A stretch of DNA of 64,000 nucleotides, from NCBI GenBank assembly GCA_022822905.1, contig JAJDYE010000023.1, forward strand, positions 94,521-158,520, given 5' to 3'. This DNA is from Acidimicrobiia bacterium. GTDB taxonomy: Bacteria; Actinomycetota; Acidimicrobiia; Acidimicrobiales; Bin134. Within the stretch, counting starts at the first letter, position 1, and each line of letters starts with the position of its first letter. A program made the position numbers and the translations under genes. The notes below the pieces were generated by a model. That model was not told the origin of the DNA. It worked only from the letters and a program-made list of their open reading frames with translations, and searched no databases. This document shows, piece after piece, positions 1 to 64,000 of the stretch.

Positions 1-265
1 CAAGAACAACCCGGCGGTTGAGCTGCCTCCGATTGCCGGGCTTCGACAGGACCTTCTGCGCAGCGGACTGCGTGAGGTCCCACTCACGGGCGACGTCCTC
101 ATCAACGGCATCGAACTAGCCGACAGCAGCTTCCACAACGATCCGATGGACCAGATGATCGTGGCCACCGCACTGAGCGAGAATCTCCCGCTGGCCACCG
201 CCGACCGCCGAATACAAGCGTGGGCCAGTCAAACTGGCCGCTTGGAGATCGTGCCGCTGCGGTAG
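1..265 (+). CDS. PIN-domain toxin, VapC-like (C-terminal part, cut by window start)
   Basis: The frame is open from base 2 to a TAG at 263-265 and gives about 87 residues with no start inside the window. The stretch DPMDQMIVATAL followed by PLATADRRI is the C-terminal half of a PIN ribonuclease: an acidic residue in a D..D..I.A.A helix, then the T.D..I strand/loop that carries the last metal-binding aspartate. PIN toxins of VapBC modules cleave RNA and are neutralised by a co-encoded antitoxin, which would lie upstream outside the window. The identification rests on motif recognition only; the catalytic N-terminus cannot be checked. Confidence 0.8.
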   Translation, partial: KNNPAVELPPIAGLRQDLLRSGLREVPLTGDVLINGIELADSSFHNDPMDQMIVATALSENLPLATADRRIQAWASQTGRLEIVPLR

Positions 266-313
266 ACGCGTACTCTCGGTAGGTGACCCGCCTCCCTGCA
301 ACCGGATGGCACC

Positions 314-2419
314 TCACCCCTCGCGGAGGCTCTCCCATTCGTCGAGGAGGCTGGAGTCGGTGGAGTGGAGCAGGGTGCGGAGCTCCGCGGTAAGGCTGCC
401 GAGGGCGTCGGTGACTGCGGCTGCGGGGATGGTCTGAACCAGGGCCTTGTAGCAGTCGGACAGATAGCGCAATAGCGCTCCCTCGGAGCGCTTGATGCCG
501 TAGCGGGAGACGTACTGGTTGAAGGTGTCACCGACCTCCAGGAGATCGCGGGCCACCGACTTAGGGCTAGGGCGGTCGTGGCCCACCCAGGGGTGGTAGC
601 GGGCGAACACCGCGAAGGCCGGCTCGATGAACTCGACCTCGGGGCGGGGCCATGTGACCTCCGACAGCCGCTCGAGGCGCTCCTCGTAGGGCACTCGCTC
701 GGCTTTGAGCTGGGCCATGAGGTCGTCGCGGGCCTTGTCCCGCTGGGCCAACAGCATCACCGTGGGGTCTTCCAGCACCGACTCCACCACGCTGAGCGCC
801 TGCCAGTGATAATCGGGCGCCTCGATATCCAGCGCTTCCAGCGCCTCAACTGCGAACAGCCCGAGCGGCTGGTTCAACCGGAACTCGTCTTGGAGGTCGA
901 GGTTCACCCGCACCGGGCGGCCCAAGTCGTCGGGCTCGTCGAGCACCTCGACGATTTCAGCGTCGATGAGCGACCGGAACACCCCTACTGCCCGGCGGAT
1001 GTGGGTTCGCTGGCGGGATCGGGGCTCGTGGTTGTCAACCAGCAGGCGCTTCATGGCCGCGCAGCCGTCGCCGGGCCTGTCGAGCACGTTGAGCATCATG
1101 GAGTGGGTCACCGCGAAGCTCGATTCCAGGGTCTCGGGTTGGCCGTGCCAAAGCCGGTTCAAGGTATCGCCGTCGTAGTGGGCGTAGTTGTGCTCGGGCG
1201 GCCTTTTCTTCACCAGCTTACGGCGCCTCACCGGATCGGACGCCGCTTTGGCCTCAGCCCGGCGGTTCTCGATGACGTGCTCGGGCGCCTGCACCCACAC
1301 GCTGCCCTCCTCGTCAAACCCCCGGCGGCCCGCCCGGCCCGCGATCTGCTGGAAGTCCCGCACCGACAGCACCCGGGTGCGGCGGCCGTCGTACTTGTAC
1401 AGCCGGGTGAACAGCACGGTGCGGATGGGCACGTTCACCCCCACGCCCAGCGTGTCAGTGCCGCAGATCAGCTTCAGGTGCCCTTGCTGGGCCAGCTTCT
1501 CCACCAGCAACCGGTACTTGGGCAGCAGTCCGGCGTGATGCACCCCCACTCCGGCCAGCACGAAGCGGCGCAGGTCTTTGCCGAACGGGGTGTCGAAGCG
1601 GAAGCCGCCGATTGCCTCCTTCACGTCTGCTTTGGCGTGGGGGCCGAGCACATCGAGGCTGGTGAGGCTCTGGGCCTGGGCCGTGGCCTCCCGCTGGGTG
1701 AAGTGGACGATGTAGACCGGCGCTTTGTCGGTGGCCAGCAACTCGGCGATGGACACGTGCAGCGGGGTCTCCCGGTACTCCACGTCCAGAGGCACCGGCC
1801 GTTGGGCCGAAACCACCAGTGCGGTGGGCCGGCCGTTGCGCTGGCTTAGATCCCGGCGCAGGGCAGTGGTGTCGCCCAGGGTGGCCGACATCAGCAGGAA
1901 CTGAGGCTGGTTCAGCTCGAGCAGCGGCACTTGCCAGGCCCAGCCCCGGTCCCGGTCGCCGTAGTAGTGGAACTCGTCCATCACCACCAGGTCGGTATCG
2001 GTGTTGCTGCCCGCGTGCAAGGCCCGCAGGGCCAGGATCTCGGCGGTGCAGGCAATTACCGGCGCTCCCCCGTTCACGGTGGCGTCCCCGGTGACCATCC
2101 CCACCCGCTCAGCCCCGAACGCCGCTACCAGCTCAAAGAACTTCTCGCTCACCAGCGCCTTGATCGGCGCGGTGTAGACAGCCCGCCGACCCTGGGCCAG
2201 CGCGGCAAACGCCCCGGCCATCGCCACCAGCGACTTGCCCGACCCGGTGGGGGTGGCCAGCACCACGTTGTCGCCCCCCAGCAGCCGCAGCACCGCCTCC
2301 TCCTGGTGGGGGTAAAGCTCCAACCCCGCCGCCTCGGCCCAATCGCAGAACGCCCCCAGCAACTCATCGGGATCGACCACCGCAGGCATGAAATCGACAA
2401 GAGCAGGAGGCACAGCCAT
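314..2419 (-). CDS. DEAD/DEAH-box (Ski2-like) helicase with DUF3516-type C-terminus
   Basis: A 701-residue superfamily 2 helicase, expected to unwind RNA or DNA using ATP. Visible motifs are Walker A ATPTGSGKS (about residues 55-63), the Walker B box DEFH (148-151), motif III SAT (178-180) and motif VI QIAGRAGRRG (358-367). The long alpha-helical C-terminal part after residue 400 fits the DUF3516 region found behind this helicase core in actinobacteria. The start ATG at 2419 lies inside the 5' region of the divergent oxidoreductase frame but 47 bases outside that gene's likely true start at 2466, so the two genes share a very short divergent promoter region. The biological substrate is unknown. 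Confident on family, not on role. Confidence 0.9.
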   Translation of the reverse strand: MAVPPALVDFMPAVVDPDELLGAFCDWAEAAGLELYPHQEEAVLRLLGGDNVVLATPTGSGKSLVAMAGAFAALAQGRRAVYTAPIKALVSEKFFELVAAFGAERVGMVTGDATVNGGAPVIACTAEILALRALHAGSNTDTDLVVMDEFHYYGDRDRGWAWQVPLLELNQPQFLLMSATLGDTTALRRDLSQRNGRPTALVVSAQRPVPLDVEYRETPLHVSIAELLATDKAPVYIVHFTQREATAQAQSLTSLDVLGPHAKADVKEAIGGFRFDTPFGKDLRRFVLAGVGVHHAGLLPKYRLLVEKLAQQGHLKLICGTDTLGVGVNVPIRTVLFTRLYKYDGRRTRVLSVRDFQQIAGRAGRRGFDEEGSVWVQAPEHVIENRRAEAKAASDPVRRRKLVKKRPPEHNYAHYDGDTLNRLWHGQPETLESSFAVTHSMMLNVLDRPGDGCAAMKRLLVDNHEPRSRQRTHIRRAVGVFRSLIDAEIVEVLDEPDDLGRPVRVNLDLQDEFRLNQPLGLFAVEALEALDIEAPDYHWQALSVVESVLEDPTVMLLAQRDKARDDLMAQLKAERVPYEERLERLSEVTWPRPEVEFIEPAFAVFARYHPWVGHDRPSPKSVARDLLEVGDTFNQYVSRYGIKRSEGALLRYLSDCYKALVQTIPAAAVTDALGSLTAELRTLLHSTDSSLLDEWESLREG

Positions 2420-2465
2420 GGCGAGATTGAGGCTAGAGGCAGATAAGGCGTGGAAGGCTACGGGA

Positions 2466-3359
2466 ATGAAATTCGGGCTCTATCTCATCGGCAGCGCAAC
2501 TGGAGTATCGGGACCACCGGCGGCACCCATCGCCGACCCTGAGTTCTTGGCCGGGTTTGCCCGCCACGCCGAGGAGGTGGGATGCGATTCGCTGTTCTTC
2601 GCCGACCACATCGTGTTCCCCGCGGCCAAACAGACGCCGTACCCCTACGCCGGATCGGGGGCCTATCCGTGGGACAACGAGCACACCCAACTGCCCGAGC
2701 CGCTGGCGCTGATGGCCTTTCTGGCTGGGGTCACGGACACGCTTCGTTTCGGCACTGCGGTGCTGGTGCTGCCCCAGCGCCACCCGATGCTGCTGGCCAA
2801 GCAGCTTGCCACTGTCGATGTGCTGTCGGGAGGCCGGGCCGAACTCGGGATCGGCGCGGGATGGCTGGCCGACGAGTTCGACGCTCTGGGCTACTCCTTC
2901 GCCAACCGGGGCGCCCGCACCGACGAGTACATCGACGTCATGCGGGAGCTGTGGGCCAACCCGGTGGCCAGCTTTGCCGGGCCGACCATTGCCTTCGAAG
3001 GCGTCCAACTCACGACTCATCCCCGCCAGCCTGGCGGCATCCCCATCATCGTGGGAGGCCACTTCCCTCCGGCGCTGCGCCGAGCCGGCCAGCGGGGCGA
3101 TGCGTTCCTGCCCGCGTTCTCAGCCTCGCAGAATAGGGATCGCTGGCCTGAGATGTGGGCCGAGGTGCAGCGGTGGGCTGCGGATGCAGAGCGAGCTGAG
3201 GCCTGTGAGCTTCAGGGCTTCGGCGCCACTCTCGACGACGCCCGATTCCTGGCCGATCTGGGGGCGACCCGCATGATCTACAGCACCCATGACCCCGATC
3301 TGGACTCTGCCAAAGCCACCCTGGACCGCTTCGCGACCGAGGTGGTCTCCCGAACCTAA
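2466..3359 (+). CDS. LLM-class F420/flavin-dependent oxidoreductase
   Basis: Luciferase-like (TIM-barrel) oxidoreductase of about 297 residues; members use F420 or FMN to reduce or oxidise small molecules. Family signs are DSLFFADH near the N-terminus, LRFGTAVLVLPQRHP, the LSGGRAELGIGAGW block and GIPIIVGG. The frame is open from an upstream ATG at 2388, but that start would sit inside the divergent helicase gene, and family members begin directly with a strand like MKFGLYLIGS, so the ATG at 2466 is preferred. Substrate unknown. It is one of three LLM proteins in the window (also 17380 and 50660), similar in fold but not close copies. Confidence 0.88.
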   Translation: MKFGLYLIGSATGVSGPPAAPIADPEFLAGFARHAEEVGCDSLFFADHIVFPAAKQTPYPYAGSGAYPWDNEHTQLPEPLALMAFLAGVTDTLRFGTAVLVLPQRHPMLLAKQLATVDVLSGGRAELGIGAGWLADEFDALGYSFANRGARTDEYIDVMRELWANPVASFAGPTIAFEGVQLTTHPRQPGGIPIIVGGHFPPALRRAGQRGDAFLPAFSASQNRDRWPEMWAEVQRWAADAERAEACELQGFGATLDDARFLADLGATRMIYSTHDPDLDSAKATLDRFATEVVSRT

Positions 3360-3421
3360 CCCTGGGCCACAACACAATCTGTGCTAAAGCTGCTGATTTC
3401 GCGTTGATTTCGTGACTTTTT

Positions 3422-3433
3422 AAGAAATTTCTT
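3422..3433. promoter_or_regulatory. 12-bp perfect palindrome in AT-rich intergenic region
   Basis: The 315-base gap 3360-3674 has no gene and is clearly more AT-rich than its surroundings. It contains the perfect palindrome AAGAAATTTCTT. Because the small HTH protein begins at 3675, this gap is the likely place for its promoter and possibly for an operator, but no convincing -35/-10 pair was identified and the assignment is inference. Confidence 0.3.
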
Positions 3434-3674
3434 TTACACAGGTTACCCCTTGGTACCCACTCCCCAAGTGCGAACCAAAAACCCAGGTCAAATGGTTGTG
3501 TTGCGTCGTCCACAGGAAGATTTCCACAGATCGACGTAACGCATGCCCAACTATCCGCTCCCAAAGACCGCTCAGGTGGGAATTATTTGAGAATTTGGAT
3601 CGCGAGAATGCCCGCTCCATTCCCGTCGCTGCCGTGATCTAAGGCTGAGGCGGAGGAGAGAGAGGAGCAAGTTC

Positions 3675-3890
3675 ATGACCCAAACTGTGGAAAACCTCAT
3701 CGGCCCGGCTGCTGCGTGCCAGATGCTCAGCATTGATCAAAGCAGCCTGCTTCGAGGTATCAACGACGGCATCGTGCCCGCCTATCGCATCGGCAGAGCC
3801 GTCCGATTCCGCCCATCGGAGTTACGCCATCCCTCTCTCAGCGGTCTGGACGAGTACTACCGCAAGATCGACGAGGAATTCGCCGCCTAA
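3675..3890 (+). CDS. small helix-turn-helix (excisionase/MerR-like, HTH_17-type) DNA-binding protein
   Basis: A 71-residue protein reading GPAAACQMLSIDQSSLLRGI then AYRIGRAVRFRPSEL. This is the winged-helix pattern of excisionase-family DNA-binding domains: A..LG.....I......G.IPA.R.GR..RF....L. Such proteins act as recombination directionality factors or as small transcription regulators. A purine-rich ribosome binding site (GGAGGAGAGAGAGGAG) precedes the ATG. No integrase is adjacent, so a regulatory role is as likely as an excisionase role. It is convergent with the D-aminoacylase gene, with a strong hairpin between them. Confidence 0.7.
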   Translation: MTQTVENLIGPAAACQMLSIDQSSLLRGINDGIVPAYRIGRAVRFRPSELRHPSLSGLDEYYRKIDEEFAA

Positions 3891-3905
3891 CCCCACCCCC
3901 AAAGC

Positions 3906-3949
3906 CTCCGCCCCCGGCTGCGACAACCCCCGCGCGGTCGGGGGCGGAG
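3906..3949. terminator. hairpin terminator between convergent genes
   Basis: CTCCGCCCCCG (3906-3916) pairs perfectly with CGGGGGCGGAG (3939-3949), giving an 11-bp GC-rich stem with a 22-base loop. It sits between the ends of the HTH gene and the convergent D-aminoacylase gene. There is no T-tract, so it is a bidirectional hairpin rather than a textbook Rho-independent terminator. Confidence 0.55.
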
Positions 3950-3956
3950 AGGGCTC

Positions 3957-5669
3957 TCAGGGCAATACGGTCTCGGTGTCGCGGCCGGAGCGCAGAACGG
4001 TTCCCGGGGTGGCGCCGGTCACCTGGCCGTCAACCACGATGTCGGTTCCGCCCACCAGCACCCGGTGGACGCCCTGGGCGCCGGCGAACAGGCGCATGCA
4101 GTCGCCGGGCAGATCGGTGCGGGCCTCGATTGGGTCGGAGGCCACGGTGTCCGGATCGAACAGCACCAGGTCGGCATGCCAGCCCTCGGCCACCCGGCCC
4201 CGGTCTTTGAGCCCGAACAGGCGGGCCGGCACGTCGGTCATCAGACGCACCGCCTCCTCCAGCGGCAACAGCCCCCGGGTGCGCACGATGTCGCCCAGGA
4301 TGATGGTGAAGTAGCGGGTGCCGCACATGCGGTCGAGATGGGCCCCGGCGTCGGAGCCGCCCACGATCACTCGGGGGTCCCGCCAGTGCTCGGCTCGATG
4401 AGCCCAGCTCTCTGACGAGTCGTCGGCATTGATGGGCCACAGGTCGGTGCGCAGGTCGTCGGCCAGCACGATGTCGCACAGCGTGTCGAACGGTTCCTGT
4501 CCCCGCTCGGCGGCGATGTCGCCCACTCGCCGACCAGTGAGCCCGTCGTTTTCTGGGGAATAGGTGGTGCCGATCTCCATGTTCTGCCACTGGGCCATGT
4601 GGTAGAAGCCGCCGCTACCGGTCTGGGCCTGATCGTTCAACCACCGCCGGGTCTCCGGGTCGGCCAGCGCCGCCATCTTCTCCTCATGAGGAAGGTTCAT
4701 GGTGTCCTTCCACCCCGGCATGTTGTACAGCGGGCAGTAGGTGGCGAAGCACAGCTTCAATCCCCCGATGGTGGGCATCGACAGCGCCACAATGCGCCCG
4801 CCCACATCGGCAGCCGCATCGGCAGCCCCGAGCTGGTGGTCGGTGCGGTCTTGGGTGTCGGCGCTGACAGTGAGCACGTTCCAGTTCAGCGGACGCTGGG
4901 CTCGAGCCGACATCTGGCTCATCAGCTCGATCTCCTCGTCGCTGAACATGCTGAGGCATCCGGAGGTGATGAACTCCAGCCAGGTGCCGGGGTGGTCGGC
5001 CACCGCCCCGGCCAGGGCCAGCACCTCCTCGGTGGAGGAGAATCGGCTGGGGACGGGTTCATTGTCGCCGTCCCAGTGGGTATGGGCCAAAGAAGTGGAG
5101 AACCCCATGCCGCCGGCGGCCAGCCCATCGTGAAGAGCCTGCACCATCTGGTCGAGCTGGTCGGAGCTCGCCGGCTGATTGGCGTCAGACCCCATCACGT
5201 AGCGGCGCAGGGCCGAGTGGCCCACCAGGAATCCGGCGTTGACCGCGGTGTTGCCGTCGAGGCTGTCCAAGAACTGCCCGAACGTCTCCCAGTCCCACGG
5301 CAGCCCCTGCTCAAGCGCGGGCAGGGGCATCCCCTCCACCATGGCCATCATCTCTTGCAGATAGCGGGCGTCATCGGGATTGACCGGCGCCAGGGAGAAC
5401 CCGCAGTTGCCCCCCAGCACGGTGGTCACCCCGTGCATCGGCGACGGCGTAGCCGCCGGATCCCAGAAAAGCTGGGCGTCGTAGTGGGTGTGGGGATCGA
5501 TGAACCCCGGCGCCACCACCAACCCATCGGCATCCACCGTCCGGGAAGCCGCTCCGTCCACTTGCCCGATCTCCGCAATCCGCCCCCCGGAAACCGCCAC
5601 ATCAGCCACCACCGGCTCAGCCCCGGTCCCATCCACAATCGCGCCACCCCGAATCACCAGATCAAACAT
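3957..5669 (-). CDS. N-acyl-D-amino-acid deacylase family amidohydrolase (paralogue 1)
   Basis: A 570-residue metal-dependent amidohydrolase of the D-aminoacylase type, which hydrolyses N-acyl-D-amino acids or related cyclic amides in the cytosol. It starts with the small beta-sandwich strand MFDLVIRGGAIVDGTG. The metal ligands HTHYD (H60, H62) follow APGFIDP. HGVTTVLGGNCGF, the conserved HSALRRYVMG histidine and GGSDAGAHLDRMCG near the C-terminus (catalytic aspartate) are all present. An in-frame ATG exists 10 codons upstream (5699), but the family begins at the 5669 ATG. It closely resembles the paralogue at 9528-11243 and more distantly the one at 14049-15800. Substrate not determinable from sequence. 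Confidence 0.88.
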   Translation of the reverse strand: MFDLVIRGGAIVDGTGAEPVVADVAVSGGRIAEIGQVDGAASRTVDADGLVVAPGFIDPHTHYDAQLFWDPAATPSPMHGVTTVLGGNCGFSLAPVNPDDARYLQEMMAMVEGMPLPALEQGLPWDWETFGQFLDSLDGNTAVNAGFLVGHSALRRYVMGSDANQPASSDQLDQMVQALHDGLAAGGMGFSTSLAHTHWDGDNEPVPSRFSSTEEVLALAGAVADHPGTWLEFITSGCLSMFSDEEIELMSQMSARAQRPLNWNVLTVSADTQDRTDHQLGAADAAADVGGRIVALSMPTIGGLKLCFATYCPLYNMPGWKDTMNLPHEEKMAALADPETRRWLNDQAQTGSGGFYHMAQWQNMEIGTTYSPENDGLTGRRVGDIAAERGQEPFDTLCDIVLADDLRTDLWPINADDSSESWAHRAEHWRDPRVIVGGSDAGAHLDRMCGTRYFTIILGDIVRTRGLLPLEEAVRLMTDVPARLFGLKDRGRVAEGWHADLVLFDPDTVASDPIEARTDLPGDCMRLFAGAQGVHRVLVGGTDIVVDGQVTGATPGTVLRSGRDTETVLP

Positions 5670-5754
5670 GCCCCCCACAGTAGGCGAGCGCCGTGACAAA
5701 TCCCCTGACGAAATGGGTCAGCCGAAACTATGGGTCTACCAGTAGTGTGCTCGA

Positions 5755-5955
5755 ATGATCGTGGAACTGGACCTCAGCCCTGACTGCGAAGCGGCATTGT
5801 GGGCCGCCGTCCAGCAAGCAGGCCGCACCGTAGATGAGACGGTTCACCTGGCCATCGAAGCTTTCGTCGAACAGCAAGACTTAGACCAGTGGCGTGCAGA
5901 GGCCAAAAGGAACATGGCCATCCACGCTGAGACTCTGCGCCGCCTAGGAGAGTGA
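5755..5955 (+). CDS. small ribbon-helix-helix-like protein, probable antitoxin or regulator
   Basis: A 66-residue protein beginning MIVELDLSPDCEAALWAAV, with the pattern of a short beta-strand followed by two helices (AGRTVDETVHLAIEAFV) and a charged C-terminal helix. This fits ribbon-helix-helix proteins of the CopG/antitoxin type, though the match is by overall pattern only. Its stop overlaps the GTG start of the next 40-codon frame, indicating translational coupling. No toxin gene follows in this copy of the locus. It is divergent from the D-aminoacylase gene. Confidence 0.5.
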   Translation: MIVELDLSPDCEAALWAAVQQAGRTVDETVHLAIEAFVEQQDLDQWRAEAKRNMAIHAETLRRLGE

Positions 5956-6074
5956 TCGACGAGGACTATTTCCTCCGCGACTTGGAGCCGATGGGCGACC
6001 CGAGTCAGTTCGCTATCGAAGACTTAACCCTCGAGGAAGAGGACGCGTTCTTCGCCATCATCGAAGACCTCTGA
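5952..6074 (+). CDS. 40-residue acidic peptide, second copy of the antitoxin-like peptide at 6629
   Basis: The frame GTG 5952 to TGA 6072-6074 overlaps the preceding gene by 4 bases. The product contains LEPMGDPSQF and ends EEEDAFFAIIEDL. The peptide encoded at 6629-6793 contains LEPMGDPSKF and the same ending; 43 bases (6032-6074 and 6751-6793) are identical. The second copy lies directly in front of a PIN toxin, so this is either a duplicated antitoxin that has lost its toxin or the second subunit of a two-gene antitoxin. The strongly acidic C-terminus could mimic RNA to bind a toxin; that is inference. Confidence 0.5.
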   Translation: MIDEDYFLRDLEPMGDPSQFAIEDLTLEEEDAFFAIIEDL

Positions 6075-6085
6075 TTGGCGACCTC

Positions 6086-6149
6086 CCCAGCGCGAAGCAG
6101 CCCCGACCGAAGTCGGGGCCGTCGGGCCGGGGCTACTCACCCCGGCGGG
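6086..6149. repeat. 64-bp interspersed repeat, copy A (hairpin-forming)
   Basis: 60 of 64 bases match copy B at 8318-8381, in the same orientation. The core GCCCCGAC-CGAA-GTCGGGGC is a perfect 8-bp stem with a CGAA tetraloop, followed by GTCGGGCCGGGGC, which can pair alternatively with the first arm. The copies flank a 2.2-kb block holding the IS-like iterations, the putative small RNA, the peptide/PIN pair and the broken helicase. It could be a REP-like element or a terminator; no T-tract follows. Confidence 0.6.
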
Positions 6150-6178
6150 ATTGCCCTCATCCTAACGCAGCAGCGCTG

Positions 6179-6247
6179 GGACAAAACATGCATCAGGCGA
6201 TGGACAAAAATGGCATTAGCACCTGGACAAAAAGTGCATTAGCCCCG
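6179..6247. repeat. three tandem 23-bp iterations (IS-end-like)
   Basis: Three units with an exact 23-bp period start at 6179, 6202 and 6225. Each begins GGACAAAA and carries GCAT at the same offset; units 2 and 3 agree at 19 of 23 positions. Multiple short terminal repeats of this form are typical of one end of IS21-family elements, where they bind the transposase. No transposase gene is present, so this would be a solitary or remnant end. The assignment is inference from repeat architecture. Confidence 0.45.
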
Positions 6248-6351
6248 GTAGACGCCGGAGGCCACCCCGCCACCGCTGGCTTCACCCTGGCCCAGCAGCG
6301 CCATCCACAGCATGCCCATGTGGTCGCGCAACCCTTCGACCCCAAAAACCG

Positions 6352-6381
6352 TTGACGCCCCCACAGTGGCATCGCTAGAGT
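6352..6381 (+). promoter_or_regulatory. sigma70-type promoter upstream of a putative small RNA
   Basis: TTGACG (6352-6357) and TAGAGT (6376-6381) are separated by 18 bases, close to the vegetative consensus. A transcript would begin near 6387-6389 and meet a strong intrinsic terminator at 6444-6474. Confidence 0.45.
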
Positions 6382-6387
6382 TGCCAG

Positions 6388-6475
6388 TGCCTGCGGTCCG
6401 GTTAGTAGGAATCTTCCGAATGCAGCCGACATACCGCGGCGACGGGGCCCCGGACCGCACGGGGCCCCTTTTTTG
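6388..6475 (+). ncRNA. putative structured small RNA or leader attenuator
   Basis: The stretch 6075-6628 has no protein gene. Inside it lies a self-contained promoter-to-terminator unit of about 88 nt. TGCGGTCCGG (6392-6401) is perfectly complementary to CCGGACCGCA (6450-6459), giving a 10-bp closing helix around a roughly 48-nt core. The 3' arm of that helix is the loop, plus two stem bases, of the terminator hairpin at 6444-6468, so the two structures compete or form a pseudoknot. This is the layout of an attenuator or a compact sRNA. No known RNA family was recognised. The acidic-peptide/PIN pair starts 154 bases downstream. Confidence 0.4.
6444..6474 (+). terminator. strong Rho-independent terminator
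   Basis: GGGGCCCC (6444-6451) pairs with GGGGCCCC (6461-6468) across a 9-nt loop, followed immediately by six T residues (6469-6474). This is the clearest intrinsic terminator in the window, yet no open reading frame ends just before it, which supports a non-coding transcript. Confidence 0.75.
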
Positions 6476-6628
6476 TGCCATGAGCTACCCGCCCCGTGAT
6501 CCAAAGGGCCTACGGTTCGCACCCCCATGACTTGCTGGCAAGGCTCCAAAAGCCTCCAAAGCAAATGGGGTAGCGAAGCAGGCGGCCTGGCCGGGTAGTC
6601 TGAAGGCCGACCGACTGCGGAGGTGGCG

Positions 6629-6793
6629 ATGTCTGACAGAACAGCAAACCAGATGCCAGACGCGCCTGGCCCGGCCACGATCGCAGAGATCATCCGCGGT
6701 TTGGAACCGATGGGCGATCCAAGCAAGTTCTCCATTGAGGACTTGACCGCCGAGGAAGAGGACGCGTTCTTCGCCATCATCGAAGACCTCTGA
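6629..6793 (+). CDS. 54-residue acidic peptide, putative antitoxin of the adjacent PIN toxin
   Basis: The ATG at 6629 is preceded by AGGTGG. The product runs to TGA at 6791-6793, four bases before the PIN gene starts. It contains TIAEIIRGLEPMGDPSKF and ends EEEDAFFAIIEDL, with many acidic residues in the last 20. Its C-terminal half matches the 40-residue peptide at 5952. No DNA-binding domain is evident in so short a chain, so it would differ from standard VapB antitoxins. Function as antitoxin is inferred from order, spacing and size. Confidence 0.55.
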   Translation: MSDRTANQMPDAPGPATIAEIIRGLEPMGDPSKFSIEDLTAEEEDAFFAIIEDL

Positions 6794-6797
6794 CTGC

Positions 6798-7220
6798 ATG
6801 CCCCAGCAAGTAGTGGTTGACACCATGGTCGCCAGTGCCTGGCTCGCCAACCGCCAGGTAGAGCGCCAGGTTCGTTGGTTGAGGGTTCTGGCGCAAGCCC
6901 TATGGATACTCCCCTTCGTGGTCGTTGCCGAGATGCGCTTCGGGGCCGAGGTGGCCGGTTGGGGCCCTCGACGCCGAGCGAGGCTGGAGAACGTGATAGC
7001 GCGTGCCGCAGTAGTGCCTCCGCTTGAAGACATCACTGATGCGTATGTCGATCTACGAGCCTGGAGCGTTCGCAACGGACACGGTCTGAGCGCCAAGAGC
7101 CACGAAGCCGACCGGTGGGTCGCCGCTGTCGCCATTGCCGGAGAACTCCCGCTCGCCACTGAGGACTCGATCTTCGACGACGTTCCTATGCTACGGCTCC
7201 TCGATCCAGATGGGGCCTAG
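6798..7220 (+). CDS. PIN-domain ribonuclease, VapC-like toxin
   Basis: A 140-residue PIN protein: VVVDTMVASAWL (D8), VVVAEMRFG (E45), SHEADRWVAAVAI and PLATEDSIFDDV supply the four acidic clusters expected for a metal-dependent ribonuclease. The length is normal for VapC. It lies 4 bases after the acidic peptide gene and is probably co-translated with it. Its last 30 bases (7191-7220) overlap, on the opposite strand, the broken end of the helicase pseudogene, suggesting the module landed in or displaced part of that gene. Confidence 0.8.
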   Translation: MPQQVVVDTMVASAWLANRQVERQVRWLRVLAQALWILPFVVVAEMRFGAEVAGWGPRRRARLENVIARAAVVPPLEDITDAYVDLRAWSVRNGHGLSAKSHEADRWVAAVAIAGELPLATEDSIFDDVPMLRLLDPDGA

Positions 7221-8154
7221 AAGTGTTTCAGAGATGATGTCATCGGGCTGGACCTCGGCACCGAACAGCTTTGTAGCCACCTCTGCGACTCGGGCATTGC
7301 GCTCTGCAGGCGTGCCCTCGGTTGAGAGTGTGGCCGACGTGGCCCACGCACTGCATGGCGGAGGCACCGGTGGCCTCTCGGATGCGGCGAACCAACATGG
7401 CCACATCCGCTCCCTGACGACCTCGGTGGGTGTGTAACTCGTCAAGCACCAGGAAACGCAGTGAAGACATCGCCCTTACCAAGGCTTTGTCGATGTAGCG
7501 GGTGAGAATGAGCTTGGCCATCACATAGTTGGTGAGCAAGATATCGGGCGGATTGGTGAGGATCGCCTCTCGCTCGTGCTGGTTCTGCTGGCCGGTGTAC
7601 ACAGCAAACGTGACAGGCCGATCTACGGTTGAACCAGGCGTTGTCGCCCAAGAACCGTGGTCGAGGAACTTGGACAGTTCCTCATATTGGCTGTTGGCCA
7701 GAGCGTTCATCGGATACATGACCAGGGCCTTGACGCCCTGGCCCGACCCTGAGCGCAGCACATGATCGACGATGGGAATGATGCAGGCGAGACTCTTACC
7801 GGACCCCGTGCCGGTGGTCAGCACATAGTTCCGCCCCGCTGCGGCGGCATCGACCGCCTCACTCTGATGCCGGTGCAATGTGAGCAAGTGGCCTTGGGAG
7901 TTGTCGGCCGATTTGCCCGTTTGGAAGATGTCTCCCGCTGTCTGGTGAAGTTGCCCTGAATTGACCAGCTCTTCGATCGACGCCCCCGGCTCAAACGCAG
8001 GGTTCACCCCAACCCGGGGATGCGGCCACAGCAGCCCACCGTCCAGCGCCTCGGCTACACCCTCTCGAATGCGCCCGTCGGCAATCTCCACAAAGCTCTC
8101 GGCGTACCGCCGGTACTCCCCAACCACCCGCTCCCGAAGCTCAAAGACGTCCAC
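7191..8154 (-). pseudogene. truncated and frameshifted DEAD/DEAH-box helicase (N-terminal remnant)
   Basis: The first frame (8154 to 7240) encodes the N-terminus of a large superfamily 2 helicase: TGTGSGKS (114-121), YPMNALANSQ, LTNYVMAKLIL and DELH (238-241). After MQCVG the expected TSATLSTEG is found only in the next frame, which runs to a stop at 7191. One extra base in the GGCCC run near 7341-7345 explains the shift. After SATLS only about 40 residues remain, so the whole second RecA domain and C-terminus are missing. The family resembles large helicases of about 1000 or more residues seen with DUF1998-like tails, some in phage-defence loci; the exact subfamily is uncertain. Nonfunctional as a helicase. 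Confidence 0.8.
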
Positions 8155-8317
8155 AATCAGTCTCCGTCACGAAGGGACTGGCTGCCCCGAGCCTCGGAGT
8201 GTGTCTGCCTCAGCACCGCCCCATCCTCGCATCGGGGTGTAACCCTATGGGCAATACAAGCTGCTGTCAGGACTCGTAGGTCTCGATGACAACCTCGCAT
8301 ATGCGGCTGGCAATCTG

Positions 8318-8381
8318 CCCAGCGCGAAACAGCCCCGACCGAAGCCGGGGCCGTCGGGCCGGGGCTGCTCACCCCCGCGGG
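8318..8381. repeat. 64-bp interspersed repeat, copy B
   Basis: Direct repeat of 6086-6149, with mismatches at 8329, 8345, 8367 and 8376. In this copy the main stem carries one A-C mismatch. It lies in the 276-base gap 8155-8430 between the start of the helicase remnant and the end of the next leftward gene; nothing else is recognised in that gap. Confidence 0.6.
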
Positions 8382-8430
8382 GCGATTTTCACCCTAATCG
8401 GTGAGTATCTAGAGCCAGGGAGGACCCCGC

Positions 8431-8865
8431 CTAGCCGCTAGAGACAAGCAGGTTTCCGAGGTCGCCGTCGGGGGCGATGGCGACCTCGTACTCTGGGAGC
8501 TCCGCTATGCAATGCAACCGCTTGCCCGGAAAGCTCCTCAGATAGTCGAACAGCATCCCGATTTCCGCTTCTGGATGGATCGGCGCTTCTTCGCCGGCGC
8601 GGTCTTCGGCACGCTCATATGGGCCACAACGTCGTACTGCCATCACCTCGATGCTGTTCTCACCTGCCACCCGGATCAAATGGCCTCCACCTGGGTACTC
8701 TCGGTCCAGGTAGTCGAACGTGGCGCCAACCGGGTCTTCGTCAATCACGATGACCGCGGCATCCGGCAACCAGTCGCGAACACCCTCGTTGGTTGCACGC
8801 AGTCGCATCAGCACGCCAAGCGCTTCAAGCCGACGAGCCGATGCCTCCCTTTCTCCTTTAGCCAC
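8431..8865 (-). CDS. hypothetical protein, unknown function
   Basis: A 144-residue soluble protein with mixed alpha/beta character; not recognised. It starts MAKGEREASARRLEALGVLM and has no transmembrane segment or signal peptide. It is rich in acidic residues in the C-terminal half (APDGDLGN, GEEAPIHPEAEIGM). It follows the 8956-9393 gene on the same strand after 90 bases, and the two probably form an operon. The codon usage and GC content look native. It may be part of the same accessory block as the TA genes, but no partner function is visible. Confidence 0.5.
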   Translation of the reverse strand: MAKGEREASARRLEALGVLMRLRATNEGVRDWLPDAAVIVIDEDPVGATFDYLDREYPGGGHLIRVAGENSIEVMAVRRCGPYERAEDRAGEEAPIHPEAEIGMLFDYLRSFPGKRLHCIAELPEYEVAIAPDGDLGNLLVSSG

Positions 8866-8955
8866 AGCTACACGCTACCGGCAACGACAAGCGTTGCCAT
8901 TCCCCTGGCCCGCGATACCCAGTGCCGCAAACCGGCTTGGCAGCAAGCGGCTGCT

Positions 8956-9393
8956 CTACCGACCAGAGGTCCATCTTCTCCGGTTCTCTTCCCAGATGTC
9001 ACGAAGCAGCTTTTCGACCCGCCCATAGATTTCCTCCATCTCCTCTCGAGTCGAATAGTGCCCAATATCCCTCCGTGAGAGTTCAGCACCGCTTCTGCGG
9101 TACTTGTGGATATGCACCGACCCATGCTTTGCATCAATGATTGCAACATCTCTCCACTCTCCTGTCTCGTGATCAAACGCCTGCTGAGCAAGCATGAAAT
9201 CGCTCAACGCGCCATTCTGCTCATCGCGCCACTCCCGGACCACCACGCGGTCGTCCTGGAGATTTAGTCCGTATGCGTACTCGAGACGGGGGGCACCCTC
9301 GCGATACGGCTTGAAGGTGCTGTTCCTGCCAGGAATGGAATGGTCTGCTGGTCGAGGGCTGCCGATTCCCTTACCCTTCCCTGGCTCCACCAT
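8956..9393 (-). CDS. hypothetical protein, unknown function
   Basis: A 145-residue hydrophilic protein, not recognised. The first 30 residues are low-complexity (Gly/Pro/Ser), followed by an ordered part with YAYGLNLQDDRVVVREW, then FDHETGEWRDVAIIDAKHG, and a helical basic C-terminus (VEKLLRDIWEENRRRW). The D..T..W.DV pattern suggests a small beta-rich fold. It is the first gene of a two-gene leftward unit with 8431-8865. The 134 bases upstream (9394-9527) are strikingly AT-rich and may contain its promoter. Confidence 0.5.
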   Translation of the reverse strand: MVEPGKGKGIGSPRPADHSIPGRNSTFKPYREGAPRLEYAYGLNLQDDRVVVREWRDEQNGALSDFMLAQQAFDHETGEWRDVAIIDAKHGSVHIHKYRRSGAELSRRDIGHYSTREEMEEIYGRVEKLLRDIWEENRRRWTSGR

Positions 9394-9527
9394 CCCTGGG
9401 ACACTATCAACACGATATAGATGGTTGATTATTAGAATTGATTTATATTGTCTAAAATATCACAGATAACTGGTCCACCTATGTTTTTGGTGAGCCATCT
9501 GGGGCACTGGAATGTTTGCTAATGCCT

Positions 9528-11243
9528 CTACGGCAGCACAGTCTCGGTGTCGCGGCCGGAGCGGAGGAGGGTGCCGGGGGTGGCGCCGGTGGGGTGGCCG
9601 GCGGTGATGATCTCGGTGCCGTTGACCAGCACGTGCTCCACTCCGACGGCGCTGGCGTAGAGGCGCTCGCAGCTGCCGGGGAGGTCGGTGCGCTCCACGA
9701 TGGGGCCGGAGGCCACCGTGTCGGGGTTGAATACCACCAGATCGGCGCAATAGCCCTCGGCCACCCGGCCTCGGCCCTTCAGGCCGAACAGGCGGGCAGG
9801 CTCGTCGGTCAAGAGCCGCACGCACTCCTCCATCGACAGCAGTCCCCGGTCGCGCACTGCCTGGGCCAGCATCTCGGTGGGGAAGCGGGCGCCGCACATG
9901 CGGTCGAGGTGGGCGCCGGCATCGGAGCCGCCCACCAGCACCCGCTGGTCCTGCCACAGATCGGCCCGTTGCTGCCAGGCCACGTCGATATCGTCGGACG
10001 ACAGCGGCCACAGCGCGGTGCGCAGGTCGTCGGCAACCACGATGTCGAGCAGGGCGTCGAACGGTTCGACCCCCCGCTCTGCGGCAATGTCACCCACCTT
10101 GCGACCGGTGAGCCCGGCGTTCTCCGGGGCGTAGGTGTCGCCGATCTCCATGTTGGCCCAGGTGGAGATGAACTGGAATGGCCCTTCGGAGCTGCGAGCC
10201 TGCTCATCCAGCCACTGCCGCACGGCGGGATCAGCCAGCTTGGCCTTCTTCTCGTCGTGGTCCAGGTACAGCACATCGCCCCAGTTGGGCAGTAAATGCA
10301 GGGCGCAATAGCTGCCGAAGCTCATCTTCAGCCCGCCGATCGACGGCATCGACAGCGCCACAATGCGCCCTCCGGCCTCGGCGGCCACATCCGAGGCCCG
10401 AAGCTGGTGCTGGGTGCGGTCCATCATCGTGGAAGCGTGAGAGAGGACGTTCCAGTTGAGCGACCGCTGGGCCCGCACCGACATCTGGGTCATCAGGTCG
10501 ATTTCCTCGTCGGTGAAGAACGCGTTGCAGCCGGTGATGATGAACTCCAGCCAGGTGCCGGGATGATCGGATACCGCGCCACACAGGGCCAGCATCTCGT
10601 CTCGGTCGGCAAAATAAGACGGCACCGGATCGTTGTTGCCGTCGGAGTGCGTGGTGGACTGCGACGACGAGAACCCCAGACCGCCGGCCTCCAGAGCCTC
10701 GTGCAGCAACCGCACCATCTCCGCCACCTGCTCAGCGGAGGCCGCGTTCCCGGTCCCTTCGGCTCCCATCACATAGCGGCGCAGCGCCGAGTGGCCCACC
10801 AGGAAACCGGCGTTGACGCCGATGCGCCCGTCCAGTGCATCCAGGTACTCGGCGAAGCTCGACCAGCTCCACGGCAGACCCTGCTCCAGCGCAGGCAGGG
10901 GCATCCCCTCCACCTTGGCCATCATCCGGCGGATGTAGTCGGCGTCGTCGGCCTTGAGCGGGGCCAGCGTGAAGCCGCAGTTGCCGCCCAGCACCGTGGT
11001 CACCCCGTGCTCGTTTGAGGGAGAGGCCAGAGGATCCCAGAAAAGCTGGGCGTCGTAGTGGGTATGGGCGTCGATGAACCCCGGCGCCACCACCAGCCCG
11101 TCAGCGTCGATGACCTGGGCCGCGGCTTCGCCAACTTCGCCGACGGCAGCGATCTTCCCCCCGCTGATGCCTACGTCGGCGGCGAACCCCGGCGATCCGG
11201 TGCCGTCCACCACCGAGCCGCCCTTGATGATCAGATCTAGCAT
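9528..11243 (-). CDS. N-acyl-D-amino-acid deacylase family amidohydrolase (paralogue 2)
   Basis: A 571-residue D-aminoacylase-type amidohydrolase. It begins MLDLIIKGGSVVDGTG and carries AHTHYDAQLFWDP (metal-binding histidines), HGVTTVLGGNCGF, HSALRRYVMG and GGSDAGAHLDRMCG. Blocks such as VEGMPLPALEQGLPW and the final LLRSGRDTETVLP are shared almost exactly with the gene at 3957-5669, so these two arose by a duplication that now brackets about 3.9 kb of accessory DNA. It is divergent from the amidohydrolase at 11319, sharing a 75-base promoter region. Confidence 0.88.
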   Translation of the reverse strand: MLDLIIKGGSVVDGTGSPGFAADVGISGGKIAAVGEVGEAAAQVIDADGLVVAPGFIDAHTHYDAQLFWDPLASPSNEHGVTTVLGGNCGFTLAPLKADDADYIRRMMAKVEGMPLPALEQGLPWSWSSFAEYLDALDGRIGVNAGFLVGHSALRRYVMGAEGTGNAASAEQVAEMVRLLHEALEAGGLGFSSSQSTTHSDGNNDPVPSYFADRDEMLALCGAVSDHPGTWLEFIITGCNAFFTDEEIDLMTQMSVRAQRSLNWNVLSHASTMMDRTQHQLRASDVAAEAGGRIVALSMPSIGGLKMSFGSYCALHLLPNWGDVLYLDHDEKKAKLADPAVRQWLDEQARSSEGPFQFISTWANMEIGDTYAPENAGLTGRKVGDIAAERGVEPFDALLDIVVADDLRTALWPLSSDDIDVAWQQRADLWQDQRVLVGGSDAGAHLDRMCGARFPTEMLAQAVRDRGLLSMEECVRLLTDEPARLFGLKGRGRVAEGYCADLVVFNPDTVASGPIVERTDLPGSCERLYASAVGVEHVLVNGTEIITAGHPTGATPGTLLRSGRDTETVLP

Positions 11244-11318
11244 GGCGACAGGCTAGTAGCGCATGACGGCATGATCCCCAGCAGGCTCTGGACGCAGCGC
11301 CAAGAGTACGCTCCATCC

Positions 11319-12521
11319 ATGCCGGAAATCCCCAAGATCATCTCGGTGGACGACCACATTGTGGAGCCGCCCACCCTGTGGACCGACCGCCTGCCCCGCA
11401 AGTACAGCGACGTCGGGCCCCGGGTCGTGCGGGAAAAGCTCTTCAAAGACCGGGCGATCATCAATCACATGCCGGAGTGGGTGGACAGCGATGTGGAGCG
11501 AACGATCGACTCCTGGCTTTATGAGGACCTCAAGCATCCCCTTATCCGGCTCAGCGCAGCGTCGGGCTACCCCAAAGACGATCTCGGTCCTCAGCCGATC
11601 ACCTACGACGACATCCTCCCCGGTTGCTGGCAGCAACAGGCCCGCCTCGAGGACATGGACATCAACCACGTCGAGGCAGCGATGTGTTTTCCCATGTTCC
11701 CCCGGTTCTGCGGCCAGACCTTCTTGGAGGCCGCCGACAAGGAACTGGCCCTGTTGTGCGTGCAGGCCTACAACGACTGGATGATCGAGGAGTGGTGTGC
11801 CGGCACCGACGGCCGGCTGATTCCCCTGCCGCTGATCCCGCTATGGGATCCGAACCTGGCCGCCGCCGAAGTGCGCCGCAACGCTGAGCGGGGAGCGCAC
11901 GCCGTCTCGTTCACAGAGCTGCCCACCAACCTCGAGCTGCCGTCAATCCACGACGCCGACGGCCACTGGGAACCGTTCTTCGCCGCCTGCGAGGAGACCG
12001 CCACTGTGGTGTGCATGCATATCGGGTCGGGGTCGCGCATGCCGTCCACCTCGGCCGATGCCCCGCCCGCGGTGATGTCCACGCTCACGTTCAACAACGC
12101 CATGGGATCGCTGGCCGACTGGCTGTTCTCCGGTGTGTTCATCCGCTACCCCGAGATCAAAATCGCCTACAGCGAGGGGCAGATTGGCTGGATCCCTTAC
12201 ATATTGGAGCGGGCCGACGTGGTGTGGGAGCAAAACCGGGGATGGAACGGCGTATGGGGGGTGATTCCCGAGCGGCCCAGCACGTATTTCGCCGATCACG
12301 TGTACGGGTGCTTCTTCGACGACCACCACGGACTGGCCAACATCGAGGCCATCGGCACCGACAATGTGACCTTCGAAACCGACTACCCCCACAACGACAG
12401 CTCTTGGCCCCACACCAAGGAGGTGGCCGAGAAGCTGTGCGAGGGGCTGTCCGACGAGGTGATTTACAAGATCATGCGGGGCAACGCCATCAAGATGCTC
12501 CACTTGCCTTTCGACCGGTAG
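11319..12521 (+). CDS. COG2159-type amidohydrolase (metal-dependent TIM-barrel hydrolase or decarboxylase)
   Basis: A 400-residue amidohydrolase_2 family protein. The N-terminal VDDHIVEPPTLW is the D-x-H-type metal site of this family, and the C-terminal TDYPHNDSSWPHTKE block carries the second conserved aspartate/histidine set. Members act as decarboxylases or hydrolases on aromatic or carbonyl compounds. The frame is open from 11271, but the ATG at 11319 matches the family start. It heads a rightward run that continues without large gaps to 18276. Three more members lie at 15797, 29182 and 44216. Confidence 0.85.
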   Translation: MPEIPKIISVDDHIVEPPTLWTDRLPRKYSDVGPRVVREKLFKDRAIINHMPEWVDSDVERTIDSWLYEDLKHPLIRLSAASGYPKDDLGPQPITYDDILPGCWQQQARLEDMDINHVEAAMCFPMFPRFCGQTFLEAADKELALLCVQAYNDWMIEEWCAGTDGRLIPLPLIPLWDPNLAAAEVRRNAERGAHAVSFTELPTNLELPSIHDADGHWEPFFAACEETATVVCMHIGSGSRMPSTSADAPPAVMSTLTFNNAMGSLADWLFSGVFIRYPEIKIAYSEGQIGWIPYILERADVVWEQNRGWNGVWGVIPERPSTYFADHVYGCFFDDHHGLANIEAIGTDNVTFETDYPHNDSSWPHTKEVAEKLCEGLSDEVIYKIMRGNAIKMLHLPFDR

Positions 12522-12537
12522 TGGTCGAGCCCGGCGC

Positions 12538-14052
12538 ATGATCTACGACTTCGTGATCGTCGGCGGTGGCTCCACCGGCGCGGTCCTGGCCGCCCGGCTG
12601 TCAGAGAACTCGGGCACCTCAGTGCTGCTGCTGGAAGCCGGGCCTGTCGAGCCCGATCCCGAGGCCGACCGGCTAGGCGCGGTGGACTTCTCCCACACCG
12701 GGCGCGACTGGGGCTTTCAGGCCCGCACCTCCGGAGACGCCACTGCCCCCTACCCCCAGGGCCGAACCCTGGGCGGAGGGTCGTCGGTGAACGGGGGCGT
12801 GGCACTGCGGGGAATGCCCAGCGACTACGACGCCTGGGCCAGCCCCAACTGGAGCTGGGAGGCCATGGCCCCCTGCTTCCGGCGATTGGAAGACGACCCC
12901 CTCGGGGGCGACCTCCACGGAATGGGCGGCCCCATCCCCATCCGGCGGGCAGCTAAAGATGATTTGGTCGCCCCCCAGCAGCAACTCCTGGCCGCCGCCG
13001 AAGACAACGGGCTGGGTTGGGTAGACGATCACAACGACGGCGTGTCGGAGGGCATCGGCCCATCACCCCAGAATGTGGTGGACGGCGTGCGGGTGTCCAC
13101 GGCAATGGGCTACCTCCGCCCGGCCGACGGGCGGCCCAACCTGGAAATCATCGGTGGGGCCTACGCCCACCACATCGTGATCGAGCGGGACCGGGCCACC
13201 GCGGTGGCCTATTCGCCTAGCGACGGCAGCCTGGAGCAGGCTCGGGGCCGCCACATCGTGGTGTGCGCGGGAGCGCTCAACACCCCCGCACTGCTCTTGC
13301 GCTCGGGCATCGGCCCAGTACGGGATCTGGAGGCGGTGGGCATTCGCTCCGTGGTCGACCTCCCCGGCGTGGGCGCCAACCTCATGGAGCACGTGGGAGC
13401 GTTCATCTTCGTGGTCCCGCCCGAGGGAGCGGTAACCACCGACATGGTGCAGCACCAGCTGCTCATCCGCTACAGCTCCCCGCAAAGCCCGGTAACCAAC
13501 GACATGCAGATCGGCATGATGAACCACTGGGACCTGAGCCAGAACGAGCCTTTGGCCGAGGTCTGCGGCTCGGAGCTGATCTGGGGCATATGCGCTGGCA
13601 TCCAGGTCCCCCGGTCCCGGGGGCGGCTGCGGGTGCTGTCGCCCGACCCTGGGCACCCGCCGGTGATCGACCTCAACCTCTTGGACAGCCCGGACGACAT
13701 CGCCCAGCTTGTCGACGGCCTGCGCCTCTGCCACCGGTTGGCCACCCATGAGGCACTGTCGGAGAGGTTCGAGCGGGTGGCCGTACTCGGCGAGGCCTCC
13801 TTCGCCCATGGCGACGACGATGCCCTGGCCGACTACGCCCGGCAGTTCAGCTTTCCGTGGTACCACGCCTCGGGCACCTGCCGGATGGGACCCGACCCCG
13901 ACGCCGGCGACGTGGTGGACGACTTCGGCCGGGTCCATGGCATCGACCGCCTGTCGGTGTTCGACGCCTCCATTCTCCCGATGATCCCCCGGGCCAATAC
14001 CAACCTGACCTGTATCGCGGTGGGCGAGCGGGCCGCGGAGCTGCTGCGGTGA
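12538..14052 (+). CDS. GMC-family FAD-dependent oxidoreductase
   Basis: A 504-residue glucose-methanol-choline oxidoreductase, oxidising an alcohol or amine with bound FAD. Seen: the FAD-binding VIVGGGSTGAVLAARL and LLLEAGP at the N-terminus, the GMC signature PQGRTLGGGSSVNGG, HIVVCAGALNTPALLLRSG, and the C-terminal YHASGTCRMGPD with the catalytic histidine, followed by NTNLTCIAVGE. The length is a little below choline dehydrogenase (about 550). It starts 16 bases after the amidohydrolase and its TGA overlaps the GTG of the next gene, so these are translationally coupled. Substrate unknown. Confidence 0.92.
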   Translation: MIYDFVIVGGGSTGAVLAARLSENSGTSVLLLEAGPVEPDPEADRLGAVDFSHTGRDWGFQARTSGDATAPYPQGRTLGGGSSVNGGVALRGMPSDYDAWASPNWSWEAMAPCFRRLEDDPLGGDLHGMGGPIPIRRAAKDDLVAPQQQLLAAAEDNGLGWVDDHNDGVSEGIGPSPQNVVDGVRVSTAMGYLRPADGRPNLEIIGGAYAHHIVIERDRATAVAYSPSDGSLEQARGRHIVVCAGALNTPALLLRSGIGPVRDLEAVGIRSVVDLPGVGANLMEHVGAFIFVVPPEGAVTTDMVQHQLLIRYSSPQSPVTNDMQIGMMNHWDLSQNEPLAEVCGSELIWGICAGIQVPRSRGRLRVLSPDPGHPPVIDLNLLDSPDDIAQLVDGLRLCHRLATHEALSERFERVAVLGEASFAHGDDDALADYARQFSFPWYHASGTCRMGPDPDAGDVVDDFGRVHGIDRLSVFDASILPMIPRANTNLTCIAVGERAAELLR

Positions 14053-15800
14053 CCTTGGACCTCGCCATTCGGGGCGGCACGGTGATCGACGGCACCGGCG
14101 GTCCGGCCCGACCGGCCGACGTCGGCATCACCGGTGGGCGCATCGCCGAGATCGGCCCTCGGCTGAGCGACACCGCTGTCTGCACCATCGACGCCCAGGG
14201 TCTGGTGGTAGCCCCGGGATTTGTGGACATCCACACCCACTTGGACGCCGCCGTGCTGTGGGACGACACCCTCAGCCCGTCGCCCCTCCACGGGGTGACC
14301 ACGGTGATCGGAGGCAATTGCGGGTTCACCGTGGCCCCGATCACCCCCGAAGCCCGCGACTATCTGCTGGCCATGCTGGCCCGGGTGGAGGGCATGCCCG
14401 CCAAGTCATTGGCCACCGGCTTGAACTGGGACTGGGGCACCACCGCCGAATACCTGGACCGGACCGATCGGCCGCTAGCCGCCAACGCCGGATTCCTGGT
14501 GGGCCACTCCGCAATCCGCCGCACGGTGATGGGCCAGAGGTCCTCCGAGCTAGCCACCGCCGCCGATGTTGAGGCCATGGCCGAGCTGCTGCGGGCCGGA
14601 CTGACCGCCGGGGGGCTGGGGTTCTCCACCTCGACGTCCAACACCCACCACGACGGCGATGGCCGACCGGTTCCGTCCCGGGCCGCCTCCCGAGACGAGA
14701 TCATGGCCCTGTGCCGGGCAGTCCAGGGCACTACGGCCACGGTGGTGGAAATCTCACCAGGCGTCGAGGGGTTCGATCTCGACCTGGCCACCCTCATGGC
14801 CGACATGTCCCTGGCCGCAGACAGACCCCTCAACTGGAATCCGGTGATCGTGGATGCGGCCACCGAAGCCGGGGGCTGGGACCGGTTGCGAATGTCGGAC
14901 ACCGCGGCAGCCCGGGGCGCCGAAGTGCTGGCCCTCACAATTCCACTGGCCATCACTGCCCGCCACTGCCTGGCCACCCCGTCGGTACTGGCCGCCCTGC
15001 CCGGCTGGGAGGATCCGATGGCCCTCCCCCACCACGAGCGACGGGAACTGCTGGCCGACCCCATGCGCCGCCAAGAACTCGACCGCTCGGCCCGGTCGGT
15101 GAAGATGCGCCTGTCCCACCTCGCCGATTGGGGCGCCTATGTGATCGGCGAGGGGTTCAGCTCGCAGACCAAGCCGCTGGAAGGCCGAACCGTCGGAGAT
15201 GTAGCCGCCGAGCGGGATGTGAGCCCGTGGGATGCCCTGTGCGACATCGCGGTGGCCGACGACCTGCGCACCGTGTTGGTGTCGTCGGCCAACGGGGCCG
15301 ACCGAGCTGACTGGGAAGCCCGAGCCCGATTCTGGACCGACCACCGGGTGGTGATGGGGGCCTCCGATGCCGGCGCCCACCTCGACCAGCTCGACTTCTT
15401 CACCTACACCACCGGATCGCTGGCCGCGAGCCGCGAGTTCGGCCTGCTGGGCCTGGAGGAGCACGTCCGGCAGCTCACCGATGTTCCGGCCCGGCTATAC
15501 GGTCTGGCCGGGCGAGGCCGCATCGCCGAAGGCTGGCACGCCGACCTGGTGGTTTTCGACCCCGACACCGTGTCGCCGGGTCCGGTCCACACCCGACACG
15601 ACCTGCCCGCCGACGCAGGCCGGCTATACGGCGAAGCCATCGGAGTGGCCTCGGTAATCGTGAACGGTGCCGAAGTGGTCGCCGATGGCCGATTCACCGA
15701 CGCCCGGCCCGGGCATTTGCTGCGGGCGGGGCGCGATACTGAACCGGTGACACTGGCGACTCGCCGCTCAACCCACAACAGCCAACAAGGAGCGTCATGA
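14049..15800 (+). CDS. N-acyl-D-amino-acid deacylase family amidohydrolase (paralogue 3)
   Basis: A 583-residue D-aminoacylase-type amidohydrolase starting at GTG 14049, which overlaps the GMC stop (GTGA). An open frame extends upstream but only as a shadow of the GMC gene. Seen: LDLAIRGGTVIDGTGG, APGFVDIHTHLDAAVLWDD (metal site), HGVTTVIGGNCGF, HSAIRRTVMG and MGASDAGAHLDQLDFF. It is clearly more diverged than paralogues 1 and 2, for example IHTHLD instead of HTHYD. Its position inside an oxidoreductase/amidohydrolase operon suggests it opens an amide or cyclic imide bond formed in that pathway. That role is inference. Confidence 0.88.
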   Translation: MTLDLAIRGGTVIDGTGGPARPADVGITGGRIAEIGPRLSDTAVCTIDAQGLVVAPGFVDIHTHLDAAVLWDDTLSPSPLHGVTTVIGGNCGFTVAPITPEARDYLLAMLARVEGMPAKSLATGLNWDWGTTAEYLDRTDRPLAANAGFLVGHSAIRRTVMGQRSSELATAADVEAMAELLRAGLTAGGLGFSTSTSNTHHDGDGRPVPSRAASRDEIMALCRAVQGTTATVVEISPGVEGFDLDLATLMADMSLAADRPLNWNPVIVDAATEAGGWDRLRMSDTAAARGAEVLALTIPLAITARHCLATPSVLAALPGWEDPMALPHHERRELLADPMRRQELDRSARSVKMRLSHLADWGAYVIGEGFSSQTKPLEGRTVGDVAAERDVSPWDALCDIAVADDLRTVLVSSANGADRADWEARARFWTDHRVVMGASDAGAHLDQLDFFTYTTGSLAASREFGLLGLEEHVRQLTDVPARLYGLAGRGRIAEGWHADLVVFDPDTVSPGPVHTRHDLPADAGRLYGEAIGVASVIVNGAEVVADGRFTDARPGHLLRAGRDTEPVTLATRRSTHNSQQGAS

Positions 15801-16963
15801 GCCCCACCGCCTTGATGATCTCGTCCGACTCCCACATAATCGAACCCCCCGACCTTTGGACCGAGCGGGTGACTGCTGGCCCGATGGCCGAGCGGGTGCC
15901 GCAGGTGCGCCGCGAGCCCGGCGGCGACTGGTGGTACATCGACGGCCAGCGCTCCATGTCGTTTCTGGGCTTCCAGGCGGGCAACCGGTTCGATCAAGAT
16001 CCCACCAAGCTCCGCATCGAGGCGTCGTTCGACGAGGTCCGCCCCGGGGCCTACGACCCCGAGAAGTTCATTGCCGACAACCGCACCGACGGGGTGGCCG
16101 CTTCGGTGATCTACCCCAGCGAGGCGCTGCTGGCCTACAGCATCCCCGACTCCGAGCTGTGCTCGGTGACCATGGCCGCCTACAACGACTTTATCGCCGA
16201 TTTCTGCGCCTACGACCCGCAACGGCTGAAGGGCATCGCCCTCATCAACGTGGACGACGTTGACGAGGCCATCGCCGAGATGACCCGTTGCCGCAACATC
16301 GGCCTGTCGGGCGCCATGATCAGCGTGATGCCCCCGGCGGGCCAGGGCTACGACCACCCCCGCTACGAGCCGTTCTGGTCGGCTGCGGTCGACCTGGACG
16401 TGCCTCTGTCCATGCACGTGGCCACCGGTCGGCATCTCGCCAGCGCCAGCGGTCAGACCAAGAACGACGTGAGGGCGGTATCGGAGGCCGCGTTCTACCT
16501 GCAAGACCACTTCGTGCGGAAGTCGCTGGGCGAGATGATCTTCGCCGGCGTATTCGAGCGCCATCCCCAGCTCAAGGTGGGATCGGTGGAACACGAGGTG
16601 GGCTGGATCCCGTTCTGGCTGTTCCAGATGGACTACTGCTACACCGACCGGCCGCTGCGGGGCGACTGGCACCGCTTCGCCGATCCCGATGCCCGTCCCA
16701 GCCACTTCTTCAGCTCCAACTGCTTCGTGAGCTTCCAGGAGGACGCGGTGGGCGTGCGAGTGCGGGACACCTTCGGCACCCACACCCTGATGTGGGGCTC
16801 CGATTACCCCCACACCGAGTCCACTTTCCCCCGCTCCCGAGAGGTGGTGGCCGATACCCTGGCCGATGTGCCCGCCGACGAGCAGCAGCTGATCCTGAGG
16901 GACAACTGCGCCACCCTCTACGGCTTCGACCTCGACCTGCTCGCAGCCGATCTCTCGGGATAG
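15797..16963 (+). CDS. COG2159-type amidohydrolase
   Basis: A 388-residue amidohydrolase_2 protein starting MSPTALMISSDSHIIEPPDLW (metal-site D-S-H), with SMHVATG in the middle and LMWGSDYPHTESTFP near the end (the conserved aspartate followed by YPH). ATG overlaps the previous stop (ATGA). Together with the gene at 11319 it brackets the GMC oxidoreductase and D-aminoacylase, so the operon has two hydrolases of the same superfamily acting presumably on successive intermediates. A good start is given by the overlap and by AAGGAG just upstream. Confidence 0.87.
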   Translation: MSPTALMISSDSHIIEPPDLWTERVTAGPMAERVPQVRREPGGDWWYIDGQRSMSFLGFQAGNRFDQDPTKLRIEASFDEVRPGAYDPEKFIADNRTDGVAASVIYPSEALLAYSIPDSELCSVTMAAYNDFIADFCAYDPQRLKGIALINVDDVDEAIAEMTRCRNIGLSGAMISVMPPAGQGYDHPRYEPFWSAAVDLDVPLSMHVATGRHLASASGQTKNDVRAVSEAAFYLQDHFVRKSLGEMIFAGVFERHPQLKVGSVEHEVGWIPFWLFQMDYCYTDRPLRGDWHRFADPDARPSHFFSSNCFVSFQEDAVGVRVRDTFGTHTLMWGSDYPHTESTFPRSREVVADTLADVPADEQQLILRDNCATLYGFDLDLLAADLSG

Positions 16964-16967
16964 CGGG

Positions 16968-17378
16968 ATGCGCATTGCGTTCGGGACCGATGAGGCCACC
17001 GCCCTGACCGACGCCGTCAAGCAGCATCTGGCCGACGGTGGCCACAACGTGGTGGTGGCCGCAGCAGAAGGAGCACCGTGGCCCGATGTCGGCCGAGCGG
17101 TCGGTGAGGCCGTGGTGGACGGCAGTGCCGATATCGGGGTGGTGTGCTGCTGGACGGGAACCGGGGTGTCGATCGCAGCCAACAAGGTGCCTGGCGTGCG
17201 GGCCGCCTTGTGTACCGACGCGGAGACCGCCCGCGGCGCCCGCCGCTGGAACGATGCCAACGTGCTGGCCCTGAGCCTGCGCCTCGTGTCCTCGGAAGTG
17301 GCCACCGAGATGCTCGACGCCTTCCTGAGCACCGAGCCCGACCCCGGCGAGTCCGCCGAGATAGCCAAGCTCTCTTGA
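16968..17378 (+). CDS. RpiB/LacAB-family sugar-phosphate isomerase-like protein
   Basis: A 136-residue Rossmann-like protein of the ribose-5-phosphate isomerase B family: MRIAFGTDEA at the N-terminus (normally the substrate-loop aspartate), VVCCWTGTGVSIAANK in place of the canonical CGTG.G.siaANK, and GVRAALCTDAETARGARRWNDANVLAL. The catalytic cysteine position is kept, but the following glycine is replaced by tryptophan, so a changed substrate is likely. Its position between an amidohydrolase and an LLM oxidoreductase, four bases after one and one base before the other, suggests isomerisation within the local catabolic route rather than pentose phosphate metabolism. Confidence 0.8.
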   Translation: MRIAFGTDEATALTDAVKQHLADGGHNVVVAAAEGAPWPDVGRAVGEAVVDGSADIGVVCCWTGTGVSIAANKVPGVRAALCTDAETARGARRWNDANVLALSLRLVSSEVATEMLDAFLSTEPDPGESAEIAKLS

Positions 17379-17379
17379 T

Positions 17380-18276
17380 ATGAGAGTCCGAATCGGCGTT
17401 GGGGTAGGAGGCGGGACGGCCTCGGGAGACCCAGAGGTGTTCGGCGCAGTGGTCGACGGACTGGAGCGGCTGGGGTTCGACTCGCTGTGGGTGGCCGAAC
17501 GGGCCAGCGGTCCCGCACTAGACCCGGTGGTGGCCATGACCTTCGCGGCCGCTCGAACCACCCACCTCAAGTTCGGGCCCAGCGTGATGGTGCTGCCCGG
17601 CCGCAATCCGGTGCTTTTGGCCAAGACCATGGCCAGTCTCGATCGCATCTCCAACGGCCGGCTGCTGCCCGCATTCGGGCTTGGCGTGGCCGACACCGCC
17701 GAACACCAGGCCTTCGGTGTGGCCCGCATGGACCGGGCGTCCTGGTTCAACGAGGCGCTGCCGCTCATGCGTCGGCTGTGGACCGAGGACGTGGTGGAGC
17801 ACCATGGCCCCCGCTTCCATCTCGACGCCGCCCGGGTGGACATCAAGCCGGTCCAGCAGCCCCTGGACGTGTGGATGGGGGGTATCGCCCCCTCTGAGCT
17901 CCGCCGGGTTGGCCGGCTGAGCGACGGCTGGCTGCCCTCCTTCGTCACCCCCGATGACGTGCGAGGCGGCATCGCCGCCATCAAACAGCACGCTGACGAG
18001 GCCGAACGGGAAATCGACCCCGAGCATTACGGAGCGCTCTTGACCTACGCCGATGGCCCGCTGCCCGACCGGTTCCTCGAGCTCATCAAGCTGCGCCAGC
18101 CCGACAAGAACCCGAGTGATCTAGTGGCGCCGAACCGCCAAGAGCTTCGCTCAAAGATCGAGGCGTTCATCGAGAACGGCGCCTCGAAGTTCGTGGTCAT
18201 GCCCCTGGGGGAGCCCCCGGACTGGAAGGCCGAGATCGAAGCCTTGGCCGACGACCTGCTGCCGTTGCAGGACTGA
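17380..18276 (+). CDS. LLM-class F420-dependent oxidoreductase
   Basis: A 298-residue luciferase-like oxidoreductase. Seen: GFDSLWVAERASG, LKFGPSVMVLPGRNPVLLAK, LDRISNGRLLPAFGLGV, PLDVWMGGIAPSELRRVGRL and a C-terminal KFVVMPLGEP. It resembles the mycobacterial F420-dependent oxidoreductases of about 290 residues. It is the last gene of the rightward run from 11319 and ends five bases before the convergent cystathionine gene, so read-through is limited only by convergent transcription. Substrate unknown; probably redox chemistry on an intermediate of the same pathway. Confidence 0.88.
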   Translation: MRVRIGVGVGGGTASGDPEVFGAVVDGLERLGFDSLWVAERASGPALDPVVAMTFAAARTTHLKFGPSVMVLPGRNPVLLAKTMASLDRISNGRLLPAFGLGVADTAEHQAFGVARMDRASWFNEALPLMRRLWTEDVVEHHGPRFHLDAARVDIKPVQQPLDVWMGGIAPSELRRVGRLSDGWLPSFVTPDDVRGGIAAIKQHADEAEREIDPEHYGALLTYADGPLPDRFLELIKLRQPDKNPSDLVAPNRQELRSKIEAFIENGASKFVVMPLGEPPDWKAEIEALADDLLPLQD

Positions 18277-18281
18277 GACGG

Positions 18282-19427
18282 CTACGAACCGAGGGCTTGC
18301 TCCAGATCGGCCAGCAAGTCTTCGATGCTCTCGATGCCGACCGACAGCCGCACCAGCCCAGGGTCTACGGCTAACGGAGAGTCGGCCACCGACAGATGGG
18401 TCATGGTGGAGGGCTGCTCGATTAGCGACTCCACCGCACCCAGAGACTCGGCCAGCCGGAAGACCTTGGTGGCGCTCACTGCGGCCACCGCGGCCGCCTC
18501 ACCCCCGGCATGGATGAACGACACCATCCCACCGGGGCGGCGCATCTGCTGAGACGCTATGTCGAACCCTGGGTGATCAGACAGCCCGGGATACAGCACC
18601 CGGTCGATCGCGGGATGTCCAGCCAGGAACTTGGCCACCGCTTGGGCGTTGTCGCAGTGGCGGTCCATGCGCACCCCCAACGTCTTGACGCCCCGCAGCA
18701 GCAAGTAGCAGTCGAATGGGCTGGGCACTGCGCCCACCGCGTTCTGGACGAACGACAGCCGCTCGGCCAGATCATCCCGGTTCACGGCGATAAACCCCCC
18801 GACCACATCGGAGTGTCCGCCCAGGTACTTGGTGCTGGAGTGCACCACTAAATCGGCCCCCAGCTCCAGCGGGTTCTGGAGGTACGGGGTGGCGAAGGTG
18901 TTGTCCACCACCACGTCGACCCCCGACGCGTGGGCCACATCGGCCACCGCAGCGATGTCCACCACGGCCAGCATGGGATTGGTGGGCGTTTCCACCCATA
19001 TCTGGCGGGTTTCGGGGCGGATCGCCCCGGCCAGCGCGTCCAGGTCGGCCAAGTCCACCGCCGACCACTCGATGCCCCGCTCGCCGTACACCCGGGCAAT
19101 GAGCCGGAACGTCCCCCCGTAGGCGTCGGTGCCCAGAACAACATGGTCGCCGGGGCGCATCATGCCCACTACCGCGTCTTCTGCGGCCATGCCGCTGGCG
19201 AACGCCATTCCGTGCTCGGCCCCCTCGAGCCCGGCCACGCACCGCTCCAGCGCCACCCGGGTGGGGTTGGAAGTGCGGGCGTACTCAAAACCCTGATGCT
19301 GGCCCGGTGCCTCCTGCACAAAAGTGGTGGCCAGGTGGATGGGAACGGTGATGGCGCCGGTGGCCTCGTCGGGCTCTTGGCCGACGTGGATGGCCCGAGT
19401 GTCGAAACCCCAGTCGCCGGCGCTCAT
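18282..19427 (-). CDS. metB: cystathionine gamma-synthase / gamma-lyase (PLP enzyme)
   Basis: A 381-residue Cys/Met-metabolism PLP enzyme. Seen: DTRAIHVGQEPDEATGAITV, EYARTSNPTRVALE, FASGMAAEDAV, the aspartate of VDNTFATPYLQNPLELGAD, and HSSTKYLGGHSDVVGG with the PLP-binding lysine. Such enzymes either join O-acylhomoserine with cysteine or cleave cystathionine. Pairing with cystathionine beta-synthase (overlap 19424-19427) favours reverse transsulfuration, that is cysteine from homocysteine, in which case gamma-lyase activity would dominate. The symbol is therefore tentative for function, firm for family. Confidence 0.9.
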   Translation of the reverse strand: MSAGDWGFDTRAIHVGQEPDEATGAITVPIHLATTFVQEAPGQHQGFEYARTSNPTRVALERCVAGLEGAEHGMAFASGMAAEDAVVGMMRPGDHVVLGTDAYGGTFRLIARVYGERGIEWSAVDLADLDALAGAIRPETRQIWVETPTNPMLAVVDIAAVADVAHASGVDVVVDNTFATPYLQNPLELGADLVVHSSTKYLGGHSDVVGGFIAVNRDDLAERLSFVQNAVGAVPSPFDCYLLLRGVKTLGVRMDRHCDNAQAVAKFLAGHPAIDRVLYPGLSDHPGFDIASQQMRRPGGMVSFIHAGGEAAAVAAVSATKVFRLAESLGAVESLIEQPSTMTHLSVADSPLAVDPGLVRLSVGIESIEDLLADLEQALGS

Positions 19428-20806
19428 GAATCAGGATCCGACGGGCCCGACGACAAGAAGCTCAGCACGTCGGTACTGGTCATCACCGCCCGGGGACGGC
19501 CACCGTCGAGCACCAGCAGCGCCGGAGAGCGCTCCAGCTTGGTCACCGCCAGCGCCACCGATTCGCCGATGCCGATCTGTTCCAGAGGACGGCTCATCAC
19601 GCTCTCCACCGGCTGGCCCAGTAGATCGCCATTGAAGGCCAACTCCATGAGCTGAAGCTCGTGGACCGCTCCCATGACCTCAGCGGCAGCCAAAGGCATT
19701 TCGCCTTTGGCCACCGGGAGCTGGCTGACTCCGTGGTCGCGCATCTGGGTCACGGCCATGCTCACCGGATCGTCGGGCTTCACGTACACCAGCGGCGGCA
19801 AAGCTCCCTCCTTGGCGTCGAGCACGTCCTTCACACAGGGGTGCTCCCCGATCAAGAAGCCATACGAGGCCATCCAGTCGTCGTTGAACACCTTGGACAG
19901 ATAGCCCCGGCCGGCATCGGGCAACAGCACCACCACCACATCATCGGGTCCGCAGTCTCGGGCCACCTCCAGGGCGGCGCACACCGCGGTTCCCCCCGAT
20001 CCGCCGATCAGCAACCCCTCCCGCCGGGTTACCAGCCGAGCCATATCGAAGGAGTCCTGGTCGGAGATCGGGATCACCCGATCGACCACCTCGGGATCGT
20101 AGGTCTCAGGCCAGAAGTCCTCCCCGATCCCCTCCACCAGATACGGCCGGCCCGATCCCCCGCTGAACACCGAGCCCTCAGGATCTCCGGCCACCATCTG
20201 GATATCGGGGTTCTGCCGTTTGAGGAAACGACCCACCCCGTTGAGCGTGCCGCCGGTGCCCGCCCCGGCCACGAAGTGGGTGATGCGCCCGGCGGTCTGC
20301 TTCCACAGCTCCGGCCCGGTGGTCAGCTCATGCGACAGGGGATTCACCTGATTGAAGTACTGGTTGGGCCGGTAGGCGCCAGGCGTCTCGGCCACCAGCC
20401 GCTCCGCGGTGGAGTAGTACGAATCGGGGTCCTCGGGGTCCACCGCCACCGGGCACACCACCACCTCGGCCCCGTAGGCCCGGAGCAGCTGCACCTTCTC
20501 TTGGCTTACCTTGTCGGTCATCACGAAGATGCAGCGGTAGTCCCGCTGGGCGGCCACCAGAGCCAGGCCCACGCCGGTATTTCCCGAGGTGGGCTCGATA
20601 ATGGTCCCGCCTGGCTTCAGCAGCCCTTCTCGCTCGGCCGCGTCGATCATCGCCACCGCAGGCCGGTCCTTCACGCTGCCGCCCGGGTTCAGCATCTCCA
20701 GTTTGGCCAGCACCTCACACGGCACCCCGTCGGCGATGCGAGGCATCCTCACCAGAGGAGTGTCTCCAATGAGATCGAGGATCGAGTCTGCGACCTCCAC
20801 GCCCAT
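19424..20806 (-). CDS. cbs: cystathionine beta-synthase
   Basis: A 460-residue fold-type II PLP enzyme with a C-terminal CBS-domain pair. Seen: LIGDTPLVRM, the PLP lysine in NPGGSVKDRPA, PTSGNTGVGLAL, the phosphate-binding GAGTGGTLNGVG, GSGGTAVCAALEVA, and from about residue 330 to the end two CBS motifs including MAVTQMRDHGVSQLPV. It condenses serine (or O-acetylserine) with homocysteine. The length agrees with actinobacterial CBS. It is the first gene of a two-gene operon with the downstream PLP enzyme, the stop and start overlapping by 4 bases. Confidence 0.93.
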   Translation of the reverse strand: MGVEVADSILDLIGDTPLVRMPRIADGVPCEVLAKLEMLNPGGSVKDRPAVAMIDAAEREGLLKPGGTIIEPTSGNTGVGLALVAAQRDYRCIFVMTDKVSQEKVQLLRAYGAEVVVCPVAVDPEDPDSYYSTAERLVAETPGAYRPNQYFNQVNPLSHELTTGPELWKQTAGRITHFVAGAGTGGTLNGVGRFLKRQNPDIQMVAGDPEGSVFSGGSGRPYLVEGIGEDFWPETYDPEVVDRVIPISDQDSFDMARLVTRREGLLIGGSGGTAVCAALEVARDCGPDDVVVVLLPDAGRGYLSKVFNDDWMASYGFLIGEHPCVKDVLDAKEGALPPLVYVKPDDPVSMAVTQMRDHGVSQLPVAKGEMPLAAAEVMGAVHELQLMELAFNGDLLGQPVESVMSRPLEQIGIGESVALAVTKLERSPALLVLDGGRPRAVMTSTDVLSFLSSGPSDPDS

Positions 20807-20821
20807 AAACTACCCGGCGGT

Positions 20822-21739
20822 ATGGAACCGCCTTGTATCGCAGTGGAGCCCGACTGCTGGCGGCGACCTGCGCTGGCCGACGCAGTGATTGCCGGCGGCG
20901 GCCGGGTGACGGCCCCCTCCGAGGCCGAGGCGCTGGTATGGGCCGAGCCCGCGACCCCCGAGCTCTTGCCCGGTGTGCTGGAGGATGGGGCGGGCATCGA
21001 GTGGGTGCAGCTCCCCTACGCCGGGATCGAGAACTTGACCCATTTGCTCGACCGCGACCACCGCTGGACCTGTGGCAAGGGGGTGTACGCCGAACCGGTG
21101 GCCGAGCATGTGCTGATGCTGGCCTTGGCCGGCTTGCGGGGAATGGGGAGTTTTGCCCGGGCTCAGAACTGGTCGCCGCCGGAGGGCCGGAACCTGCTGG
21201 GCGGCGGGGTAACCGTGCTGGGCGGTGGGGGCATCACCGAGTCGCTGGTGAGGTTGCTGGAACCGTGGGACTGCCGGATCACCGTGCTGCGCCGCCATCC
21301 TCTGCCCATGGAGGGCGTCGAACGGGTGGTCGGCCCCGAAAGCCTGCACGATGCGCTGAGCGACGCCGATGTGGTGGTGGTAGCACTGGCGCTGACCCCA
21401 GAGACCACCGGCATTATCGACGCCGCCGCGCTCAACGCCATGGCTGCCCACGCCTGGCTGATCAACGTGGGGCGGGGCGGCCATGTGGTTACCGACGATC
21501 TGGTGGAGGCGCTGTCTGCCGGGTCCATCGGCGGCGCCGCATTGGACGTGACCGACCCCGAGCCCCTGCCCGAGGGCCATCCCCTCTGGAGCTTGGACAA
21601 CTGCCTCATCACCCCCCATGTGGGCAACACCCCCGAGATGGGTTTGAAGCTGCTCGCCAATCGGGTCACCGAGAATGTCCGCCGCTACATCGCCGGCCAG
21701 GAGCTGCTCGGCCCCATCGACGTCGACCTCGGGTACTGA
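20822..21739 (+). CDS. D-isomer-specific 2-hydroxyacid dehydrogenase
   Basis: A 305-residue NAD(P)-dependent dehydrogenase. The frame is open far upstream, but that part is a shadow of the CBS gene; the ATG at 20822, 15 bases after the divergent cbs start, gives the family length. Seen: VTVLGGGGITESLVRLL (Rossmann loop, slightly unusual GGGGIT), NVGRGGHVVTDDLVEAL with the catalytic arginine, DVTDPEPLPEGHPLW with the glutamate, and ITPHVGN with the histidine. It would reduce a 2-keto acid or oxidise a D-2-hydroxy acid in the cytosol. It converges with the binding-protein gene that follows. Confidence 0.9.
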   Translation: MEPPCIAVEPDCWRRPALADAVIAGGGRVTAPSEAEALVWAEPATPELLPGVLEDGAGIEWVQLPYAGIENLTHLLDRDHRWTCGKGVYAEPVAEHVLMLALAGLRGMGSFARAQNWSPPEGRNLLGGGVTVLGGGGITESLVRLLEPWDCRITVLRRHPLPMEGVERVVGPESLHDALSDADVVVVALALTPETTGIIDAAALNAMAAHAWLINVGRGGHVVTDDLVEALSAGSIGGAALDVTDPEPLPEGHPLWSLDNCLITPHVGNTPEMGLKLLANRVTENVRRYIAGQELLGPIDVDLGY

Positions 21740-21754
21740 CCTGGGCGTTCCGGA

Positions 21755-23020
21755 CTAGGGACCGATGATCCGGTCGAACTTGGCGGAAGGCTCTTCGATG
21801 GTGATGACTCGCATGGGACGATCGGTGGGCGCGTGGAGGCCGGGGCCGAAGGTGACCGGCCCGGCGGCCAGATCCTCGCCATCAAATCGCCGGAGCTGGA
21901 CGGCCACCGCCCCCGGGTCGACAGTGCCGGCCCGCTCCACTGCCCGGATATAGGCCTCAACGGTGTCGGCGCCGGTGATGGCCCGCCCGTCTCTGGCAAT
22001 GTGACCTTCAGCCGCGAAATAGTCGGCCAGTACCTGGCGAACCGCGGGGCTGGGATCGGGAGAATCGGTGTAGACCGAGGCGTACGAGAGCACGGTGAAG
22101 TTGCCAACACCGGGAACATGACCGATCCAGAAGTCGCCGTCCATGGTGGAGTTGGCGAAAATGGGCTGGAGAAAGCCGGAAGCCCGAATCGGGGCCAAGA
22201 TCTCCGGGGCCACGAGACGAGTCCCGCAGAACGCGATGGCCTCGGGACTGTTGTTGACCAGCCCAGAAAGCACGGGCTCGAGCAGGCCAGGATCGGTGGG
22301 CTGATAGCGGTAGAGACCAGTCGCTCGGCCTCCAGCAGCCTCGAATCCCTGTGTGAAGGCTTCGCATACGGCAACCGCTTCTGAACTGGTCTCGTCGATG
22401 ATTACCGCCGCGGTGGTGAACCCGCGATCAGCCAACAGCGCAACCAAGTACTGGGCCTCGGTGCCCACGGGTGTGCCCAGGGAGAAGACCCGATCCCCCA
22501 GCTCCCCAGTTGTCCATGAGGCGTCGGTGCCGCAAGGGCTGATCACCAGGGTCCCCGAGCTCTCCAGTTCCTTGAGGGCCGGCTCTGCATAAGCGGCATC
22601 GCAGGTCATCAAAACCATGTCGATGCCGTCCAGCAATAGCTGCTCGGCACCCTTGTGCATCGCAGACAACTCAGTGTGGCTGTCGATGTGCCGCAGAACC
22701 ACCGGCCGGCCCAGCAGGCCACCAGCCTCGTTCAACGCGTCGATTCGAGTTTGGGCAGCCACTAGTGCGGGCTCGTCATAAGCCGCCAGGAACCCGGTGG
22801 TTGCCATCAGGGCACCGATCACGATGGCGTCTTCTGAGAGTGGCACCCCATCAGGAGTGGCAGTGGGCAACGCAGGCGCATTTTCGACCTGCTCATCCTG
22901 TTCACCCGCGATGGGCGCGGGGCTCACCACCGTGCCCTCGCTGAACAGGCCACACCCCGACAGCACCAACAGCACCACCGCCACCAGCAGCACCGGCCGA
23001 GCGCCGGGCAGAGTCATCAC
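21755..23020 (-). CDS. solute-binding lipoprotein of a branched-chain-amino-acid-type ABC transporter
   Basis: A 421-residue periplasmic-binding-protein-like (Leu/Ile/Val class) lipoprotein. The N-terminus has a hydrophobic stretch LLVAVVLLVLSGCG with lipobox LSGC, then an acidic/proline linker, then IVIGALMATTGFLAAYDEPALVA and LNEAGGLLGRPVVL, the ligand-binding fold start. No permease genes are next to it, so it either works with a distant transporter or as a sensor. Its start region was created by a 35-bp tandem duplication shared with the end of the upstream acyl-CoA dehydrogenase (see 22994-23063), so a GTG at 23023 is an alternative start. Confidence 0.85.
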   Translation of the reverse strand: MMTLPGARPVLLVAVVLLVLSGCGLFSEGTVVSPAPIAGEQDEQVENAPALPTATPDGVPLSEDAIVIGALMATTGFLAAYDEPALVAAQTRIDALNEAGGLLGRPVVLRHIDSHTELSAMHKGAEQLLLDGIDMVLMTCDAAYAEPALKELESSGTLVISPCGTDASWTTGELGDRVFSLGTPVGTEAQYLVALLADRGFTTAAVIIDETSSEAVAVCEAFTQGFEAAGGRATGLYRYQPTDPGLLEPVLSGLVNNSPEAIAFCGTRLVAPEILAPIRASGFLQPIFANSTMDGDFWIGHVPGVGNFTVLSYASVYTDSPDPSPAVRQVLADYFAAEGHIARDGRAITGADTVEAYIRAVERAGTVDPGAVAVQLRRFDGEDLAAGPVTFGPGLHAPTDRPMRVITIEEPSAKFDRIIGP

Positions 23021-23063
23021 ACCTTGGGCGGCCGAGCGCCGGGCAGAGTCATCACACCTTGAG
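22994..23063. repeat. 35-bp tandem direct duplication at a gene junction
   Basis: Two adjacent copies, 22994-23028 and 23029-23063, agree at 34 of 35 positions. The unit includes GCCGAGCGCCGGGCAGAG and the TCATCACACCTTG junction, so each copy carries a TGATG stop/start-like sequence on the minus strand. The first serves as the acyl-CoA dehydrogenase stop and the second supplies the start of the binding lipoprotein. It is a recent replication-slippage event. Confidence 0.85.
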
Positions 23064-24260
23064 GTCGCGGAAAGGAATGCCCTTGTCGGCTCGCGGCTCG
23101 CGGGGCAGGCCGAGGATGCGCTCGCCGATCACGTTGCGCTGGATCTCCGGTGTGCCCCCACCGATCTTGTGGGCAAAGTGGCCGACCATCTGCCAGACCC
23201 AGCTGTCGTCGTTCAACATCGCCTCCGGTCCCAGCAGCTCCATGGCCGTCTGGCTGGTGTCCCGAATGTGATCGCCGGCGAGGATCTTGGTGATCGAGGC
23301 CTCCGGGCCGATCTCGGTGCCCTGGCTCAACGCGGTGTACACCCGCATGCCCAGGTAGCGGAGCACTTCTGATCTGATCCACGCTTCGGCCAGGGACTGG
23401 CGAACTGCCGGATCGCCGTCTTGGCCTCTGTGTCGAGCCAGTTCCACCAGGGCGGGGACATCTACCCGGGACGACTGGGCACCCACCGCAGCGCGTTCGC
23501 TGTTCAGGGTGGTCTGGGCCACCGCCCAGCCGTTGTTGACCCCGCCGATCACATTCTCCGCCGGAATCCGTACGTCGTCGAAGAATGTCTCGTTGAACTC
23601 GGCCCCTCCGGTTATCTGGCGCAAGGGCCGCGGCTCCAAGCCCTCCGTGTCCATCTCCACAAAGAAATAGGTAAGCCCCTGGTGCTTGGGCACATCCGAA
23701 TCGGTGCGGGCCAACAGGATGCCCCAGTCGGCCAGATGGGCGTAGGAGTTCCACACCTTTTGGCCGTTGACCACGAACTCGTCACCGTCTCGGACCGCTC
23801 GGGTCTGGAGTCCGGCCAAATCGGAGCCGGCGTTGGGCTCGCTGAACAGCTGGGCGAACACCATCTCCCCCCGGCGGATCGGGTCCAAGAATCGCCTCTT
23901 CTGCTCATCGGTGCCCCATGCCATGAGCGTGGGAGCAGCCATGTCCAGCGCGGCCATGAAGATCGACATCACCACGCCGTATCGGCCTTGCTCCTCTTCG
24001 AAGATGATGGCCTCCATGGTGGAGGCCTCCCGCCCCCCGTATTCCGTCGGCCAGTCCAAACAAGCCCAGCCGTCGGCGGCCAGACGGGCTTGCCAGGCCC
24101 GGGCCCGACCGGCCATTTCTTCCTCCCCGCCCGCGTTGATGCCCGGATTGAACATCTCATTGAACGCCTCCGGCGACCCCTTGGCCGGCGCATTGGCTTC
24201 CAGCCAAGCTCGGGCCTCAGCCCGAAACGCCGCTTCTAAGGGGGTGTCGCCGAAATCCAC
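23052..24260 (-). CDS. acyl-CoA dehydrogenase family protein
   Basis: A 402-residue FAD-dependent acyl-CoA dehydrogenase. Seen: CLDWPTEYGGREAS, QLFSEPNAGSDLAGLQTRA (FAD/substrate loop), VVNGQKVWNSYAHLADWGIL, and the C-terminal GTPEIQRNVIGERILGLPREP typical of the family. It introduces an alpha-beta double bond into an acyl-CoA. A catalytic glutamate is not obvious at either classic site from inspection alone. Downstream, the duplicated 35-bp junction links it to the binding lipoprotein. A second member is at 47344-48618. Confidence 0.9.
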   Translation of the reverse strand: MDFGDTPLEAAFRAEARAWLEANAPAKGSPEAFNEMFNPGINAGGEEEMAGRARAWQARLAADGWACLDWPTEYGGREASTMEAIIFEEEQGRYGVVMSIFMAALDMAAPTLMAWGTDEQKRRFLDPIRRGEMVFAQLFSEPNAGSDLAGLQTRAVRDGDEFVVNGQKVWNSYAHLADWGILLARTDSDVPKHQGLTYFFVEMDTEGLEPRPLRQITGGAEFNETFFDDVRIPAENVIGGVNNGWAVAQTTLNSERAAVGAQSSRVDVPALVELARHRGQDGDPAVRQSLAEAWIRSEVLRYLGMRVYTALSQGTEIGPEASITKILAGDHIRDTSQTAMELLGPEAMLNDDSWVWQMVGHFAHKIGGGTPEIQRNVIGERILGLPREPRADKGIPFRDLKV

Positions 24261-24297
24261 GGGGACAGGTTAGGGGCGAACCATCACTTTGCACTGA

Positions 24298-25539
24298 TCA
24301 AGACTGCGCTGCTTCCAATTCCCGCTCTACTCGGGCGATCTCAGCCCGGTACCACCCGGCCTCTTGGAAGTTGCGCAGACCGAATTGCTCCGCCATCGAT
24401 TGAAGGGCAGCGAGCTTGACTGACAGCGCCCCAACGTGGGCTGCATCGACGGCCAGAACCATATCGGCTAGGTGCAGGGCTTCGATTGTCTCACCGGCAG
24501 CCAGCCGTTCTTCTGAGCGGGCCATCAGGGCATCGGCCCCGGCCAAGTCCACCACATCGGGGTAGACCGCCTCGGGGGACGTGGCGTACAAGTCAGCAGT
24601 GGACTGATAGGTGAACCAACCGGCCAGCCCCTCCCAGATGGCCCGAACGCCCCAATCCACCCGACCGTAGGTCTCATTCAAGGGAGAATCATCGGGGAGG
24701 CGGATCTCCTTCATGAGCGTGAAGGGGTCTTTGCCCTCGTTCATCCCGTCGATCACCCGATCCCACACCCACTCCACCCCGTCGTGCATCCGGGTGAGCA
24801 CCTCTTTGACCTGCTCCTGGCCCACCACCGGCTCGAAGTGCCCGGCCAGGGCGATCTCCGGCTCCAGGTCGCGAACCTCGCGCAGCGACTCCATGTATTG
24901 CTGAGCGTCGCGGTATGGCTCGCCCCGCAAGGTGAACAGGTTGGGGAAGGCGTCGATGATCGGGCCCCAAAGGTCGCCTACGAAGGCCGCCCGCAGCTCG
25001 GGAACCCACACCGTGAGCCCGTCGGGACCCTCCGCGCCGGGAGTGTGCATCACCTCAAAGGTGAGATCGCCCACCTCAAGGGTGTGGGAGCGGTCGACCA
25101 CGATGTCGGCCTCTATCGGCGGGGTGGGCTCAACCCGGCCGGATTCGGTGCGGAGGTTCATGGCCGCTCCCCACAGAATCTTGGCCCGATCCACCCGGAA
25201 CTGGGTCAGCCGACGGTACTGCTCATCGCGCTGAAGGCACAGCCGGTGAGCCACCACCTGTGCTCCTTCTCGCGACCAGAGCCGGTGGCCGCCGATGTGA
25301 TCCTCGTGGGCGTGGGTGAGCACGATGTAGCGCACCGGATTGCCGGGAGCGGCCGAAAGCTGGCGATGGAAGCGGCGGGCGTCGCCGGCCAGTCCGGCAT
25401 CGATCATCACGCTGCCCTCTGGGGTGGCCACTTTGTAGGCGTTGGCCGTGCCCTCCGCCATCCAAATCCGGTCGGCTACCTCGTTCGCTGTCTCGGGGCC
25501 GTCCCTCCCAATCAGCTCCGAGACCCGCTCGTCAGCCAT
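24298..25539 (-). CDS. metallo-beta-lactamase-fold hydrolase with alkylsulfatase-type dimerisation domain
   Basis: A 413-residue MBL-fold protein. Residues up to about 240 carry the zinc motif THAHEDHIGGH, then VMHTPGAEGPDGLTVWV and FVGDLWGP. The following helical part (YGRVDWGVRAIWEGLAGWF and the TPR-like AGETIEALHLADMVLAVD) fits the dimerisation region of secondary alkylsulfatases such as SdsA1, although no secretion signal is visible. It may therefore cleave sulfate esters, or thioesters as other MBL hydrolases do. Its ATG overlaps the stop of the VOC gene upstream. Confidence 0.8.
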   Translation of the reverse strand: MADERVSELIGRDGPETANEVADRIWMAEGTANAYKVATPEGSVMIDAGLAGDARRFHRQLSAAPGNPVRYIVLTHAHEDHIGGHRLWSREGAQVVAHRLCLQRDEQYRRLTQFRVDRAKILWGAAMNLRTESGRVEPTPPIEADIVVDRSHTLEVGDLTFEVMHTPGAEGPDGLTVWVPELRAAFVGDLWGPIIDAFPNLFTLRGEPYRDAQQYMESLREVRDLEPEIALAGHFEPVVGQEQVKEVLTRMHDGVEWVWDRVIDGMNEGKDPFTLMKEIRLPDDSPLNETYGRVDWGVRAIWEGLAGWFTYQSTADLYATSPEAVYPDVVDLAGADALMARSEERLAAGETIEALHLADMVLAVDAAHVGALSVKLAALQSMAEQFGLRNFQEAGWYRAEIARVERELEAAQS

Positions 25540-26009
25540 CAGTCCTCAACCCAAACCCAGCGGCCGGATGGCGCCGCCACTCCCTCGGGCCGCTCCATGC
25601 ACTGCACATCCAAATGGATGGGCAGCAGGTGACGCACGTAGAAGGCGTGCACGGTCACGGTGGGCATCTCCAGGTCGTTGTAGCGCTTGATCTCCACCCG
25701 GGGATCCTTCTCCTGCCAGGCCTCACACTTGGCCAGGCACGTATCGACCTCTTCCCGGGTGTCGAACAGCAGGCCGAGATGATCGAACGGCGGCGGGGCC
25801 ATGGGCTCCTTGTGCTCGGCCAGCAGGATGAACTGGCTAGTGGCCGGATCGGTGGACAGAAGCAGCGCGGTCTGCTTGAGGATTTGGGTGTCGGTGGCGG
25901 TCCAGCCGAAGACATCGCCATAGAACTCGCGCACCTCAGCCCGGTAGTCGTCGGTCAAGGTACCCAAGGGAAGCGTCAGTTCCATGTGGTTGAAGCGCAT
26001 TTTGGCCAT
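25539..26009 (-). CDS. VOC-family (glyoxalase/bleomycin-resistance-fold) protein
   Basis: A 156-residue protein reading MRFNHMELTLPLGTL, VREFYGDVFGW and FDHLGLLFDTREEVD, the repeated beta-alpha-beta-beta-beta pattern of vicinal-oxygen-chelate proteins, with a histidine early and others in the second half. The open frame upstream of 26009 is a glycine-rich shadow of the divergent Pro/Glu-rich lipoprotein linker and is not coding. It is co-transcribed with the MBL hydrolase (4-base overlap). Possible roles are dioxygenase, isomerase or ligand binding; nothing distinguishes them here. Confidence 0.78.
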   Translation of the reverse strand: MAKMRFNHMELTLPLGTLTDDYRAEVREFYGDVFGWTATDTQILKQTALLLSTDPATSQFILLAEHKEPMAPPPFDHLGLLFDTREEVDTCLAKCEAWQEKDPRVEIKRYNDLEMPTVTVHAFYVRHLLPIHLDVQCMERPEGVAAPSGRWVWVED

Positions 26010-26030
26010 GCCGCAGCGTAGCCTGACACG

Positions 26031-27461
26031 ATGATGCGATCTTCTGCCGCCAGGCTGTGCTGGGCGTTGTTGCTGGTTCTGGCGTTGCTGGCTGGCGCCT
26101 GTGGGAACGACGACGGAGGGACCACCGAACCAGCGCCGGTGGCTACTGCTACCGCCGAGGCCACGGCCGCCCCCACCCAAGCCCCTACGCCTGAGGCCAC
26201 ACCCGAACCAGAACCCACCCCGGAGCCAACCCCCGAGGCCACGTCGGCACCGACCCCAGTACCCGCACCCGAGGCCACCCCCGAACCAGAACCCACCGTT
26301 GAACCGACCCCCGAGGCCACGCCCGCTCCCGCACCCGAAACGCACCCGTCAGGGCTCGACATCGCCGCCATCGATGCCGCAGCAGCCGACTGGATGGAGA
26401 ATGCCCGAATCCCCGGCATGGTGCTGGCCGTAGCCCGGGGTGGCGAGGACCCGTGGACCTTCGGATGGGGCGTGAGTGATCTCGGTACCCAAGAGCCCAT
26501 AACACCGGGCGATTACGTCCGCATCGGCTCGGTGACCAAGCCGGTCACCACCGTCGCGGTGCTGTCGATGGTGGATGAAGGCCTCGTCGACTTGGACACT
26601 CCGGTTACCGCTTATCTGGGCGACGACTGGTATGGCAAATACGAGCACGGCCCCCAAATCACTCTCCGGCATCTCTTGGGACACACCACCGGTTTCGTGG
26701 AGTACGCCTTCGACCCGGGGTTCTTCGTGCTGGGCTCCGCCCGGCTCGGCGTGCCTATCGCCCCCGAGGAGATCGTGCGGTTCACCACCAACTACGGGCC
26801 GGTGGCCGAATTCGAAACCGAGTACAACTACAGCACCGCCGGACACGTCATCGCGGGGATGATCATCGAGGCGGTCACTGGCAATCCCGCCGACGTCGAG
26901 ATCAGGTCCCGCGTGCTGGAGCCGCTGGGCTTGGAGAACACCTATCTGCCCCCCAATGAGCTTCCGCCCGTTCCGGTGATCGACAGCTACAACGGAGGGC
27001 TCCTGTACTCCGCGTTCACATCGCTGACAAGAGTTCCCGACGGCGCCCGGTACAACTTCATGGGCAACGACTACCTCTCCACCGACGACTACCCCCAGGA
27101 GTTCTTGCAGACGGCCGGCTGGACTGGCGGAGGCATCGAGACCCTGATCGGCGACGTTCCGACGATGTTTAGGGGGCTGTTCACCGGAGGACTGATAAGC
27201 GATGAGTCGCTGACTGAGATGACCTCTGCGGGTGTCAATCCCGGATACGGCCTCGGTGTGGGGATAGACGACATCGGCGGCCTGCTGGCCTACAGCCACG
27301 GCGGCGGCACCCCGGCATTCCGCACCCGCGCGCTCTACATCCCCGAATTGGACCTGACGCTGGCCGCAACGGCCAACGTCTTGCCTCCCGACCCCGATAT
27401 GGACGAGTTCATCGACGCCCTGCTCCCGATCATGATGGAGAGCTGGGGACTAGCCGGCTAA
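26031..27461 (+). CDS. secreted serine hydrolase lipoprotein (beta-lactamase / class C PBP-like)
   Basis: A 476-residue protein with signal peptide and lipobox LLAGAC (cysteine near residue 24), a linker of about 75 residues made of APT/PEATPEPEPTPEP-type repeats, then a serine-hydrolase domain. The SxxK motif is SVTK (about 166-169), the second motif is YNYS (about 264), and the third is HGGGT (about 422). Such enzymes act outside the membrane on peptides, esters or beta-lactams. The start is 21 bases from the divergent VOC start. Its TAATG stop/start junction couples it to the acyl-CoA synthetase. Confidence 0.88.
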   Translation: MMRSSAARLCWALLLVLALLAGACGNDDGGTTEPAPVATATAEATAAPTQAPTPEATPEPEPTPEPTPEATSAPTPVPAPEATPEPEPTVEPTPEATPAPAPETHPSGLDIAAIDAAAADWMENARIPGMVLAVARGGEDPWTFGWGVSDLGTQEPITPGDYVRIGSVTKPVTTVAVLSMVDEGLVDLDTPVTAYLGDDWYGKYEHGPQITLRHLLGHTTGFVEYAFDPGFFVLGSARLGVPIAPEEIVRFTTNYGPVAEFETEYNYSTAGHVIAGMIIEAVTGNPADVEIRSRVLEPLGLENTYLPPNELPPVPVIDSYNGGLLYSAFTSLTRVPDGARYNFMGNDYLSTDDYPQEFLQTAGWTGGGIETLIGDVPTMFRGLFTGGLISDESLTEMTSAGVNPGYGLGVGIDDIGGLLAYSHGGGTPAFRTRALYIPELDLTLAATANVLPPDPDMDEFIDALLPIMMESWGLAG

Positions 27462-29146
27462 TGACCCTCACCGCCTGGAACGAGGCCGCGGCGCAAGTCA
27501 CCGCGCCGGGCCAGCTCTTCTCCTGGTCGGTAAAGCAGGTGAACGGCGTTCCCCTTCGGATTTTCGACAACGCGCCCGATTCCATGCGGGACCTCTTTGT
27601 CGGGACCGCGGCTCACGGGGAGGCCGACTACCTGGTATTCCGCGACGAGCGCCTGTCATATGCCGAGGTCCACCGCCAGGTAAGGGCCTTGGCCAGGTGG
27701 CTAGCCGATAATGATGTCGGCCAGGGCGACCGGGTGGCCATCTCCATGCGGAACTACCCCGAGTGGATCATCGCCTACTGGGCAGTGGTGTCGATGGGGG
27801 CAGTGGTGGTGGGCCTGAACGCCTGGTGGACTCCAGCGGAGATGGCCTACGGCCTCCACGACTGCGCGCCCAAAGTGCTGGTGATCGACGGCGAGCGCTG
27901 GGAGCGCCTGGCCGCGCTCGACGACCGTCCAGAGATGCCGGTGCTGGTGACCCGGTGCGACGAGGAACTGCCCCACGAAGTAATCCGCTGGTCCGCCACG
28001 GTGGCCGACCCCGACCCGCCTGAGCTCCCCGACGTGGTCATCGAACCCGACGACGACCTGTGTGTGTTCTACACCTCGGGCACCACCGGCTTCCCCAAGG
28101 GGGCGGTGATGACCCATCGGGCCGCGGTGCACAACGTGATGAACATGGGCTTCTACTCGGCGGCGCTGGGCATGATCAACGAGAAGGAACCCGTCCCCCG
28201 CGACCAACGCGACCAGCCGGCCGGGCTGGTTTGCGTGCCGCTGTTCCATGTCACCGGGTGCAACTGCTACCTGCACCCCACCACCACCGTCGGCGGGAAG
28301 CTGGTGCTCATGTACCGCTGGGACGCCACCGAGGCCCTCAAGCTCATCGACGCCGAGCGGCCCAGCACCCTGGCCGCAGTGCCGGCTATGTCCCGTGAGA
28401 TCGTGCTACACCCCGACTTCGACCGCTACGACACTTCCAGCCTGGGCTCGCTGGGGGGCGGGGGCTCGCCGCTTCACCCCGACCTGGTGGACAAGATCTC
28501 CCGGAAGATTCCCAGCGGCAACCCCGGCACCGGTTATGGCCTGACCGAGACCAGCGGCGTGGTCACCATGAACATCGGGGCGATCTACAAGGGCAAGCCC
28601 ACAACAGTGGGCCAGCCGCTTCCCACCGTCGAGGCCAAAGTGGTGGACGACGACGGCGTCGAGCTGCCAGCCGGCCAACCAGGTGAGCTGCTGGTGCGGT
28701 CCCCCATCGTCATCCGGGGATATCTCAACAAGCCGGAGGCCACCGCCGAGGCCATAACCGAAGGCTGGCTGCACACCGGCGACGTCGCGATCATCGACGA
28801 GGACGGCTTCATCGCCATCGTGGACCGGGCCAAAGACCTGGTGATCCGAGGGGGTGAGAACATCGCCTGCGCCGAGGTGGAGAACGCCATATACCAGCAC
28901 GACGCAGTAGCCGAGGCCATCGTGTTCGCGGTGCCCGACGAGCGCCTCGGCGAGGTCCCCGGCACCGCCGTCGTACTGCGCCCCGGCCACCAGCTCGACG
29001 CCGACGGCCTGCGAGCCCACCTCGACGGCCTCATCGCCTCCCACAAGATCCCCGCCCACATCTGGTTCCAAGAAACCCCCCTCCCCCGCAACGCCTCCGG
29101 CAAATTCCTGAAGCGCCAAGTCCGCGATGAGCTGCTGTCGCCCTAG
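27461..29146 (+). CDS. acyl-CoA synthetase (AMP-forming, class I adenylating enzyme)
   Basis: A 561-residue AMP-binding enzyme that activates a carboxylic acid to its CoA thioester. Seen: FYTSGTTGFPKGAVMTH (P-loop, near residue 203), GTGYGLTETSGVV, the aspartate of WLHTGDVAIIDEDGFIAIVDR, and PRNASGKFLKRQ with the C-terminal catalytic lysine. Gene order after a secreted hydrolase suggests activation of an acid released by that enzyme, but this is inference. The start ATG shares its A with the upstream TAA. Confidence 0.93.
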   Translation: MTLTAWNEAAAQVTAPGQLFSWSVKQVNGVPLRIFDNAPDSMRDLFVGTAAHGEADYLVFRDERLSYAEVHRQVRALARWLADNDVGQGDRVAISMRNYPEWIIAYWAVVSMGAVVVGLNAWWTPAEMAYGLHDCAPKVLVIDGERWERLAALDDRPEMPVLVTRCDEELPHEVIRWSATVADPDPPELPDVVIEPDDDLCVFYTSGTTGFPKGAVMTHRAAVHNVMNMGFYSAALGMINEKEPVPRDQRDQPAGLVCVPLFHVTGCNCYLHPTTTVGGKLVLMYRWDATEALKLIDAERPSTLAAVPAMSREIVLHPDFDRYDTSSLGSLGGGGSPLHPDLVDKISRKIPSGNPGTGYGLTETSGVVTMNIGAIYKGKPTTVGQPLPTVEAKVVDDDGVELPAGQPGELLVRSPIVIRGYLNKPEATAEAITEGWLHTGDVAIIDEDGFIAIVDRAKDLVIRGGENIACAEVENAIYQHDAVAEAIVFAVPDERLGEVPGTAVVLRPGHQLDADGLRAHLDGLIASHKIPAHIWFQETPLPRNASGKFLKRQVRDELLSP

Positions 29147-29181
29147 GCGACCGAACCCGCCAGCCCGATAGCCTTTCCTAC

Positions 29182-30390
29182 GTGACCACCGCCACAGAAG
29201 ACCGCTACACCATCATCTCCTCCGACTGCCACGCCGGAGCCAACCACAAGACCTATCGGGAGTATCTGGAGTCATCCTGGCACGACGAGTTCGACGCCTG
29301 GCGGGGCAAGTACCGCAACCCGTTCCGCGACCTGCAAGACGACGGCCGGTCCCGCAACTGGGACAACGACCGCCGCATCTCCGAGCAGCACACCGACGGT
29401 GTGGTGGCCGAGATCACCTTCCCCAACACCGTGCCCCCCTTCTTCCCCACCGGCACGCTGATCGCCCCCCAGCCCACCGACAAGGACCTCCCCCGCCGCC
29501 TGGCCGGCATCCGGGCCCACAACCGGTGGCTGGCCGACTTCTGCGCCGAGTATCCCGAGCGCCGTGCCGGCATCGGCCAGATATTCCTCAACGACATCGA
29601 CGAGGCCGTGGCCGACGTGAAGTGGATCGCCGAGCACAACCTTCGGGGCGGGGCGCTGATTCCCAGCATCGCCCCCAACTCCGACCTGCCCCCGCTGTTC
29701 CACCCCCGCTACGATCCGGTGTGGGCGGCGTGCGAGGAGCACGACGTGGTGATGACCCTGCACTCGGGCGGCACTGGGATGCCCGACTACGGCGACTCCC
29801 CCGCGGCCGGGCCGATGTTCGTGATCGAGACCCCGTTCTTCTCCAACCGCTCCATGTGGCACCTCATCATGGGCGGGGTGTTCGAGCGGTACCCCGGCCT
29901 CAAGGCCGTGTTCACCGAGCAGGGCTTCGGCTGGGTGCCCGACATCCTGCGCCGCCTCGACGGCCTCCACGCCCAGATGTCGATGACCGGGCGCACCGGC
30001 GAGCTGGGCTTCTCCGCCGACTCGGTGCTGCCCGAGAAGCCCAGCTTCTACTTCGACCGCAACATCTGGATCGGCATCAGCTTCCCCGGCCCCAACGAGA
30101 TGCGCCTGCTCGACAAGGTGGGCGACCACAAGGTGATGTGGGGCTCCGACTACCCCCACGTGGAGGGCACCTACCCCTACAGCCGAGAGGGCATCCGCTT
30201 CGCCCTTCACGACCGCGACGAGGAGTCGATGCGCCGCATCCTGGCCGGCAACGCCGCCGATGTGTACAACTTCGACCTCGACGCCCTGGCCCCCCTAGCC
30301 GCCGAGCACGGCCCGACGGTGGCCGAGATCGCCGAGCCCCTCAGCGACATCCCCAAAGACGCCACCTCCCCCGCCTTCTGGGGCAAGTAG
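29182..30390 (+). CDS. COG2159-type amidohydrolase
   Basis: A 402-residue amidohydrolase_2 protein starting from GTG 29182. Seen: YTIISSDCHAGANHKTYREY (D-C-H in the metal-site position), TLHSGGTGMPDYG, AVFTEQGFGWVPDILRRLD, and HKVMWGSDYPHVEGTYPYS. It lies 35 bases after the acyl-CoA synthetase and ahead of the hotdog-like protein. It differs from the EPP.LW subgroup at 11319, 15797 and 44216 at the N-terminal site, so it probably handles another substrate. Confidence 0.85.
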   Translation: MTTATEDRYTIISSDCHAGANHKTYREYLESSWHDEFDAWRGKYRNPFRDLQDDGRSRNWDNDRRISEQHTDGVVAEITFPNTVPPFFPTGTLIAPQPTDKDLPRRLAGIRAHNRWLADFCAEYPERRAGIGQIFLNDIDEAVADVKWIAEHNLRGGALIPSIAPNSDLPPLFHPRYDPVWAACEEHDVVMTLHSGGTGMPDYGDSPAAGPMFVIETPFFSNRSMWHLIMGGVFERYPGLKAVFTEQGFGWVPDILRRLDGLHAQMSMTGRTGELGFSADSVLPEKPSFYFDRNIWIGISFPGPNEMRLLDKVGDHKVMWGSDYPHVEGTYPYSREGIRFALHDRDEESMRRILAGNAADVYNFDLDALAPLAAEHGPTVAEIAEPLSDIPKDATSPAFWGK

Positions 30391-30452
30391 GGCTTCCGCC
30401 GGCATCAGCCGGGCTAATTTCCGCCTAGGGCCGCAACCAGAAAGGCACGCTC

Positions 30453-31301
30453 ATGGTGAAAGACATCCGCGAAGTGACCCCCGACCAGCATTGGGATGCG
30501 TTCGAAGAGATCTGGACCGGGCTCATGTCGTACCGGTACCTCAACAAGACCACCCCGGCGCTGGACACCGGATTCGCCGACGACGAACTGGAGTCGATGC
30601 CCCTGCGCCACGACATGCGCAACGCCCACGGCGGGATCATGGCCGCCCCCCTGGCCATCGGCTGCCCCGAGCCGAGTTGGAACGACGATCTGGTGGTACC
30701 CGCCCCGGTGGTGTCGTACACCCAGATCCTGGACGACGCCCGAGGCGTGGACCAGATCCAGGTGTACCGCGAGGTGATCAACTTCGGCCGCACAATGGGA
30801 TTCACCCGCTCCAAAGTGGTGGATGCCGCCGACCACTCCCGGGTCATCTCCACCTCGGCAGGAATGGGAGTGAGCCTGGGCGATGTGCCCGACGGCTACG
30901 AAGCGGTGGACAACCCGCTCATCCCGGTGGAGGACTCCCCCGACATGCCCCGCCTCCACGAGGTGTTCGGCGTCACCAAGGGCGACGACGGCTGGTACCG
31001 GCTCCCCGAGCTCACCAAGGAATTCTCCGCCCCCCACGCCGCCCTCCACCTTGGCCCCATCCACATAGTGTTCGACATCACCGCCCATGAGCTGGTTGAA
31101 CAGGCGGCCGGCACAAACCGCATCCAAGTGGAGACCTGGTACGTGATGTTCGTCAAACCTGGCCTCATCGGCCCATTCCGCTGCGAGGGCGAGGCCATCA
31201 CCAGCCGCAGCGGCCGAATCAGCGTCAACCTCACCCTGTTCGACGAAGGCCGCGACAACCGCACCATCACCACCGGATCAGGAGTGTTCCGAGTGGTCTA
31301 G
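30453..31301 (+). CDS. double-hotdog protein, thioesterase/PaaI-like (putative)
   Basis: A 282-residue protein not assigned with certainty. The N-terminal half contains NAHGGIMAAPLAIG and the C-terminal half SAPHAALHLGPIHIVFD, each resembling the glycine-rich central helix approach of hotdog-fold thioesterases, spaced as in tandem-hotdog proteins. The rest is beta-rich (IQVETWYVMFVKPGLIGPFR). It is the last gene before tRNA-Leu, 62 bases after the amidohydrolase and preceded by GAAAGG. Thioester hydrolysis of the CoA product made by the upstream synthetase would fit the neighbourhood. Confidence 0.5.
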   Translation: MVKDIREVTPDQHWDAFEEIWTGLMSYRYLNKTTPALDTGFADDELESMPLRHDMRNAHGGIMAAPLAIGCPEPSWNDDLVVPAPVVSYTQILDDARGVDQIQVYREVINFGRTMGFTRSKVVDAADHSRVISTSAGMGVSLGDVPDGYEAVDNPLIPVEDSPDMPRLHEVFGVTKGDDGWYRLPELTKEFSAPHAALHLGPIHIVFDITAHELVEQAAGTNRIQVETWYVMFVKPGLIGPFRCEGEAITSRSGRISVNLTLFDEGRDNRTITTGSGVFRVV

Positions 31302-31357
31302 TCCCGCCCCCACAATTGAGCAGCCACCCCAACGTCCGCCCAGTACCGTGGGGCCGA

Positions 31358-31444
31358 GCCCGGGTGGCGGAATAGGCAGACGCAGGGGGCTTAAACCCCC
31401 CAGCCCTCAAAGAGGGCGTGTGGGTTCGACTCCCACCCCGGGCA
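31358..31444 (+). tRNA. tRNA-Leu (UAA)
   Basis: The 87-nt tRNA folds with a 7-bp acceptor stem GCCCGGG (31358-31364) / CCCGGGC (31437-31443) and discriminator A31444. The anticodon arm is GGGGG-CTTAAAC-CCCCC, with anticodon TAA reading UUA. A long variable arm (AGCCCTCAAAGAGGGCG) is as in type II leucine tRNAs, followed by the T arm with GGTTCGACTCC. No CCA is encoded. It marks the left edge of the accessory region. Confidence 0.95.
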
Positions 31445-31627
31445 CGAATCGGCTGTCCTCACCCCGATTGGCTGAAAGGACAGCCGACCCGGCCGCACCA
31501 GCTAGAGAGGACTAGGCCAGAGGCCATCACCGAGACCAGCGGGAGAGCTCTAACCGTGTTTTCCTATGCTGGGCGGATGGGCAGACAAGACCGCCTTGCA
31601 TCCGAACTAGTCATCAAGGAGTCTCCG

Positions 31628-31930
31628 ATGAGCTTCACTGGTTCGGCGAAGCGCATCCGCCGGGCTGTCTACAGCAGGGTGCCCGAGCAGCCTCGGGGCC
31701 TGCTGGCAGCCGCCGTCGTGCTCATCCTGCTGGTCTACCTGGCATGGCTGGCAGTGCTGGGCTGGTATCTGATGTTCGGATTGTTCTTGATCCCGTCCCG
31801 GCTGTTGCGCCGAAGGCAAGTACATGCCGAAGTCGAGGCGCTGCGCCACCGGGAGCTGATCGAGGCGATACGCGAATCCGGCAAGGGACGCGACAAACTG
31901 CCTGGTGGCGCGGGAGGGCGCAACTCCTAG
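31628..31930 (+). CDS. small single-pass membrane protein, unknown function
   Basis: A 100-residue protein; the ATG at 31628 follows AAGGAG at ideal distance, so an upstream start inside the tRNA region is rejected. A basic N-terminus (FTGSAKRIRRAVYSR) precedes a hydrophobic stretch of about 30 residues (LLAAAVVLILLVYLAWLAV onward to MFGLFLIP), then a basic/charged cytoplasmic-type tail (RLLRRRQVHAEVEALRHREL). No family recognised. First gene after tRNA-Leu. Confidence 0.6.
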   Translation: MSFTGSAKRIRRAVYSRVPEQPRGLLAAAVVLILLVYLAWLAVLGWYLMFGLFLIPSRLLRRRQVHAEVEALRHRELIEAIRESGKGRDKLPGGAGGRNS

Positions 31931-32231
31931 TCTCCGAGTGAGAAGGACCAAGGCCAGGGTCGTTGGCGGATTCACACTCTGGCCATCGCCGAAATGAAAG
32001 GACCGCCCCGACAGTAGGCACATCCACCGAATACCGTTTCCCCAGTTCATAGCCCTCTACAACCGAAGAGCAATCCTGCCGGTGAGGAGACTGTCGGGCT
32101 TATCCTTTGATCCTTAGGTGGAGCATCCCTCCTCTGTTAGGTGGAGTCCCCGACAATCAGTCGAGTCGGCCTAGGTCAGGGGTGCTGGCTGGAAGCCCTT
32201 GTAGATGAATGGGGTGGACCCTTTCCCACAC
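31931..32231. other. intergenic stretch without recognised feature
   Basis: About 300 bases between the small membrane protein and the minus-strand zinc-ribbon frame. No open frame with coding character, no tRNA and no clear terminator was seen. A short direct echo, TTAGGTGGAG, occurs at about 32115 and 32139 and is too short to interpret. Confidence 0.4.
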
Positions 32232-32420
32232 TCAGGCCGCGTTTATCGTTTGTCCGCAGTCCTCGCACCAGTCGGACCACCCGCCCCGTTCGGACAGCTT
32301 GGCGGCTGGCTGTAGGCGGTTGCAGCAATCGCAGCGAAATCGGATCAACCTGCGCCGCGCCGTGTCGATCACCACTGCGGCGGCGAGACACAGCACCGGC
32401 AAGAGGTAGAGCCAGCCCAT
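32232..32420 (-). CDS. small membrane protein with C-terminal zinc-ribbon-like motif (putative)
   Basis: A 62-residue frame starting MGWLYLLPVLCLAAAVVID, one transmembrane helix, followed by basic RRRLIRFR and a pair of cysteine knuckles, RCDCCNRL and WCEDCG, separated by 17 residues. That is the layout of a tiny membrane-anchored zinc ribbon. The frame extends upstream to 32501, but the transmembrane start at 32420 is the natural one. The function is unknown; the call rests on the coherent architecture. Confidence 0.5.
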   Translation of the reverse strand: MGWLYLLPVLCLAAAVVIDTARRRLIRFRCDCCNRLQPAAKLSERGGWSDWCEDCGQTINAA

Positions 32421-32638
32421 GCCGCACCGTACCACCACCGGCTGGCACCGACGCGGCAGCGGCACCAGCCCGACTGGCAGGCACTTTCCGATCTGTCTCA
32501 ATGGTGTTTCCCTTCGTTATGCGATGCGGCCTGTTGCCGAATGGCGATGTCGGTCGACCCGGTCGGGCTAAGGAGGGTTCCGCGCCTGGTTACTCTCCCA
32601 ACGCCCAAATTGTGTCCCATCCGGGAGAGGAGCAAATC

Positions 32639-33057
32639 ATGTCCGACAGGAACTCGATTGCAGGCCCAGCACCATCCCCCGGAACTCCGACGAATACGAA
32701 AACGGCATCCCTCTCCTCTCAGCTCTCAATACCACCACTCTCGCAAACCGAGACCGAAAAAAGAGGACACATCAGGCGGACCAAACTCAGGGGGTTACGC
32801 CATTGCTCCTGGTCGCCTTCGTGGTAACCGCAGGAGTCTTCGCCAACCGATGGGAATCTGGCCCTGATCCGGGCACTCTCGCGCAGTTCGTCACAGACGA
32901 TCTAAGTGCCAGGGATGTGGAGATCGAACTGGCGACTAAGTTGGCCTCCCAAATTCAAGACAACGAGAAGATTTTGGAGCGGGTCAAGGTCACCGTGGCC
33001 CTTGAGTTAGCCGTGGCTACGGTTGGCGTCCTCTGGCTGCTAACCCCATTGCTCTAG
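32639..33057 (+). pseudogene. two-helix membrane protein split by a -1 shift at an A6 run (frameshifted or slippage-expressed)
   Basis: ATG 32639 has a strong ribosome binding site (GGAGAGGAG) but its frame stops at 32827 after 62 residues of Ser/Thr/Pro-rich sequence. From 32803 an overlapping frame without a good start codon (only TTG) or SD encodes PLLLVAFVVTAGVF, an acidic middle, and a second hydrophobic helix ending LAVATVGVLWLLTPLL. A single -1 slip on the A6 run at 32757-32762 joins the two into about 139 residues. Either one A was lost, or slippage is used, or only the downstream part is real. GC content here is lower than in the flanks. Confidence 0.4.
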
Positions 33058-33165
33058 CTGGCAGGACAGTCTGAGCGTTGAGTGTCGTGCGGCAGCTTCG
33101 CGTGCTGGGTGCCAGGCTCTTGGGAAACCTCATCTTCGCAGGCAAGGTGCTCGGATGGTCGTCGT

Positions 33166-34143
33166 CTATTGCCGCGCTTTTCGTATGGCTTTCAGCGTTT
33201 CGACAGTGCATGGTTTGTCGGGGTGTCGGTGGAGCATCGCGTGGCAGTTGGGGCACACCGGCACGAGGTCGTCTTTCGGGTCCACTTTGTATTCGCCGTC
33301 TTTGGCTGCTCGGGCCACTGGGGTCTTGTGGTGGACGTGGATGAAGCCAGTTCCAAAGTCCCCGTACTCCTCTCCGCAGTCGATGCCGCACACCCGGCAC
33401 TTCGCGCCATGACGCTTGATGCAAATCCGCCTGGCTTCCGGGTCCCGCTCGTACACGACAACTGAGACCTTCTTGGTGGCCCCTTCTATGAATCTGCCGT
33501 CCTCGTCAAATGCACCTGCCTCATCGCCGGACAGGGCGGAAAACTGATGGTTGCCTGGGTCATGTTCTATGTCATGGGCATCAACTGGTGCAGCGTCGAA
33601 ATGATCGTCGGCCAAGTCCTGGATCATTTCGGCTGCTTGTCTGGCTCTTGGCATGAAGACCGTCATATTGGGATTCCCGATAGAGCGTTGCAGTTCCCCG
33701 GGCGCAGACTTCGGGATACTTGATGCCAGCCACCGGACAGCTCGGCGGTGAATGGCACCAAAGGGTTGGGAGGGGTCACAGCCTGCTGTGCCGATCACCC
33801 GGCCGACAGCGACCCAGTCCTCGGCGGTTCCGTGGTTCTTCAACGGCAGGACCACGAGATCGCGCACGCTGATGTCGTGGTAGAAGCGCCAAACCTGATT
33901 GCGGGAGCTTCTTCTTTCGCCGAGTGAGTGATGCTGGAAGTCCCGCTCGATGTACTCCCCGTAGGCGTTCCTGTCCGCAAACAATGAGAGGTCAGGGGCA
34001 GCCCACTCATCCCAACCGATACTCACAACACCATGATCCAGGTTGTGTGCGACCCGTTCCCCCTCGCGGCCAGCGCGCACAACCCAAGCCCTGAACTCCG
34101 ATAACCCTTTCCGGTCGGCCGCATGGTTGGGCAACTCGTCCAT
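33166..34143 (-). CDS. HNH endonuclease with EVE/PUA-like N-terminal domain, putative modification-dependent (type IV) restriction enzyme
   Basis: A 325-residue protein with two parts. Residues about 15-130 read AWVVRAGREGERVAHNLDHG, VVSIGWDEW and VWRFYHDISVRDLVVLPL, the pattern of EVE-like (PUA-superfamily) domains that bind modified bases in type IV restriction enzymes. The C-terminal 75 residues are an HNH nuclease: CRVCGIDC zinc ligands, FIHVHHKTPV, DDLVPVCPNCHAMLHR. The reaction would be cleavage of DNA carrying modified cytosines, as in phage genomes. It lies in the accessory island beside a glycosylase-like protein and an adenine methyltransferase. The nuclease call is firm; the reader-domain call is by pattern. 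Confidence 0.75.
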   Translation of the reverse strand: MDELPNHAADRKGLSEFRAWVVRAGREGERVAHNLDHGVVSIGWDEWAAPDLSLFADRNAYGEYIERDFQHHSLGERRSSRNQVWRFYHDISVRDLVVLPLKNHGTAEDWVAVGRVIGTAGCDPSQPFGAIHRRAVRWLASSIPKSAPGELQRSIGNPNMTVFMPRARQAAEMIQDLADDHFDAAPVDAHDIEHDPGNHQFSALSGDEAGAFDEDGRFIEGATKKVSVVVYERDPEARRICIKRHGAKCRVCGIDCGEEYGDFGTGFIHVHHKTPVARAAKDGEYKVDPKDDLVPVCPNCHAMLHRHPDKPCTVETLKAIRKARQ

Positions 34144-34300
34144 GTCGAACTCCTATGGGATTGGGATCGCCTAGTTTGCCGCGCTGCGCTCGGAGTCCGC
34201 ACCTATTGGGCTAGACACTCAAGAGGCTTCGATGACATCGGGGACTCCGCCGATTTGGATCAACCGCGTGGCTGCTGGTCCGCTCTTTCCCCAATTCGAG

Positions 34301-35053
34301 CTATCCCAAGCTGAAGTGCGATGGTTCGACGCTTCGGGCTTTCTCCCAGATGCACAGGTCCAGCGCTCCAGGTTGCACGTTGCCGTGTTCCGCGTACTGG
34401 AGGAACGACTCTCTAAATCTGTCGTAGTGGCGACGGAGGTGCCATTGCGGTTTGAATATCCCAGTCCACATCAAGGCCCGCACCAGCGGGCCACTGATGA
34501 TCGCCACTTTGGCGCCGCCGGTCAGATTGCGGACGATCCGTGCAGCGGTCGGCGGGCCGACCCCGTACAGCCGCCCCAAGTACATCTCCAATTCAATTGG
34601 GTCCTCGGGAGGGGGTTCGGAGCGAAGCTGGGCCAAGGAAACGACGATGCGTTCCGACCGCTGCTTCGGAAACCTGTAGCACCCCAAACCGCCCGGCAGA
34701 GGCTCCGCTAGCCACTCTTCGATTTCCTCTGCTGTCGCTGCGGGGTTCTCAGCCAACAGATCGAGCACAACCCTCTTGGCCGCGCTCGCCGACTCGGCCT
34801 TTACCCCGGCACCGCCGAGCAGGCCGAACAGCACCGCCGACACGATCCCGGTTTCAGATGCCGTTTCTGCGAGATGCTCCTCGTAGCGCTCTGCCGCCGT
34901 CCGGTTGACCCAAAACGCCGGAGTGCCGAACACCTCATGGCCGCCCCACTCGACATCCCACGACTGTCCCTTGACCGTGAAGCCGATGCGCTCGTGGGCG
35001 CTGCGCCCGCAGTGGGGATCACGCATGGGGTCCAACGATACCGCTTTTTCCAC
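34301..35053 (-). CDS. helix-hairpin-helix DNA glycosylase-like protein (putative)
   Basis: A 250-residue protein. The central part MYLGRLYGVGPPTAARIVRNL is a helix-hairpin-helix DNA-binding motif of the kind in HhH-GPD base-excision glycosylases, followed by IISGPLVRALMWTG and YDRFRESFLQYAEH, where an active-site aspartate would be expected but was not located. The N-terminus has a small beta domain (FTVKGQSWDVEWGGHEVFG). It could remove damaged or modified bases, a repair or anti-phage role. It lies 157 bases upstream of the HNH gene on the same strand. Function is inferred from the HhH motif only. Confidence 0.5.
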   Translation of the reverse strand: MEKAVSLDPMRDPHCGRSAHERIGFTVKGQSWDVEWGGHEVFGTPAFWVNRTAAERYEEHLAETASETGIVSAVLFGLLGGAGVKAESASAAKRVVLDLLAENPAATAEEIEEWLAEPLPGGLGCYRFPKQRSERIVVSLAQLRSEPPPEDPIELEMYLGRLYGVGPPTAARIVRNLTGGAKVAIISGPLVRALMWTGIFKPQWHLRRHYDRFRESFLQYAEHGNVQPGALDLCIWEKARSVEPSHFSLG

Positions 35054-35573
35054 GTCCGAGAGACTAGGCCGACCTAAAGGAGGCGGTCGCTGTCAGCCTG
35101 CCGCCGGAGGCCGGAGCAGGAATCGAAGCCTGCTCCGCGATCACCCCCACCCCCTGCTGTGAGACCACTACTAAACCCGCAATGGAGACCCCGAAACCGA
35201 GGACGGGTCGCACCATCTTTTTTCGCCGTTTCCGGGCGATTGGTAAAATCCCAGGTTGAGCGGGTGGGAAGCTCGCAAGGGATTTCAGCAGTTGCAGCGA
35301 ATCGGAATCCTTCTGGTCACTCTGATAAAGCCCTGACCAGGACTTATAGGTGCTGATAGCCCTCAATTTGGCACGGAGCACCCCAACTGTCCACTCCAGG
35401 CAAACCCGGTAGTCGCACAAACAGCGGCCAAACCTGCTGAAACCCTCTGAACAGGGGAAATGAGCCTGAGCGTCTCTGTGCGGGCGGCGATCCATTTGGA
35501 ACGTTTCCGCGAATCTCGTGGAACGTTTTTCAAAGGCCCGCGAACCGCCGGGTCAGTCAAACTGGCGAAGACC
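35054..35573. other. 520-bp region without a supported gene
   Basis: Between the glycosylase-like gene start and the nucleotidyltransferase end. One minus-strand open frame (35064-35495) has a short hydrophobic patch (FGVSIAGLVVVSQQGVGV) but no ribosome binding site, no family pattern and atypical composition, so it is not called. GGAACGTTT occurs twice near 35497 and 35519. Nothing else recognised. Confidence 0.4.
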
Positions 35574-36202
35574 CTACTCGGCGAAAGCGTGCTGCGTGGA
35601 GCGGTTGCGGCGGAGGCCTTCTACGTCGGCTAAGTCTTGGGCTCGGCCGGCAGCCAGCTTGTTCTTCTTCAGGTCTTCCAAGCCGATGAAGGGAACCGCC
35701 AACGAGTCGAGCACAATATCGGCGCGCCGATCCCAGCATGACTCGAAATCGACTCCGGCGATGCTGGTCAAGATGTCGATCCGGTTCGGCGGATACCCTA
35801 ACTGCACCACTTGGCCCTCCTCGGAGAAGTCCTCTGGGGTCAACCCCAGCGACCCGAAGCCGAACTCGGTCAACACTTGGACCAGCCGAGCGGCGTTCTC
35901 AGAATCGACCCAAACCCAAACGTCCAGATCCTTGGTCAAACGCGGATGGCCGTGAGCGGCCACCGCGTACCCCCCACCACCAGGAATCGAACCCCATGCT
36001 CCAAGCACAGCGAGACGAAATCATTCAGATCCTTCCCCAGCAGCATCTGCTGCCTCCCCTCGCCATTCGAGTCGTAGTAGCACGCTTGCAGCTCTCGAAC
36101 GTGGGCAATCCGCTCGGCAGCAGGACGTGAGCACCAGAACCCGGCATCGGGATCGGGATCGCCCAGCCGGAGCCTGGCCGCCACCTTCGCAATCCCAGTC
36201 AT
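35574..36202 (-). pseudogene. nucleotidyltransferase (MNT/AbiEii-like superfamily), frameshifted, fused to its usual small upstream partner
   Basis: The main frame from 36202 reads an upstream partner-like segment (DPDAGFWCSRPAAERIAHV, then ACYYDSNGEG) and continues with MLLGKDLNDF and VRFLVVGG. The remainder, YAVAAHGHPRLTKDLDVW, FGFGSLGLTPEDF and IGLEDLKKNKLAAGRAQDLADVE, is found in another frame down to 35574. The family normally reads VVGGYAVA.HG.PR.TKD.D without break; one base is missing from the C6 run at 35970-35975. Such proteins occur in two-gene, TA-like cassettes with the short SRP..ER protein upstream. Here both appear joined and the enzyme is broken, unless the run was misread. 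Confidence 0.7.
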
Positions 36203-36379
36203 AAGAGCACCAAACCCCTCATCCGAGTGCGACCATTCTACCCCCGCTGACAAGCGCCCCAGCACTGAAGTCCCGCCGACTCCCTGTCTCCACGAAGTGG
36301 GCAGGGAGTGGGCCGCGTTGTCACTCTCGTCGGGATGATGGAGGTCTGTTCTCCATTTCCTCTGATCGGGAGAAGCCCT

Positions 36380-38035
36380 GTGTCGGACTTCAAACACATG
36401 TTGCTGATCGACCGAGACGACGCCGCAGGAGCGGTGGCTCGGCTGGAGTCAGAGCGAGAACTCGCTGCTGCGGCGTGGGCAATTGTCCATAGTGGCGCTT
36501 TAGCCGATCTCGCTGCCACAGAGTCTGAAGTAGTCAACGCCGTTGCAGAGATCCCTGTTTCGGACACGGCTGAGCTTGTCTCGGAAATCCATCTGGGGGG
36601 CGACCCGTTGGGGGATGCGTTTTTGCGATTGCGATCCCCAAAGCAGAGGCGTCCATTGGGGGCTGTATACACGCCTCCGGGGATCGTGGAGGCGATGGTG
36701 GGCTGGATCGCGGGCAGAGAGCAGCCTGCTCGGGTCGTCGATCCTGGAGCAGGGTCGGGGCGATTTGTGCTGCAAGCGGGACGGGTCTTTCCTGATGCTT
36801 CGTTGGTCGCTGTTGAACTGGATCCTTTGGCTGCTCTCCTGTGCCGGGCCAACCTGACCGCGGCGGGATTTGATGATCGGTCCACCGTGATGGTGGACGA
36901 CTACCGAGAGGCCAATCTTGGCAGCTGCGATGGGGTGACGGCGTTTGTGGGCAATCCCCCCTATGTGCGCCACCACCAAATCGAGTCTCGGTGGAAACGG
37001 TGGCTGACAGCCACTGCGAAAAGCCAGGATCTGCCGGTCAGCGCCCTTGCCGGACTTCACGTCCACTTCTTTTTGGCGACGCTTCTCGCAGCCAAGCCGG
37101 GTGACATTGGAGCTTTCATCACTTCTGCGGAGTGGTTGGATGTGAATTATGGGAAATTGCTGCGCGGGATGCTCACCGACGGCCTGGGCGGTGAATCGGT
37201 CCATGTCGTTGCTCCAGAAGCGCTGGCATTTGAGGATGCGGCTACTACCGCGTCGGTGACCTGTTTTCAGATCGGTTCAGAGGCTCGCTCTGTCAAGATG
37301 CGCCGGGTCGCGAAGGCCAGCGACCTTGCCGATCTCTCCAAGGGACGCCGAGTGAGCAAACAGCGCCTCATGCAAAAGAAACGGTGGTCGCCGCTGCTGT
37401 CCCCCGCACCGCCACCCCCGGAGGGATTCGTCGAGTTGGGCGAGCTCTGCCGAGTACACAGGGGCGCGGTCACCGGGGCCAACGCCATCTGGATCACCGC
37501 CGCCAACGACCCCGAACTGCCGGCAAGGACGCTATTCCCATCGGTCACCAAGGCCCGAGAACTCATTGATGCCGCCGACGGCGTGCTGTCGAGCCTTCGC
37601 AGCCTTCGTGCAGTCATCGACCTGCCTGCCGATCTCAGCGAACTCGACAAAGACGACCGGGAGCTCGTGAAACGCTTCTTGCGCTACGCCCAGCGTAACG
37701 GCGCCCACTCCTCGTATGTCGCCCGTCACCGAAACCCCTGGTGGTCAGTGGGGCTACGGTCTCCTGCACCGATTTTGGCCACCTACATGGCCCGACGCCC
37801 TCCGGCATTCGTTCGCAATCTTGCCAGGGCGCGCCACATCAACGTCGCCCACGGGATCTACCCCCGAGACCCACTCTGGGATGACGCCTTGGACACACTG
37901 GCCGCCTCGCTGAGGTCCAGCGTTTCTGTGGCACAGGGACGCACCTACGCTGGTGGACTCACAAAGTTCGAGCCTTCGGAGATGGAGCGCATCCCCGTTC
38001 CCAATCCCGCACTGCTCGTTGAATTGTCGTCGTGA
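36380..38035 (+). CDS. N6-adenine DNA methyltransferase (M.TaqI/Eco57I-like), apparently orphan
   Basis: A 551-residue gamma-class-like adenine methyltransferase. RPLGAVYTPPGIVEAMV precedes motif I VVDPGAGSGRFVLQAG, then VAVELDPLAA, and motif IV FVGNPPYVRHHQI, where NPPY is the catalytic tetrad for N6-methylation. The C-terminal half (GFVELGELCRVHRGAVTGAN) is the target-recognition type domain. GTG 36380 with GGGAGAA upstream is preferred over a GTG at 36308 that adds 24 non-conserved residues. No cognate nuclease is adjacent; the HNH gene at 33166 is the only nuclease nearby. It may be a solitary regulator, or the remnant of, or a single-chain partner in, restriction. Confidence 0.85.
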   Translation: MSDFKHMLLIDRDDAAGAVARLESERELAAAAWAIVHSGALADLAATESEVVNAVAEIPVSDTAELVSEIHLGGDPLGDAFLRLRSPKQRRPLGAVYTPPGIVEAMVGWIAGREQPARVVDPGAGSGRFVLQAGRVFPDASLVAVELDPLAALLCRANLTAAGFDDRSTVMVDDYREANLGSCDGVTAFVGNPPYVRHHQIESRWKRWLTATAKSQDLPVSALAGLHVHFFLATLLAAKPGDIGAFITSAEWLDVNYGKLLRGMLTDGLGGESVHVVAPEALAFEDAATTASVTCFQIGSEARSVKMRRVAKASDLADLSKGRRVSKQRLMQKKRWSPLLSPAPPPPEGFVELGELCRVHRGAVTGANAIWITAANDPELPARTLFPSVTKARELIDAADGVLSSLRSLRAVIDLPADLSELDKDDRELVKRFLRYAQRNGAHSSYVARHRNPWWSVGLRSPAPILATYMARRPPAFVRNLARARHINVAHGIYPRDPLWDDALDTLAASLRSSVSVAQGRTYAGGLTKFEPSEMERIPVPNPALLVELSS

Positions 38036-38070
38036 GCCTCACAGACCCGCCTCGCTGGACCAGCGAGGAG

Positions 38071-38334
38071 TCAGCGGCGGCGGTAGGCCTCTCGGCGATG
38101 GGCGACTCGAATAACGAGTACCACTAGTTCGTTGTCGAGCACTTCGTATATGACCCTGTAGTCGCCGACGCGTATGCGACGAAGGCCCCGCAAGGCTCCT
38201 TTCAGCGGGTAGCCAGCATGGGGCTGCTCGCCGAGACGATCGATGGTGTAGACGATGCGCTCGCGTTCCTGGCGAGCAATCCGCGCCAGGTCTCGGGTCG
38301 CGCTGTGCTTAATCTGAACTGAGTATGCAGCCAT
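38071..38334 (-). CDS. RelE/ParE-superfamily toxin
   Basis: An 87-residue protein of the RelE/ParE fold: YSVQIKHSATRDLARIARQE, then GALRGLRRIRVGDYRVIYEV and the C-terminal VLVIRVAHRREAYR. The R..VGDYR..Y and H.R..Y elements are diagnostic. RelE members cleave mRNA in the ribosome A site; ParE members poison gyrase. It lies 46 bases downstream of its antitoxin on the same strand. Confidence 0.9.
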   Translation of the reverse strand: MAAYSVQIKHSATRDLARIARQERERIVYTIDRLGEQPHAGYPLKGALRGLRRIRVGDYRVIYEVLDNELVVLVIRVAHRREAYRRR

Positions 38335-38380
38335 CGACTACGGCGTTAGCGCCATCCCTCATGCTCGGGTCGCGCGGCGT

Positions 38381-38602
38381 TCAATCCGTGCTGAGCAGAT
38401 CATGTCTGACCTGGTCCCAATCGAGCACTGGGTCGGCTGGGTCTCGCAGGCGCTCAAGGGCCACGTCGAGATCGTCATAATCCTCCAAATAGCGTTCCAA
38501 GGCCTGGCGAATAATGTCGGCCCGGCTGCGCTTCAATTTCCCAGCGGCCGTATCCAGCGCCTCAACAAGCTCATCGGGAACCCGGGCGGTGATTTGGCTC
38601 AT
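38381..38602 (-). CDS. ribbon-helix-helix antitoxin (CopG/ParD/RelB-type)
   Basis: A 73-residue protein: a short strand QITARVPDELVEALD and helices of a ribbon-helix-helix DNA-binding domain (RSRADIIRQALERYLED), then an acidic tail (DVALERLRDPADP) that would wrap the toxin. AAGGAG lies at proper distance before the ATG. It is the first gene of the module with the RelE/ParE-like toxin. An inverted repeat at 38639-38650 is a candidate autoregulatory operator. Confidence 0.88.
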   Translation of the reverse strand: MSQITARVPDELVEALDTAAGKLKRSRADIIRQALERYLEDYDDLDVALERLRDPADPVLDWDQVRHDLLSTD

Positions 38603-38638
38603 GCAAACTCCTTGGCCAGTGAGAAGTCAATAAAGTTA

Positions 38639-38650
38639 CTTGACATCAAG
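38639..38650. promoter_or_regulatory. inverted repeat, candidate antitoxin operator
   Basis: CTTGACATCAAG: 5-bp arms CTTGA/TCAAG around a 2-bp centre, read on either strand, in an AT-rich stretch 36 bases before the antitoxin start. Ribbon-helix-helix antitoxins bind short inverted repeats overlapping their own promoter, so an operator role is plausible. Confidence 0.4.
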
Positions 38651-38794
38651 ATAATGCCAGCCGATCCCAACGGCAATAAGCAACCAACAAGCCGGGCTGA
38701 CTTTGCCAGAGGGCGTGGAACCGGCCGGTGACTGGGAGAGCTGGGCCGCGGTTCACAAAGGAGTTCAAAACTGACGCCGAATTCGTCGGTTTTG

Positions 38795-38840
38795 GGCGAG
38801 GATCGGCTAGTTGCCTATATAGCTCAGGATTTGAGGAGCG
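38795..38840. repeat. 46-bp direct repeat, copy 1
   Basis: 40 of 46 bases match 42018-42063 in the same orientation; in the core (38806-38833) 27 of 28 match, including ATATAGCTCAGGATTTG. The two copies bracket 3.2 kb holding the lipoprotein, the PLD-family protein and the AbrB/PIN module. They could be the ends or duplicated target of an inserted segment, or a shared regulatory element. Confidence 0.65.
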
Positions 38841-38852
38841 GGGGAAGATCCC

Positions 38853-39365
38853 GTGAAGCCGGATTCGCCGGGCATGCACAAGCGTTACAGTTGGCTGATC
38901 ATGGACAAACCAATGGGCCAGCCCAAGACCTGGCTGACCAGGGCTGTAGTGATAACTGCGCTCATTGTGACGGCCTGCACGAGCAGTGATCCCGGCAATA
39001 CTGCTGACCCTACAACGGCACCCCCAATCGCGCCGACCAACACGTTCAGTCCCGGCAATGACGCGCAAGCAGCCGAGGCCACACCCATGCCCGATGACTC
39101 CGCCTACGAGGCCCCAGCCGAACCAGAGGTGGAAGTTGTACTGGCCTCCGGCGCATCAGCCGAGTGTCATCACGTCGCTCGGGTAGTCGTGCATAGTGAC
39201 GCCCATGCCCACGCCCACGCGTCAGACTTGCTAGCCGCTGTTCTGCAATCAACAACGCTTGCTGCCTTAGCCGGAGACGAAGCTGCCGCCGCTCTAATTG
39301 AAGAGGCGTTCGACACGTCCGACCCCAACAGCCCAGCCGCACAAATACAGGACGTCACCTATTAG
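38853..39365 (+). CDS. putative lipoprotein, unknown function, with in-frame TAG before a further 49-codon frame
   Basis: A 170-residue frame from GTG 38853 (SD-like GGGGAAG); ATG 38901 is an alternative. TWLTRAVVITALIVTACTSS is a signal sequence with lipobox IVTAC, followed by a Pro/Thr-rich linker and a soluble part with a histidine cluster (HSDAHAHAHASD) that might bind metal. After TAG 39363-39365 the same frame stays open for 49 more codons to TAA 39513-39515, encoding an acidic, plausible protein (LDRLAGRVEDCREELGNEAA and so on). A nonsense mutation or read-through is possible. No family recognised. Confidence 0.5.
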   Translation: MKPDSPGMHKRYSWLIMDKPMGQPKTWLTRAVVITALIVTACTSSDPGNTADPTTAPPIAPTNTFSPGNDAQAAEATPMPDDSAYEAPAEPEVEVVLASGASAECHHVARVVVHSDAHAHAHASDLLAAVLQSTTLAALAGDEAAAALIEEAFDTSDPNSPAAQIQDVTY

Positions 39366-39673
39366 CTGGATCGACTCGCTGGCCGAGTGGAGGACTGCCG
39401 GGAAGAGCTAGGAAACGAGGCTGCCGACTGGCTCCTAGAGCTCACCTCCCATGCCGACGAGTGGCACCGAAGCTATGACTCAGAGGCCATGATCGAAGAC
39501 ATGTTCAGCCCCTAACCCTCCCTGCTGCCAAAAATCGCTAGCGGACCTGGCAGACAAACCATCATGTGAACCAGCCTCAAGGGGGTCCCGACCCAATCAG
39601 CTGGGCCCGGTCGAGAGGCTGACGCAACCGGTGGTCTGCTTGCGCACGTTCCTGTGGGGCTCTTGCTGGAATA

Positions 39674-40651
39674 ATGCCCCCAGTGACTGGGCCTGCGGAT
39701 CGCATTGAGCGGTTTCTTCGCGACAATCCATCGGGAACGCTCTGGGTGGCTGTGGGATTTGCCTCGGCGTTTGGCCTTTCGTGGTTGAACCAGAGGACAT
39801 CAGGGCGCCCGGTCCGCCTCCTGATCGGCGATACCCGAACAGGTTTCGACAAGCACAAGGACACCGACCGCATTGGCGCTGTCCGGTTCCTTCAACGCTC
39901 TGATGTCCAAGTGCGCAGTTGGTACAGCAAGAGGGGCGGCTACCGGACTGCGCATGCCAAGGCGTGGTTTGTCGAGACGGACAAGCACCTGGGTACCCCA
40001 GGATCGGTCTTGGTTGGCTCAGCAAATCTGACCAAGCAGGGGCTCTTCAAGAATTTTGAAATGCTAGCGGTGGCCGCCCCCTCAGAACACGAGAACCTTT
40101 TCGCTGAAATGCGGCGTGTCTTCCAGGAGGGCTGGAACGTCGAATCAGATCTATTGGACAAGCTTGGACATCCAAACCAACCAACACCGCAATCGCCCAC
40201 ACATCCCCCCGCACGCGGGCATGCGCCACGGCACACTGGGTCCAGCCGGCCAAGGGGCCACCACCGCATGGCAACGCTATCCAGGATATTTAAGCTCTGG
40301 AGGGGCGCAGCAATAGTCGTAGCAGGCGTTGGAATCCTGCTCACGATATTGTTCGCGATACTAGCCATTGTGATGTTGGGCGAACTCGGTAGCCCATCTG
40401 GTCCTACGCCCAGTCCGGCATCACCGGCTCCTCCTCAAAGTGCTCAAGCAGTATCGGCTGATCAGTCAGATATTCAACCAAGCCCTCCTCCGGCTGAGCA
40501 GCCACCTCCGATCTTGGATGCTCAGGTCGCTCTGACCGATCGACCTGAAGTCCGCACAAGCCCCCCTCCAGAGGGTTGGGCCCCGGTTGTGGACGGCAAT
40601 GCCTCTAGCTACGGGGCGCCAGAGCGGCCAGACCTTCAGTGGGTTTCATAG
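39674..40651 (+). CDS. PLD-family (phospholipase D-like) domain with transmembrane anchor and proline-rich tail
   Basis: A 325-residue frame. Residues about 1-165 form a PLD-like domain: VRLLIGDTRTGFD, then AHAKAWFV (H94, K96) and GSANLTKQGLFKNFEML (GSAN 115-118), a single HKD-type motif that would need dimerisation for activity. A linker follows, then one transmembrane helix (about 211-236, AAIVVAGVGILLTILFAILA), then a Pro/Ser-rich stretch outside. Such PLD domains often cut nucleic acids. The frame ends at TAG 40649-40651, but the same frame continues open to 41080, so the protein may be truncated by a nonsense codon. Anchoring a nuclease-like PLD domain to the membrane is unusual. Confidence 0.6.
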   Translation: MPPVTGPADRIERFLRDNPSGTLWVAVGFASAFGLSWLNQRTSGRPVRLLIGDTRTGFDKHKDTDRIGAVRFLQRSDVQVRSWYSKRGGYRTAHAKAWFVETDKHLGTPGSVLVGSANLTKQGLFKNFEMLAVAAPSEHENLFAEMRRVFQEGWNVESDLLDKLGHPNQPTPQSPTHPPARGHAPRHTGSSRPRGHHRMATLSRIFKLWRGAAIVVAGVGILLTILFAILAIVMLGELGSPSGPTPSPASPAPPQSAQAVSADQSDIQPSPPPAEQPPPILDAQVALTDRPEVRTSPPPEGWAPVVDGNASSYGAPERPDLQWVS

Positions 40652-41080
40652 CAGCCGTCCTGCCCAAGTTGCGAGCCTGGAGCGACGCTGACCTGGGTGG
40701 GCTCATACGCATTTCCGTACAATCAAAGCGTCGGCACCGACGGCCGGCTTCGGCCCAAGCTTCAGTCTGCCTGCCTGCACCGCGAGCGTACCGGACCCCT
40801 GATCGACTGGAGGCAGGACATCAGCAAGGACCGTGTCGAGGCACTCTGGATAGACGGCCTGAGCAAGCCCCCTGGAGACTGGTGGATCGGCAGCAGCCAC
40901 GGCGGCGGTAGCGATGTCTACCTCATGGTTCCCGAGCCCGAGCCGTTTCTTGCCCTGCTAGCTGGTACCCAGCAACTTCGCGTCCTCACCGCGGAAGGGC
41001 GCGATGCGACGTTCTCAGTAGATGGGTTCCTAGAGACATCAGTTCAGGCCAACCTCGATCATTGCGGCCACTATCCCTGA
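40652..41080 (+). pseudogene. in-frame continuation of the PLD-family gene after TAG (possible separate 127-residue protein from GTG 40697)
   Basis: In the same frame as the PLD gene, 142 codons stay open after the TAG. They contain CPSCEPGATLTWVGSYAFPY, WIDGLSKPPGDWWIGSSHGG and DVYLMVPEPEPFLALLAG, a compact, aromatic-rich domain with three cysteines that would lie outside the membrane. A GTG at 40697 has only a distant GGAG, so independent translation is doubtful. The simplest reading is one ancestral gene 39674-41080 (about 468 residues) interrupted by an amber codon. Confidence 0.45.
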
Positions 41081-41334
41081 ACCCTTGCAATAGGTCTCTG
41101 CGTTGCACGCCACAAGCACCCAGCGCGCGTTTTGCTTGAGCACCCGACACCCCTGGGCCAATTGGCGCGGGTCGACTCGGGCAGGCCCCTCGGCCCATCG
41201 AGGTATCGCTGGTACGCAGGCACCGTGACGAACTCGATGCCCTACTGGGCGTTGTTGGCGTGTCGACCGGCAAAGGCAAATGGCGTTTTTGCCGTTTGGT
41301 GAAAGACATCCGTTTACCAAGTACACTGCCGAGC

Positions 41335-41574
41335 ATGGTCGCCGTGTCGGAGTTCCTAGTGTCGTCGTCCGGGCAGATGTCTTTGCCCGCTGAGGCCCGC
41401 CGCCGCTGGAATCTCAAGGGGGGAGGCCCGGTCGATGTGCTCGACCTCGGATTCGGCGTGCTCACAGTGCCTCGGGGAGAGGGGCGGCGCCTGCTCGGCG
41501 ACCTGCTAAGCCGCGACGACCACGCGGCCTTTGTGAGATCGCTGGGCGACGACCCTGACCTCGCCACTTCATGA
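41335..41574 (+). CDS. AbrB/MazE-type (swapped-hairpin) antitoxin
   Basis: A 79-residue protein: FLVSSSGQMSLPAEARRRWN and GGGPVDVLDLGFGVLTVP form the swapped-hairpin AbrB DNA-binding fold (S..GQ..LP...R..W.l..G..v.v...). The rest is a short acidic tail for toxin binding. The open frame begins earlier (41260), but the ATG 41335 fits the family. Its end overlaps the start of the PIN-like gene (41571-41574), a standard TA arrangement. Confidence 0.8.
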   Translation: MVAVSEFLVSSSGQMSLPAEARRRWNLKGGGPVDVLDLGFGVLTVPRGEGRRLLGDLLSRDDHAAFVRSLGDDPDLATS

Positions 41575-42002
41575 CCAAAGCCGTTCTCGACGACCACCTC
41601 CTCCGGGATCTGCTGGCGGGCGAGGCAAGCGGCGAACTGGTCCAGACGCTGGCCGACTACCAACCTGCCACAACCAACATGTACCTCCTGCGGCTGTGTC
41701 GGAGCGCGGTGTCTGCCGCCGGCGGGGCGCTCACCGGCTCATGGCCGGCTAGCGCCCGCAGGGCACTGGGCCGACAGCTCGTCGCGCTCCCGGAAGACAT
41801 CGAAGTCGTCCCGATGCGCGGCCTCGCTTACCGAATGGCCGAACTGGCCGACGCCCACAGGCTGTCAAGCCTCGGAGCGGAGGCAGTGGCCGCCGCAGAG
41901 CACTTCGGAGGGCCGCTGTGTGTTTGGGCTGGAGACGACGGCCCACGCATCCGGGCAGCAATATCCGAGCTCACTGGCGACTATCGCACGATTGCCCGCT
42001 GA
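41571..42002 (+). CDS. PIN-like toxin partner with an incomplete acidic set
   Basis: A 143-residue protein coupled to the AbrB antitoxin. VLDDHLLRDLL supplies the first aspartate and LCVWAGDDGPRIRAA a late acidic pair, and LSSLGAEAVAAAEHFGGP corresponds to the helix where PIN toxins normally have D.....A.A. The position of the second conserved glutamate (TTNMYLLRLC) has no acid. It may use fewer metal ligands or be a non-nucleolytic relative. Identification comes from position and fold pattern. Confidence 0.6.
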   Translation: MTKAVLDDHLLRDLLAGEASGELVQTLADYQPATTNMYLLRLCRSAVSAAGGALTGSWPASARRALGRQLVALPEDIEVVPMRGLAYRMAELADAHRLSSLGAEAVAAAEHFGGPLCVWAGDDGPRIRAAISELTGDYRTIAR

Positions 42003-42017
42003 ATGGGAGAGAAACAC

Positions 42018-42063
42018 GGCGAGGGTTTGCTAGTTGCCCATATAGCTCAGGATTTGGGGCGCG
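42018..42063. repeat. 46-bp direct repeat, copy 2
   Basis: Partner of 38795-38840. It fills the gap between the PIN-like gene stop (42002) and the end of the convergent CoA-transferase gene (42065). Placement exactly at the junction of accessory and metabolic genes supports a boundary function. Confidence 0.65.
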
Positions 42064-42064
42064 G

Positions 42065-43267
42065 TTAGATGATGCTGGCGGCTCTGAGAGCTGCCAGTTC
42101 GGTGCTGGACAGGCCGAGCAGGCTCGAGAGCACCTCGTCGGTGTGCTCGCCCAAGCGGGGGGCACCCGCTGGTACCGGAGGCGGATCGCCATCGAAACGG
42201 GGGTAAGGAGCCTGCTGGCGGACCGGGCCGATGACGGGATCGTCAACGGTGCAAACATCTCCGCGGGCCCGCACATGGTTGTCGGCCATTACATCCGATA
42301 CGTCGTAGACGACGCCGACGGGCACGCCGTGGGCAAGGCAGCGCTCTTCGATGGCGGCCGCGTCGAGCCCCGATGCCCACTCGGCGACGGCCTGGTTGAC
42401 AACCTCCCGGTTGCTGCGCCGCGCCTCTGGTGTGGTGAAGCGCACGTCGGTCAGCAACTCTGGTCGGCCCATCGCCTCACAGAGGCCTTCGAACACTGCC
42501 TGGCGCACAGCCACGATGCACACATGCCGGCCGTCGCGGCTCAAGAAGCTGTCGAGCGGCGCAGCGTTGTGCGACCGGTTGCCCGTGCGCTGGCGCACCG
42601 AGCCCAGGCGGTCGTAGGCCGCGATCGTCCACTCCATGATCCGCAGCACCGATCCGTAAAGGTACGCGTCCACCACTCCACCGGTTCCGGAGCCCTTGGC
42701 GTCGCGCTCATAGAGCAGGCTCGTCACAGCCTGAGCTGCGAACACGCCGGCCAGATAATCGGAAACGGGTAGGCCCGGCCGCACCGGGGGCTGGTCGGCA
42801 TGTCCGGTGAGGTGCGTCAGCCCGGCGAACGCGACGGCGTTGTGGTCGAAGCCGTTGTGCAGGGACTTCGGCCCCTGCTGGCCGTACAGGCTGATGCGAG
42901 CCGTGACCAGCCTCGGGTTGAGCCGGCTCGGGTCGATATTCCAGCGCTCCAACGTGCCGGGCCGGAAGTTCTCGCACACCACGTCGGACACCGAAGCCAA
43001 ACGCCGGAACAGATCCTGGCCCTCAGGGCTTCGAAGGTTGATGGTCACCGACTTGCGGCCCCGGCCCTCCACCGACCAATAGAGGGAGTAAGCGTTGCCG
43101 TCGTCATCAACGGTGAAGGGCCCGTTCAAGCGGGTCTTGTCGCCGCGATCGGGGTCCTCGATCTTGATCACCTCCGCGCCCTGCTCACCCAAGATCCCCG
43201 CGCAGAACGGGGCTGCCACACGAGTGCCCATATCGAGCACCCTGATCCCGGCCAGAGGTTGCCTCAC
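42065..43267 (-). CDS. CaiB/BaiF-family CoA-transferase (class III)
   Basis: A 400-residue class III CoA-transferase. Seen: LAGIRVLDMGTRVAAPFCAG, GAEVIKIEDPDRGD, NLRSPEGQDLFRRL, VVCENFRPGTLERWN, and the catalytic aspartate in GLPVSDYLAG. It moves CoA between carboxylic acids, activating a substrate for beta-oxidation-like steps. Its start overlaps the stop of the DapA-like gene (43264-43267) and it is the last gene of the leftward run starting near 49.9 kb. Confidence 0.92.
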   Translation of the reverse strand: MRQPLAGIRVLDMGTRVAAPFCAGILGEQGAEVIKIEDPDRGDKTRLNGPFTVDDDGNAYSLYWSVEGRGRKSVTINLRSPEGQDLFRRLASVSDVVCENFRPGTLERWNIDPSRLNPRLVTARISLYGQQGPKSLHNGFDHNAVAFAGLTHLTGHADQPPVRPGLPVSDYLAGVFAAQAVTSLLYERDAKGSGTGGVVDAYLYGSVLRIMEWTIAAYDRLGSVRQRTGNRSHNAAPLDSFLSRDGRHVCIVAVRQAVFEGLCEAMGRPELLTDVRFTTPEARRSNREVVNQAVAEWASGLDAAAIEERCLAHGVPVGVVYDVSDVMADNHVRARGDVCTVDDPVIGPVRQQAPYPRFDGDPPPVPAGAPRLGEHTDEVLSSLLGLSSTELAALRAASII

Positions 43268-44208
43268 TGGGACCGCAATTCGCCGCGGCCTAGCAGTTCG
43301 GCCAATTCGGGGATGTCGAGACGGGAGAGAGTGGCTTCGATCTCAGAGGTGATCTCGGGTTCGAGGGGGGCGAACGGCGGGCGCAGGGTGTGGCCGGGGA
43401 GGCCGGCGCAGGCCATGACCGCCTTCAGAAAGCGCATGCTGCCGCCGGGCCAGCGGTTGGCGCTGAAAAAGCGCATCACTTGGGCATACGCGGCTTGCGA
43501 GGCGGCGAAATCGCCGGACGCATGGGCCGTGATCACCTGTCGGCAGGTTGCGGGGATGATGTTTCCGTCGCCCGACAAGAAGCCCTGGCCGCCGAGGGCG
43601 AGGATGGTGAGTGCCTGCATCGGGCCACCCACATGCACGTCGCAGCGGCCGTCCACTACGTCGACCAGGCGGGTCACATATGTCATGTCGGTGTTGGTCA
43701 CATTGACGCCGATGAGCTTGTCGGGCGCGTACTCCCCCACGAGGCGGTCGAGGACGTCGAGGGGCACCACGTAGCCGCTGAAGATGTGGCTCGACAGCAC
43801 GCAGGGGATGGACGAGTCCTCCAGCACGGTGCGGAAGTACGCCTCCAGCTCGCCGGGAGTGGGTGTGTTGGCGTGGCCGCTGTCCACACAGTAGATCTGC
43901 ATCGCCTCAAGCCCGGCCGCCTCGGCCATGGAGACCAGCTCGAGGTATTCGGCAGCCGTATGCGTTTCCACCCCCATGGCTCGGGCCGAGACGCGGCCAG
44001 CGGCGGTGTCGGCCGCGATGCCGTACACCAGCTCGGTCTCCGCGGCGGTGAGCGCATATCCCTCACCGGGCGAGGAGCTGCCCACGTACAGGCCCATGCC
44101 GACTGAGGCGAGCCGGCCCACGTGAGCCCGCCACGCGTCGCAGTCGAGGCTGCCGTCGGGCGCGAACGGCGTGATGGTGCAGGTGAACGTGCTCAGCGGG
44201 CGGGCCAC
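43264..44208 (-). CDS. dihydrodipicolinate synthase/N-acetylneuraminate lyase-family protein lacking the Schiff-base lysine
   Basis: A 314-residue TIM-barrel protein from GTG 44208 (the frame upstream is spurious). Early TCTITPFAPDGSLD, VGMGLYVGSSSPGEGYALT and GVETHTAAEYLELVSMAEAAG follow the DapA pattern. Where the family has G(I/V)K for the Schiff base, this protein has KLIGVNVTNTDMTY (asparagine near residue 169), and the YN.P tyrosine region reads CVLSSHIFSGYVVP. A lysine-independent reaction or altered chemistry is therefore likely. It lies in a CoA-metabolism operon. Confidence 0.75.
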   Translation of the reverse strand: MARPLSTFTCTITPFAPDGSLDCDAWRAHVGRLASVGMGLYVGSSSPGEGYALTAAETELVYGIAADTAAGRVSARAMGVETHTAAEYLELVSMAEAAGLEAMQIYCVDSGHANTPTPGELEAYFRTVLEDSSIPCVLSSHIFSGYVVPLDVLDRLVGEYAPDKLIGVNVTNTDMTYVTRLVDVVDGRCDVHVGGPMQALTILALGGQGFLSGDGNIIPATCRQVITAHASGDFAASQAAYAQVMRFFSANRWPGGSMRFLKAVMACAGLPGHTLRPPFAPLEPEITSEIEATLSRLDIPELAELLGRGELRSQ

Positions 44209-44215
44209 GGCCGGC

Positions 44216-45361
44216 CTATAAGTCGGGGAACTTGTGGAGACGCCGGGCGTTTTCCACCAGCATGAGCGAGCGCTCTTCAAGGGAGACCCCGGCCATCGCC
44301 GCCATCGTGGGCGACCAGGCGTTGGGATAATTGGAGCTGCCGTGGGGGTAGTCGCTCGACCACAGCATCTTGTCGACGCCGATGTGGTGGCGGTTGTCTA
44401 TACCGTAGGTGTCGGTGACCCAGGTGAAGTGGACGTGTTGCTCGATGTACTCGCTGGGCAGCTTCGCCAAGTCGAACCGGAAGCGGTAGCGGTAGTAGCC
44501 GTCGTCGAGCTGCTCTTTGAAGTAAGGCACCCAGCCGCAGTCCACTTCGGCGAACACCAGGTTCAGGTTGGGGAACCGGTCGAATATCCCCGAGAAGATC
44601 AGCTCGATCAAATGCGTCGAGGCGCCCAGGAAGCGGGTGGCGGCCGGTAGAGCGAGCAGGTTCTTCTGAGCCGGCATCGTGTTCTGGAGCGACACGTGGA
44701 TGGCGAGCGTTATGTCACCTTCTTCCAGCGACGCCCACACCGGGTCGTCGCCGGGGTCGGGCGACAGCGAGCCATGGGGGAAGGCGCTGATCAAGAAGCC
44801 GCCGGTGCTGGTCCTACTGCCGACGCGGTCGATCTCGGCCAGCGCCATCTCGACACCGCGGTTGGGCAGCAGAGGCAGGGCGCGGAACCGGAGAAGGTCG
44901 TAGGAGGCGTACTCATCGATCCAGTCGTTGTAGGCCTGAACCAGTGCGAGATGGAAGTCAGGCTCCTCGTTGGCGGCCACCGACTGATAGATCCGAGGGG
45001 ACGGATAGAGCACCTCGGCGTCCACACCGGCAACCTCGATCTCCCGCACCCGGGCAGCGGGGTCCCACCCGCCGGAGCGGATCTCGTCGAAGCGGACCCA
45101 GTTCTGGCGCAGTCTCGGATCCTGGCCGGCACAGGCGTTGAGCCCGATGGGCATCGGGCCGTCGACACCCTCGATCACCCAAGCGTCGCCCTCCTCGAAG
45201 CGCTCCACTCGGGGCACCCGGTCGCGGAATTTGGCCGGAACCCGGGAGGTCCACAGGTCGGCGGGCTCGTTGATGTGGCTGTCGGCCGAGATGAGGTGGT
45301 ACGCCCGCAACGGGCTCGTCGACGACGTCTGAGCCTCCTGCTCCTCGGTGATCAGGGTCAT
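44216..45361 (-). CDS. COG2159-type amidohydrolase
   Basis: A 381-residue amidohydrolase_2 protein: YHLISADSHINEPADLWTSR (D-S-H metal motif and EP..LW as at 11319 and 15797), YNDWIDEYASYD, ITLAIHVSLQ, LVFAEVDCGWVPYFKEQLDD and MLWSSDYPHGSSNYP. The ATG 45361 directly follows GGAGG; an upstream ATG at 45394 is less likely. Neighbours are the DapA-like gene downstream (7 bases) and alcohol dehydrogenase upstream. A decarboxylase or hydrolase in the same pathway is likely. Confidence 0.86.
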   Translation of the reverse strand: MTLITEEQEAQTSSTSPLRAYHLISADSHINEPADLWTSRVPAKFRDRVPRVERFEEGDAWVIEGVDGPMPIGLNACAGQDPRLRQNWVRFDEIRSGGWDPAARVREIEVAGVDAEVLYPSPRIYQSVAANEEPDFHLALVQAYNDWIDEYASYDLLRFRALPLLPNRGVEMALAEIDRVGSRTSTGGFLISAFPHGSLSPDPGDDPVWASLEEGDITLAIHVSLQNTMPAQKNLLALPAATRFLGASTHLIELIFSGIFDRFPNLNLVFAEVDCGWVPYFKEQLDDGYYRYRFRFDLAKLPSEYIEQHVHFTWVTDTYGIDNRHHIGVDKMLWSSDYPHGSSNYPNAWSPTMAAMAGVSLEERSLMLVENARRLHKFPDL

Positions 45362-45413
45362 ACTGCCTCCCATCGCGGGATTGCCACCCTGCATTGGGGC
45401 AAGGCCCGCAGCC

Positions 45414-46547
45414 TCAAACTCTATCGCCGCTCATCATGACAACCCCCCGGATGTTGCGGCCCGCCACGAGATCGGAGAAGCCGGTGTTGATCTCATGGAG
45501 GCGGTAGTGCTGGGTGATGAGCTTTTCGAGCGGCAGCCTCCCGGCCAGATACAGGTCGATCCACCGAACCACGTCTCGGGCCGGGTCGGGACCGCCGATT
45601 GTCGTCCCAACGATCCCCCTTTGGGCCAACAGCAGGTTCGGTGAAATGGGGATCGACTCCATGTCGTGCGACGTGCCACCCACTTGCACAATCAACCCGC
45701 CCGCGCCGAGACAGGCGATGGCCGTCTCGTAGTGCTCGGGACGGACCCGGTCCGGGGCGAGCAGCACTGCGTCCATCCCCCAGCCGCCGGTCAACTCGGC
45801 CACGGCTGCGGCAACGTCGGTGACGCTGGCATCCACCACGTCGGTGGCTCCGTACCCGGGAGCGAGGGCGAGCTTGTCGGCATTGATGTCGACCGCCACG
45901 ATCCGGGCCGCTCCCGCGAGCGCCGCGCCCATCACCGCCGCGGCTCCCACCCCGCCGATGCCGAGCACCATGACCGCGTCGCCGGGCTGGACGTCGGCGA
46001 CATTTACCGCCGCGCCGACACCGGTCGATACTCCGCAGGAGACAAGAGCGGCAACCTCCGGGTCCACCCCATCGGGAATCTTCACCAAGTGGCGCTCAGG
46101 CGTGACGGTGTGGCGGGCAAAACTGCCGAGCCCGAGATGGGTTCCCACCGCCGCACCCGACTCATCGAACATGCGAAAGGTGCCGTCGCGCAGCCGCCCC
46201 GAACCGTCCATGCCGGTGGGACAGAAGGTCTTGAGACCGCGTAGGCAGGCCCGGCAGGTTCCGCACGGTCCTTTGAATATCTGGACGACGCTGTCGCCCA
46301 CCTCCAGCGACTGCACCCCCGGCCCCACCTCCACCACGACACCCGCTCCCTCGTGGCCGCAGACGGCAGGGGGCTCCACAGGATAAGCGCCTTCGATCAC
46401 ATAGCGGTCGGAACCGCATATCCCGGCGGCGCCCATCTCCAAGATCACCTCTCCGTGAGCGGGAGACTGGATCTGAATCGCCTCGATCGACAGCGGTTCT
46501 CCCACCGCCCGCAAGACGGCGGCCTCTGTGGTAATCGCCATCTCCAC
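45414..46547 (-). CDS. zinc-dependent medium-chain alcohol dehydrogenase
   Basis: A 377-residue MDR-family dehydrogenase with both zinc sites: catalytic CGSD and GHEGAGVVVEVG, and structural CGTCRACLRGLKTFC. The cofactor loop is VLGIGGVGAAAVMGAALAGA with the VDI aspartate typical of NAD preference. It oxidises a primary alcohol or hydroxyacyl substrate. It resembles the class III/Rxyl-type NAD alcohol dehydrogenases often found in aromatic or steroid catabolic clusters. A 34-base gap with a 16-bp tandem duplication separates it from the SDR upstream. Confidence 0.92.
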   Translation of the reverse strand: MEMAITTEAAVLRAVGEPLSIEAIQIQSPAHGEVILEMGAAGICGSDRYVIEGAYPVEPPAVCGHEGAGVVVEVGPGVQSLEVGDSVVQIFKGPCGTCRACLRGLKTFCPTGMDGSGRLRDGTFRMFDESGAAVGTHLGLGSFARHTVTPERHLVKIPDGVDPEVAALVSCGVSTGVGAAVNVADVQPGDAVMVLGIGGVGAAAVMGAALAGAARIVAVDINADKLALAPGYGATDVVDASVTDVAAAVAELTGGWGMDAVLLAPDRVRPEHYETAIACLGAGGLIVQVGGTSHDMESIPISPNLLLAQRGIVGTTIGGPDPARDVVRWIDLYLAGRLPLEKLITQHYRLHEINTGFSDLVAGRNIRGVVMMSGDRV

Positions 46548-46579
46548 AACCTAGGCGGTTGGGAACCTAGGCGGTTGGG
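46548..46579. repeat. 16-bp tandem duplication in an intergenic gap
   Basis: AACCTAGGCGGTTGGG occurs twice in immediate succession between the alcohol dehydrogenase start and the SDR stop. Each unit contains the palindromic CCTAGG. It is most simply a slippage product; a regulatory role is not supported. Confidence 0.8.
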
Positions 46580-46581
46580 GC

Positions 46582-47319
46582 TCAGCTGGTGATGGAGCCG
46601 CCGGCGAGGGGGATGGTTTGGGCGGTCATCCAGGAGGCCTCTTCGGAGGCGAGGTAGGCGCACAGGGCAGCGACGTCTTCGGGGGTGCCCAGTCGCCGAG
46701 TGGGGATGGCCCTGGCCAGGTTGTCGGTGACACCAGTGTCGCCGGTGTTGGACATCAAGCCGAGGGCGATGGAGTTCACCGTGACCCCCGTTTGGGCCAC
46801 CTCAAGCGCCACGGAGCGGAGCAGCCCGGCCGCGCCGCCTTTGCCCGCCGAGTAGGCTGCCACGCCGATGTTCACGCCGACAGTCCCGGCCCCGGAGACG
46901 ACGGCGATGACACGGCCCCAACCCCGCTCGATCATCCCGGGCAGCACGGCGTGGGTGCAGTTCAAGACGCCTCCGAGATTGACAGCTATAGGCCCGATCC
47001 AATCTGCCGGTTCAGTCTCCGCGAAGGGCTTGACTTGCATCATCTCGGCTCCCCCATTGCCGGCGTTGTTGACCAGAATGTCGATGGGCCGCTCGGCAAT
47101 GGCCGTCCGCACCGCTTCGCCGTCGGTGACATCGAATGGCAGCGCTTCGGCGGAGTTGCCGGCTTCCGCAATGGCGTCGACCACTTCACCGGCCCGGTCG
47201 GCAACGATGTCGTTGACCAGAACGTAGGCACCTTGGGACGCCAGCGTATGGGCCACACCCGCGCCGACATTCTGTCCCGCGCCGGTGACCAGCGCCGTTT
47301 TGCCATCAAGATTGAACAT
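46582..47319 (-). CDS. short-chain dehydrogenase/reductase
   Basis: A 245-residue classical SDR: MFNLDGKTALVTGAGQNVGAG (TGxxxGxG), LVNNAGNGG, the serine in VVSGAG, YSAGKGGAAGLLRS (Y-x-x-x-K catalytic pair) and NSIALGLMSNTG. It interconverts a hydroxy and keto group with NAD(P). The operon context (acyl-CoA dehydrogenase, dehydratase, CoA-transferase) fits oxidation of a 3-hydroxyacyl intermediate. Confidence 0.93.
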   Translation of the reverse strand: MFNLDGKTALVTGAGQNVGAGVAHTLASQGAYVLVNDIVADRAGEVVDAIAEAGNSAEALPFDVTDGEAVRTAIAERPIDILVNNAGNGGAEMMQVKPFAETEPADWIGPIAVNLGGVLNCTHAVLPGMIERGWGRVIAVVSGAGTVGVNIGVAAYSAGKGGAAGLLRSVALEVAQTGVTVNSIALGLMSNTGDTGVTDNLARAIPTRRLGTPEDVAALCAYLASEEASWMTAQTIPLAGGSITS

Positions 47320-47343
47320 GGATGTCGCTCCCTTTCTTCCCAG

Positions 47344-48618
47344 CTATCTGGGGACGTCCTGCCAGGCTATGTCGTGGTAGGGGTCGGGCTCGCGGGGCAG
47401 TCCGAGTACTTTTTCGCCGATCACGTTCTTGTTGACCTCGGTGGTGCCCCCCTCGATGGTGTTGGCCCGGCTGCGCAGCATGCCCTTGACCACGTAGGGC
47501 ATGTGAGCGGCCCAGGCTTCGATGGGGTCTTGATCTCTGGGCGGCTCGCCGGGCATCCAGGCCACTGAGCCCATGCCCGCCAGGTCGGCCGCGGCCAGTT
47601 GGAGTGCCTGGTTGAGCTGGCTTTGCTGCACCTTGCCGATCGAGGCCGCTGGCCCCGGCGTGCCTCCGGCTTTGACAGTGGCCCGAACCCGCTCGTTGGT
47701 CCACGCCCGGATCCTCTCCTCGGAATAGAGCCGCATGAGCCGGTCGCGCCCCACCGGGCCGACACCAGCCAGTCGAGCCTGGTTGAGGAGGCTGTCGATT
47801 CCTCCGCCGCCTATGCGGTCGACGCCGCCCGAGCTGGCCCCGGCCACCATCTGGCGCTCGCCAGCGAGCGTGGCCCCGGCCACCCGCCACCCGTCGCCCG
47901 CTGTGCCGACCCGGTGGAAGTCTGGAACCCGCACCTCCTCCAGCCATACCTCGTTGAAGTCGATCTCACCGCCGATGTGGCGCAGGGGGCGCACCTCTAC
48001 CCCAGGCGACGACAAGTCGACCAGGAAGTAGGTGATGCCTCGGCGCTTGGCAACGGTGGGATCGGTGCGGGCCAGACAGATAGCGAAATCCGACTCGTGG
48101 GCCCATGTGCTCCAAACCTTCTGGCCAGTAAGGATCCACTCGTCGCCGTCTCGTTCGGCCCGCATGGCCAGCGAGGCCAGATCGGAGCCCGCTCCGGGCT
48201 CACTGAACATCTGGCACCACCGCTCCTGGTTGGCCACCATGGGGGGAAGAAAGCGCAGGCGCTGCTCCTCGGTGCCGTGGGCGAACAGCGCCGGGGCCGT
48301 GTTGTGCAGGCCCAGAGGATTGAGCCGGCCCAAATTGAGCGGCGCGATGACCGTTTCGGCCACCCGGGCCTTGGCCAGCGGCAAGTCGAGGCCCCCGTAC
48401 GCGACCGGCCAGGTGGCCACCGCCAGCCCGGATGCGGCAAACACGGGGTACCAAACCTCGTAGTCCTTCCGGGGCCTCACTTCCCGGATGGCCCGTCGTC
48501 CTCGAGGAGCGGCGTCACGCCACGCTTTGGGGACGTGCTCGGCCACCCATTCGGTGACCGCGGCCCTGATCTCCCCGTCGCTTCTGGTTGCGTCGATCGG
48601 CAGCCGCTCGGAGCTCAT
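47344..48618 (-). CDS. acyl-CoA dehydrogenase family protein
   Basis: A 424-residue acyl-CoA dehydrogenase. The frame is open far upstream only as a shadow of the dehydratase gene; ATG 48618 overlaps that gene's stop (48615-48618). Seen: VATWPVAYGGLDLP, QMFSEPGAGSDLASLAMRA, ILTGQKVWSTWAHESDFAI, ANTIEGGTTEVNKNVIGEKVLGLPREPDP. It resembles the first of the two subunit types used in actinobacterial steroid side-chain degradation (FadE heteromers), but no partner FadE is adjacent. Confidence 0.9.
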   Translation of the reverse strand: MSSERLPIDATRSDGEIRAAVTEWVAEHVPKAWRDAAPRGRRAIREVRPRKDYEVWYPVFAASGLAVATWPVAYGGLDLPLAKARVAETVIAPLNLGRLNPLGLHNTAPALFAHGTEEQRLRFLPPMVANQERWCQMFSEPGAGSDLASLAMRAERDGDEWILTGQKVWSTWAHESDFAICLARTDPTVAKRRGITYFLVDLSSPGVEVRPLRHIGGEIDFNEVWLEEVRVPDFHRVGTAGDGWRVAGATLAGERQMVAGASSGGVDRIGGGGIDSLLNQARLAGVGPVGRDRLMRLYSEERIRAWTNERVRATVKAGGTPGPAASIGKVQQSQLNQALQLAAADLAGMGSVAWMPGEPPRDQDPIEAWAAHMPYVVKGMLRSRANTIEGGTTEVNKNVIGEKVLGLPREPDPYHDIAWQDVPR

Positions 48619-49892
48619 TCTGCCGACATCGCCTCGAACCGCTCGACAAGCGCCTCGAGCGCCTCGGCCGCGTTGGTGGCCCCTCCCGGCGGAGTGGGCA
48701 ACTTCACCGGTCCGTGCTCCCGGCTCGGCAGCAGGATGGTGGCGTGTCCGGGACAGGTGGTCTCGCCCCGCTGGTTCTCGCCGTAGATGTCGAGGTCCAC
48801 GGCGGGGGCGCCTTCTTCGTTGCGGTACTTGCGGGTCACCTTGCCCCGCATCCAGTGAGTGTCGCCCACATAGTTGAACCGGCGGAACTCCACGTCGAGG
48901 GCGGCCAGCCAGGCGTCGTCGCCCATCCAGTCGGTACACAGGTGCACCAGCCAGGTCTCGCGCATCCGGCCGTAGTCGTAGATGGCCGGGTTGCCCGCCC
49001 GTCGGGCCCACTCGGGATCCCAGTGGACCCGCTGTTGGACGTCGGGGACGTTGAGGTCATCAGGCCGGAAGAACCCCGGCACCCGCTGGCGCTGCTGCAC
49101 ACCCAGCCGCAGTGCCTTTACCCCGTATAGACCCATGCCCATACCGGTGTGCCACACCACCATGTCGGTAACCCGCATCGGTCCCTTGACTAGCGGCGGC
49201 AGCTCGTCGCCCACGTCCACGTCCTCCCACCAGCGAGGCTCGGCGCCCCGGCGGCGCTCAGGCTCACTGCGAACCGCCTCGGTGATCTCGGCAATCTGCT
49301 CATCGGTGTAGGGCTCGATCTCGATGTCGCCGTACTTGCCCTTGCCCTCGTCGGCCTTGCGCTCCACCGCCCCCCGGTCGGTGCGGATCATCAGCCGGTA
49401 CTGGGCCGACAGAACCGCCCCCCGGGTAGCGAACACCTCCGCCGTCCACTCGTGCACGGTGCGGGCCGCAAACTCGCTCTTCTTGTCGTGTACGCCCACC
49501 AGGGCATTCCGCCGGGTGACCCGCATCCCCGGGCGCAGCGGCGCCCACCACTCCCGGTAGCTGCCCGAGTAATAGGCGTGGGCGCCCTTGAGCGGATCCC
49601 CCTTGAGCAGCGCCTTTGTGTCGGGGTCGAGCTTCTCAACCTCGTTCTCCCCTATAAGCGTGTCGCCCCCGTTCATATTGGGCGACGAGATCGGCCCGCC
49701 CCACACGGTGCCCGTGCCATAGTCGGGATCGCACCACAGCGGATTGTCGTCGCCGAAAGCCTCCGCCACTTGGCGAAACGCATCGGTGTTGGGCTCGCGA
49801 TACCAAGGAGGCTGAGGATGCGGTTGAGCAATCCCGATCCTGGCCCGCAACCGGGCAATAGCCTCGTCGGTTATCGCACCCCCGTCCGACAC
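48615..49892 (-). CDS. FAS1-like acyl dehydratase (MaoC-type hotdog protein)
   Basis: A 425-residue double-hotdog hydratase/dehydratase of the MaoC N-terminal type. Seen: REPNTDAFRQVAEAFGDDNPLWCDPDYGTGTVWGG split over the first hotdog, LRPGMRVTRRNALVGVHDKKS, and the second unit ending with AGNPAIYDYGRMRETWL and RRFNYVGDTHWMRGKV. It would hydrate an enoyl-CoA made by the following acyl-CoA dehydrogenase. First gene of the leftward operon that reaches 42065. Confidence 0.85.
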   Translation of the reverse strand: MSDGGAITDEAIARLRARIGIAQPHPQPPWYREPNTDAFRQVAEAFGDDNPLWCDPDYGTGTVWGGPISSPNMNGGDTLIGENEVEKLDPDTKALLKGDPLKGAHAYYSGSYREWWAPLRPGMRVTRRNALVGVHDKKSEFAARTVHEWTAEVFATRGAVLSAQYRLMIRTDRGAVERKADEGKGKYGDIEIEPYTDEQIAEITEAVRSEPERRRGAEPRWWEDVDVGDELPPLVKGPMRVTDMVVWHTGMGMGLYGVKALRLGVQQRQRVPGFFRPDDLNVPDVQQRVHWDPEWARRAGNPAIYDYGRMRETWLVHLCTDWMGDDAWLAALDVEFRRFNYVGDTHWMRGKVTRKYRNEEGAPAVDLDIYGENQRGETTCPGHATILLPSREHGPVKLPTPPGGATNAAEALEALVERFEAMSAE

Positions 49893-50045
49893 GGACCGGA
49901 CTGTATCTGATGCCCTAGAGCGACTCTCAGCGGGTGGAGATGGCCATAACTCCCTTCCACACTCAGAGATCAGTCTGAATTGCTCTTGGAGAGTCAGCGA
50001 AAAAGACGGGTGTAGATGTAATACAAGCGTGCTACTATATAACCG

Positions 50046-50279
50046 GTGAGTGCCACAACCACGGTCCGTCTCAGCGATGAAGAGCGAGAGCTGCTCGCTG
50101 AGCTAGCCGATGTGTACGGTGGCCAATCGGGTGCCATCCGCCAAGGCATCCAACTGCTTGCCCAACAAAATCGCCGCCAACAGGCTCTTCGCGAGTTTTT
50201 GGACGATTGGGCCCAGGAATCAGGCACGCCGGACCCTGAAGAGGTCGCGGCGATGCGCCACCGCTACTTCAATCAGTGA
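50046..50279 (+). CDS. ribbon-helix-helix antitoxin of a VapBC module
   Basis: A 77-residue protein from GTG 50046: TTTVRLSDEERELLAELADV and YGGQSGAIRQGIQLLAQ form a ribbon-helix-helix domain, followed by an acidic tail. The AT-rich TACTATATAA just upstream (50032-50041) is a good -10 box and would give a leaderless or nearly leaderless mRNA, common in actinobacteria. It overlaps the toxin start by 4 bases. Confidence 0.85.
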   Translation: MSATTTVRLSDEERELLAELADVYGGQSGAIRQGIQLLAQQNRRQQALREFLDDWAQESGTPDPEEVAAMRHRYFNQ

Positions 50280-50656
50280 TCCTCGACGCGGGCCTACTCG
50301 TTGCCATCGACCGAGGTGAGCGCGCCGCTCAGTCATTCCTATCCGCGTCTCTCGAATCGGGAGCGGTGTTGCACACCACCGCTCCTGTTGTCGCTCAGGT
50401 ATGGCGAGACGGAAGCCAGCAGGCCAGGCTGGCCAAGTTCCTCGGCACCATAGAGGTGCACAATTTCACTCTCGCCGATGCTCACGTCGTCGGGGGGCTG
50501 CTCCGCCGATCCCACACCTCTGATGTCGTCGACGCCCACCTCGTAGCTATCGCCGTACGCCTTCCCGACAACATCATCAGCTCTGACACCCCCGACCTTG
50601 TTGCCCTTACCTCCCACCTCGGCCCCCAAGCACCCCGCATATTCCACTGGCAATAG
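50276..50656 (+). CDS. PIN-domain VapC-type toxin
   Basis: A 126-residue PIN protein from GTG 50276, overlapping the antitoxin stop: MILDAGLLVAIDRGE (first aspartate), TTAPVVAQVWRDG (the usual glutamate replaced by glutamine), TSDVVDAHLVAIAV and IISSDTPDLVAL (late aspartates). Its stop is three bases before the convergent LLM gene ends. It belongs to the common VapC family of short PIN RNases. Confidence 0.85.
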   Translation: MILDAGLLVAIDRGERAAQSFLSASLESGAVLHTTAPVVAQVWRDGSQQARLAKFLGTIEVHNFTLADAHVVGGLLRRSHTSDVVDAHLVAIAVRLPDNIISSDTPDLVALTSHLGPQAPRIFHWQ

Positions 50657-50659
50657 GCA

Positions 50660-51505
50660 CTAGCCAATCGCGGTCTCGACAAGCTCCTCTAGGGCGTCGG
50701 CCATTTCGTGGACGGAGGCGGGGTCGATGTCTGAGAAGGGGTAGAGGATGGCTAGATCTAGGCCGGCCTCTTTGTATTGCTCGGCTTGGGTGATGACGTT
50801 GCCGATGGGGTCGTCGGCTTGGTAGATGACGTGGGTGGAGGTGGTGATCTCGGCGGGGTCGCGGCCGATCTCATTGCAGCACTCGACCAGTCGGGCTTTG
50901 ACCTCGGCGAACTTCGCCACTTCGCCGCCGGGGAAGTTCCAGTGGTCGGCCCATTTCGCCACCAGGGGCATGGTCCGGCGGGGGCCGGCGCCGCCGATGA
51001 CGATGGGCGGGGTGGGCTGCTGGGGGCCCTTGGGATCATTGCGGGCGTTGGTGAGGTTGTAGAAGCGGCCCTGAAAGTCGGTGATTGGCTGGCTGAGCAG
51101 CGAGACCACGCACTCCAGGTACTCCTCGAACCGGTCGAAGCGCTCGGCGAGGCTGATCCCGTAGGCCCCGGCCTCCACCTCGTTCCAACCGGCGCCGAGC
51201 CCTAGGTCAAGCCGGCCGCCCGACACGATATCCAGCGACGAGGCCATGGCCGCGCAAAGCCCGGGATGCCGGTAGGGGGCGGCGTTGACCATCGACCCGA
51301 CCCTGATGCGGTTTGTGGCCTGAGCTAATGCGCTCAGCGTCACCCACGCCTCTAGGCAGGGGCCCTCCTCGCTGCCGTGGATGGGGTAGAAGTGGTCAAA
51401 CACCCAGGCCGACTCATATCGGGGGTCGGCGTCCAACTCCCTCCATATCTCCAACATCACCGACCACTCGATGTTCTGTGGCCTGGTCTTGAACGCGAGC
51501 CTCAT
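50660..51505 (-). CDS. LLM-class F420-dependent oxidoreductase
   Basis: A 281-residue luciferase-like protein: MRLAFKTRPQNIEW, YESAWVFDHFYPI, IRVGSMVNAAPYRHPGL, VSGGRLDLGLGAGWNEVE and PPIVIGGAGPRRTMPLVAKW. ATG 51505 is used because upstream residues lack family features. It matches the F420-dependent type with a WVFDH motif and is the third LLM protein here. Divergent from the DUF1214-like gene. Confidence 0.88.
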   Translation of the reverse strand: MRLAFKTRPQNIEWSVMLEIWRELDADPRYESAWVFDHFYPIHGSEEGPCLEAWVTLSALAQATNRIRVGSMVNAAPYRHPGLCAAMASSLDIVSGGRLDLGLGAGWNEVEAGAYGISLAERFDRFEEYLECVVSLLSQPITDFQGRFYNLTNARNDPKGPQQPTPPIVIGGAGPRRTMPLVAKWADHWNFPGGEVAKFAEVKARLVECCNEIGRDPAEITTSTHVIYQADDPIGNVITQAEQYKEAGLDLAILYPFSDIDPASVHEMADALEELVETAIG

Positions 51506-51579
51506 GGATTGCCTCCGTCGCCTCTTCGCCTCGATCTCGTCATCAATAGAGTGTGTCGGAGCTTCAGAAAGGTCAAACC

Positions 51580-52746
51580 ATGACGAATGACGCCGAGGCA
51601 CGAGAACGCCTGATGAGCGGGGAGGCGTGGAACGACTTCTGCGCCACGCTGCGAGCCGCTGGCCAGGTGGTGGTGGACCGCACCCCCGACGCCAACGAGC
51701 AAGACCGGGTGGAGGGGTTCCGCTACCTGACCCGCATGTCGCTGATGGCCTATATGCGCTGCGTCGAGAGCCTCCCCCCGATGGAGAAGACGTCGATTTG
51801 GATCATCCCACCTCCCATGAAGGGCGGCCAGGGGGTGCAGTCGCCCGACCAGGACCATGTGGTGCAGCCCATCGACGCCACCAAGCGATACCGGGTTACC
51901 GGCCAGCGGGGCTCAGCCCCCTACGTCCACATGTCGGCGTGGACACCGAAGGTGCCCGATTGGGTCGGGGTGGAATCAGTGGGCGACCGGGCCGTGGCCG
52001 TGCTGGAGGAGTTCAATCCGAGCTGGTCGCAGACTCCCTTCACCGCCCTGCTCGACGAGTTCACCGACGGCGCCGGAAACGTCGATTTCGCGCTCTCGGT
52101 GGACGATCCCGGCGTTGACAACTGGATGCAGGTCGCCCCGCAGACCCGAGAGCTGATGATGCGAATCGTCTACGACGACCGCGACGCCCAGTCGGCGCCT
52201 CGGCTGATGATCGAACCGCTCGAGCCCACTCCGGTGATTCACACGCCGGACGCGGCCGAAATGTCGAAGCGGCTGGCCATCGCGGCCCAGATGGTGCTGT
52301 CGGTGCAATCCGATTACTCCGACTGGACCGACACGCTGCTCAAGGAAGAGAACCAGTTGCAGCTCACCACCGAGCACTATCTCCGGGTGGGCGGGTCCCC
52401 CGACGATCGCCACTTCGAGTTCGGCTACTGGCGCATCGGCGAAGGGGAGGCACTATTGGTGGAGTTCAAGCCCCCGGTGTGCCGCCACTGGAACTTCCAG
52501 CTGTGCAACCACTGGATGGAGAACCTGGCCAACTACTTCACCGGCCAGGGCTACGCATCGTCCCAAGACGTGGAGGCCGATGCCGACGGAGTGGTGCGGC
52601 TGGTGGTGGCGGCCGAGAAACCTGCGTCGGGCGTCTGGGTCGACTCCGCGGGCCGCGACCACGGCGTGATGGGGTTGCGTTTCGTGGAGCACGAGTCGGT
52701 CCCCGTGATCACCACGAAGCTGGTGCGACTCTCCGATCTGGGCTGA
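51580..52746 (+). CDS. DUF1214-like protein, unknown function
   Basis: A 388-residue protein. C-terminal CRHWNFQLCNHWMENL is reminiscent of the DUF1214 block W.fQl...W.... The N-terminus carries EGFRYLTRMSLMAYMRCVES, also seen in relatives of this group. No signal peptide. ATG 51580 is chosen for its short AAAGG upstream and because the first nine residues of the longer frame look non-coding. Possible role in lipid or steroid-like metabolism is speculation; the fold is probably enzyme-like. Confidence 0.6.
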   Translation: MTNDAEARERLMSGEAWNDFCATLRAAGQVVVDRTPDANEQDRVEGFRYLTRMSLMAYMRCVESLPPMEKTSIWIIPPPMKGGQGVQSPDQDHVVQPIDATKRYRVTGQRGSAPYVHMSAWTPKVPDWVGVESVGDRAVAVLEEFNPSWSQTPFTALLDEFTDGAGNVDFALSVDDPGVDNWMQVAPQTRELMMRIVYDDRDAQSAPRLMIEPLEPTPVIHTPDAAEMSKRLAIAAQMVLSVQSDYSDWTDTLLKEENQLQLTTEHYLRVGGSPDDRHFEFGYWRIGEGEALLVEFKPPVCRHWNFQLCNHWMENLANYFTGQGYASSQDVEADADGVVRLVVAAEKPASGVWVDSAGRDHGVMGLRFVEHESVPVITTKLVRLSDLG

Positions 52747-52764
52747 CGGGGCAGCGGCGGCTGA

Positions 52765-53724
52765 TCAGTAGTCGAACACCGAGGGCAGCGCGTCCATGGG
52801 GCGGGCCTCGGGGTAGTGCTCGGCGATCTCGGCCGCGTGGTCGGGGTCGTCGTCGATGCGGTTGGGATCGAAGCGAGCGTCGATCCCTCGCTCTTCCAGG
52901 TCGGCGTTGAAGCGGGCGGCGATGTCGTCGCGGCTCAAGGGATTGGAGGCCAGTCGGTTCTTGTGGTCGGCGTCGATGTACACGTCGGCCTTCCACAGCA
53001 CGCTGATCCGGATGTCGGCCAGCGGCGTGCGGTACACCTCTTCGCCGTGGTCGGTGACCACCCAGTCGCCGTCGGGGCTGCCCGCCGGGGCCAACTCGGC
53101 CATCGGGGTGACCATGGGCGTGCCGATATCGAAGGGGCCGATGGCGTTGACCTGGTGGAACATGCCGTGGTTGTCGCCCATGAGCGCGGTGTTGGCCATG
53201 TTGCCCACATGCTCTTCGGGCGGCTGGTCGGGACCGTAGGGCCAGTAGCGGATGCCGCCCCCGTCCACATCGTTGAGCCACCAAATGGCGGTGGCCTGCG
53301 GGAAAGACAGGTCTTCGAACAGGCCCGACCACAGCATGGCCCTAAGCAGCCACATCGGGGTGTTGGTGCGGTCGCGGCCCGCGAATCGGGGGTTGTCGGT
53401 GTGGGCCGGCCCCGCTTGCGGAATGGCCATCATCTGGTTCACATACACGCTGTGGGGCTCCACGATCTCAGCGCGGTAGAACGCCTTGGCCGAGTCGATG
53501 TAGGCCGGATTGTCCAAGAACACCTCCGACCCCGGCACGGCGATGGTCTCGTTCACCCAGTCGTCCCGGAACCAAAGCGGACGGGTGCGAGCGTGGGGAT
53601 CGGCCCCGGGGTTGTACCAACCTCCCAACGGCACATAGGGGGCCTCTTGGGCCAGCAGCTTGATCGCAGCCCCCACATCGTCGAGCACATCAGTCAGCAG
53701 AATCGGCGGGTCAGAAACATGCAT
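52765..53724 (-). CDS. putative Fe(II)/2-oxoglutarate-type oxygenase
   Basis: A 319-residue protein; ATG 53724 is taken because the longer frame runs into the divergent TetR gene. It contains PAHTDNPRF (H108-x-D110), then FPQATAIWWLNDVDGGGIRY, NHGMFHQV (H186 or H190) and PLADIRISVLW (R239). H-x-D, a distal H and an R in a C-terminal strand fit the iron and 2-oxoglutarate ligands of this oxygenase superfamily. Not recognised as any named family. A 23-base gap from the TetR start suggests it is the regulator's target gene. Confidence 0.5.
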   Translation of the reverse strand: MHVSDPPILLTDVLDDVGAAIKLLAQEAPYVPLGGWYNPGADPHARTRPLWFRDDWVNETIAVPGSEVFLDNPAYIDSAKAFYRAEIVEPHSVYVNQMMAIPQAGPAHTDNPRFAGRDRTNTPMWLLRAMLWSGLFEDLSFPQATAIWWLNDVDGGGIRYWPYGPDQPPEEHVGNMANTALMGDNHGMFHQVNAIGPFDIGTPMVTPMAELAPAGSPDGDWVVTDHGEEVYRTPLADIRISVLWKADVYIDADHKNRLASNPLSRDDIAARFNADLEERGIDARFDPNRIDDDPDHAAEIAEHYPEARPMDALPSVFDY

Positions 53725-53747
53725 CGCCCTCGACGGTACCATTCGAT

Positions 53748-54365
53748 GTGATGTCGTCGCGTAAGCCGCATCCGCGAGCTGGGCTTGACCGCGATGAGAT
53801 CGTGGCCGAAGCCATTCGCATCGTCGAGTCAGAAGGTCCCGCGGCACTCACCATGCGACAGCTGAGCGCAAGGCTCGGGGTGAACCCGAACACCGTCTAC
53901 TGGCACGTCGGAAATCGCGAGAGCCTCTTGTCCGCGATGGTCGCGCAGAAGGCGGAAGAGATCGCGGGGGTCCAGCTCAAGGGCAGTACACCTCGCGCTC
54001 GGGTGGCCGATGGAGTCCATCGAGCGCGGGCGGCCATCGCCAAGAGCGCATCGGTTGCCATCCTCGCGTTCGAGATCGGGGCCGAGCACCAGTTGGTCCG
54101 TCCGCTCGCGGTGGCGATCGCATCGGAGATGGAAGCCGCAGGCGTGGACGGTATTGACGCCGGAGTCGCCACCGTCTCGTTCCTTGCGGTGGTCTCAGGC
54201 TTCACCACGGTAGAAATGCGACGCCCGGAGAGAGCAGCCGACGGGCCGGCTCCAGATGCTCTGTCGGAAGGTGCGTGGCGAGGGCTGACAGACTTCGATC
54301 ACCACGACGCCGCGTTCGACATGGCGATCAACGCGATCCTCGACGCCGTTTTCCCTTCTGGCTAG
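53748..54365 (+). CDS. TetR/AcrR-family transcriptional regulator
   Basis: A 205-residue repressor-like protein with the N-terminal helix-turn-helix DEIVAEAIRIVESEGPAALT, LSARLGVNPNTVYWHVGN and LLSAMV, and a ligand-binding C-terminal helical domain with TVSFLAVVSGFTTVEMR. GTG 53748 or ATG 53751 starts it. It is divergent from the putative oxygenase and convergent with the amidase. Because TetR regulators commonly control the divergent gene and themselves, regulation of 52765-53724 is the first guess. Confidence 0.88.
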   Translation: MMSSRKPHPRAGLDRDEIVAEAIRIVESEGPAALTMRQLSARLGVNPNTVYWHVGNRESLLSAMVAQKAEEIAGVQLKGSTPRARVADGVHRARAAIAKSASVAILAFEIGAEHQLVRPLAVAIASEMEAAGVDGIDAGVATVSFLAVVSGFTTVEMRRPERAADGPAPDALSEGAWRGLTDFDHHDAAFDMAINAILDAVFPSG

Positions 54366-54387
54366 CGGCCGGCTCGCGGCCACACGA

Positions 54388-55824
54388 TTACGCAGCCGGC
54401 CGGGCTGGCCACACGGCCGCTGTCGACCACGGAGCCACTTCTTCCAGCTGCCGTGATACAGCCAAGACCAGGTCTTCGCGGCCGAAGGGCGCCGCGACCT
54501 GAACGCCAAGCGGCACACCGTCCTCGTCATGGCCCATGGGAACCGACGCCGCTGGCTGCCCGCCGACATTGAAGACCGCGGTCTCGCTCGCGGGCGTTGA
54601 GGCGATCGGCAGCAACGCGTCGACGTTGCTCGTGTCATACACGCCGAGCTCGGGAACGACCGTTCTGGTGGTCGGCGACAGGAAGATGTCGAACCGCTCG
54701 AAGTAGGTTGCCGCCTTGCGTCCGATCAGCTCGGCGGACTGAAGTCCTCGGATGACATCAGCGCCGTCGAATCCAACCGCGAGGTCGTATAAGTAGCGAG
54801 TGAAGGGCTCAAGGTCGTCGTCTTCGAGCCCGCGGCCGAGCTCGGCGAGCCGGTCGTCGATCATCACCTTGGTCGCGGGGGCCATCAACCCGCCCAAGGT
54901 CGCCAGAAGGCCGGGCTCCACCGGCAAGTCTGCTACTTCCAAGTGGTGACCCATCCCCTCCAGGTATCCGGCCGCACGCTGAAGGGCCGCAGCACACATC
55001 GCGTGGAATGCAGGCCCTTCCATCGAGCTGCCGGCAACGCCGATCCGCAGCGGACCAGTCTCCGCCTCGAGCGATGACAGCCACGATGCCGCAGGCGAAG
55101 AGATTTCATAGGGGTCACCCAGAACCGGCCCCGCGGTCAGGTCGAGTACATGCGCCGAGTCCCGAACCGAGCGCGTCAGCACATGGTCGATCCCCATCGG
55201 ATACGACATCATCGTGGGCCCAGGATGTCCTGTCACCCGACCCCTGCTCGGCTTCAATCCAAAGAGACCGCACGCGGCCGACGGCACGCGGATCGACCCG
55301 CCGCCATCGTTACCGTGGCCGATGGGCACCATGCCCGACGCCACCGCGGCACCCGTCCCACCCGACGACCCGCCTGACGACCTGTTGAGATTGTACGGGT
55401 TGCGAGTCGGGCCATAGGCGGCCGGCTCCGTCGTGCCCATCTTGCCCATCTCCGGCATGTTCGTGACCCCGAGAATCACAAACCCCGCCGTCCGATAACG
55501 CTTGGTCAACTCACTGTCCTCTTCAGGAACGGCCCCCGCCATCAGCCTCGAGCCCCACGTCTCGGGAACGCCGGCCAGTTGTGCTCGACAGTCCTTGACC
55601 ACAAAAGGAACGCCCGCGAACGGCGCATCCCGATCCACGTTGCGGGCGCTGTCCAACGCCGCGTCGTAGCACTTGGCGATCACCGCGTTGATCTCAGGAT
55701 TTCGCTCCTCGATCCGTCCAATCGCCGCTTCTGCCAATTCAACCGGATCCACAGCTCCGCTCCGGACGGTCGCCGCGATCTCCGTGGCGTCAGCCGAATC
55801 CAGCAAGGCTCCAATCTCAGTCAT
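54388..55824 (-). CDS. amidase (amidase-signature family)
   Basis: A 478-residue amidase. The Ser-cisSer-Lys triad is visible: K77 in GVPFVVKDCRA, the SSGGSSGGTGAAVASG stretch (S153/S154) and the nucleophile in NDGGGSIRVPSAACG (S177). It hydrolyses a carboxamide to acid plus ammonia or amine. Start MTEIGALLDSADATEIAATV. It lies 15 bases downstream of the sulfatase on the same strand, so the two hydrolases form one operon. Confidence 0.93.
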   Translation of the reverse strand: MTEIGALLDSADATEIAATVRSGAVDPVELAEAAIGRIEERNPEINAVIAKCYDAALDSARNVDRDAPFAGVPFVVKDCRAQLAGVPETWGSRLMAGAVPEEDSELTKRYRTAGFVILGVTNMPEMGKMGTTEPAAYGPTRNPYNLNRSSGGSSGGTGAAVASGMVPIGHGNDGGGSIRVPSAACGLFGLKPSRGRVTGHPGPTMMSYPMGIDHVLTRSVRDSAHVLDLTAGPVLGDPYEISSPAASWLSSLEAETGPLRIGVAGSSMEGPAFHAMCAAALQRAAGYLEGMGHHLEVADLPVEPGLLATLGGLMAPATKVMIDDRLAELGRGLEDDDLEPFTRYLYDLAVGFDGADVIRGLQSAELIGRKAATYFERFDIFLSPTTRTVVPELGVYDTSNVDALLPIASTPASETAVFNVGGQPAASVPMGHDEDGVPLGVQVAAPFGREDLVLAVSRQLEEVAPWSTAAVWPARPAA

Positions 55825-55839
55825 CGCCGATCCTTTCCG

Positions 55840-57258
55840 TCAAAGTGCGTTCTGCCAGTTTTCGGTAGTGGTCTGCGGTGCCGTCGCGTAGGTCGCGGCC
55901 ACCACGGCCTCGAGTTCGCTGGCGATCGCCGCGTTGTTCTTGATCACGTTGTGCCCCTCCCGGGCATCGGCGTCGCAGTCGGCGAGAAACGCGTCAAACT
56001 CGGCTGGTGGGAGCGTCTTGCCGTCCCGCCGGGTGGAGCGGTCGTAGCGCCAACGGCGGGTCCGGACACAAAAGCGCTGCGGCCAGCCGCCGCCGTCGGT
56101 CCAGTAGCCCACGCCGATAGCAGCCATTGCGGCTATCCCCGGGAGTCCGTACCCAATGGCCGAGATGAGGTGGTCCGGCTCGTCGCCAGACACCAACGAC
56201 CGCCCGTCGCCCACTCGAGCCTCAAGGCCGCACAGATCCAGCAGCGTCGGGCCGAGGTCGACCCCGGCCGCGAGCTCGTGGTTCATCGCGCCGGCATCCA
56301 ACTCGCCGGGCCACGACAGCAGGAAGGGAACTCGGTGCGACCACGGCGAGAACATCTGCTTCGAGTAGGCCCCGCCGAGCTCGCCCAGTTGGGCGCCGTG
56401 GTCGCTGCTGAACACAATGATCGTGTCCCCTCGCAGACCCTGGCGGTGCAGCGCCGCCAAAATCTCACCGATCTGGCCGTCGATCCAGTTCACAAGGCCG
56501 TGGTAGCGGGACTGGGCGGCGACAATCTGTTCCGGCGTGAGGTCGCGGGGTGGGACCTGGCCGAAGACCCGCTCGAATTCCGAGAGCCCCTCCGTCGGGC
56601 CAAACGCGTCAAACGAGTCGGGCCAGGGTGCGTCGTCGTACCTAGATGCCCACGGTTCCGGCACGACGACCGGCGTGTGAGGTTGGAGGAAGCTGACCCG
56701 CAGCAGCCAGGGCTGGTCAGTCGGGCGGTCTCGTTCGAGCCAGCTCACCGCATTTTCGGTAAGACGCCGGGCCGGGAAGGCGAGGCCGTCCGGCCAGGTC
56801 GCAGCGTTAATGCTCACACCATTGGTGATCGGTCCAAGCCGGCCACGGTTCTCACCGAAGGCGATCATCAGCTCAAGCTGGTCGGCACCGTCGTACTCCG
56901 ATTGTTCGAATCCGAGGAGAGCGTCGGGGACGTGCTCCTTGCCGAGGTTGACCGTGTGGTAGCCGGCCCGCGTGAAGACTTCGGTAAACGACTCGACCGG
57001 GACCGCGGCCCCGAGGCCCCGACCGTGGTTGTGGTAAATCCCAGTGGTCGTCGGCAACAGCCCGGACTTGTATGCCGACCGGGCCGACACGCAAACCGGC
57101 GAGTCGACGTAGAACCGATCGAATCGCACGCCTGCCTCGGCGATGGAGTCGATGTTGGGTGTCTTGATCGGCGCGTATTCGTTGCCGTAAACCCCGACCG
57201 CGTCTGAGCGCAGTTCGTCGCACATGATCCACAACACGTTCGGCTGCCTGGGGCTCAT
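55840..57258 (-). CDS. sulfatase (arylsulfatase-type)
   Basis: A 472-residue alkaline-phosphatase-fold sulfatase. ATG 57258 follows AAGGAG; upstream residues are rejected. Seen: QPNVLWIMCDELRSDAVG (metal aspartate D14), DSPVCVSARSAYKSGL with the candidate formylglycine cysteine C56 and R60, and VFSSDHGAQLGELGG. The motif is C-V-S-A-R, deviating from the canonical C-x-P/A-x-R by a serine at +2, so maturation efficiency is uncertain. It has no signal peptide, so a cytosolic sulfate-ester hydrolase is expected. Confidence 0.9.
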   Translation of the reverse strand: MSPRQPNVLWIMCDELRSDAVGVYGNEYAPIKTPNIDSIAEAGVRFDRFYVDSPVCVSARSAYKSGLLPTTTGIYHNHGRGLGAAVPVESFTEVFTRAGYHTVNLGKEHVPDALLGFEQSEYDGADQLELMIAFGENRGRLGPITNGVSINAATWPDGLAFPARRLTENAVSWLERDRPTDQPWLLRVSFLQPHTPVVVPEPWASRYDDAPWPDSFDAFGPTEGLSEFERVFGQVPPRDLTPEQIVAAQSRYHGLVNWIDGQIGEILAALHRQGLRGDTIIVFSSDHGAQLGELGGAYSKQMFSPWSHRVPFLLSWPGELDAGAMNHELAAGVDLGPTLLDLCGLEARVGDGRSLVSGDEPDHLISAIGYGLPGIAAMAAIGVGYWTDGGGWPQRFCVRTRRWRYDRSTRRDGKTLPPAEFDAFLADCDADAREGHNVIKNNAAIASELEAVVAATYATAPQTTTENWQNAL

Positions 57259-57309
57259 GATTCTCCTTGAGGCCACCAAATGCTGGCTGACGAGGCGCCT
57301 CATCAACTA

Positions 57310-57324
57310 TTATACAGTGTACAA
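57310..57324. promoter_or_regulatory. near-palindromic operator candidate in the divergent region
   Basis: TTATACAGTGTACAA agrees with its own reverse complement at 12 of 15 positions. It lies between the sulfatase start (57258) and the transporter start (57390), the only control region for both. Such 15-bp sites are typical of TetR or GntR regulators; the TetR gene at 53748 is the nearest candidate. Confidence 0.45.
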
Positions 57325-57389
57325 CAACTTTGGCCCTAGCATCGGGGATCTGGAGCCCGCGAGCCGCCGACCGAGCTGAGGAGTCCCGG

Positions 57390-59705
57390 ATGCCACGACG
57401 AGTCGGCAGAAAGCAGACACACTCTGGAATTGCAGGGGACCACGCCGACCCATCCGAAGCGAGTGGCCTGAGCGATCAGATCCTGGCCGCGGAGGCAGAA
57501 CGCCAGGCGGAGTTGGCCGCGGAACCGGTGATTCTGGACGACAGCGAGCTTCCTGGCGTCGGTACCGAGGAGCTATCGCTGCGAGAGGCGGTGGCAGTTG
57601 GAGGTGTGTCCACCATCGCGCTGTTGGGGGCACTTGACGCCGCCGATGCCCTTGGAATCAGCGCACTGGGCCTCCTCGGCCCCGACGTCCAAGAATCGCT
57701 CGGGGTGAGCGACGCCGTGCTGGGCACCATCACCGCGGGAGGCAACGTTTTCCTCGTGGCCGGAGGCCTGCTGCTGTCCCGGATCGCTGACAATTCCAAT
57801 CGGTCGAAACTGGTGGCCCTAGCCACCATCTTCTGGTCGGCCATGACCCTTCTGCTGGGGTTCGTTCCCACCGCGCTCTGGTTCTTCATTGTCAACTGCG
57901 CCATCGCCTTCGGCCGGTCGCAGACCCATCCGGTGCAGGGCGCCATCATGGCCGACAGCTACCCGGTTGAGGCTCGGGCCCGGGTGTATGCCGCCAAGGA
58001 CGTGGCCGGACGGTCGGGCGCATTCATCGCGCCGCTGGCCGTCGGCGGGTTGGTTTCGCTGATCGGCGGCGACGACGCCTGGCGCTGGGGTTTTATTGCC
58101 GCGTCCTTTCCGACGCTGATCATCGGCGCAGCCATCTTGTTCCTCACCGACCCGCCCCGGGGCCAATTCGAGCAGCGCGCCACCGTCGGCGAAGCGCTGA
58201 CCGACTTGAAGCCGGGGCCCATATCGCTCGGTGCCGCCTTCCAACGGCTCTTCAAGGTGCGCACGCTCAAATGGGCGTTCGTGGGCGCGGTGGCCATCGG
58301 CTTCAGCTTGATCTCCGACGGGCTATTCCTGAACCTCTACCTCGACGAACGCTTCGACCTCGGCCCGTTTGAGCGGGCCCTGGCCAACAACACTCCCGGC
58401 GTGATCGCCCTGTTCATGATCCCGTTCGTGGCCAAGTGGTACGACACCTTCTACCGCCGAACCCCGCCGCGGGCCATGGCGCTATTGGGCACGCTGTTCT
58501 TCCCGATGGCGTTCTTCACGGTGCTCCAACTGTTGATGCCGACACCGGCGACATTCGCGGTGATGGCCGGGCTCAAGGCGCTGTTTGCCGCCCCGGCCCT
58601 CTCGCTGCTCGGGCCAACCCTGGCCCACATCAACCCCTACCGCATGCGGGCGCTGGGCTCGGCCATCGGCATGTCGCTGGTCTTTGGGATTGGGGGCCTC
58701 GGGGGAGCGATTTTGATGGGCCTGATCTCCGATGCCACCTCGCCCCGCACTGCCCTTTTGGCCGTGGTTCCAGTGGGCATGGTCATCGGCGGTTTGTTCA
58801 TGATCAACGGGTCCCGGCACATCCGGGCCGACCTCACGCTGGTGGTAGAGGAGATCAGAGAGGAAAAGGCTGAGAACGACCGCATGAGGGCCGATCCTCA
58901 CTCCATCCCCGCGCTTTCGCTCCACAACATCGACTTCTCCTACGGCCCGGTGCAGGTTCTGTTCGATGTGAACCTCGAGGTGGCCCGGGGTGAGACCCTG
59001 GCGTTGCTCGGGACCAACGGAGCGGGCAAATCCACGGCTCTGCGGGTGGCCGCCGGTTTGGGCATCCCCTCCCGGGGCGTGGTGCGGCTCAACGGCCGCA
59101 ACATGACCTTGGCGTCGCCTGAGCAACGGGTAAGGGAGGGCATCTTCTTGCTGCCGGGCGGCCAAGGAGTGTTTCCCCACCTCACAGTCCTTGAGAACCT
59201 CGAGACCTCAGCGGCGGTCATCCGCAGCGATGCCGATACCAAGCCCGACATCGCCGGGCGGCTAGATCGGGCATTCGAGCTGTTCCCGGTGCTCGGCCAG
59301 CGACCCAAGGCGTTGGCTCACGACCTCAGCGGCGGGCAGAAGCAGATGCTGGCGCTGGCCCGGGTGATCATGCACGACCCGGAGGTGCTCATCATCGACG
59401 AGCTCTCCCTTGGCCTTGCTCCTGTCGTGGTCCAAGACCTGCTAGCCGTGGTCGAGCGTCTGCGCGACGCCGGCCAGACGATGATCATCGTGGAGCAGTC
59501 GCTCAATGTCGCCCTGACATTGGCTGATCGTGCTGTGTTCATGGAGAAGGGCCATGTGCGATTCACCGGGTCGGCCCAGAGCCTTTTGGAGCGCGACGAC
59601 TTGGCCCGCGCCGTGTTCTTGGGCCGCGACGCCGCTACCGGTCCGCAATCTGATCAGGACCGCGCCGAGGCCGACCGCACGCAATCTGATCCGGACGAAA
59701 ACTGA
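57390..59705 (+). CDS. fusion of MFS transporter domain and LivF-type ABC ATPase
   Basis: A 771-residue protein. After about 50 hydrophilic residues come roughly twelve membrane helices of a major-facilitator domain (for example GRSQTHPVQGAIMADSYPVE; ends about 470). From residue 500 follows a LivF-like ATPase: LLGTNGAGKST (Walker A, about 539-549), LSGGQKQMLALARVI (signature, about 645) and VLIIDELSLGLAP (Walker B, about 666). ATG 57390 follows GAGGAG. The stop overlaps the next gene, which encodes the rest of the importer. The MFS part is unusual in this setting; a shared-substrate exporter or sensor role is inference. Confidence 0.85.
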   Translation: MPRRVGRKQTHSGIAGDHADPSEASGLSDQILAAEAERQAELAAEPVILDDSELPGVGTEELSLREAVAVGGVSTIALLGALDAADALGISALGLLGPDVQESLGVSDAVLGTITAGGNVFLVAGGLLLSRIADNSNRSKLVALATIFWSAMTLLLGFVPTALWFFIVNCAIAFGRSQTHPVQGAIMADSYPVEARARVYAAKDVAGRSGAFIAPLAVGGLVSLIGGDDAWRWGFIAASFPTLIIGAAILFLTDPPRGQFEQRATVGEALTDLKPGPISLGAAFQRLFKVRTLKWAFVGAVAIGFSLISDGLFLNLYLDERFDLGPFERALANNTPGVIALFMIPFVAKWYDTFYRRTPPRAMALLGTLFFPMAFFTVLQLLMPTPATFAVMAGLKALFAAPALSLLGPTLAHINPYRMRALGSAIGMSLVFGIGGLGGAILMGLISDATSPRTALLAVVPVGMVIGGLFMINGSRHIRADLTLVVEEIREEKAENDRMRADPHSIPALSLHNIDFSYGPVQVLFDVNLEVARGETLALLGTNGAGKSTALRVAAGLGIPSRGVVRLNGRNMTLASPEQRVREGIFLLPGGQGVFPHLTVLENLETSAAVIRSDADTKPDIAGRLDRAFELFPVLGQRPKALAHDLSGGQKQMLALARVIMHDPEVLIIDELSLGLAPVVVQDLLAVVERLRDAGQTMIIVEQSLNVALTLADRAVFMEKGHVRFTGSAQSLLERDDLARAVFLGRDAATGPQSDQDRAEADRTQSDPDEN

Positions 59706-62575
59706 TGCTGGCTTTCACCCTCACCAGCCAAATCGTCTACCTCGGGGTGATAGACGGCCTGTTGATCGGCTTGTTGGCCCTCGGCGTTGTGCTGATCTAC
59801 CGGGCCAGCGGGGTCATCAACTTCGCGGTGGGATCACTCGGAGTGCTGTCGGCCAGCCTGCTGGCCCTGTTGGTGCTCAACTATGGCTGGCCGTTCTGGC
59901 CCGCGGCCATCGTCTCGGTGGTGGCGGGCGGCCTGATCGCCGCCGCGCTGGAGCTCACCGTGATCACCCGGTTGTTCCGCGCCCCGAGGGTCATCCTCCT
60001 GGTGGCCACCATCGGGATCGCCCAGCTCTGCGAGCTGCTCCAAGTGGCGCTGCCCGATATCGACGTGTCGATGGCGAGCCGATACCCGGTGGCGTTGTCC
60101 GGTCGGTGGGAAATCCTCGGTCTGCGAGTGCGAGGCGCCGAGCTGATCGTGATCATCGTTGTGCCCGTCCTCACCGCGGCCCTCACCTACTACCTCCAGC
60201 GCACGGCCCAAGGCCGGGCGATTCGGGCCGCGGCCTCCAACCCCGATCTGGCCCGGCTCACCGCCATCAGCCCCAAGATCATCTCGACCATCACCTGGAT
60301 CATCGCGGGCCTGCTGGCCGCGGTGGCATTGATCTTGGTGGCGGGGATCAACGGCCAGCCCAGCGGATTCCGATCGCTGGGGCCGGCCACCCTGGTCCAG
60401 GTTCTGGCTGCGGCCCTTATCGGGCGGCTTCGCAACTTCCCGGCGGCGATGATTGCCGGAATGGCCCTCGGGCTGCTCCGATCGCTGCTGGTATTCAACT
60501 GGCCGACCACCGCAGGGCTCTACGACGGATCGCTCTTCCTGATCGTCATCGCCACCACACTGCTGGCCAGCCGGCGGCTCACCGGCAGCGACGAGTCGTT
60601 CTCGTTCGTGCCCACCACCCGCCCGCTTCCCCATGCGGTGGCCCGCCTCTGGTGGGTTCGCCACTCCTCCCGCATCGGCATTGGCCTGCTCATCGCGGGC
60701 GCAGCCATTCTCCCCTTCCTGGTCACCCTGGCATCGCGCCAGCTCCTGTTCAGCGAAGTGCTGCTCTTCGCCCTGATCGGCATTTCGCTGGTGGTGCTCT
60801 CCGGATGGACCGGACAGATCTCGCTGGGGCAGGCCGCGCTGGCCGGAATCGGCGGTCTGACCACCGCCGCATTGGTGGCCGGACGCGACATCGGGGTCGG
60901 CCTGGGAGGGGCATCATTCACGTTGGCCCTGCCCGATATCCACTTCCTGTTGGCCCTGCTGGTGGGCGCGGCGGTCACTGGTGCCATCGCCGTGGTCATC
61001 GGGTTGGGCGCGTTGCGCATTCGGGGATTCCATCTCGCCATCGCCACCTTGGCGTTGGCCTTGTTGGGGCAGCAGTTCCTCTGGCGGCGACCATTCCTCT
61101 CGGGCGGTTCCTACACCGTCTCTCTCCCCCGAACCACGGGGCCGGTCGATCTGGACGACCAGCGCAGCTACTACTTCTTCTCGCTGTTTGCCCTGGTGGT
61201 GGTGATCGTTCTGGTGGCCAGAATGCGAGCCACCGGGGTTGGGCGCCGATGGCTGGCGGTGCGGGACAACAGCACCGCTGCGTCGGCCTACACGATCTCT
61301 CCCTCCCGGGCGGGAATCCAGGCATTCGTGGTGTCCGGGGTGATCGCCGGACTCGGCGGCGGACTCTTGGCCGGGCTGTACGTCTCCGTTGGGCTTACCG
61401 AGAAGTTCCAGCTCGAACATTCCATCGAGGTTGTCGCCATCGCGGTGATCGGCGGCGCCGGAACCGTGGTCGGGCCGATTCTCGGTGCCCTGTGGATCGT
61501 GGGCCTTCCCGCCGTCTGGCCCGCCAACGACTTGGTGCCGCTATTGACGTCCTCCGTCGGGCTGCTGGTTCTCTTGATGTATTTCCCGGGCGGATTCGCC
61601 CAAGTGGTGCTTACCGGACGCGACCGCTTCCTGGCCTGGTATGCAGCCCGGCTTCCCGAACCCGAGCCGCCGCCGAGACGCGAGGTGGCCAGTGTGGTGT
61701 CCCGATCTGGCGTTGCCGCCACCACCGGGCCGGTGCTGGTCGCCGAGGAGGTGACCGTGACTTTCGGAGGCCTGACCGCAGTCGACAACGCCTCGATCCG
61801 AGTCCACGCCGGAGAGGTGGTGGGCCTTATCGGTACCAACGGGGCGGGCAAGACCACCCTGATGAACGCCATCAGCGGGTTCGTCCCGTGCTCCGGTCGA
61901 ATCCAACTCGAAGGCCGCGCCATCGAGAAGCTGGCCGCCGACCGGCGAGCTGCGCTTGGTTTGGGCCGGGCGTTTCAGCAGTCGCGGCTGTTTCCCGATC
62001 TGACCGTGCTCGAGACCCTGGCAGTGGCGGCCGAATCGCGCCAGCGAACCTCTTTCACCACCGCGGTGGCGCATCTTCCCAACGGTTATCGCCGCGACCG
62101 GGCCCAGCGAGCCCACGCCCAAGACATCGCCGATTTCCTCGGGCTCGGCCCCTACGCCGACAAATTCACCTCCGAGCTCTCTACCGGCACCCGTCGCATC
62201 GTCGAACTTGGCTGCCTGCTGGCTCTGGAGGCCCGCGTGCTGTGCCTGGACGAGCCCACTGGAGGGGTGGCCCAGCGCGAAGTCGAGGCGTTCGCCCCCC
62301 TGCTGTTGTCGATCAAAGACCAACTGGGCGCCGCCATGCTTGTGATCGAGCACGACATGCCCATGATCATGCAGATCAGCCACCGGATCTATTGTCTGGA
62401 AGCAGGCCGCGTGATCGCGATGGGGTCGCCCGCTGAAGTTCGCGCCGATCCTGCGGTGATCGCCTCCTACCTCGGCACCGACGAACGGGCCATCCGCCGT
62501 TCGGGGGCATCCGCTTCGGCCGAAGAAGCACACTTACCAACGCCGACTACTGTTCTCAACGAGGGGGAATCATGA
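59705..62575 (+). CDS. LivH-LivM-LivG fusion: branched-chain-amino-acid-type ABC permease/ATPase
   Basis: A 956-residue protein combining two permease domains and one ATPase. Residues about 1-290 are LivH-like (VIDGLLIGLLALGVVLIYRA, GVINFAVGSLGVLSA), about 320-640 LivM-like (SGWTGQISLGQAALAGIGG and QFLWRRPFLSGGSY). From about 675 there is a LivG ATPase: LIGTNGAGKTTLMNAISGF (about 708), the LSTG signature (about 822), and VLCLDEPTGGVAQREVE (about 845). It starts at ATG 59705 sharing an A with the previous stop and overlaps the binding-protein start. Confidence 0.92.
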   Translation: MLAFTLTSQIVYLGVIDGLLIGLLALGVVLIYRASGVINFAVGSLGVLSASLLALLVLNYGWPFWPAAIVSVVAGGLIAAALELTVITRLFRAPRVILLVATIGIAQLCELLQVALPDIDVSMASRYPVALSGRWEILGLRVRGAELIVIIVVPVLTAALTYYLQRTAQGRAIRAAASNPDLARLTAISPKIISTITWIIAGLLAAVALILVAGINGQPSGFRSLGPATLVQVLAAALIGRLRNFPAAMIAGMALGLLRSLLVFNWPTTAGLYDGSLFLIVIATTLLASRRLTGSDESFSFVPTTRPLPHAVARLWWVRHSSRIGIGLLIAGAAILPFLVTLASRQLLFSEVLLFALIGISLVVLSGWTGQISLGQAALAGIGGLTTAALVAGRDIGVGLGGASFTLALPDIHFLLALLVGAAVTGAIAVVIGLGALRIRGFHLAIATLALALLGQQFLWRRPFLSGGSYTVSLPRTTGPVDLDDQRSYYFFSLFALVVVIVLVARMRATGVGRRWLAVRDNSTAASAYTISPSRAGIQAFVVSGVIAGLGGGLLAGLYVSVGLTEKFQLEHSIEVVAIAVIGGAGTVVGPILGALWIVGLPAVWPANDLVPLLTSSVGLLVLLMYFPGGFAQVVLTGRDRFLAWYAARLPEPEPPPRREVASVVSRSGVAATTGPVLVAEEVTVTFGGLTAVDNASIRVHAGEVVGLIGTNGAGKTTLMNAISGFVPCSGRIQLEGRAIEKLAADRRAALGLGRAFQQSRLFPDLTVLETLAVAAESRQRTSFTTAVAHLPNGYRRDRAQRAHAQDIADFLGLGPYADKFTSELSTGTRRIVELGCLLALEARVLCLDEPTGGVAQREVEAFAPLLLSIKDQLGAAMLVIEHDMPMIMQISHRIYCLEAGRVIAMGSPAEVRADPAVIASYLGTDERAIRRSGASASAEEAHLPTPTTVLNEGES

Positions 62576-64000
62576 AAAAGCTGCTCACATTCTTGGCAGT
62601 TTTCGGCCTGCTCGCTGCGGCCTGTGCCGGGGGCGACTCCGGCAACGAGGCCGGCAATAGGGATAGCGCCCCACCCGACGCCCCACCCGCGACCCAAGCT
62701 GTCGAGGCCCCCGCGCCCGATGACGCTGGCACCTCCGATGACGCTGGCACCAGCGATAACACTGGCACACCGCAACCAACGGGTGACGACGGGGCTGGCG
62801 ATGCCCCCGAAGACACCGCCAGCCCAGAGCCCTCCGATGATGTTTCAGCGAGCGAGGAAAAAGGAGCCATATCCGACCCCATCTTCCAGCCGACGTGCCA
62901 GGGAGAAGGCGAGCTCAGCTCCACCGCCACCGGCGTCACCGCGGAAACCATCAAGGTCGGTGCCCCCCAGATCGACTATGCGGAGCTGAGCAATCTGGGG
63001 CTGGTTCAGCTCGACCGAGGCGACAACGAGGTGATTCTCCAGGCCCTGGCCCAGGAGGTGAACGACAACGGGGGGATCTGCGGTCGCATGGTGGAGACGG
63101 TGACCTACAAGTTCCTTCCCTTCGGTACCGACACCTCGTTGGCCGGCTGCGTTTACTTCACCGAGGACGAGCAGGTGTTTGCGGTTTTGGGCCCTTTCAC
63201 CCGGGTGCCGGCTGGAAACATCTGCGTGACCGAAACCCATAGCACTGCACTCCTCGGCGCCCCGTTCAACGCTGAAGACCGGGCCAGGGCCAATGCTCCC
63301 TGGGTCCACCTGGAAATCGCCACCGACCGGGTGCTGGAGGTGTTTGTAGCCGCATTGGACAAGGCTGGCCTGCTCGCCGATCTCGGAAATGTGGCCGTGC
63401 ACTCCGGTGCCGGACGCCAGGAATTGGTGGACAACGTTCTGGTTCCTGCCCTTGAGGCCGCCGGGGTGGAAGTCGCCGAGCGAACGGTGATCGATGTGCC
63501 GTCCGGCGACACCCAAGCCGGGGCGGCGGTGTGGCGGACCTTCGCGGAGATCTACCGGAACGCCGACATCAACACCGTCTTCATCGATGGCGACAACGTC
63601 TTCGGGGTGGAACAGCTCATCCAGAACGGCCTAGACGTCAAGCTGTTCAATGCGGAATTCTCCACCTTCTCCTATGGGCTGGGCGGCTCAAGCGACCCCG
63701 GCTACTTCGAGGCTTACACACTCGGCTCGCCATACGCTGGCGACGACACCAACCAGCGGACGGACGACTGCATAGACGCCTTCGAGCGCCAATCGGGAAT
63801 CGAGGTGATCCCCACCGAGCAGTTGCCGGAAGACGAAACCGACTGGTTTACCCCGGTACGCGGTTATTGCCGCGTATTCGACCTGTTCGTGCAGCTAGCC
63901 GCCGCAGCCGGCCCGAACCTCACCAACGAGACCCTTCAGGCGGCAATCGACGGCTTTGGGCCAATCGAGCTGCCCAATGAGGCGTTCGCTTCGCTGGGTG
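62572..64000 (+). CDS. ABC transporter substrate-binding lipoprotein (cut by window end)
   Basis: The open frame continues beyond base 64000. The start ATG 62572 overlaps the permease stop and is preceded by GAGGGGG. MKKLLTFLAVFGLLAAACAG is a lipoprotein signal with lipobox LAAAC; a long acidic/Pro/Thr linker to about residue 105 includes the DDAGTS repeat. The ligand-binding domain begins TAETIKVGAPQIDYAELS. It is the binding protein of the importer encoded by the two upstream genes. Confidence 0.9.
   Translation, partial: MKKLLTFLAVFGLLAAACAGGDSGNEAGNRDSAPPDAPPATQAVEAPAPDDAGTSDDAGTSDNTGTPQPTGDDGAGDAPEDTASPEPSDDVSASEEKGAISDPIFQPTCQGEGELSSTATGVTAETIKVGAPQIDYAELSNLGLVQLDRGDNEVILQALAQEVNDNGGICGRMVETVTYKFLPFGTDTSLAGCVYFTEDEQVFAVLGPFTRVPAGNICVTETHSTALLGAPFNAEDRARANAPWVHLEIATDRVLEVFVAALDKAGLLADLGNVAVHSGAGRQELVDNVLVPALEAAGVEVAERTVIDVPSGDTQAGAAVWRTFAEIYRNADINTVFIDGDNVFGVEQLIQNGLDVKLFNAEFSTFSYGLGGSSDPGYFEAYTLGSPYAGDDTNQRTDDCIDAFERQSGIEVIPTEQLPEDETDWFTPVRGYCRVFDLFVQLAAAAGPNLTNETLQAAIDGFGPIELPNEAFASLG
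62719..62772. repeat. three 18-bp in-frame tandem repeats in the lipoprotein linker
   Basis: Units encode DDAGTS, DDAGTS and DNTGTP. They form part of the flexible linker between lipid anchor and binding domain. Length variation between strains is expected. Confidence 0.8.

What the first reader, a model, noticed from the sequence alone, without database searches (positions are those of the whole stretch)
6352..6475. Promoter-helix-terminator unit: candidate undescribed small RNA or attenuator
Seen: TTGACG-18-TAGAGT, then a 10-bp perfect complementarity between 6392-6401 and 6450-6459, and a strong intrinsic terminator (6444-6474) whose loop is the 3' arm of that helix. The mutually exclusive pairing is what an attenuator or riboswitch-like leader looks like. 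No protein frame ends before the terminator. It lies just upstream of the acidic-peptide/PIN pair, so it could be an RNA component or regulator of that module. Family assignment is not possible by eye.
Basis: partly seen in the sequence, partly recalled or inferred. Interest (0 to 1): 0.6.

Follow-up and report, generated by a model that had tools for sequence, protein, structure and literature searches.

The report
Orphan DUF3800-associated small RNA gene
This is a real, stand-alone gene for a structured RNA of about 87 letters that in related bacteria sits right behind a gene for a putative nuclease (DUF3800); here the nuclease gene is gone but the RNA gene survives, which hints that the RNA once worked with, and may have restrained, that protein.

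Summary
The promoter, the 10-bp complementarity and the terminator are all there. The attenuator reading fails: the 10-bp helix is complete in only 2 of 29 homologues, does not covary, and folds 12.5 kcal/mol worse than the alternative. No downstream gene is conserved; PIN lies within 1 kb in 1 of 40 loci.

What is conserved is a stand-alone small-RNA gene (promoter 6352-6381, RNA about 6388-6474): a long stem carrying an AGUA/GAA bulged-G-like motif, plus a terminator with a near-fixed loop. I found 40 copies in 31 genomes of the class (Acidimicrobiia, inferred). The stem covaries (0 of 2000 arm swaps as good); a -10 box sits at a fixed distance in 35 of 39 copies.

In 11 of 40 copies a (near) full-length DUF3800 gene, an RNase H-fold family, ends 1-118 nt upstream on the same strand. 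All 11 such genes found carry the RNA. In 29 copies, the window's included, DUF3800 is lost or a remnant. No Rfam 15 family matches.

Best reading: the RNA half of an undescribed DUF3800-RNA module, surviving here alone. An antitoxin-like role is likeliest but untested.

The parts
6352..6381 (+). sigma-70-type promoter TTGACG-18-TAGAGT of the RNA gene
   Evidence: equivalent -10 at fixed distance in 35 of 39 homologues; -35/-10 pair scoring at least 8 of 12 in 18 of 39 against 1.2% of shuffles
6388..6474 (+). small RNA (about 87 nt; start inferred from the -10 box, end from the T run)
   Evidence: R1 match 6385-6475, 106.9 bits (the window copy is in the model's training set); homologues
6389..6397 (+). 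P1 5' arm (GCC-U-GC-GGU), pairs with 6433-6440
   Evidence: fold; P1 arm-swap test 0 of 2000
6399..6403 (+). P2 5' arm CGGUU, pairs with 6424-6428
   Evidence: 100% of cells paired in 23 distinct sequences, 2 pairs with changes on both sides
6404..6407 (+). AGUA half of an AGUA/GAA internal loop (bulged-G / loop-E-like; motif name recalled)
   Evidence: present in every copy I could register except the decayed L097 (AGTA was the anchor of the regex)
6408..6417 (+). P3 hairpin GGA-AUCU-UCC with variable tetraloop
   Evidence: 3-bp stem, 95.7% of cells paired
6418..6423 (+). GAA half of the internal loop followed by bulge UGC
   Evidence: 29 of 30 copies have GAA (one CAA); UGC mostly, also UGU, UGG, UGA, CGC, CAC, UU
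6424..6428 (+). P2 3' arm AGCCG
6433..6440 (+). P1 3' arm ACC-GC-GGC
6444..6474 (+). intrinsic terminator; loop GACCGCA (6453-6459) nearly fixed across the family (consensus GGAMCKCAC including closing bases)

Best explanation
A stand-alone gene for an about 87-nt structured RNA: promoter 6352-6381, RNA 6388-6474, stem P1-P2-P3 with an AGUA/GAA internal loop, and a terminator hairpin with a conserved loop. It is the RNA half of a two-gene module whose other half is a DUF3800 protein (RNase H-like fold) encoded just upstream in related genomes. In the window's genome the cognate DUF3800 gene has been lost and the RNA gene kept. Shown: transcription signals, structure, homologues, linkage, asymmetric loss. 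Inferred: the RNA binds the DUF3800 protein and holds its nuclease activity in check (an antitoxin-like RNA), so the protein cannot persist without the RNA while the RNA can persist alone, as a harmless leftover or as immunity against incoming DUF3800 copies. Confidence is about 0.85 that it is a stand-alone RNA of a DUF3800-linked class and about 0.35 for the restraining role; the figure given covers the statement as a whole.
For: R1 finds 30 copies in 22 of 397 genomes of the order. R2 finds 9 further strong copies in 8 genomes among 395 of the class. With G009 that makes 40 copies in 31 genomes. (Near) full-length DUF3800 of this subfamily: 9 copies in order genomes (the other two matches there are fragments) plus G412 and G654. 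All 11 have the RNA 1-118 nt downstream, same strand. At genome level in the order, 8 of 9 genomes with a subfamily match also have the RNA, about 0.5 expected by chance (22 x 9 / 397); the ninth, G208, holds only an N-terminal fragment with two stops. Of the 40 copies, 29 lack a full gene; 5 keep a remnant (L083, L098, L103, L109, L131). Four of four proteins tested score over the Pfam DUF3800 cut-off. Covariation: P1 swaps 0 of 2000; 8 of 23 pairs with double changes, covariation score 0.213 against 0.163 in shuffles, 0 of 500 as high. In the window's genus the block from about -41 to +91/+117 stays alignable while the sequence right beside it does not.
Against: No transcript, binding or toxicity data. 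DUF3800 is a larger mutational target than the RNA, so it would be lost more often even without toxicity. In the window's own genome there is no cognate protein, so the present function of this copy is unknown. Its only other DUF3800 above the Pfam cut-off is of another subfamily and has no R1 match beside it. No complementarity between the RNA and the DUF3800 start region beyond swaps (1276 of 2000 as good), so an antisense mode is not supported. Restraint versus activation of the protein cannot be told apart by sequence. Relatedness among copies inflates the shuffle tests.
Confidence: 0.55

Rival explanations
1. The RNA is the working cofactor (scaffold or guide) of a DUF3800 nuclease, as in TnpB with its RNA encoded just behind the gene; RNA-only copies are decaying remains or act with proteins encoded elsewhere.
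For: RNA lies directly 3' of an RNase H-fold gene in 11 of 11 cases. The Science 2023 paper reports an RNase H fold predicted for DUF3800, its known association with putative ncRNAs, and Cas12a2-linked TPR-DUF3800 proteins (PMC10910872, passages). TnpB with a downstream RAGATH-18-derived RNA is the working precedent (PMC11061315, abstract).
Against: The RNA ends in an intrinsic terminator with no variable stretch behind it that could serve as guide. Full RNA genes with promoter persist in genomes without the protein (18 of the 31 loci show no trace of it). No element ends or target duplications were found in the comparisons, though none was searched for systematically.
Confidence: 0.27
2. An independent trans-acting regulatory sRNA or protein-binding RNA of these bacteria; the DUF3800 gene is a frequent neighbour in accessory islands but not its partner.
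For: 29 of 40 copies have no full DUF3800 gene; promoter and structure stay intact in orphans; the terminator loop is nearly fixed.
Against: Does not explain why all 11 (near) full-length DUF3800 genes of the subfamily found have the RNA in the same place and orientation. The RNA is absent from most genomes (22 of 397 in the order; 7 of 22 in the window's genus), so it is no core regulator.
Confidence: 0.14
3. An attenuator or riboswitch-like leader of the acidic-peptide/PIN pair that switches between the 10-bp helix and the terminator.
For: The 10-bp complementarity is real in the window and in G011; the PIN pair lies 240-830 nt downstream in the window.
Against: Helix broken in 27 of 29 homologues, no covariation, 12.5 kcal/mol less stable, downstream gene not conserved.
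Confidence: 0.02
4. A short-stem T-box-like RNA that reads a tRNA through the AGUA/GAA loop and the UGC bulge (a cysteine codon).
For: AGUA, GAA and a following triplet resemble a T-box specifier loop (recalled); UGC in most copies, UGU in others.
Against: The triplet is also UGG, UGA, CGC, CAC or only UU. No Rfam T-box match, no UGGN antiterminator by eye, no downstream amino-acid gene.
Confidence: 0.02

Closest known systems
Rfam DUF3800-associated RNA motifs (DUF3800-VI RF02915; also DUF3800-I RF02969 and DUF3800-IX RF02968)
   Same: A small structured RNA next to a DUF3800 gene.
   Different: No Rfam family matches the RNA in the window or in any relative searched. In the one known case looked at here, DUF3800-VI lies 55 nt 5' of the gene as a 52-nt leader (L164); ours lies 3' with its own promoter and terminator and often without the gene. 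The original description (Weinberg and co-workers 2017, recalled) is not held, so its unlisted motifs could not be compared.
Type III toxin-antitoxin systems (ToxIN, CptIN, TenpIN)
   Same: A two-gene unit of a (putative) nuclease and a non-coding RNA with an intrinsic terminator.
   Different: Per PMC5086642 (section 2 read): repeated RNA upstream of the toxin gene, one promoter, terminator between. Here a single unrepeated RNA downstream with its own promoter, an unrelated protein family, and no neutralisation data.
IS607 TnpB with RAGATH-18-derived RNA
   Same: RNA right behind the gene of an RNA-guided nuclease (PMC11061315, abstract); RNase H-like fold of TnpB is recalled.
   Different: Our RNA ends in an intrinsic terminator, shows no guide stretch, and is not tied to a recognised transposon here.

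Membership tests
Rfam DUF3800 RNA motifs | score above a family's covariance-model cut-off | tested here: not met
   Searches (gathering; E-value mode): no DUF3800 family; positive control finds DUF3800-VI in L164 at 44.7 bits (cut-off 35).
Rfam DUF3800 RNA motifs | encoded beside a DUF3800 gene | tested here: inconclusive
   Met for 11 of 40 copies of this class; not met for the window copy.
Rfam DUF3800 RNA motifs | 5' leader position (as seen for DUF3800-VI) | tested here: not met
   All 11 linked copies are 3' of the gene.
Attenuator / riboswitch-like leader | conserved, mutually exclusive alternative helix | tested here: not met
Attenuator / riboswitch-like leader | conserved downstream gene under its control | tested here: not met
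   (PIN within 1 kb in 1 of 40); flank comparison
Type III toxin-antitoxin | RNA and protein genes tightly linked | tested here: met
   11 of 11 (near) full-length DUF3800 genes
Type III toxin-antitoxin | tandem-repeat RNA upstream of toxin, one promoter, terminator between | tested here: not met
   single RNA downstream with own promoter; definition from PMC5086642
Type III toxin-antitoxin | RNA neutralises a toxic endoribonuclease | not testable with these tools
   needs expression assays
TnpB-type RNA-guided nuclease | guide sequence at the RNA 3' end beyond the element | tested here: not met
   homology and RNA end together at the terminator
T-box | T-box family match and specifier codon matching a downstream amino-acid gene | tested here: not met
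   no Rfam match; triplet varies

The most novel reading that the evidence does not exclude
A new kind of RNA-protein conflict module: an RNase H-fold DUF3800 nuclease kept in check by a small structured RNA encoded behind it, with the RNA repeatedly retained on its own as immunity after the nuclease is lost, the window copy being such a survivor.
Probability: 0.3. Interest if true: 0.8.

Novelty: new variant of a known kind. Interest (0 to 1): 0.6.

Why it matters
DUF3800 is a domain of unknown function with several RNA motifs near its genes and no established mechanism that my searches found. Here is a class where the RNA is independently transcribed, lies behind the gene, was present beside every near-complete gene of the subfamily found, and outlives the gene. 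That makes the RNA-protein partnership directly testable with a small protein (about 240 aa) and an about 87-nt RNA, and it says which experiment to do first: express the protein with and without the RNA.

Tried and rejected
Rejected: the 10-bp helix as a switch; a link to PIN; antisense pairing with the DUF3800 start region; a small protein inside the RNA; known Rfam RNAs; phage or plasmid origin (viral contigs; plasmids 53; phages 54, all empty); known defence genes (PADLOC, nothing below E 0.04); solved structure of the protein by sequence (none). A phylum-wide search for the DUF3800 subfamily found 0 of 296, but that sample also held no positive genome, so it shows little. Neighbour families of the loci without a full gene (82 ORFs from 22 of the 40 loci) showed no recurrent partner beyond the amidohydrolase flanks of the window's genus (7 of 82), DUF4143/AAA_14 (3) and Fic (3).

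Rows dropped: L102 (broken P2 arm) and L097 (no AGUA motif) from the pairing tests, leaving 29 of 31; 23 of the 31 copies were chosen for alignment A6 (near-duplicates and decayed copies left out); four weak class matches (G578, G660, G466, G442; 26.6-31.9 bits) are not counted among the 40; the no-AGUA copy is missing from the 39. In one search the AGTA anchor was a regex, so its presence there is by construction.

Full report
WHAT IS THERE. The 89 nt 6386-6474 fold with z -3.4 into a local stem plus the terminator. The 10-bp helix would cost 12.5 kcal/mol.

HOMOLOGUES. A nucleotide search of 99 relatives found full-length homologues in 8 other genomes, six of the same genus and two of other families (the many further matches at E above 0.001 there are short GC-rich pieces). 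A covariance model (R1) built from the nine copies then found 30 copies in 22 of 397 genomes of the order at E up to 0.01. A model from 23 copies (R2) found strong copies in 14 and weak ones in 4 of 395 genomes of the class. I count 40 strong copies in 31 genomes: 30, G009, and G412, G524, G542, G548, G581, G587, G604 and two of G654. No organism is named for the window; the class is inferred from titles of near relatives (Acidimicrobiia, Acidimicrobiales). Several genomes hold two copies and G355 four.

ANATOMY. All structured copies share an outer stem P1, P2 (CGGYU/ARCCG), an internal loop AGUA/GAA, a three-pair P3 with a variable tetra- to hexaloop, a bulge that is mostly UGC, and a terminator hairpin with loop GGAMCKCAC. 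The AGUA/GAA pair looks like the bulged-G or loop-E module (motif recalled, not tested). P1 arms pair better with their own partner than with swapped ones (0 of 2000 permutations as good; 22 of 28 better than the mean of their swaps). On alignment A6 (23 of 31 copies), 8 of 23 pairs have double changes and the covariation score is 0.213 against 0.163 in shuffles (0 of 500 as high); relatedness inflates this, and the slid controls score 0.05-0.10.

A GENE OF ITS OWN. A TANNNT box ends 19-24 nt before the YUAGUA motif in 35 of 39 copies, against 26 of 2318 control windows. A -35/-10 pair scoring at least 8 of 12 is found in 18 of 39 against 1.2% of shuffles. So the transcript begins at the foot of P1 (start inferred) and ends at the terminator.

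PARTNER. Upstream of 11 copies, same strand, ends a gene for a DUF3800 protein of about 240 aa; the stop lies 1-118 nt before the RNA (one of the 11, G117, has one in-frame stop). Four of four such proteins tested score above the Pfam cut-off (21.2-35 bits against 21). Eight of them share invariant D13, D14, E64, D146 and D190 (numbers of the first sequence), which fits an RNase H-like active site (inference; the fold is reported in PMC10910872, passages). Searching the order with this subfamily gave 9 of 397 genomes, 8 of which have the RNA; searching the class gave 6 of 395, 5 of which have it (four of the six were already). The exception in both is G208, a fragment with two stops. Five further RNA copies keep only a piece of DUF3800: L083, L098, L103, L109 and L131. 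The other 24, the window's included, show none in the flank held; flanks were about 6 kb or to the contig end for the copies, about 1.5 kb for the class copies. The window's genome has one DUF3800 gene above the Pfam cut-off elsewhere, of another subfamily and without an R1 match beside it; a second match there is below the cut-off (16.6 bits).

RETENTION AFTER LOSS. In the window's genus 7 of 22 genomes hold the RNA and one (G018) the gene. G013 keeps an in-frame stump of it, and G008 matches G018 from -40 to +478 without the gene: two separate losses with the RNA kept. Around the orphans only the block from about -41 to +91/+117 aligns with the window, while the sequence right beside it does not. 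Block identity (78-92%) is similar to that of flanking protein genes (80-93%), not higher, so constraint is likely but not extreme.

MECHANISM. Shown: a separate RNA gene, a conserved structure, linkage and asymmetry (protein not found without RNA, RNA often without protein). Inferred: the two form a complex and the RNA restrains the protein. The asymmetry is what a toxin with an RNA antitoxin would leave, but the larger size of the protein gene as a mutational target could give the same picture. The cofactor reading is the main rival.

WHAT IS KNOWN. Rfam release 15 has no match for this RNA; the same search finds DUF3800-VI 55 nt upstream of a DUF3800 gene on an Agrobacterium plasmid (L164). 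Paper searches with DUF3800 listed no functional study; passages of PMC11701678, PMC7657543 and PMC10910872 were read, and PMC11109978 does not mention the domain. The 2017 paper that described DUF3800 motifs (recalled) is not held, so I cannot exclude that a motif of it missing from Rfam equals this one.

Noticed in passing
window 6623-7220: Acidic 56-aa ORF followed by a PIN-domain gene (Pfam PF01850). In 8 of 10 PIN relatives from public contigs an acidic-peptide homologue lies just upstream; the peptide has no Pfam match. Looks like an undescribed VapBC-type pair.
   Followed up: partly
window 5755-6074: A 66-aa ORF directly followed by a 40-aa copy of the acidic peptide without a PIN gene; the 66-aa ORF recurs near the RNA in 5 other genomes of the genus.
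   Followed up: no
window 5700-9527: The RNA lies in an accessory island between two tandem amidohydrolase genes. In RNA-lacking relatives such as G003, G015 and G019 matches to the two genes are under 100 bp apart.
   Followed up: partly
window 6076-6149 and 8308-8381: A 74-nt repeat, 91% identical, with inverted-repeat parts.
   Followed up: no
window 6178-6241: Three short repeats of the form GGACAAAA..GCATYAG upstream of the RNA; a similar unit abuts the promoter in G021.
   Followed up: no
window 7240-8154 (- strand): A DEAD-box helicase piece of 304 aa that looks truncated.
   Followed up: no
L103, L104, L107: Between G293 and G355 two chromosomal arrangements differ with the junctions near RNA copies (L103 shares the left side, L104 the right side of L107), as if RNA copies had served for recombination.
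   Followed up: partly

Follow-up and report, generated by a model that had tools for sequence, protein, structure and literature searches.

ATP-driven transport by ABC systems and secondary transport by proteins of the major facilitator superfamily (MFS) are regarded as separate machines. At the end of a 64,000-nucleotide stretch of DNA from an Acidimicrobiia bacterium, which is called the window here, an MFS domain and the ABC ATPase LivF are encoded as a single polypeptide, beside the other genes of a Liv-type importer. The question raised by this locus is whether the joining is genuine and, if so, what an MFS domain might be doing in an ABC importer.

Genetic architecture of the locus

An earlier note on this DNA had read the region as LivF fused to a full MFS domain, and this reading holds: 57390-59705 (forward strand, as are all the transporter genes) is one frame, open throughout and encoding 771 residues, in which domain profiles find MFS_1 (residues 87-378, E 3.4e-28) followed by ABC_tran (residues 525-671, E 3e-26). 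The Spns-like MFS domain spans 57579-58823 (about residues 64-478) and has about 12 transmembrane (TM) helices, judged from hydropathy and from a profile match in which solved SPNS2 chains cover almost the entire domain. It is followed by a length-constrained linker after TM12 (58824-58907, about residues 479-506) and by the LivF ATPase (58908-59633, about residues 507-748), the top NCBIfam matches of which are UrtE and LivF. The LivF motifs, i.e. Walker A with K547, the signature LSGGQ, Walker B with D670/E671, and Q703, are intact and are invariant in 58 fused homologues. Since the first ~20 residues of the chain are weakly conserved, the alignment of homologues beginning only at about residue 20, the exact start codon is uncertain, and a TTG at 57330, upstream of 57390, is an alternative.

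The second gene, which overlaps the first by 1 nt, occupies 59705-62575 and encodes a single chain of 956 residues with two BPD_transp_2 stretches, ABC_tran and BCA_ABC_TP_C; as had been proposed, it is LivH-LivM-LivG. The LivH permease part lies at 59705-60604 (residues 1-300), the LivM permease part at 60680-61624 (residues 326-640) and the LivG ATPase part, which includes BCA_ABC_TP_C, at 61727-62488 (residues 675-928); in the window sequence, Walker A, signature and Walker B of LivG can all be read as intact. The third gene starts at 62572 and thus overlaps the second by 4 nt, in agreement with the overlapping start noted earlier, and encodes a substrate-binding lipoprotein with the lipobox LAAAC and a Peripla_BP_6 match at 32.2 bits, against a cut-off of 31.7. 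The layout of an importer in three polypeptides is thus borne out by the domain profiles, but, contrary to what the earlier note had implied, the binding protein is not complete in the window; it is cut at position 64000 and reaches 514 residues in the source contig. Codon-position GC is coding-like along each of the three chains.

With two BPD_transp_2 permeases, a LivG carrying BCA_ABC_TP_C, a LivF/UrtE-like ATPase and a Peripla_BP_6 lipoprotein, the system resembles the Liv/HAAT importers (TC 3.A.1.4; LivFGHM, UrtABCDE). It differs from them in that LivF carries an N-terminal MFS and in that LivH, LivM and LivG form one chain. On its sequence, which holds two permeases, two ATPases with intact motifs and a binding lipoprotein, the importer is of the Liv/HAAT type with all of its parts present, and we are confident that its anatomy is that of a Liv/HAAT-type importer whose LivF is tethered to a full-length, Spns-derived MFS. 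The literature searched, outside which most subscription papers fall, yielded no description of an MFS-ABC ATPase fusion, and the MFS-LivF importer is apparently an undescribed variant of a known importer.

Reality and spread of the fusion

An assembly artefact was named at the outset as what would undo the fusion; nothing was found in favour of an artefact of assembly or annotation, and its probability is negligible. Eight further assemblies of the genus, recorded as Acidimicrobiia metagenome-assembled genomes, carry orthologues with the same layout and about 88-98% identity, and the fusion also occurs in four single-contig genomes (G007, G014, G023 and G027) and on a replicon of the cultured Embleya sp. 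NBC_00888, the homologue of which is about 47% identical. The junction shows no frame break in these independent assemblies, and the artefact explanation was rejected. The genome of the window itself holds five MFS-LivF operons of this type. The earlier note had left the commonness of the fusion in the lineage unjudged; a sample of the class yields matches at E 1e-70 in 82 of 296 genomes, mostly over the whole fusion, and a sample of the phylum yields them at E 1e-60 in 22 of 396, a few being confined to LivF. Both counts are rough, as scoring was restricted to the few best candidates of each genome. Outside the class, a small number of other families in the phylum carry the fusion, and so does the cultured Embleya, which was also the sole fusion match among plasmid records at E 1e-50. 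A scan of genome contigs with a single protein as the query returned only close relatives. The fusion is thus real and widespread in the class Acidimicrobiia.

Domain profiles were used to read the architectures of about 70 loci, and in every fused chain the MFS directly precedes LivF. The window represents one of two main designs, [MFS-LivF] + [LivH-LivM-LivG]; the other is [LivH-LivM] + [MFS-LivF-LivG], and minor designs keep LivG or LivH-LivM separate. MFS-free Liv systems also occur in the lineage, the genus of the window included, among them a single LivH-LivM-LivF-LivG chain of ~1284 residues. Chains of this last kind, about 1283-1327 residues long and free of MFS, were seen at L162:3899-7750 (same genus), L134:5414-9262 and L160:3089-7069. 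At L122:6648-8864 (genome G040), a LivF-LivG chain carries at the MFS position a hydrophobic N-terminal segment of ~200 residues that is unrelated to MFS and has about four TM helices by inspection. The LivH-LivM-LivG chain at L102:2726-6034 has 1103 residues, about 165 of which form an unusually long and partly hydrophobic stretch between LivM and LivG. Two loci with a seemingly partial MFS, L159 and L161, were set aside, being truncated at a contig edge.

History of the MFS domain

A maximum likelihood tree of MFS domains, made by a quick search, rooted on HnSpns and containing several open forks, places all 64 fused rows in one clade of 68 rows (support 97), within which the fused rows divide into the two main designs. 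A single fusion event is favoured, though not proven, given how quickly the tree was made and the open forks it contains. The remaining four rows of the clade are stand-alone MFS proteins, nested in the half with the MFS-LivF-LivG design; four further stand-alone MFS proteins from the same order branch outside the clade. Three of the nested proteins, those of L136, L137 and L140, are intact MFS proteins without an attached LivF, while in the fourth, L135, too little of the contig follows the stop codon to show whether LivF is present or absent. The three genes lie at L136:4962-6347, L137:6259-7821 and L140:941-2452. The nested rows indicate that the MFS separated again from LivF after the fusion, and the existence of unfused copies within the fused clade suggests a role for the domain in its own right, although the nested proteins may have changed function once separated.

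Residues of the MFS domain in comparison with Spns transporters

By profile, the Spns chains of known structure are closer to the MFS domain than other solved MFS proteins are (E 1.3e-46 against HnSpns 6e8j, with SPNS2 also matched over nearly the whole domain), and the homology with the Spns family (TC 2.A.1.49; HnSpns 6e8j, SPNS2, MsSpns) extends across the domain. The fused MFS domains share with this family motif A, the TM4-5 D/R and the WR residues, and the gate residues R138, D189, R196, W231-R232 and R420 are all kept; R138, R232 and R420 are invariant in the 58 fused homologues and D189 is found in 57 of them. The proton relay of Spns proteins consists, in HnSpns numbering, of D41/R42 of TM1 and R122/E129 of TM4 (PMC13192786). 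In an alignment verified by adding HnSpns itself, the window has G89, I90, N169 and R176 at these positions, i.e. none of the four residues, and not one of the 58 aligned fused homologues has the full relay. The TM4 relay position is acidic in 4 of the 58 and basic (K/R) in 34, R176 in the window among the latter. The earlier question of whether conserved MFS residues are intact thus receives a divided answer, the general gate residues being kept and the Spns relay being incomplete throughout.

Besides the relay (PMC13192786), the window protein differs from Spns transporters in being joined to an ABC ATPase, and the fused proteins differ from the unfused sisters at R329, which is R in all 58 aligned fused rows and E/T/T/A in the sisters; a divergent fused row, L146, lacks R at this position. 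Because the relay is incomplete, the domain is classed as Spns-related and not as a Spns-type proton-coupled transporter. The TM4 acid is also missing from the unfused sister clade, so its loss characterises the wider subfamily and need not by itself mean that transport was lost.

Selection and the tether

Between orthologues, dN/dS is 0.10 for the MFS domain, 0.11 for LivH, 0.09 for LivM and 0.06 for LivF, and the MFS is under purifying selection, like LivH and LivM. Its pairwise identities correlate with those of LivM as closely as those of LivH do (r = 0.857 in both cases), a co-divergence that is partly expected from the operon descent common to both. The dN/dS values bear on the idea that the MFS fold was retained solely as a membrane anchor of LivF or an assembly aid, which we consider rather improbable. 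It would fit the related Liv systems that tie LivF directly to LivH-LivM-LivG and the non-MFS hydrophobic segment of L122. However, the MFS and the permeases have equal dN/dS, R138, R232 and R420 do not vary, stand-alone copies persist, and TM helices would probably have been lost across such divergence if the domain served as an anchor alone. Comparing cavity with support helices did not separate a transporter from a scaffold: across the family, conservation is no higher in the cavity helices (entropy 2.42) than in the support helices (2.33), and at the orthologue level the contrast is small (15/97 vs 19/84 variable sites).

In 57 of 58 homologues, 41-44 residues separate an invariant D481 from the LivF VQVLF motif (sd 1.0), whereas the length of the cytoplasmic loop 6-7 is more variable (sd 3.6) and the LivF-LivG gap ranges from 23 to 87. 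The sequence of the MFS-LivF linker is itself variable (entropy 2.5), and its dN/dS (0.09) is lower than that of the LivM-LivG linker (0.25), both being rough values from short stretches. With length kept and sequence not kept, it is geometry that appears to be conserved, and the linker would be a tether that holds a fixed distance. The tail after TM12 is also found in unfused sister MFS proteins and is therefore older than the fusion. A structure prediction of the fusion (pLDDT 31) was not used.

The near-fixed tether, together with relay residues lost and gate residues kept, is what would be expected of a transceptor, in which the MFS binds a solute and rocks without transporting it, the tether relaying this movement to LivF and tuning the ATPase of the importer. 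The MFS of fused chains is always joined to the ATPase LivF, and there is a precedent in the sensor kinase-MFS fusions listed in TCDB as family 2.A.1.34, where an MFS is likewise covalently bound to an ATP-using cytoplasmic domain (PMC3924187). Unlike in that family, the partner here is the ABC ATPase of a transporter, and domain profiles find no kinase domain in the window fusion, of which the ABC ATPase is the sole other domain. Moreover, the copies that stand unfused within the clade would lack a target to regulate, the missing TM4 acid is common to unfused sisters as well, and a fixed linker length is by itself no proof of signalling. We regard the transceptor as possible but rather unlikely.

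Possible function of the MFS domain

Tentatively, and at somewhat less than an even chance, we favour the interpretation that the MFS is a transporter that lacks the Spns proton relay and operates in tandem with the importer, because the nested stand-alone proteins point to a function that does not depend on LivF, and because the domain is as constrained as the permeases. One MFS would sit beside LivH and LivM in each complex as a stoichiometric subunit and, less certainly, would itself carry another solute alongside the one imported, e.g. by exporting or exchanging an anionic product. Its pocket would employ the TM1 acid D86 and the basic TM4 residue (R176 in the window) instead of the Spns relay. 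A more elaborate pathway can be envisioned where ATP turnover by LivF-LivG drives or gates both import through LivH/LivM and, via the tether, the rocker-switch of the MFS, i.e. a mechanically coupled import-export; we hold this to be improbable.

An ABC ATPase and an MFS domain are thus kept in one polypeptide, at near-fixed spacing, in a large part of a bacterial class. Should the MFS half prove to transport or sense, the complex would reveal how an ABC motor can be linked to a rocker-switch carrier, and the homologue in the cultured Embleya leaves the system open to testing.

Neighbouring genes and substrate

A divergent sulfatase gene (55840-57306, reverse strand) adjoins the operon as context outside the transporter, with two more beyond the binding-protein gene in the contig. 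Each of the eight orthologous loci that were read has sulfatases beside the operon. The sulfatases around the operon hint at an organosulfate, its product or another anion as the substrate, for the system of the window only. Surveys of 94 and 55 neighbours found no common neighbour enzyme family; since the neighbours differ between systems, they indicate no substrate for the family, and a family-wide substrate drawn from neighbour genes was rejected. The two downstream sulfatases (L029:10011-13242, the upstream one being that at 55840-57306) are conserved in the orthologous loci, one of them missing in L053. Near the window operon there are also genes for an amidase and an FMN oxidoreductase. 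About 25 kb downstream on the same contig (C30), a second MFS-LivF / LivHMG operon (L030:3244-8441) lies beside a sulfatase.
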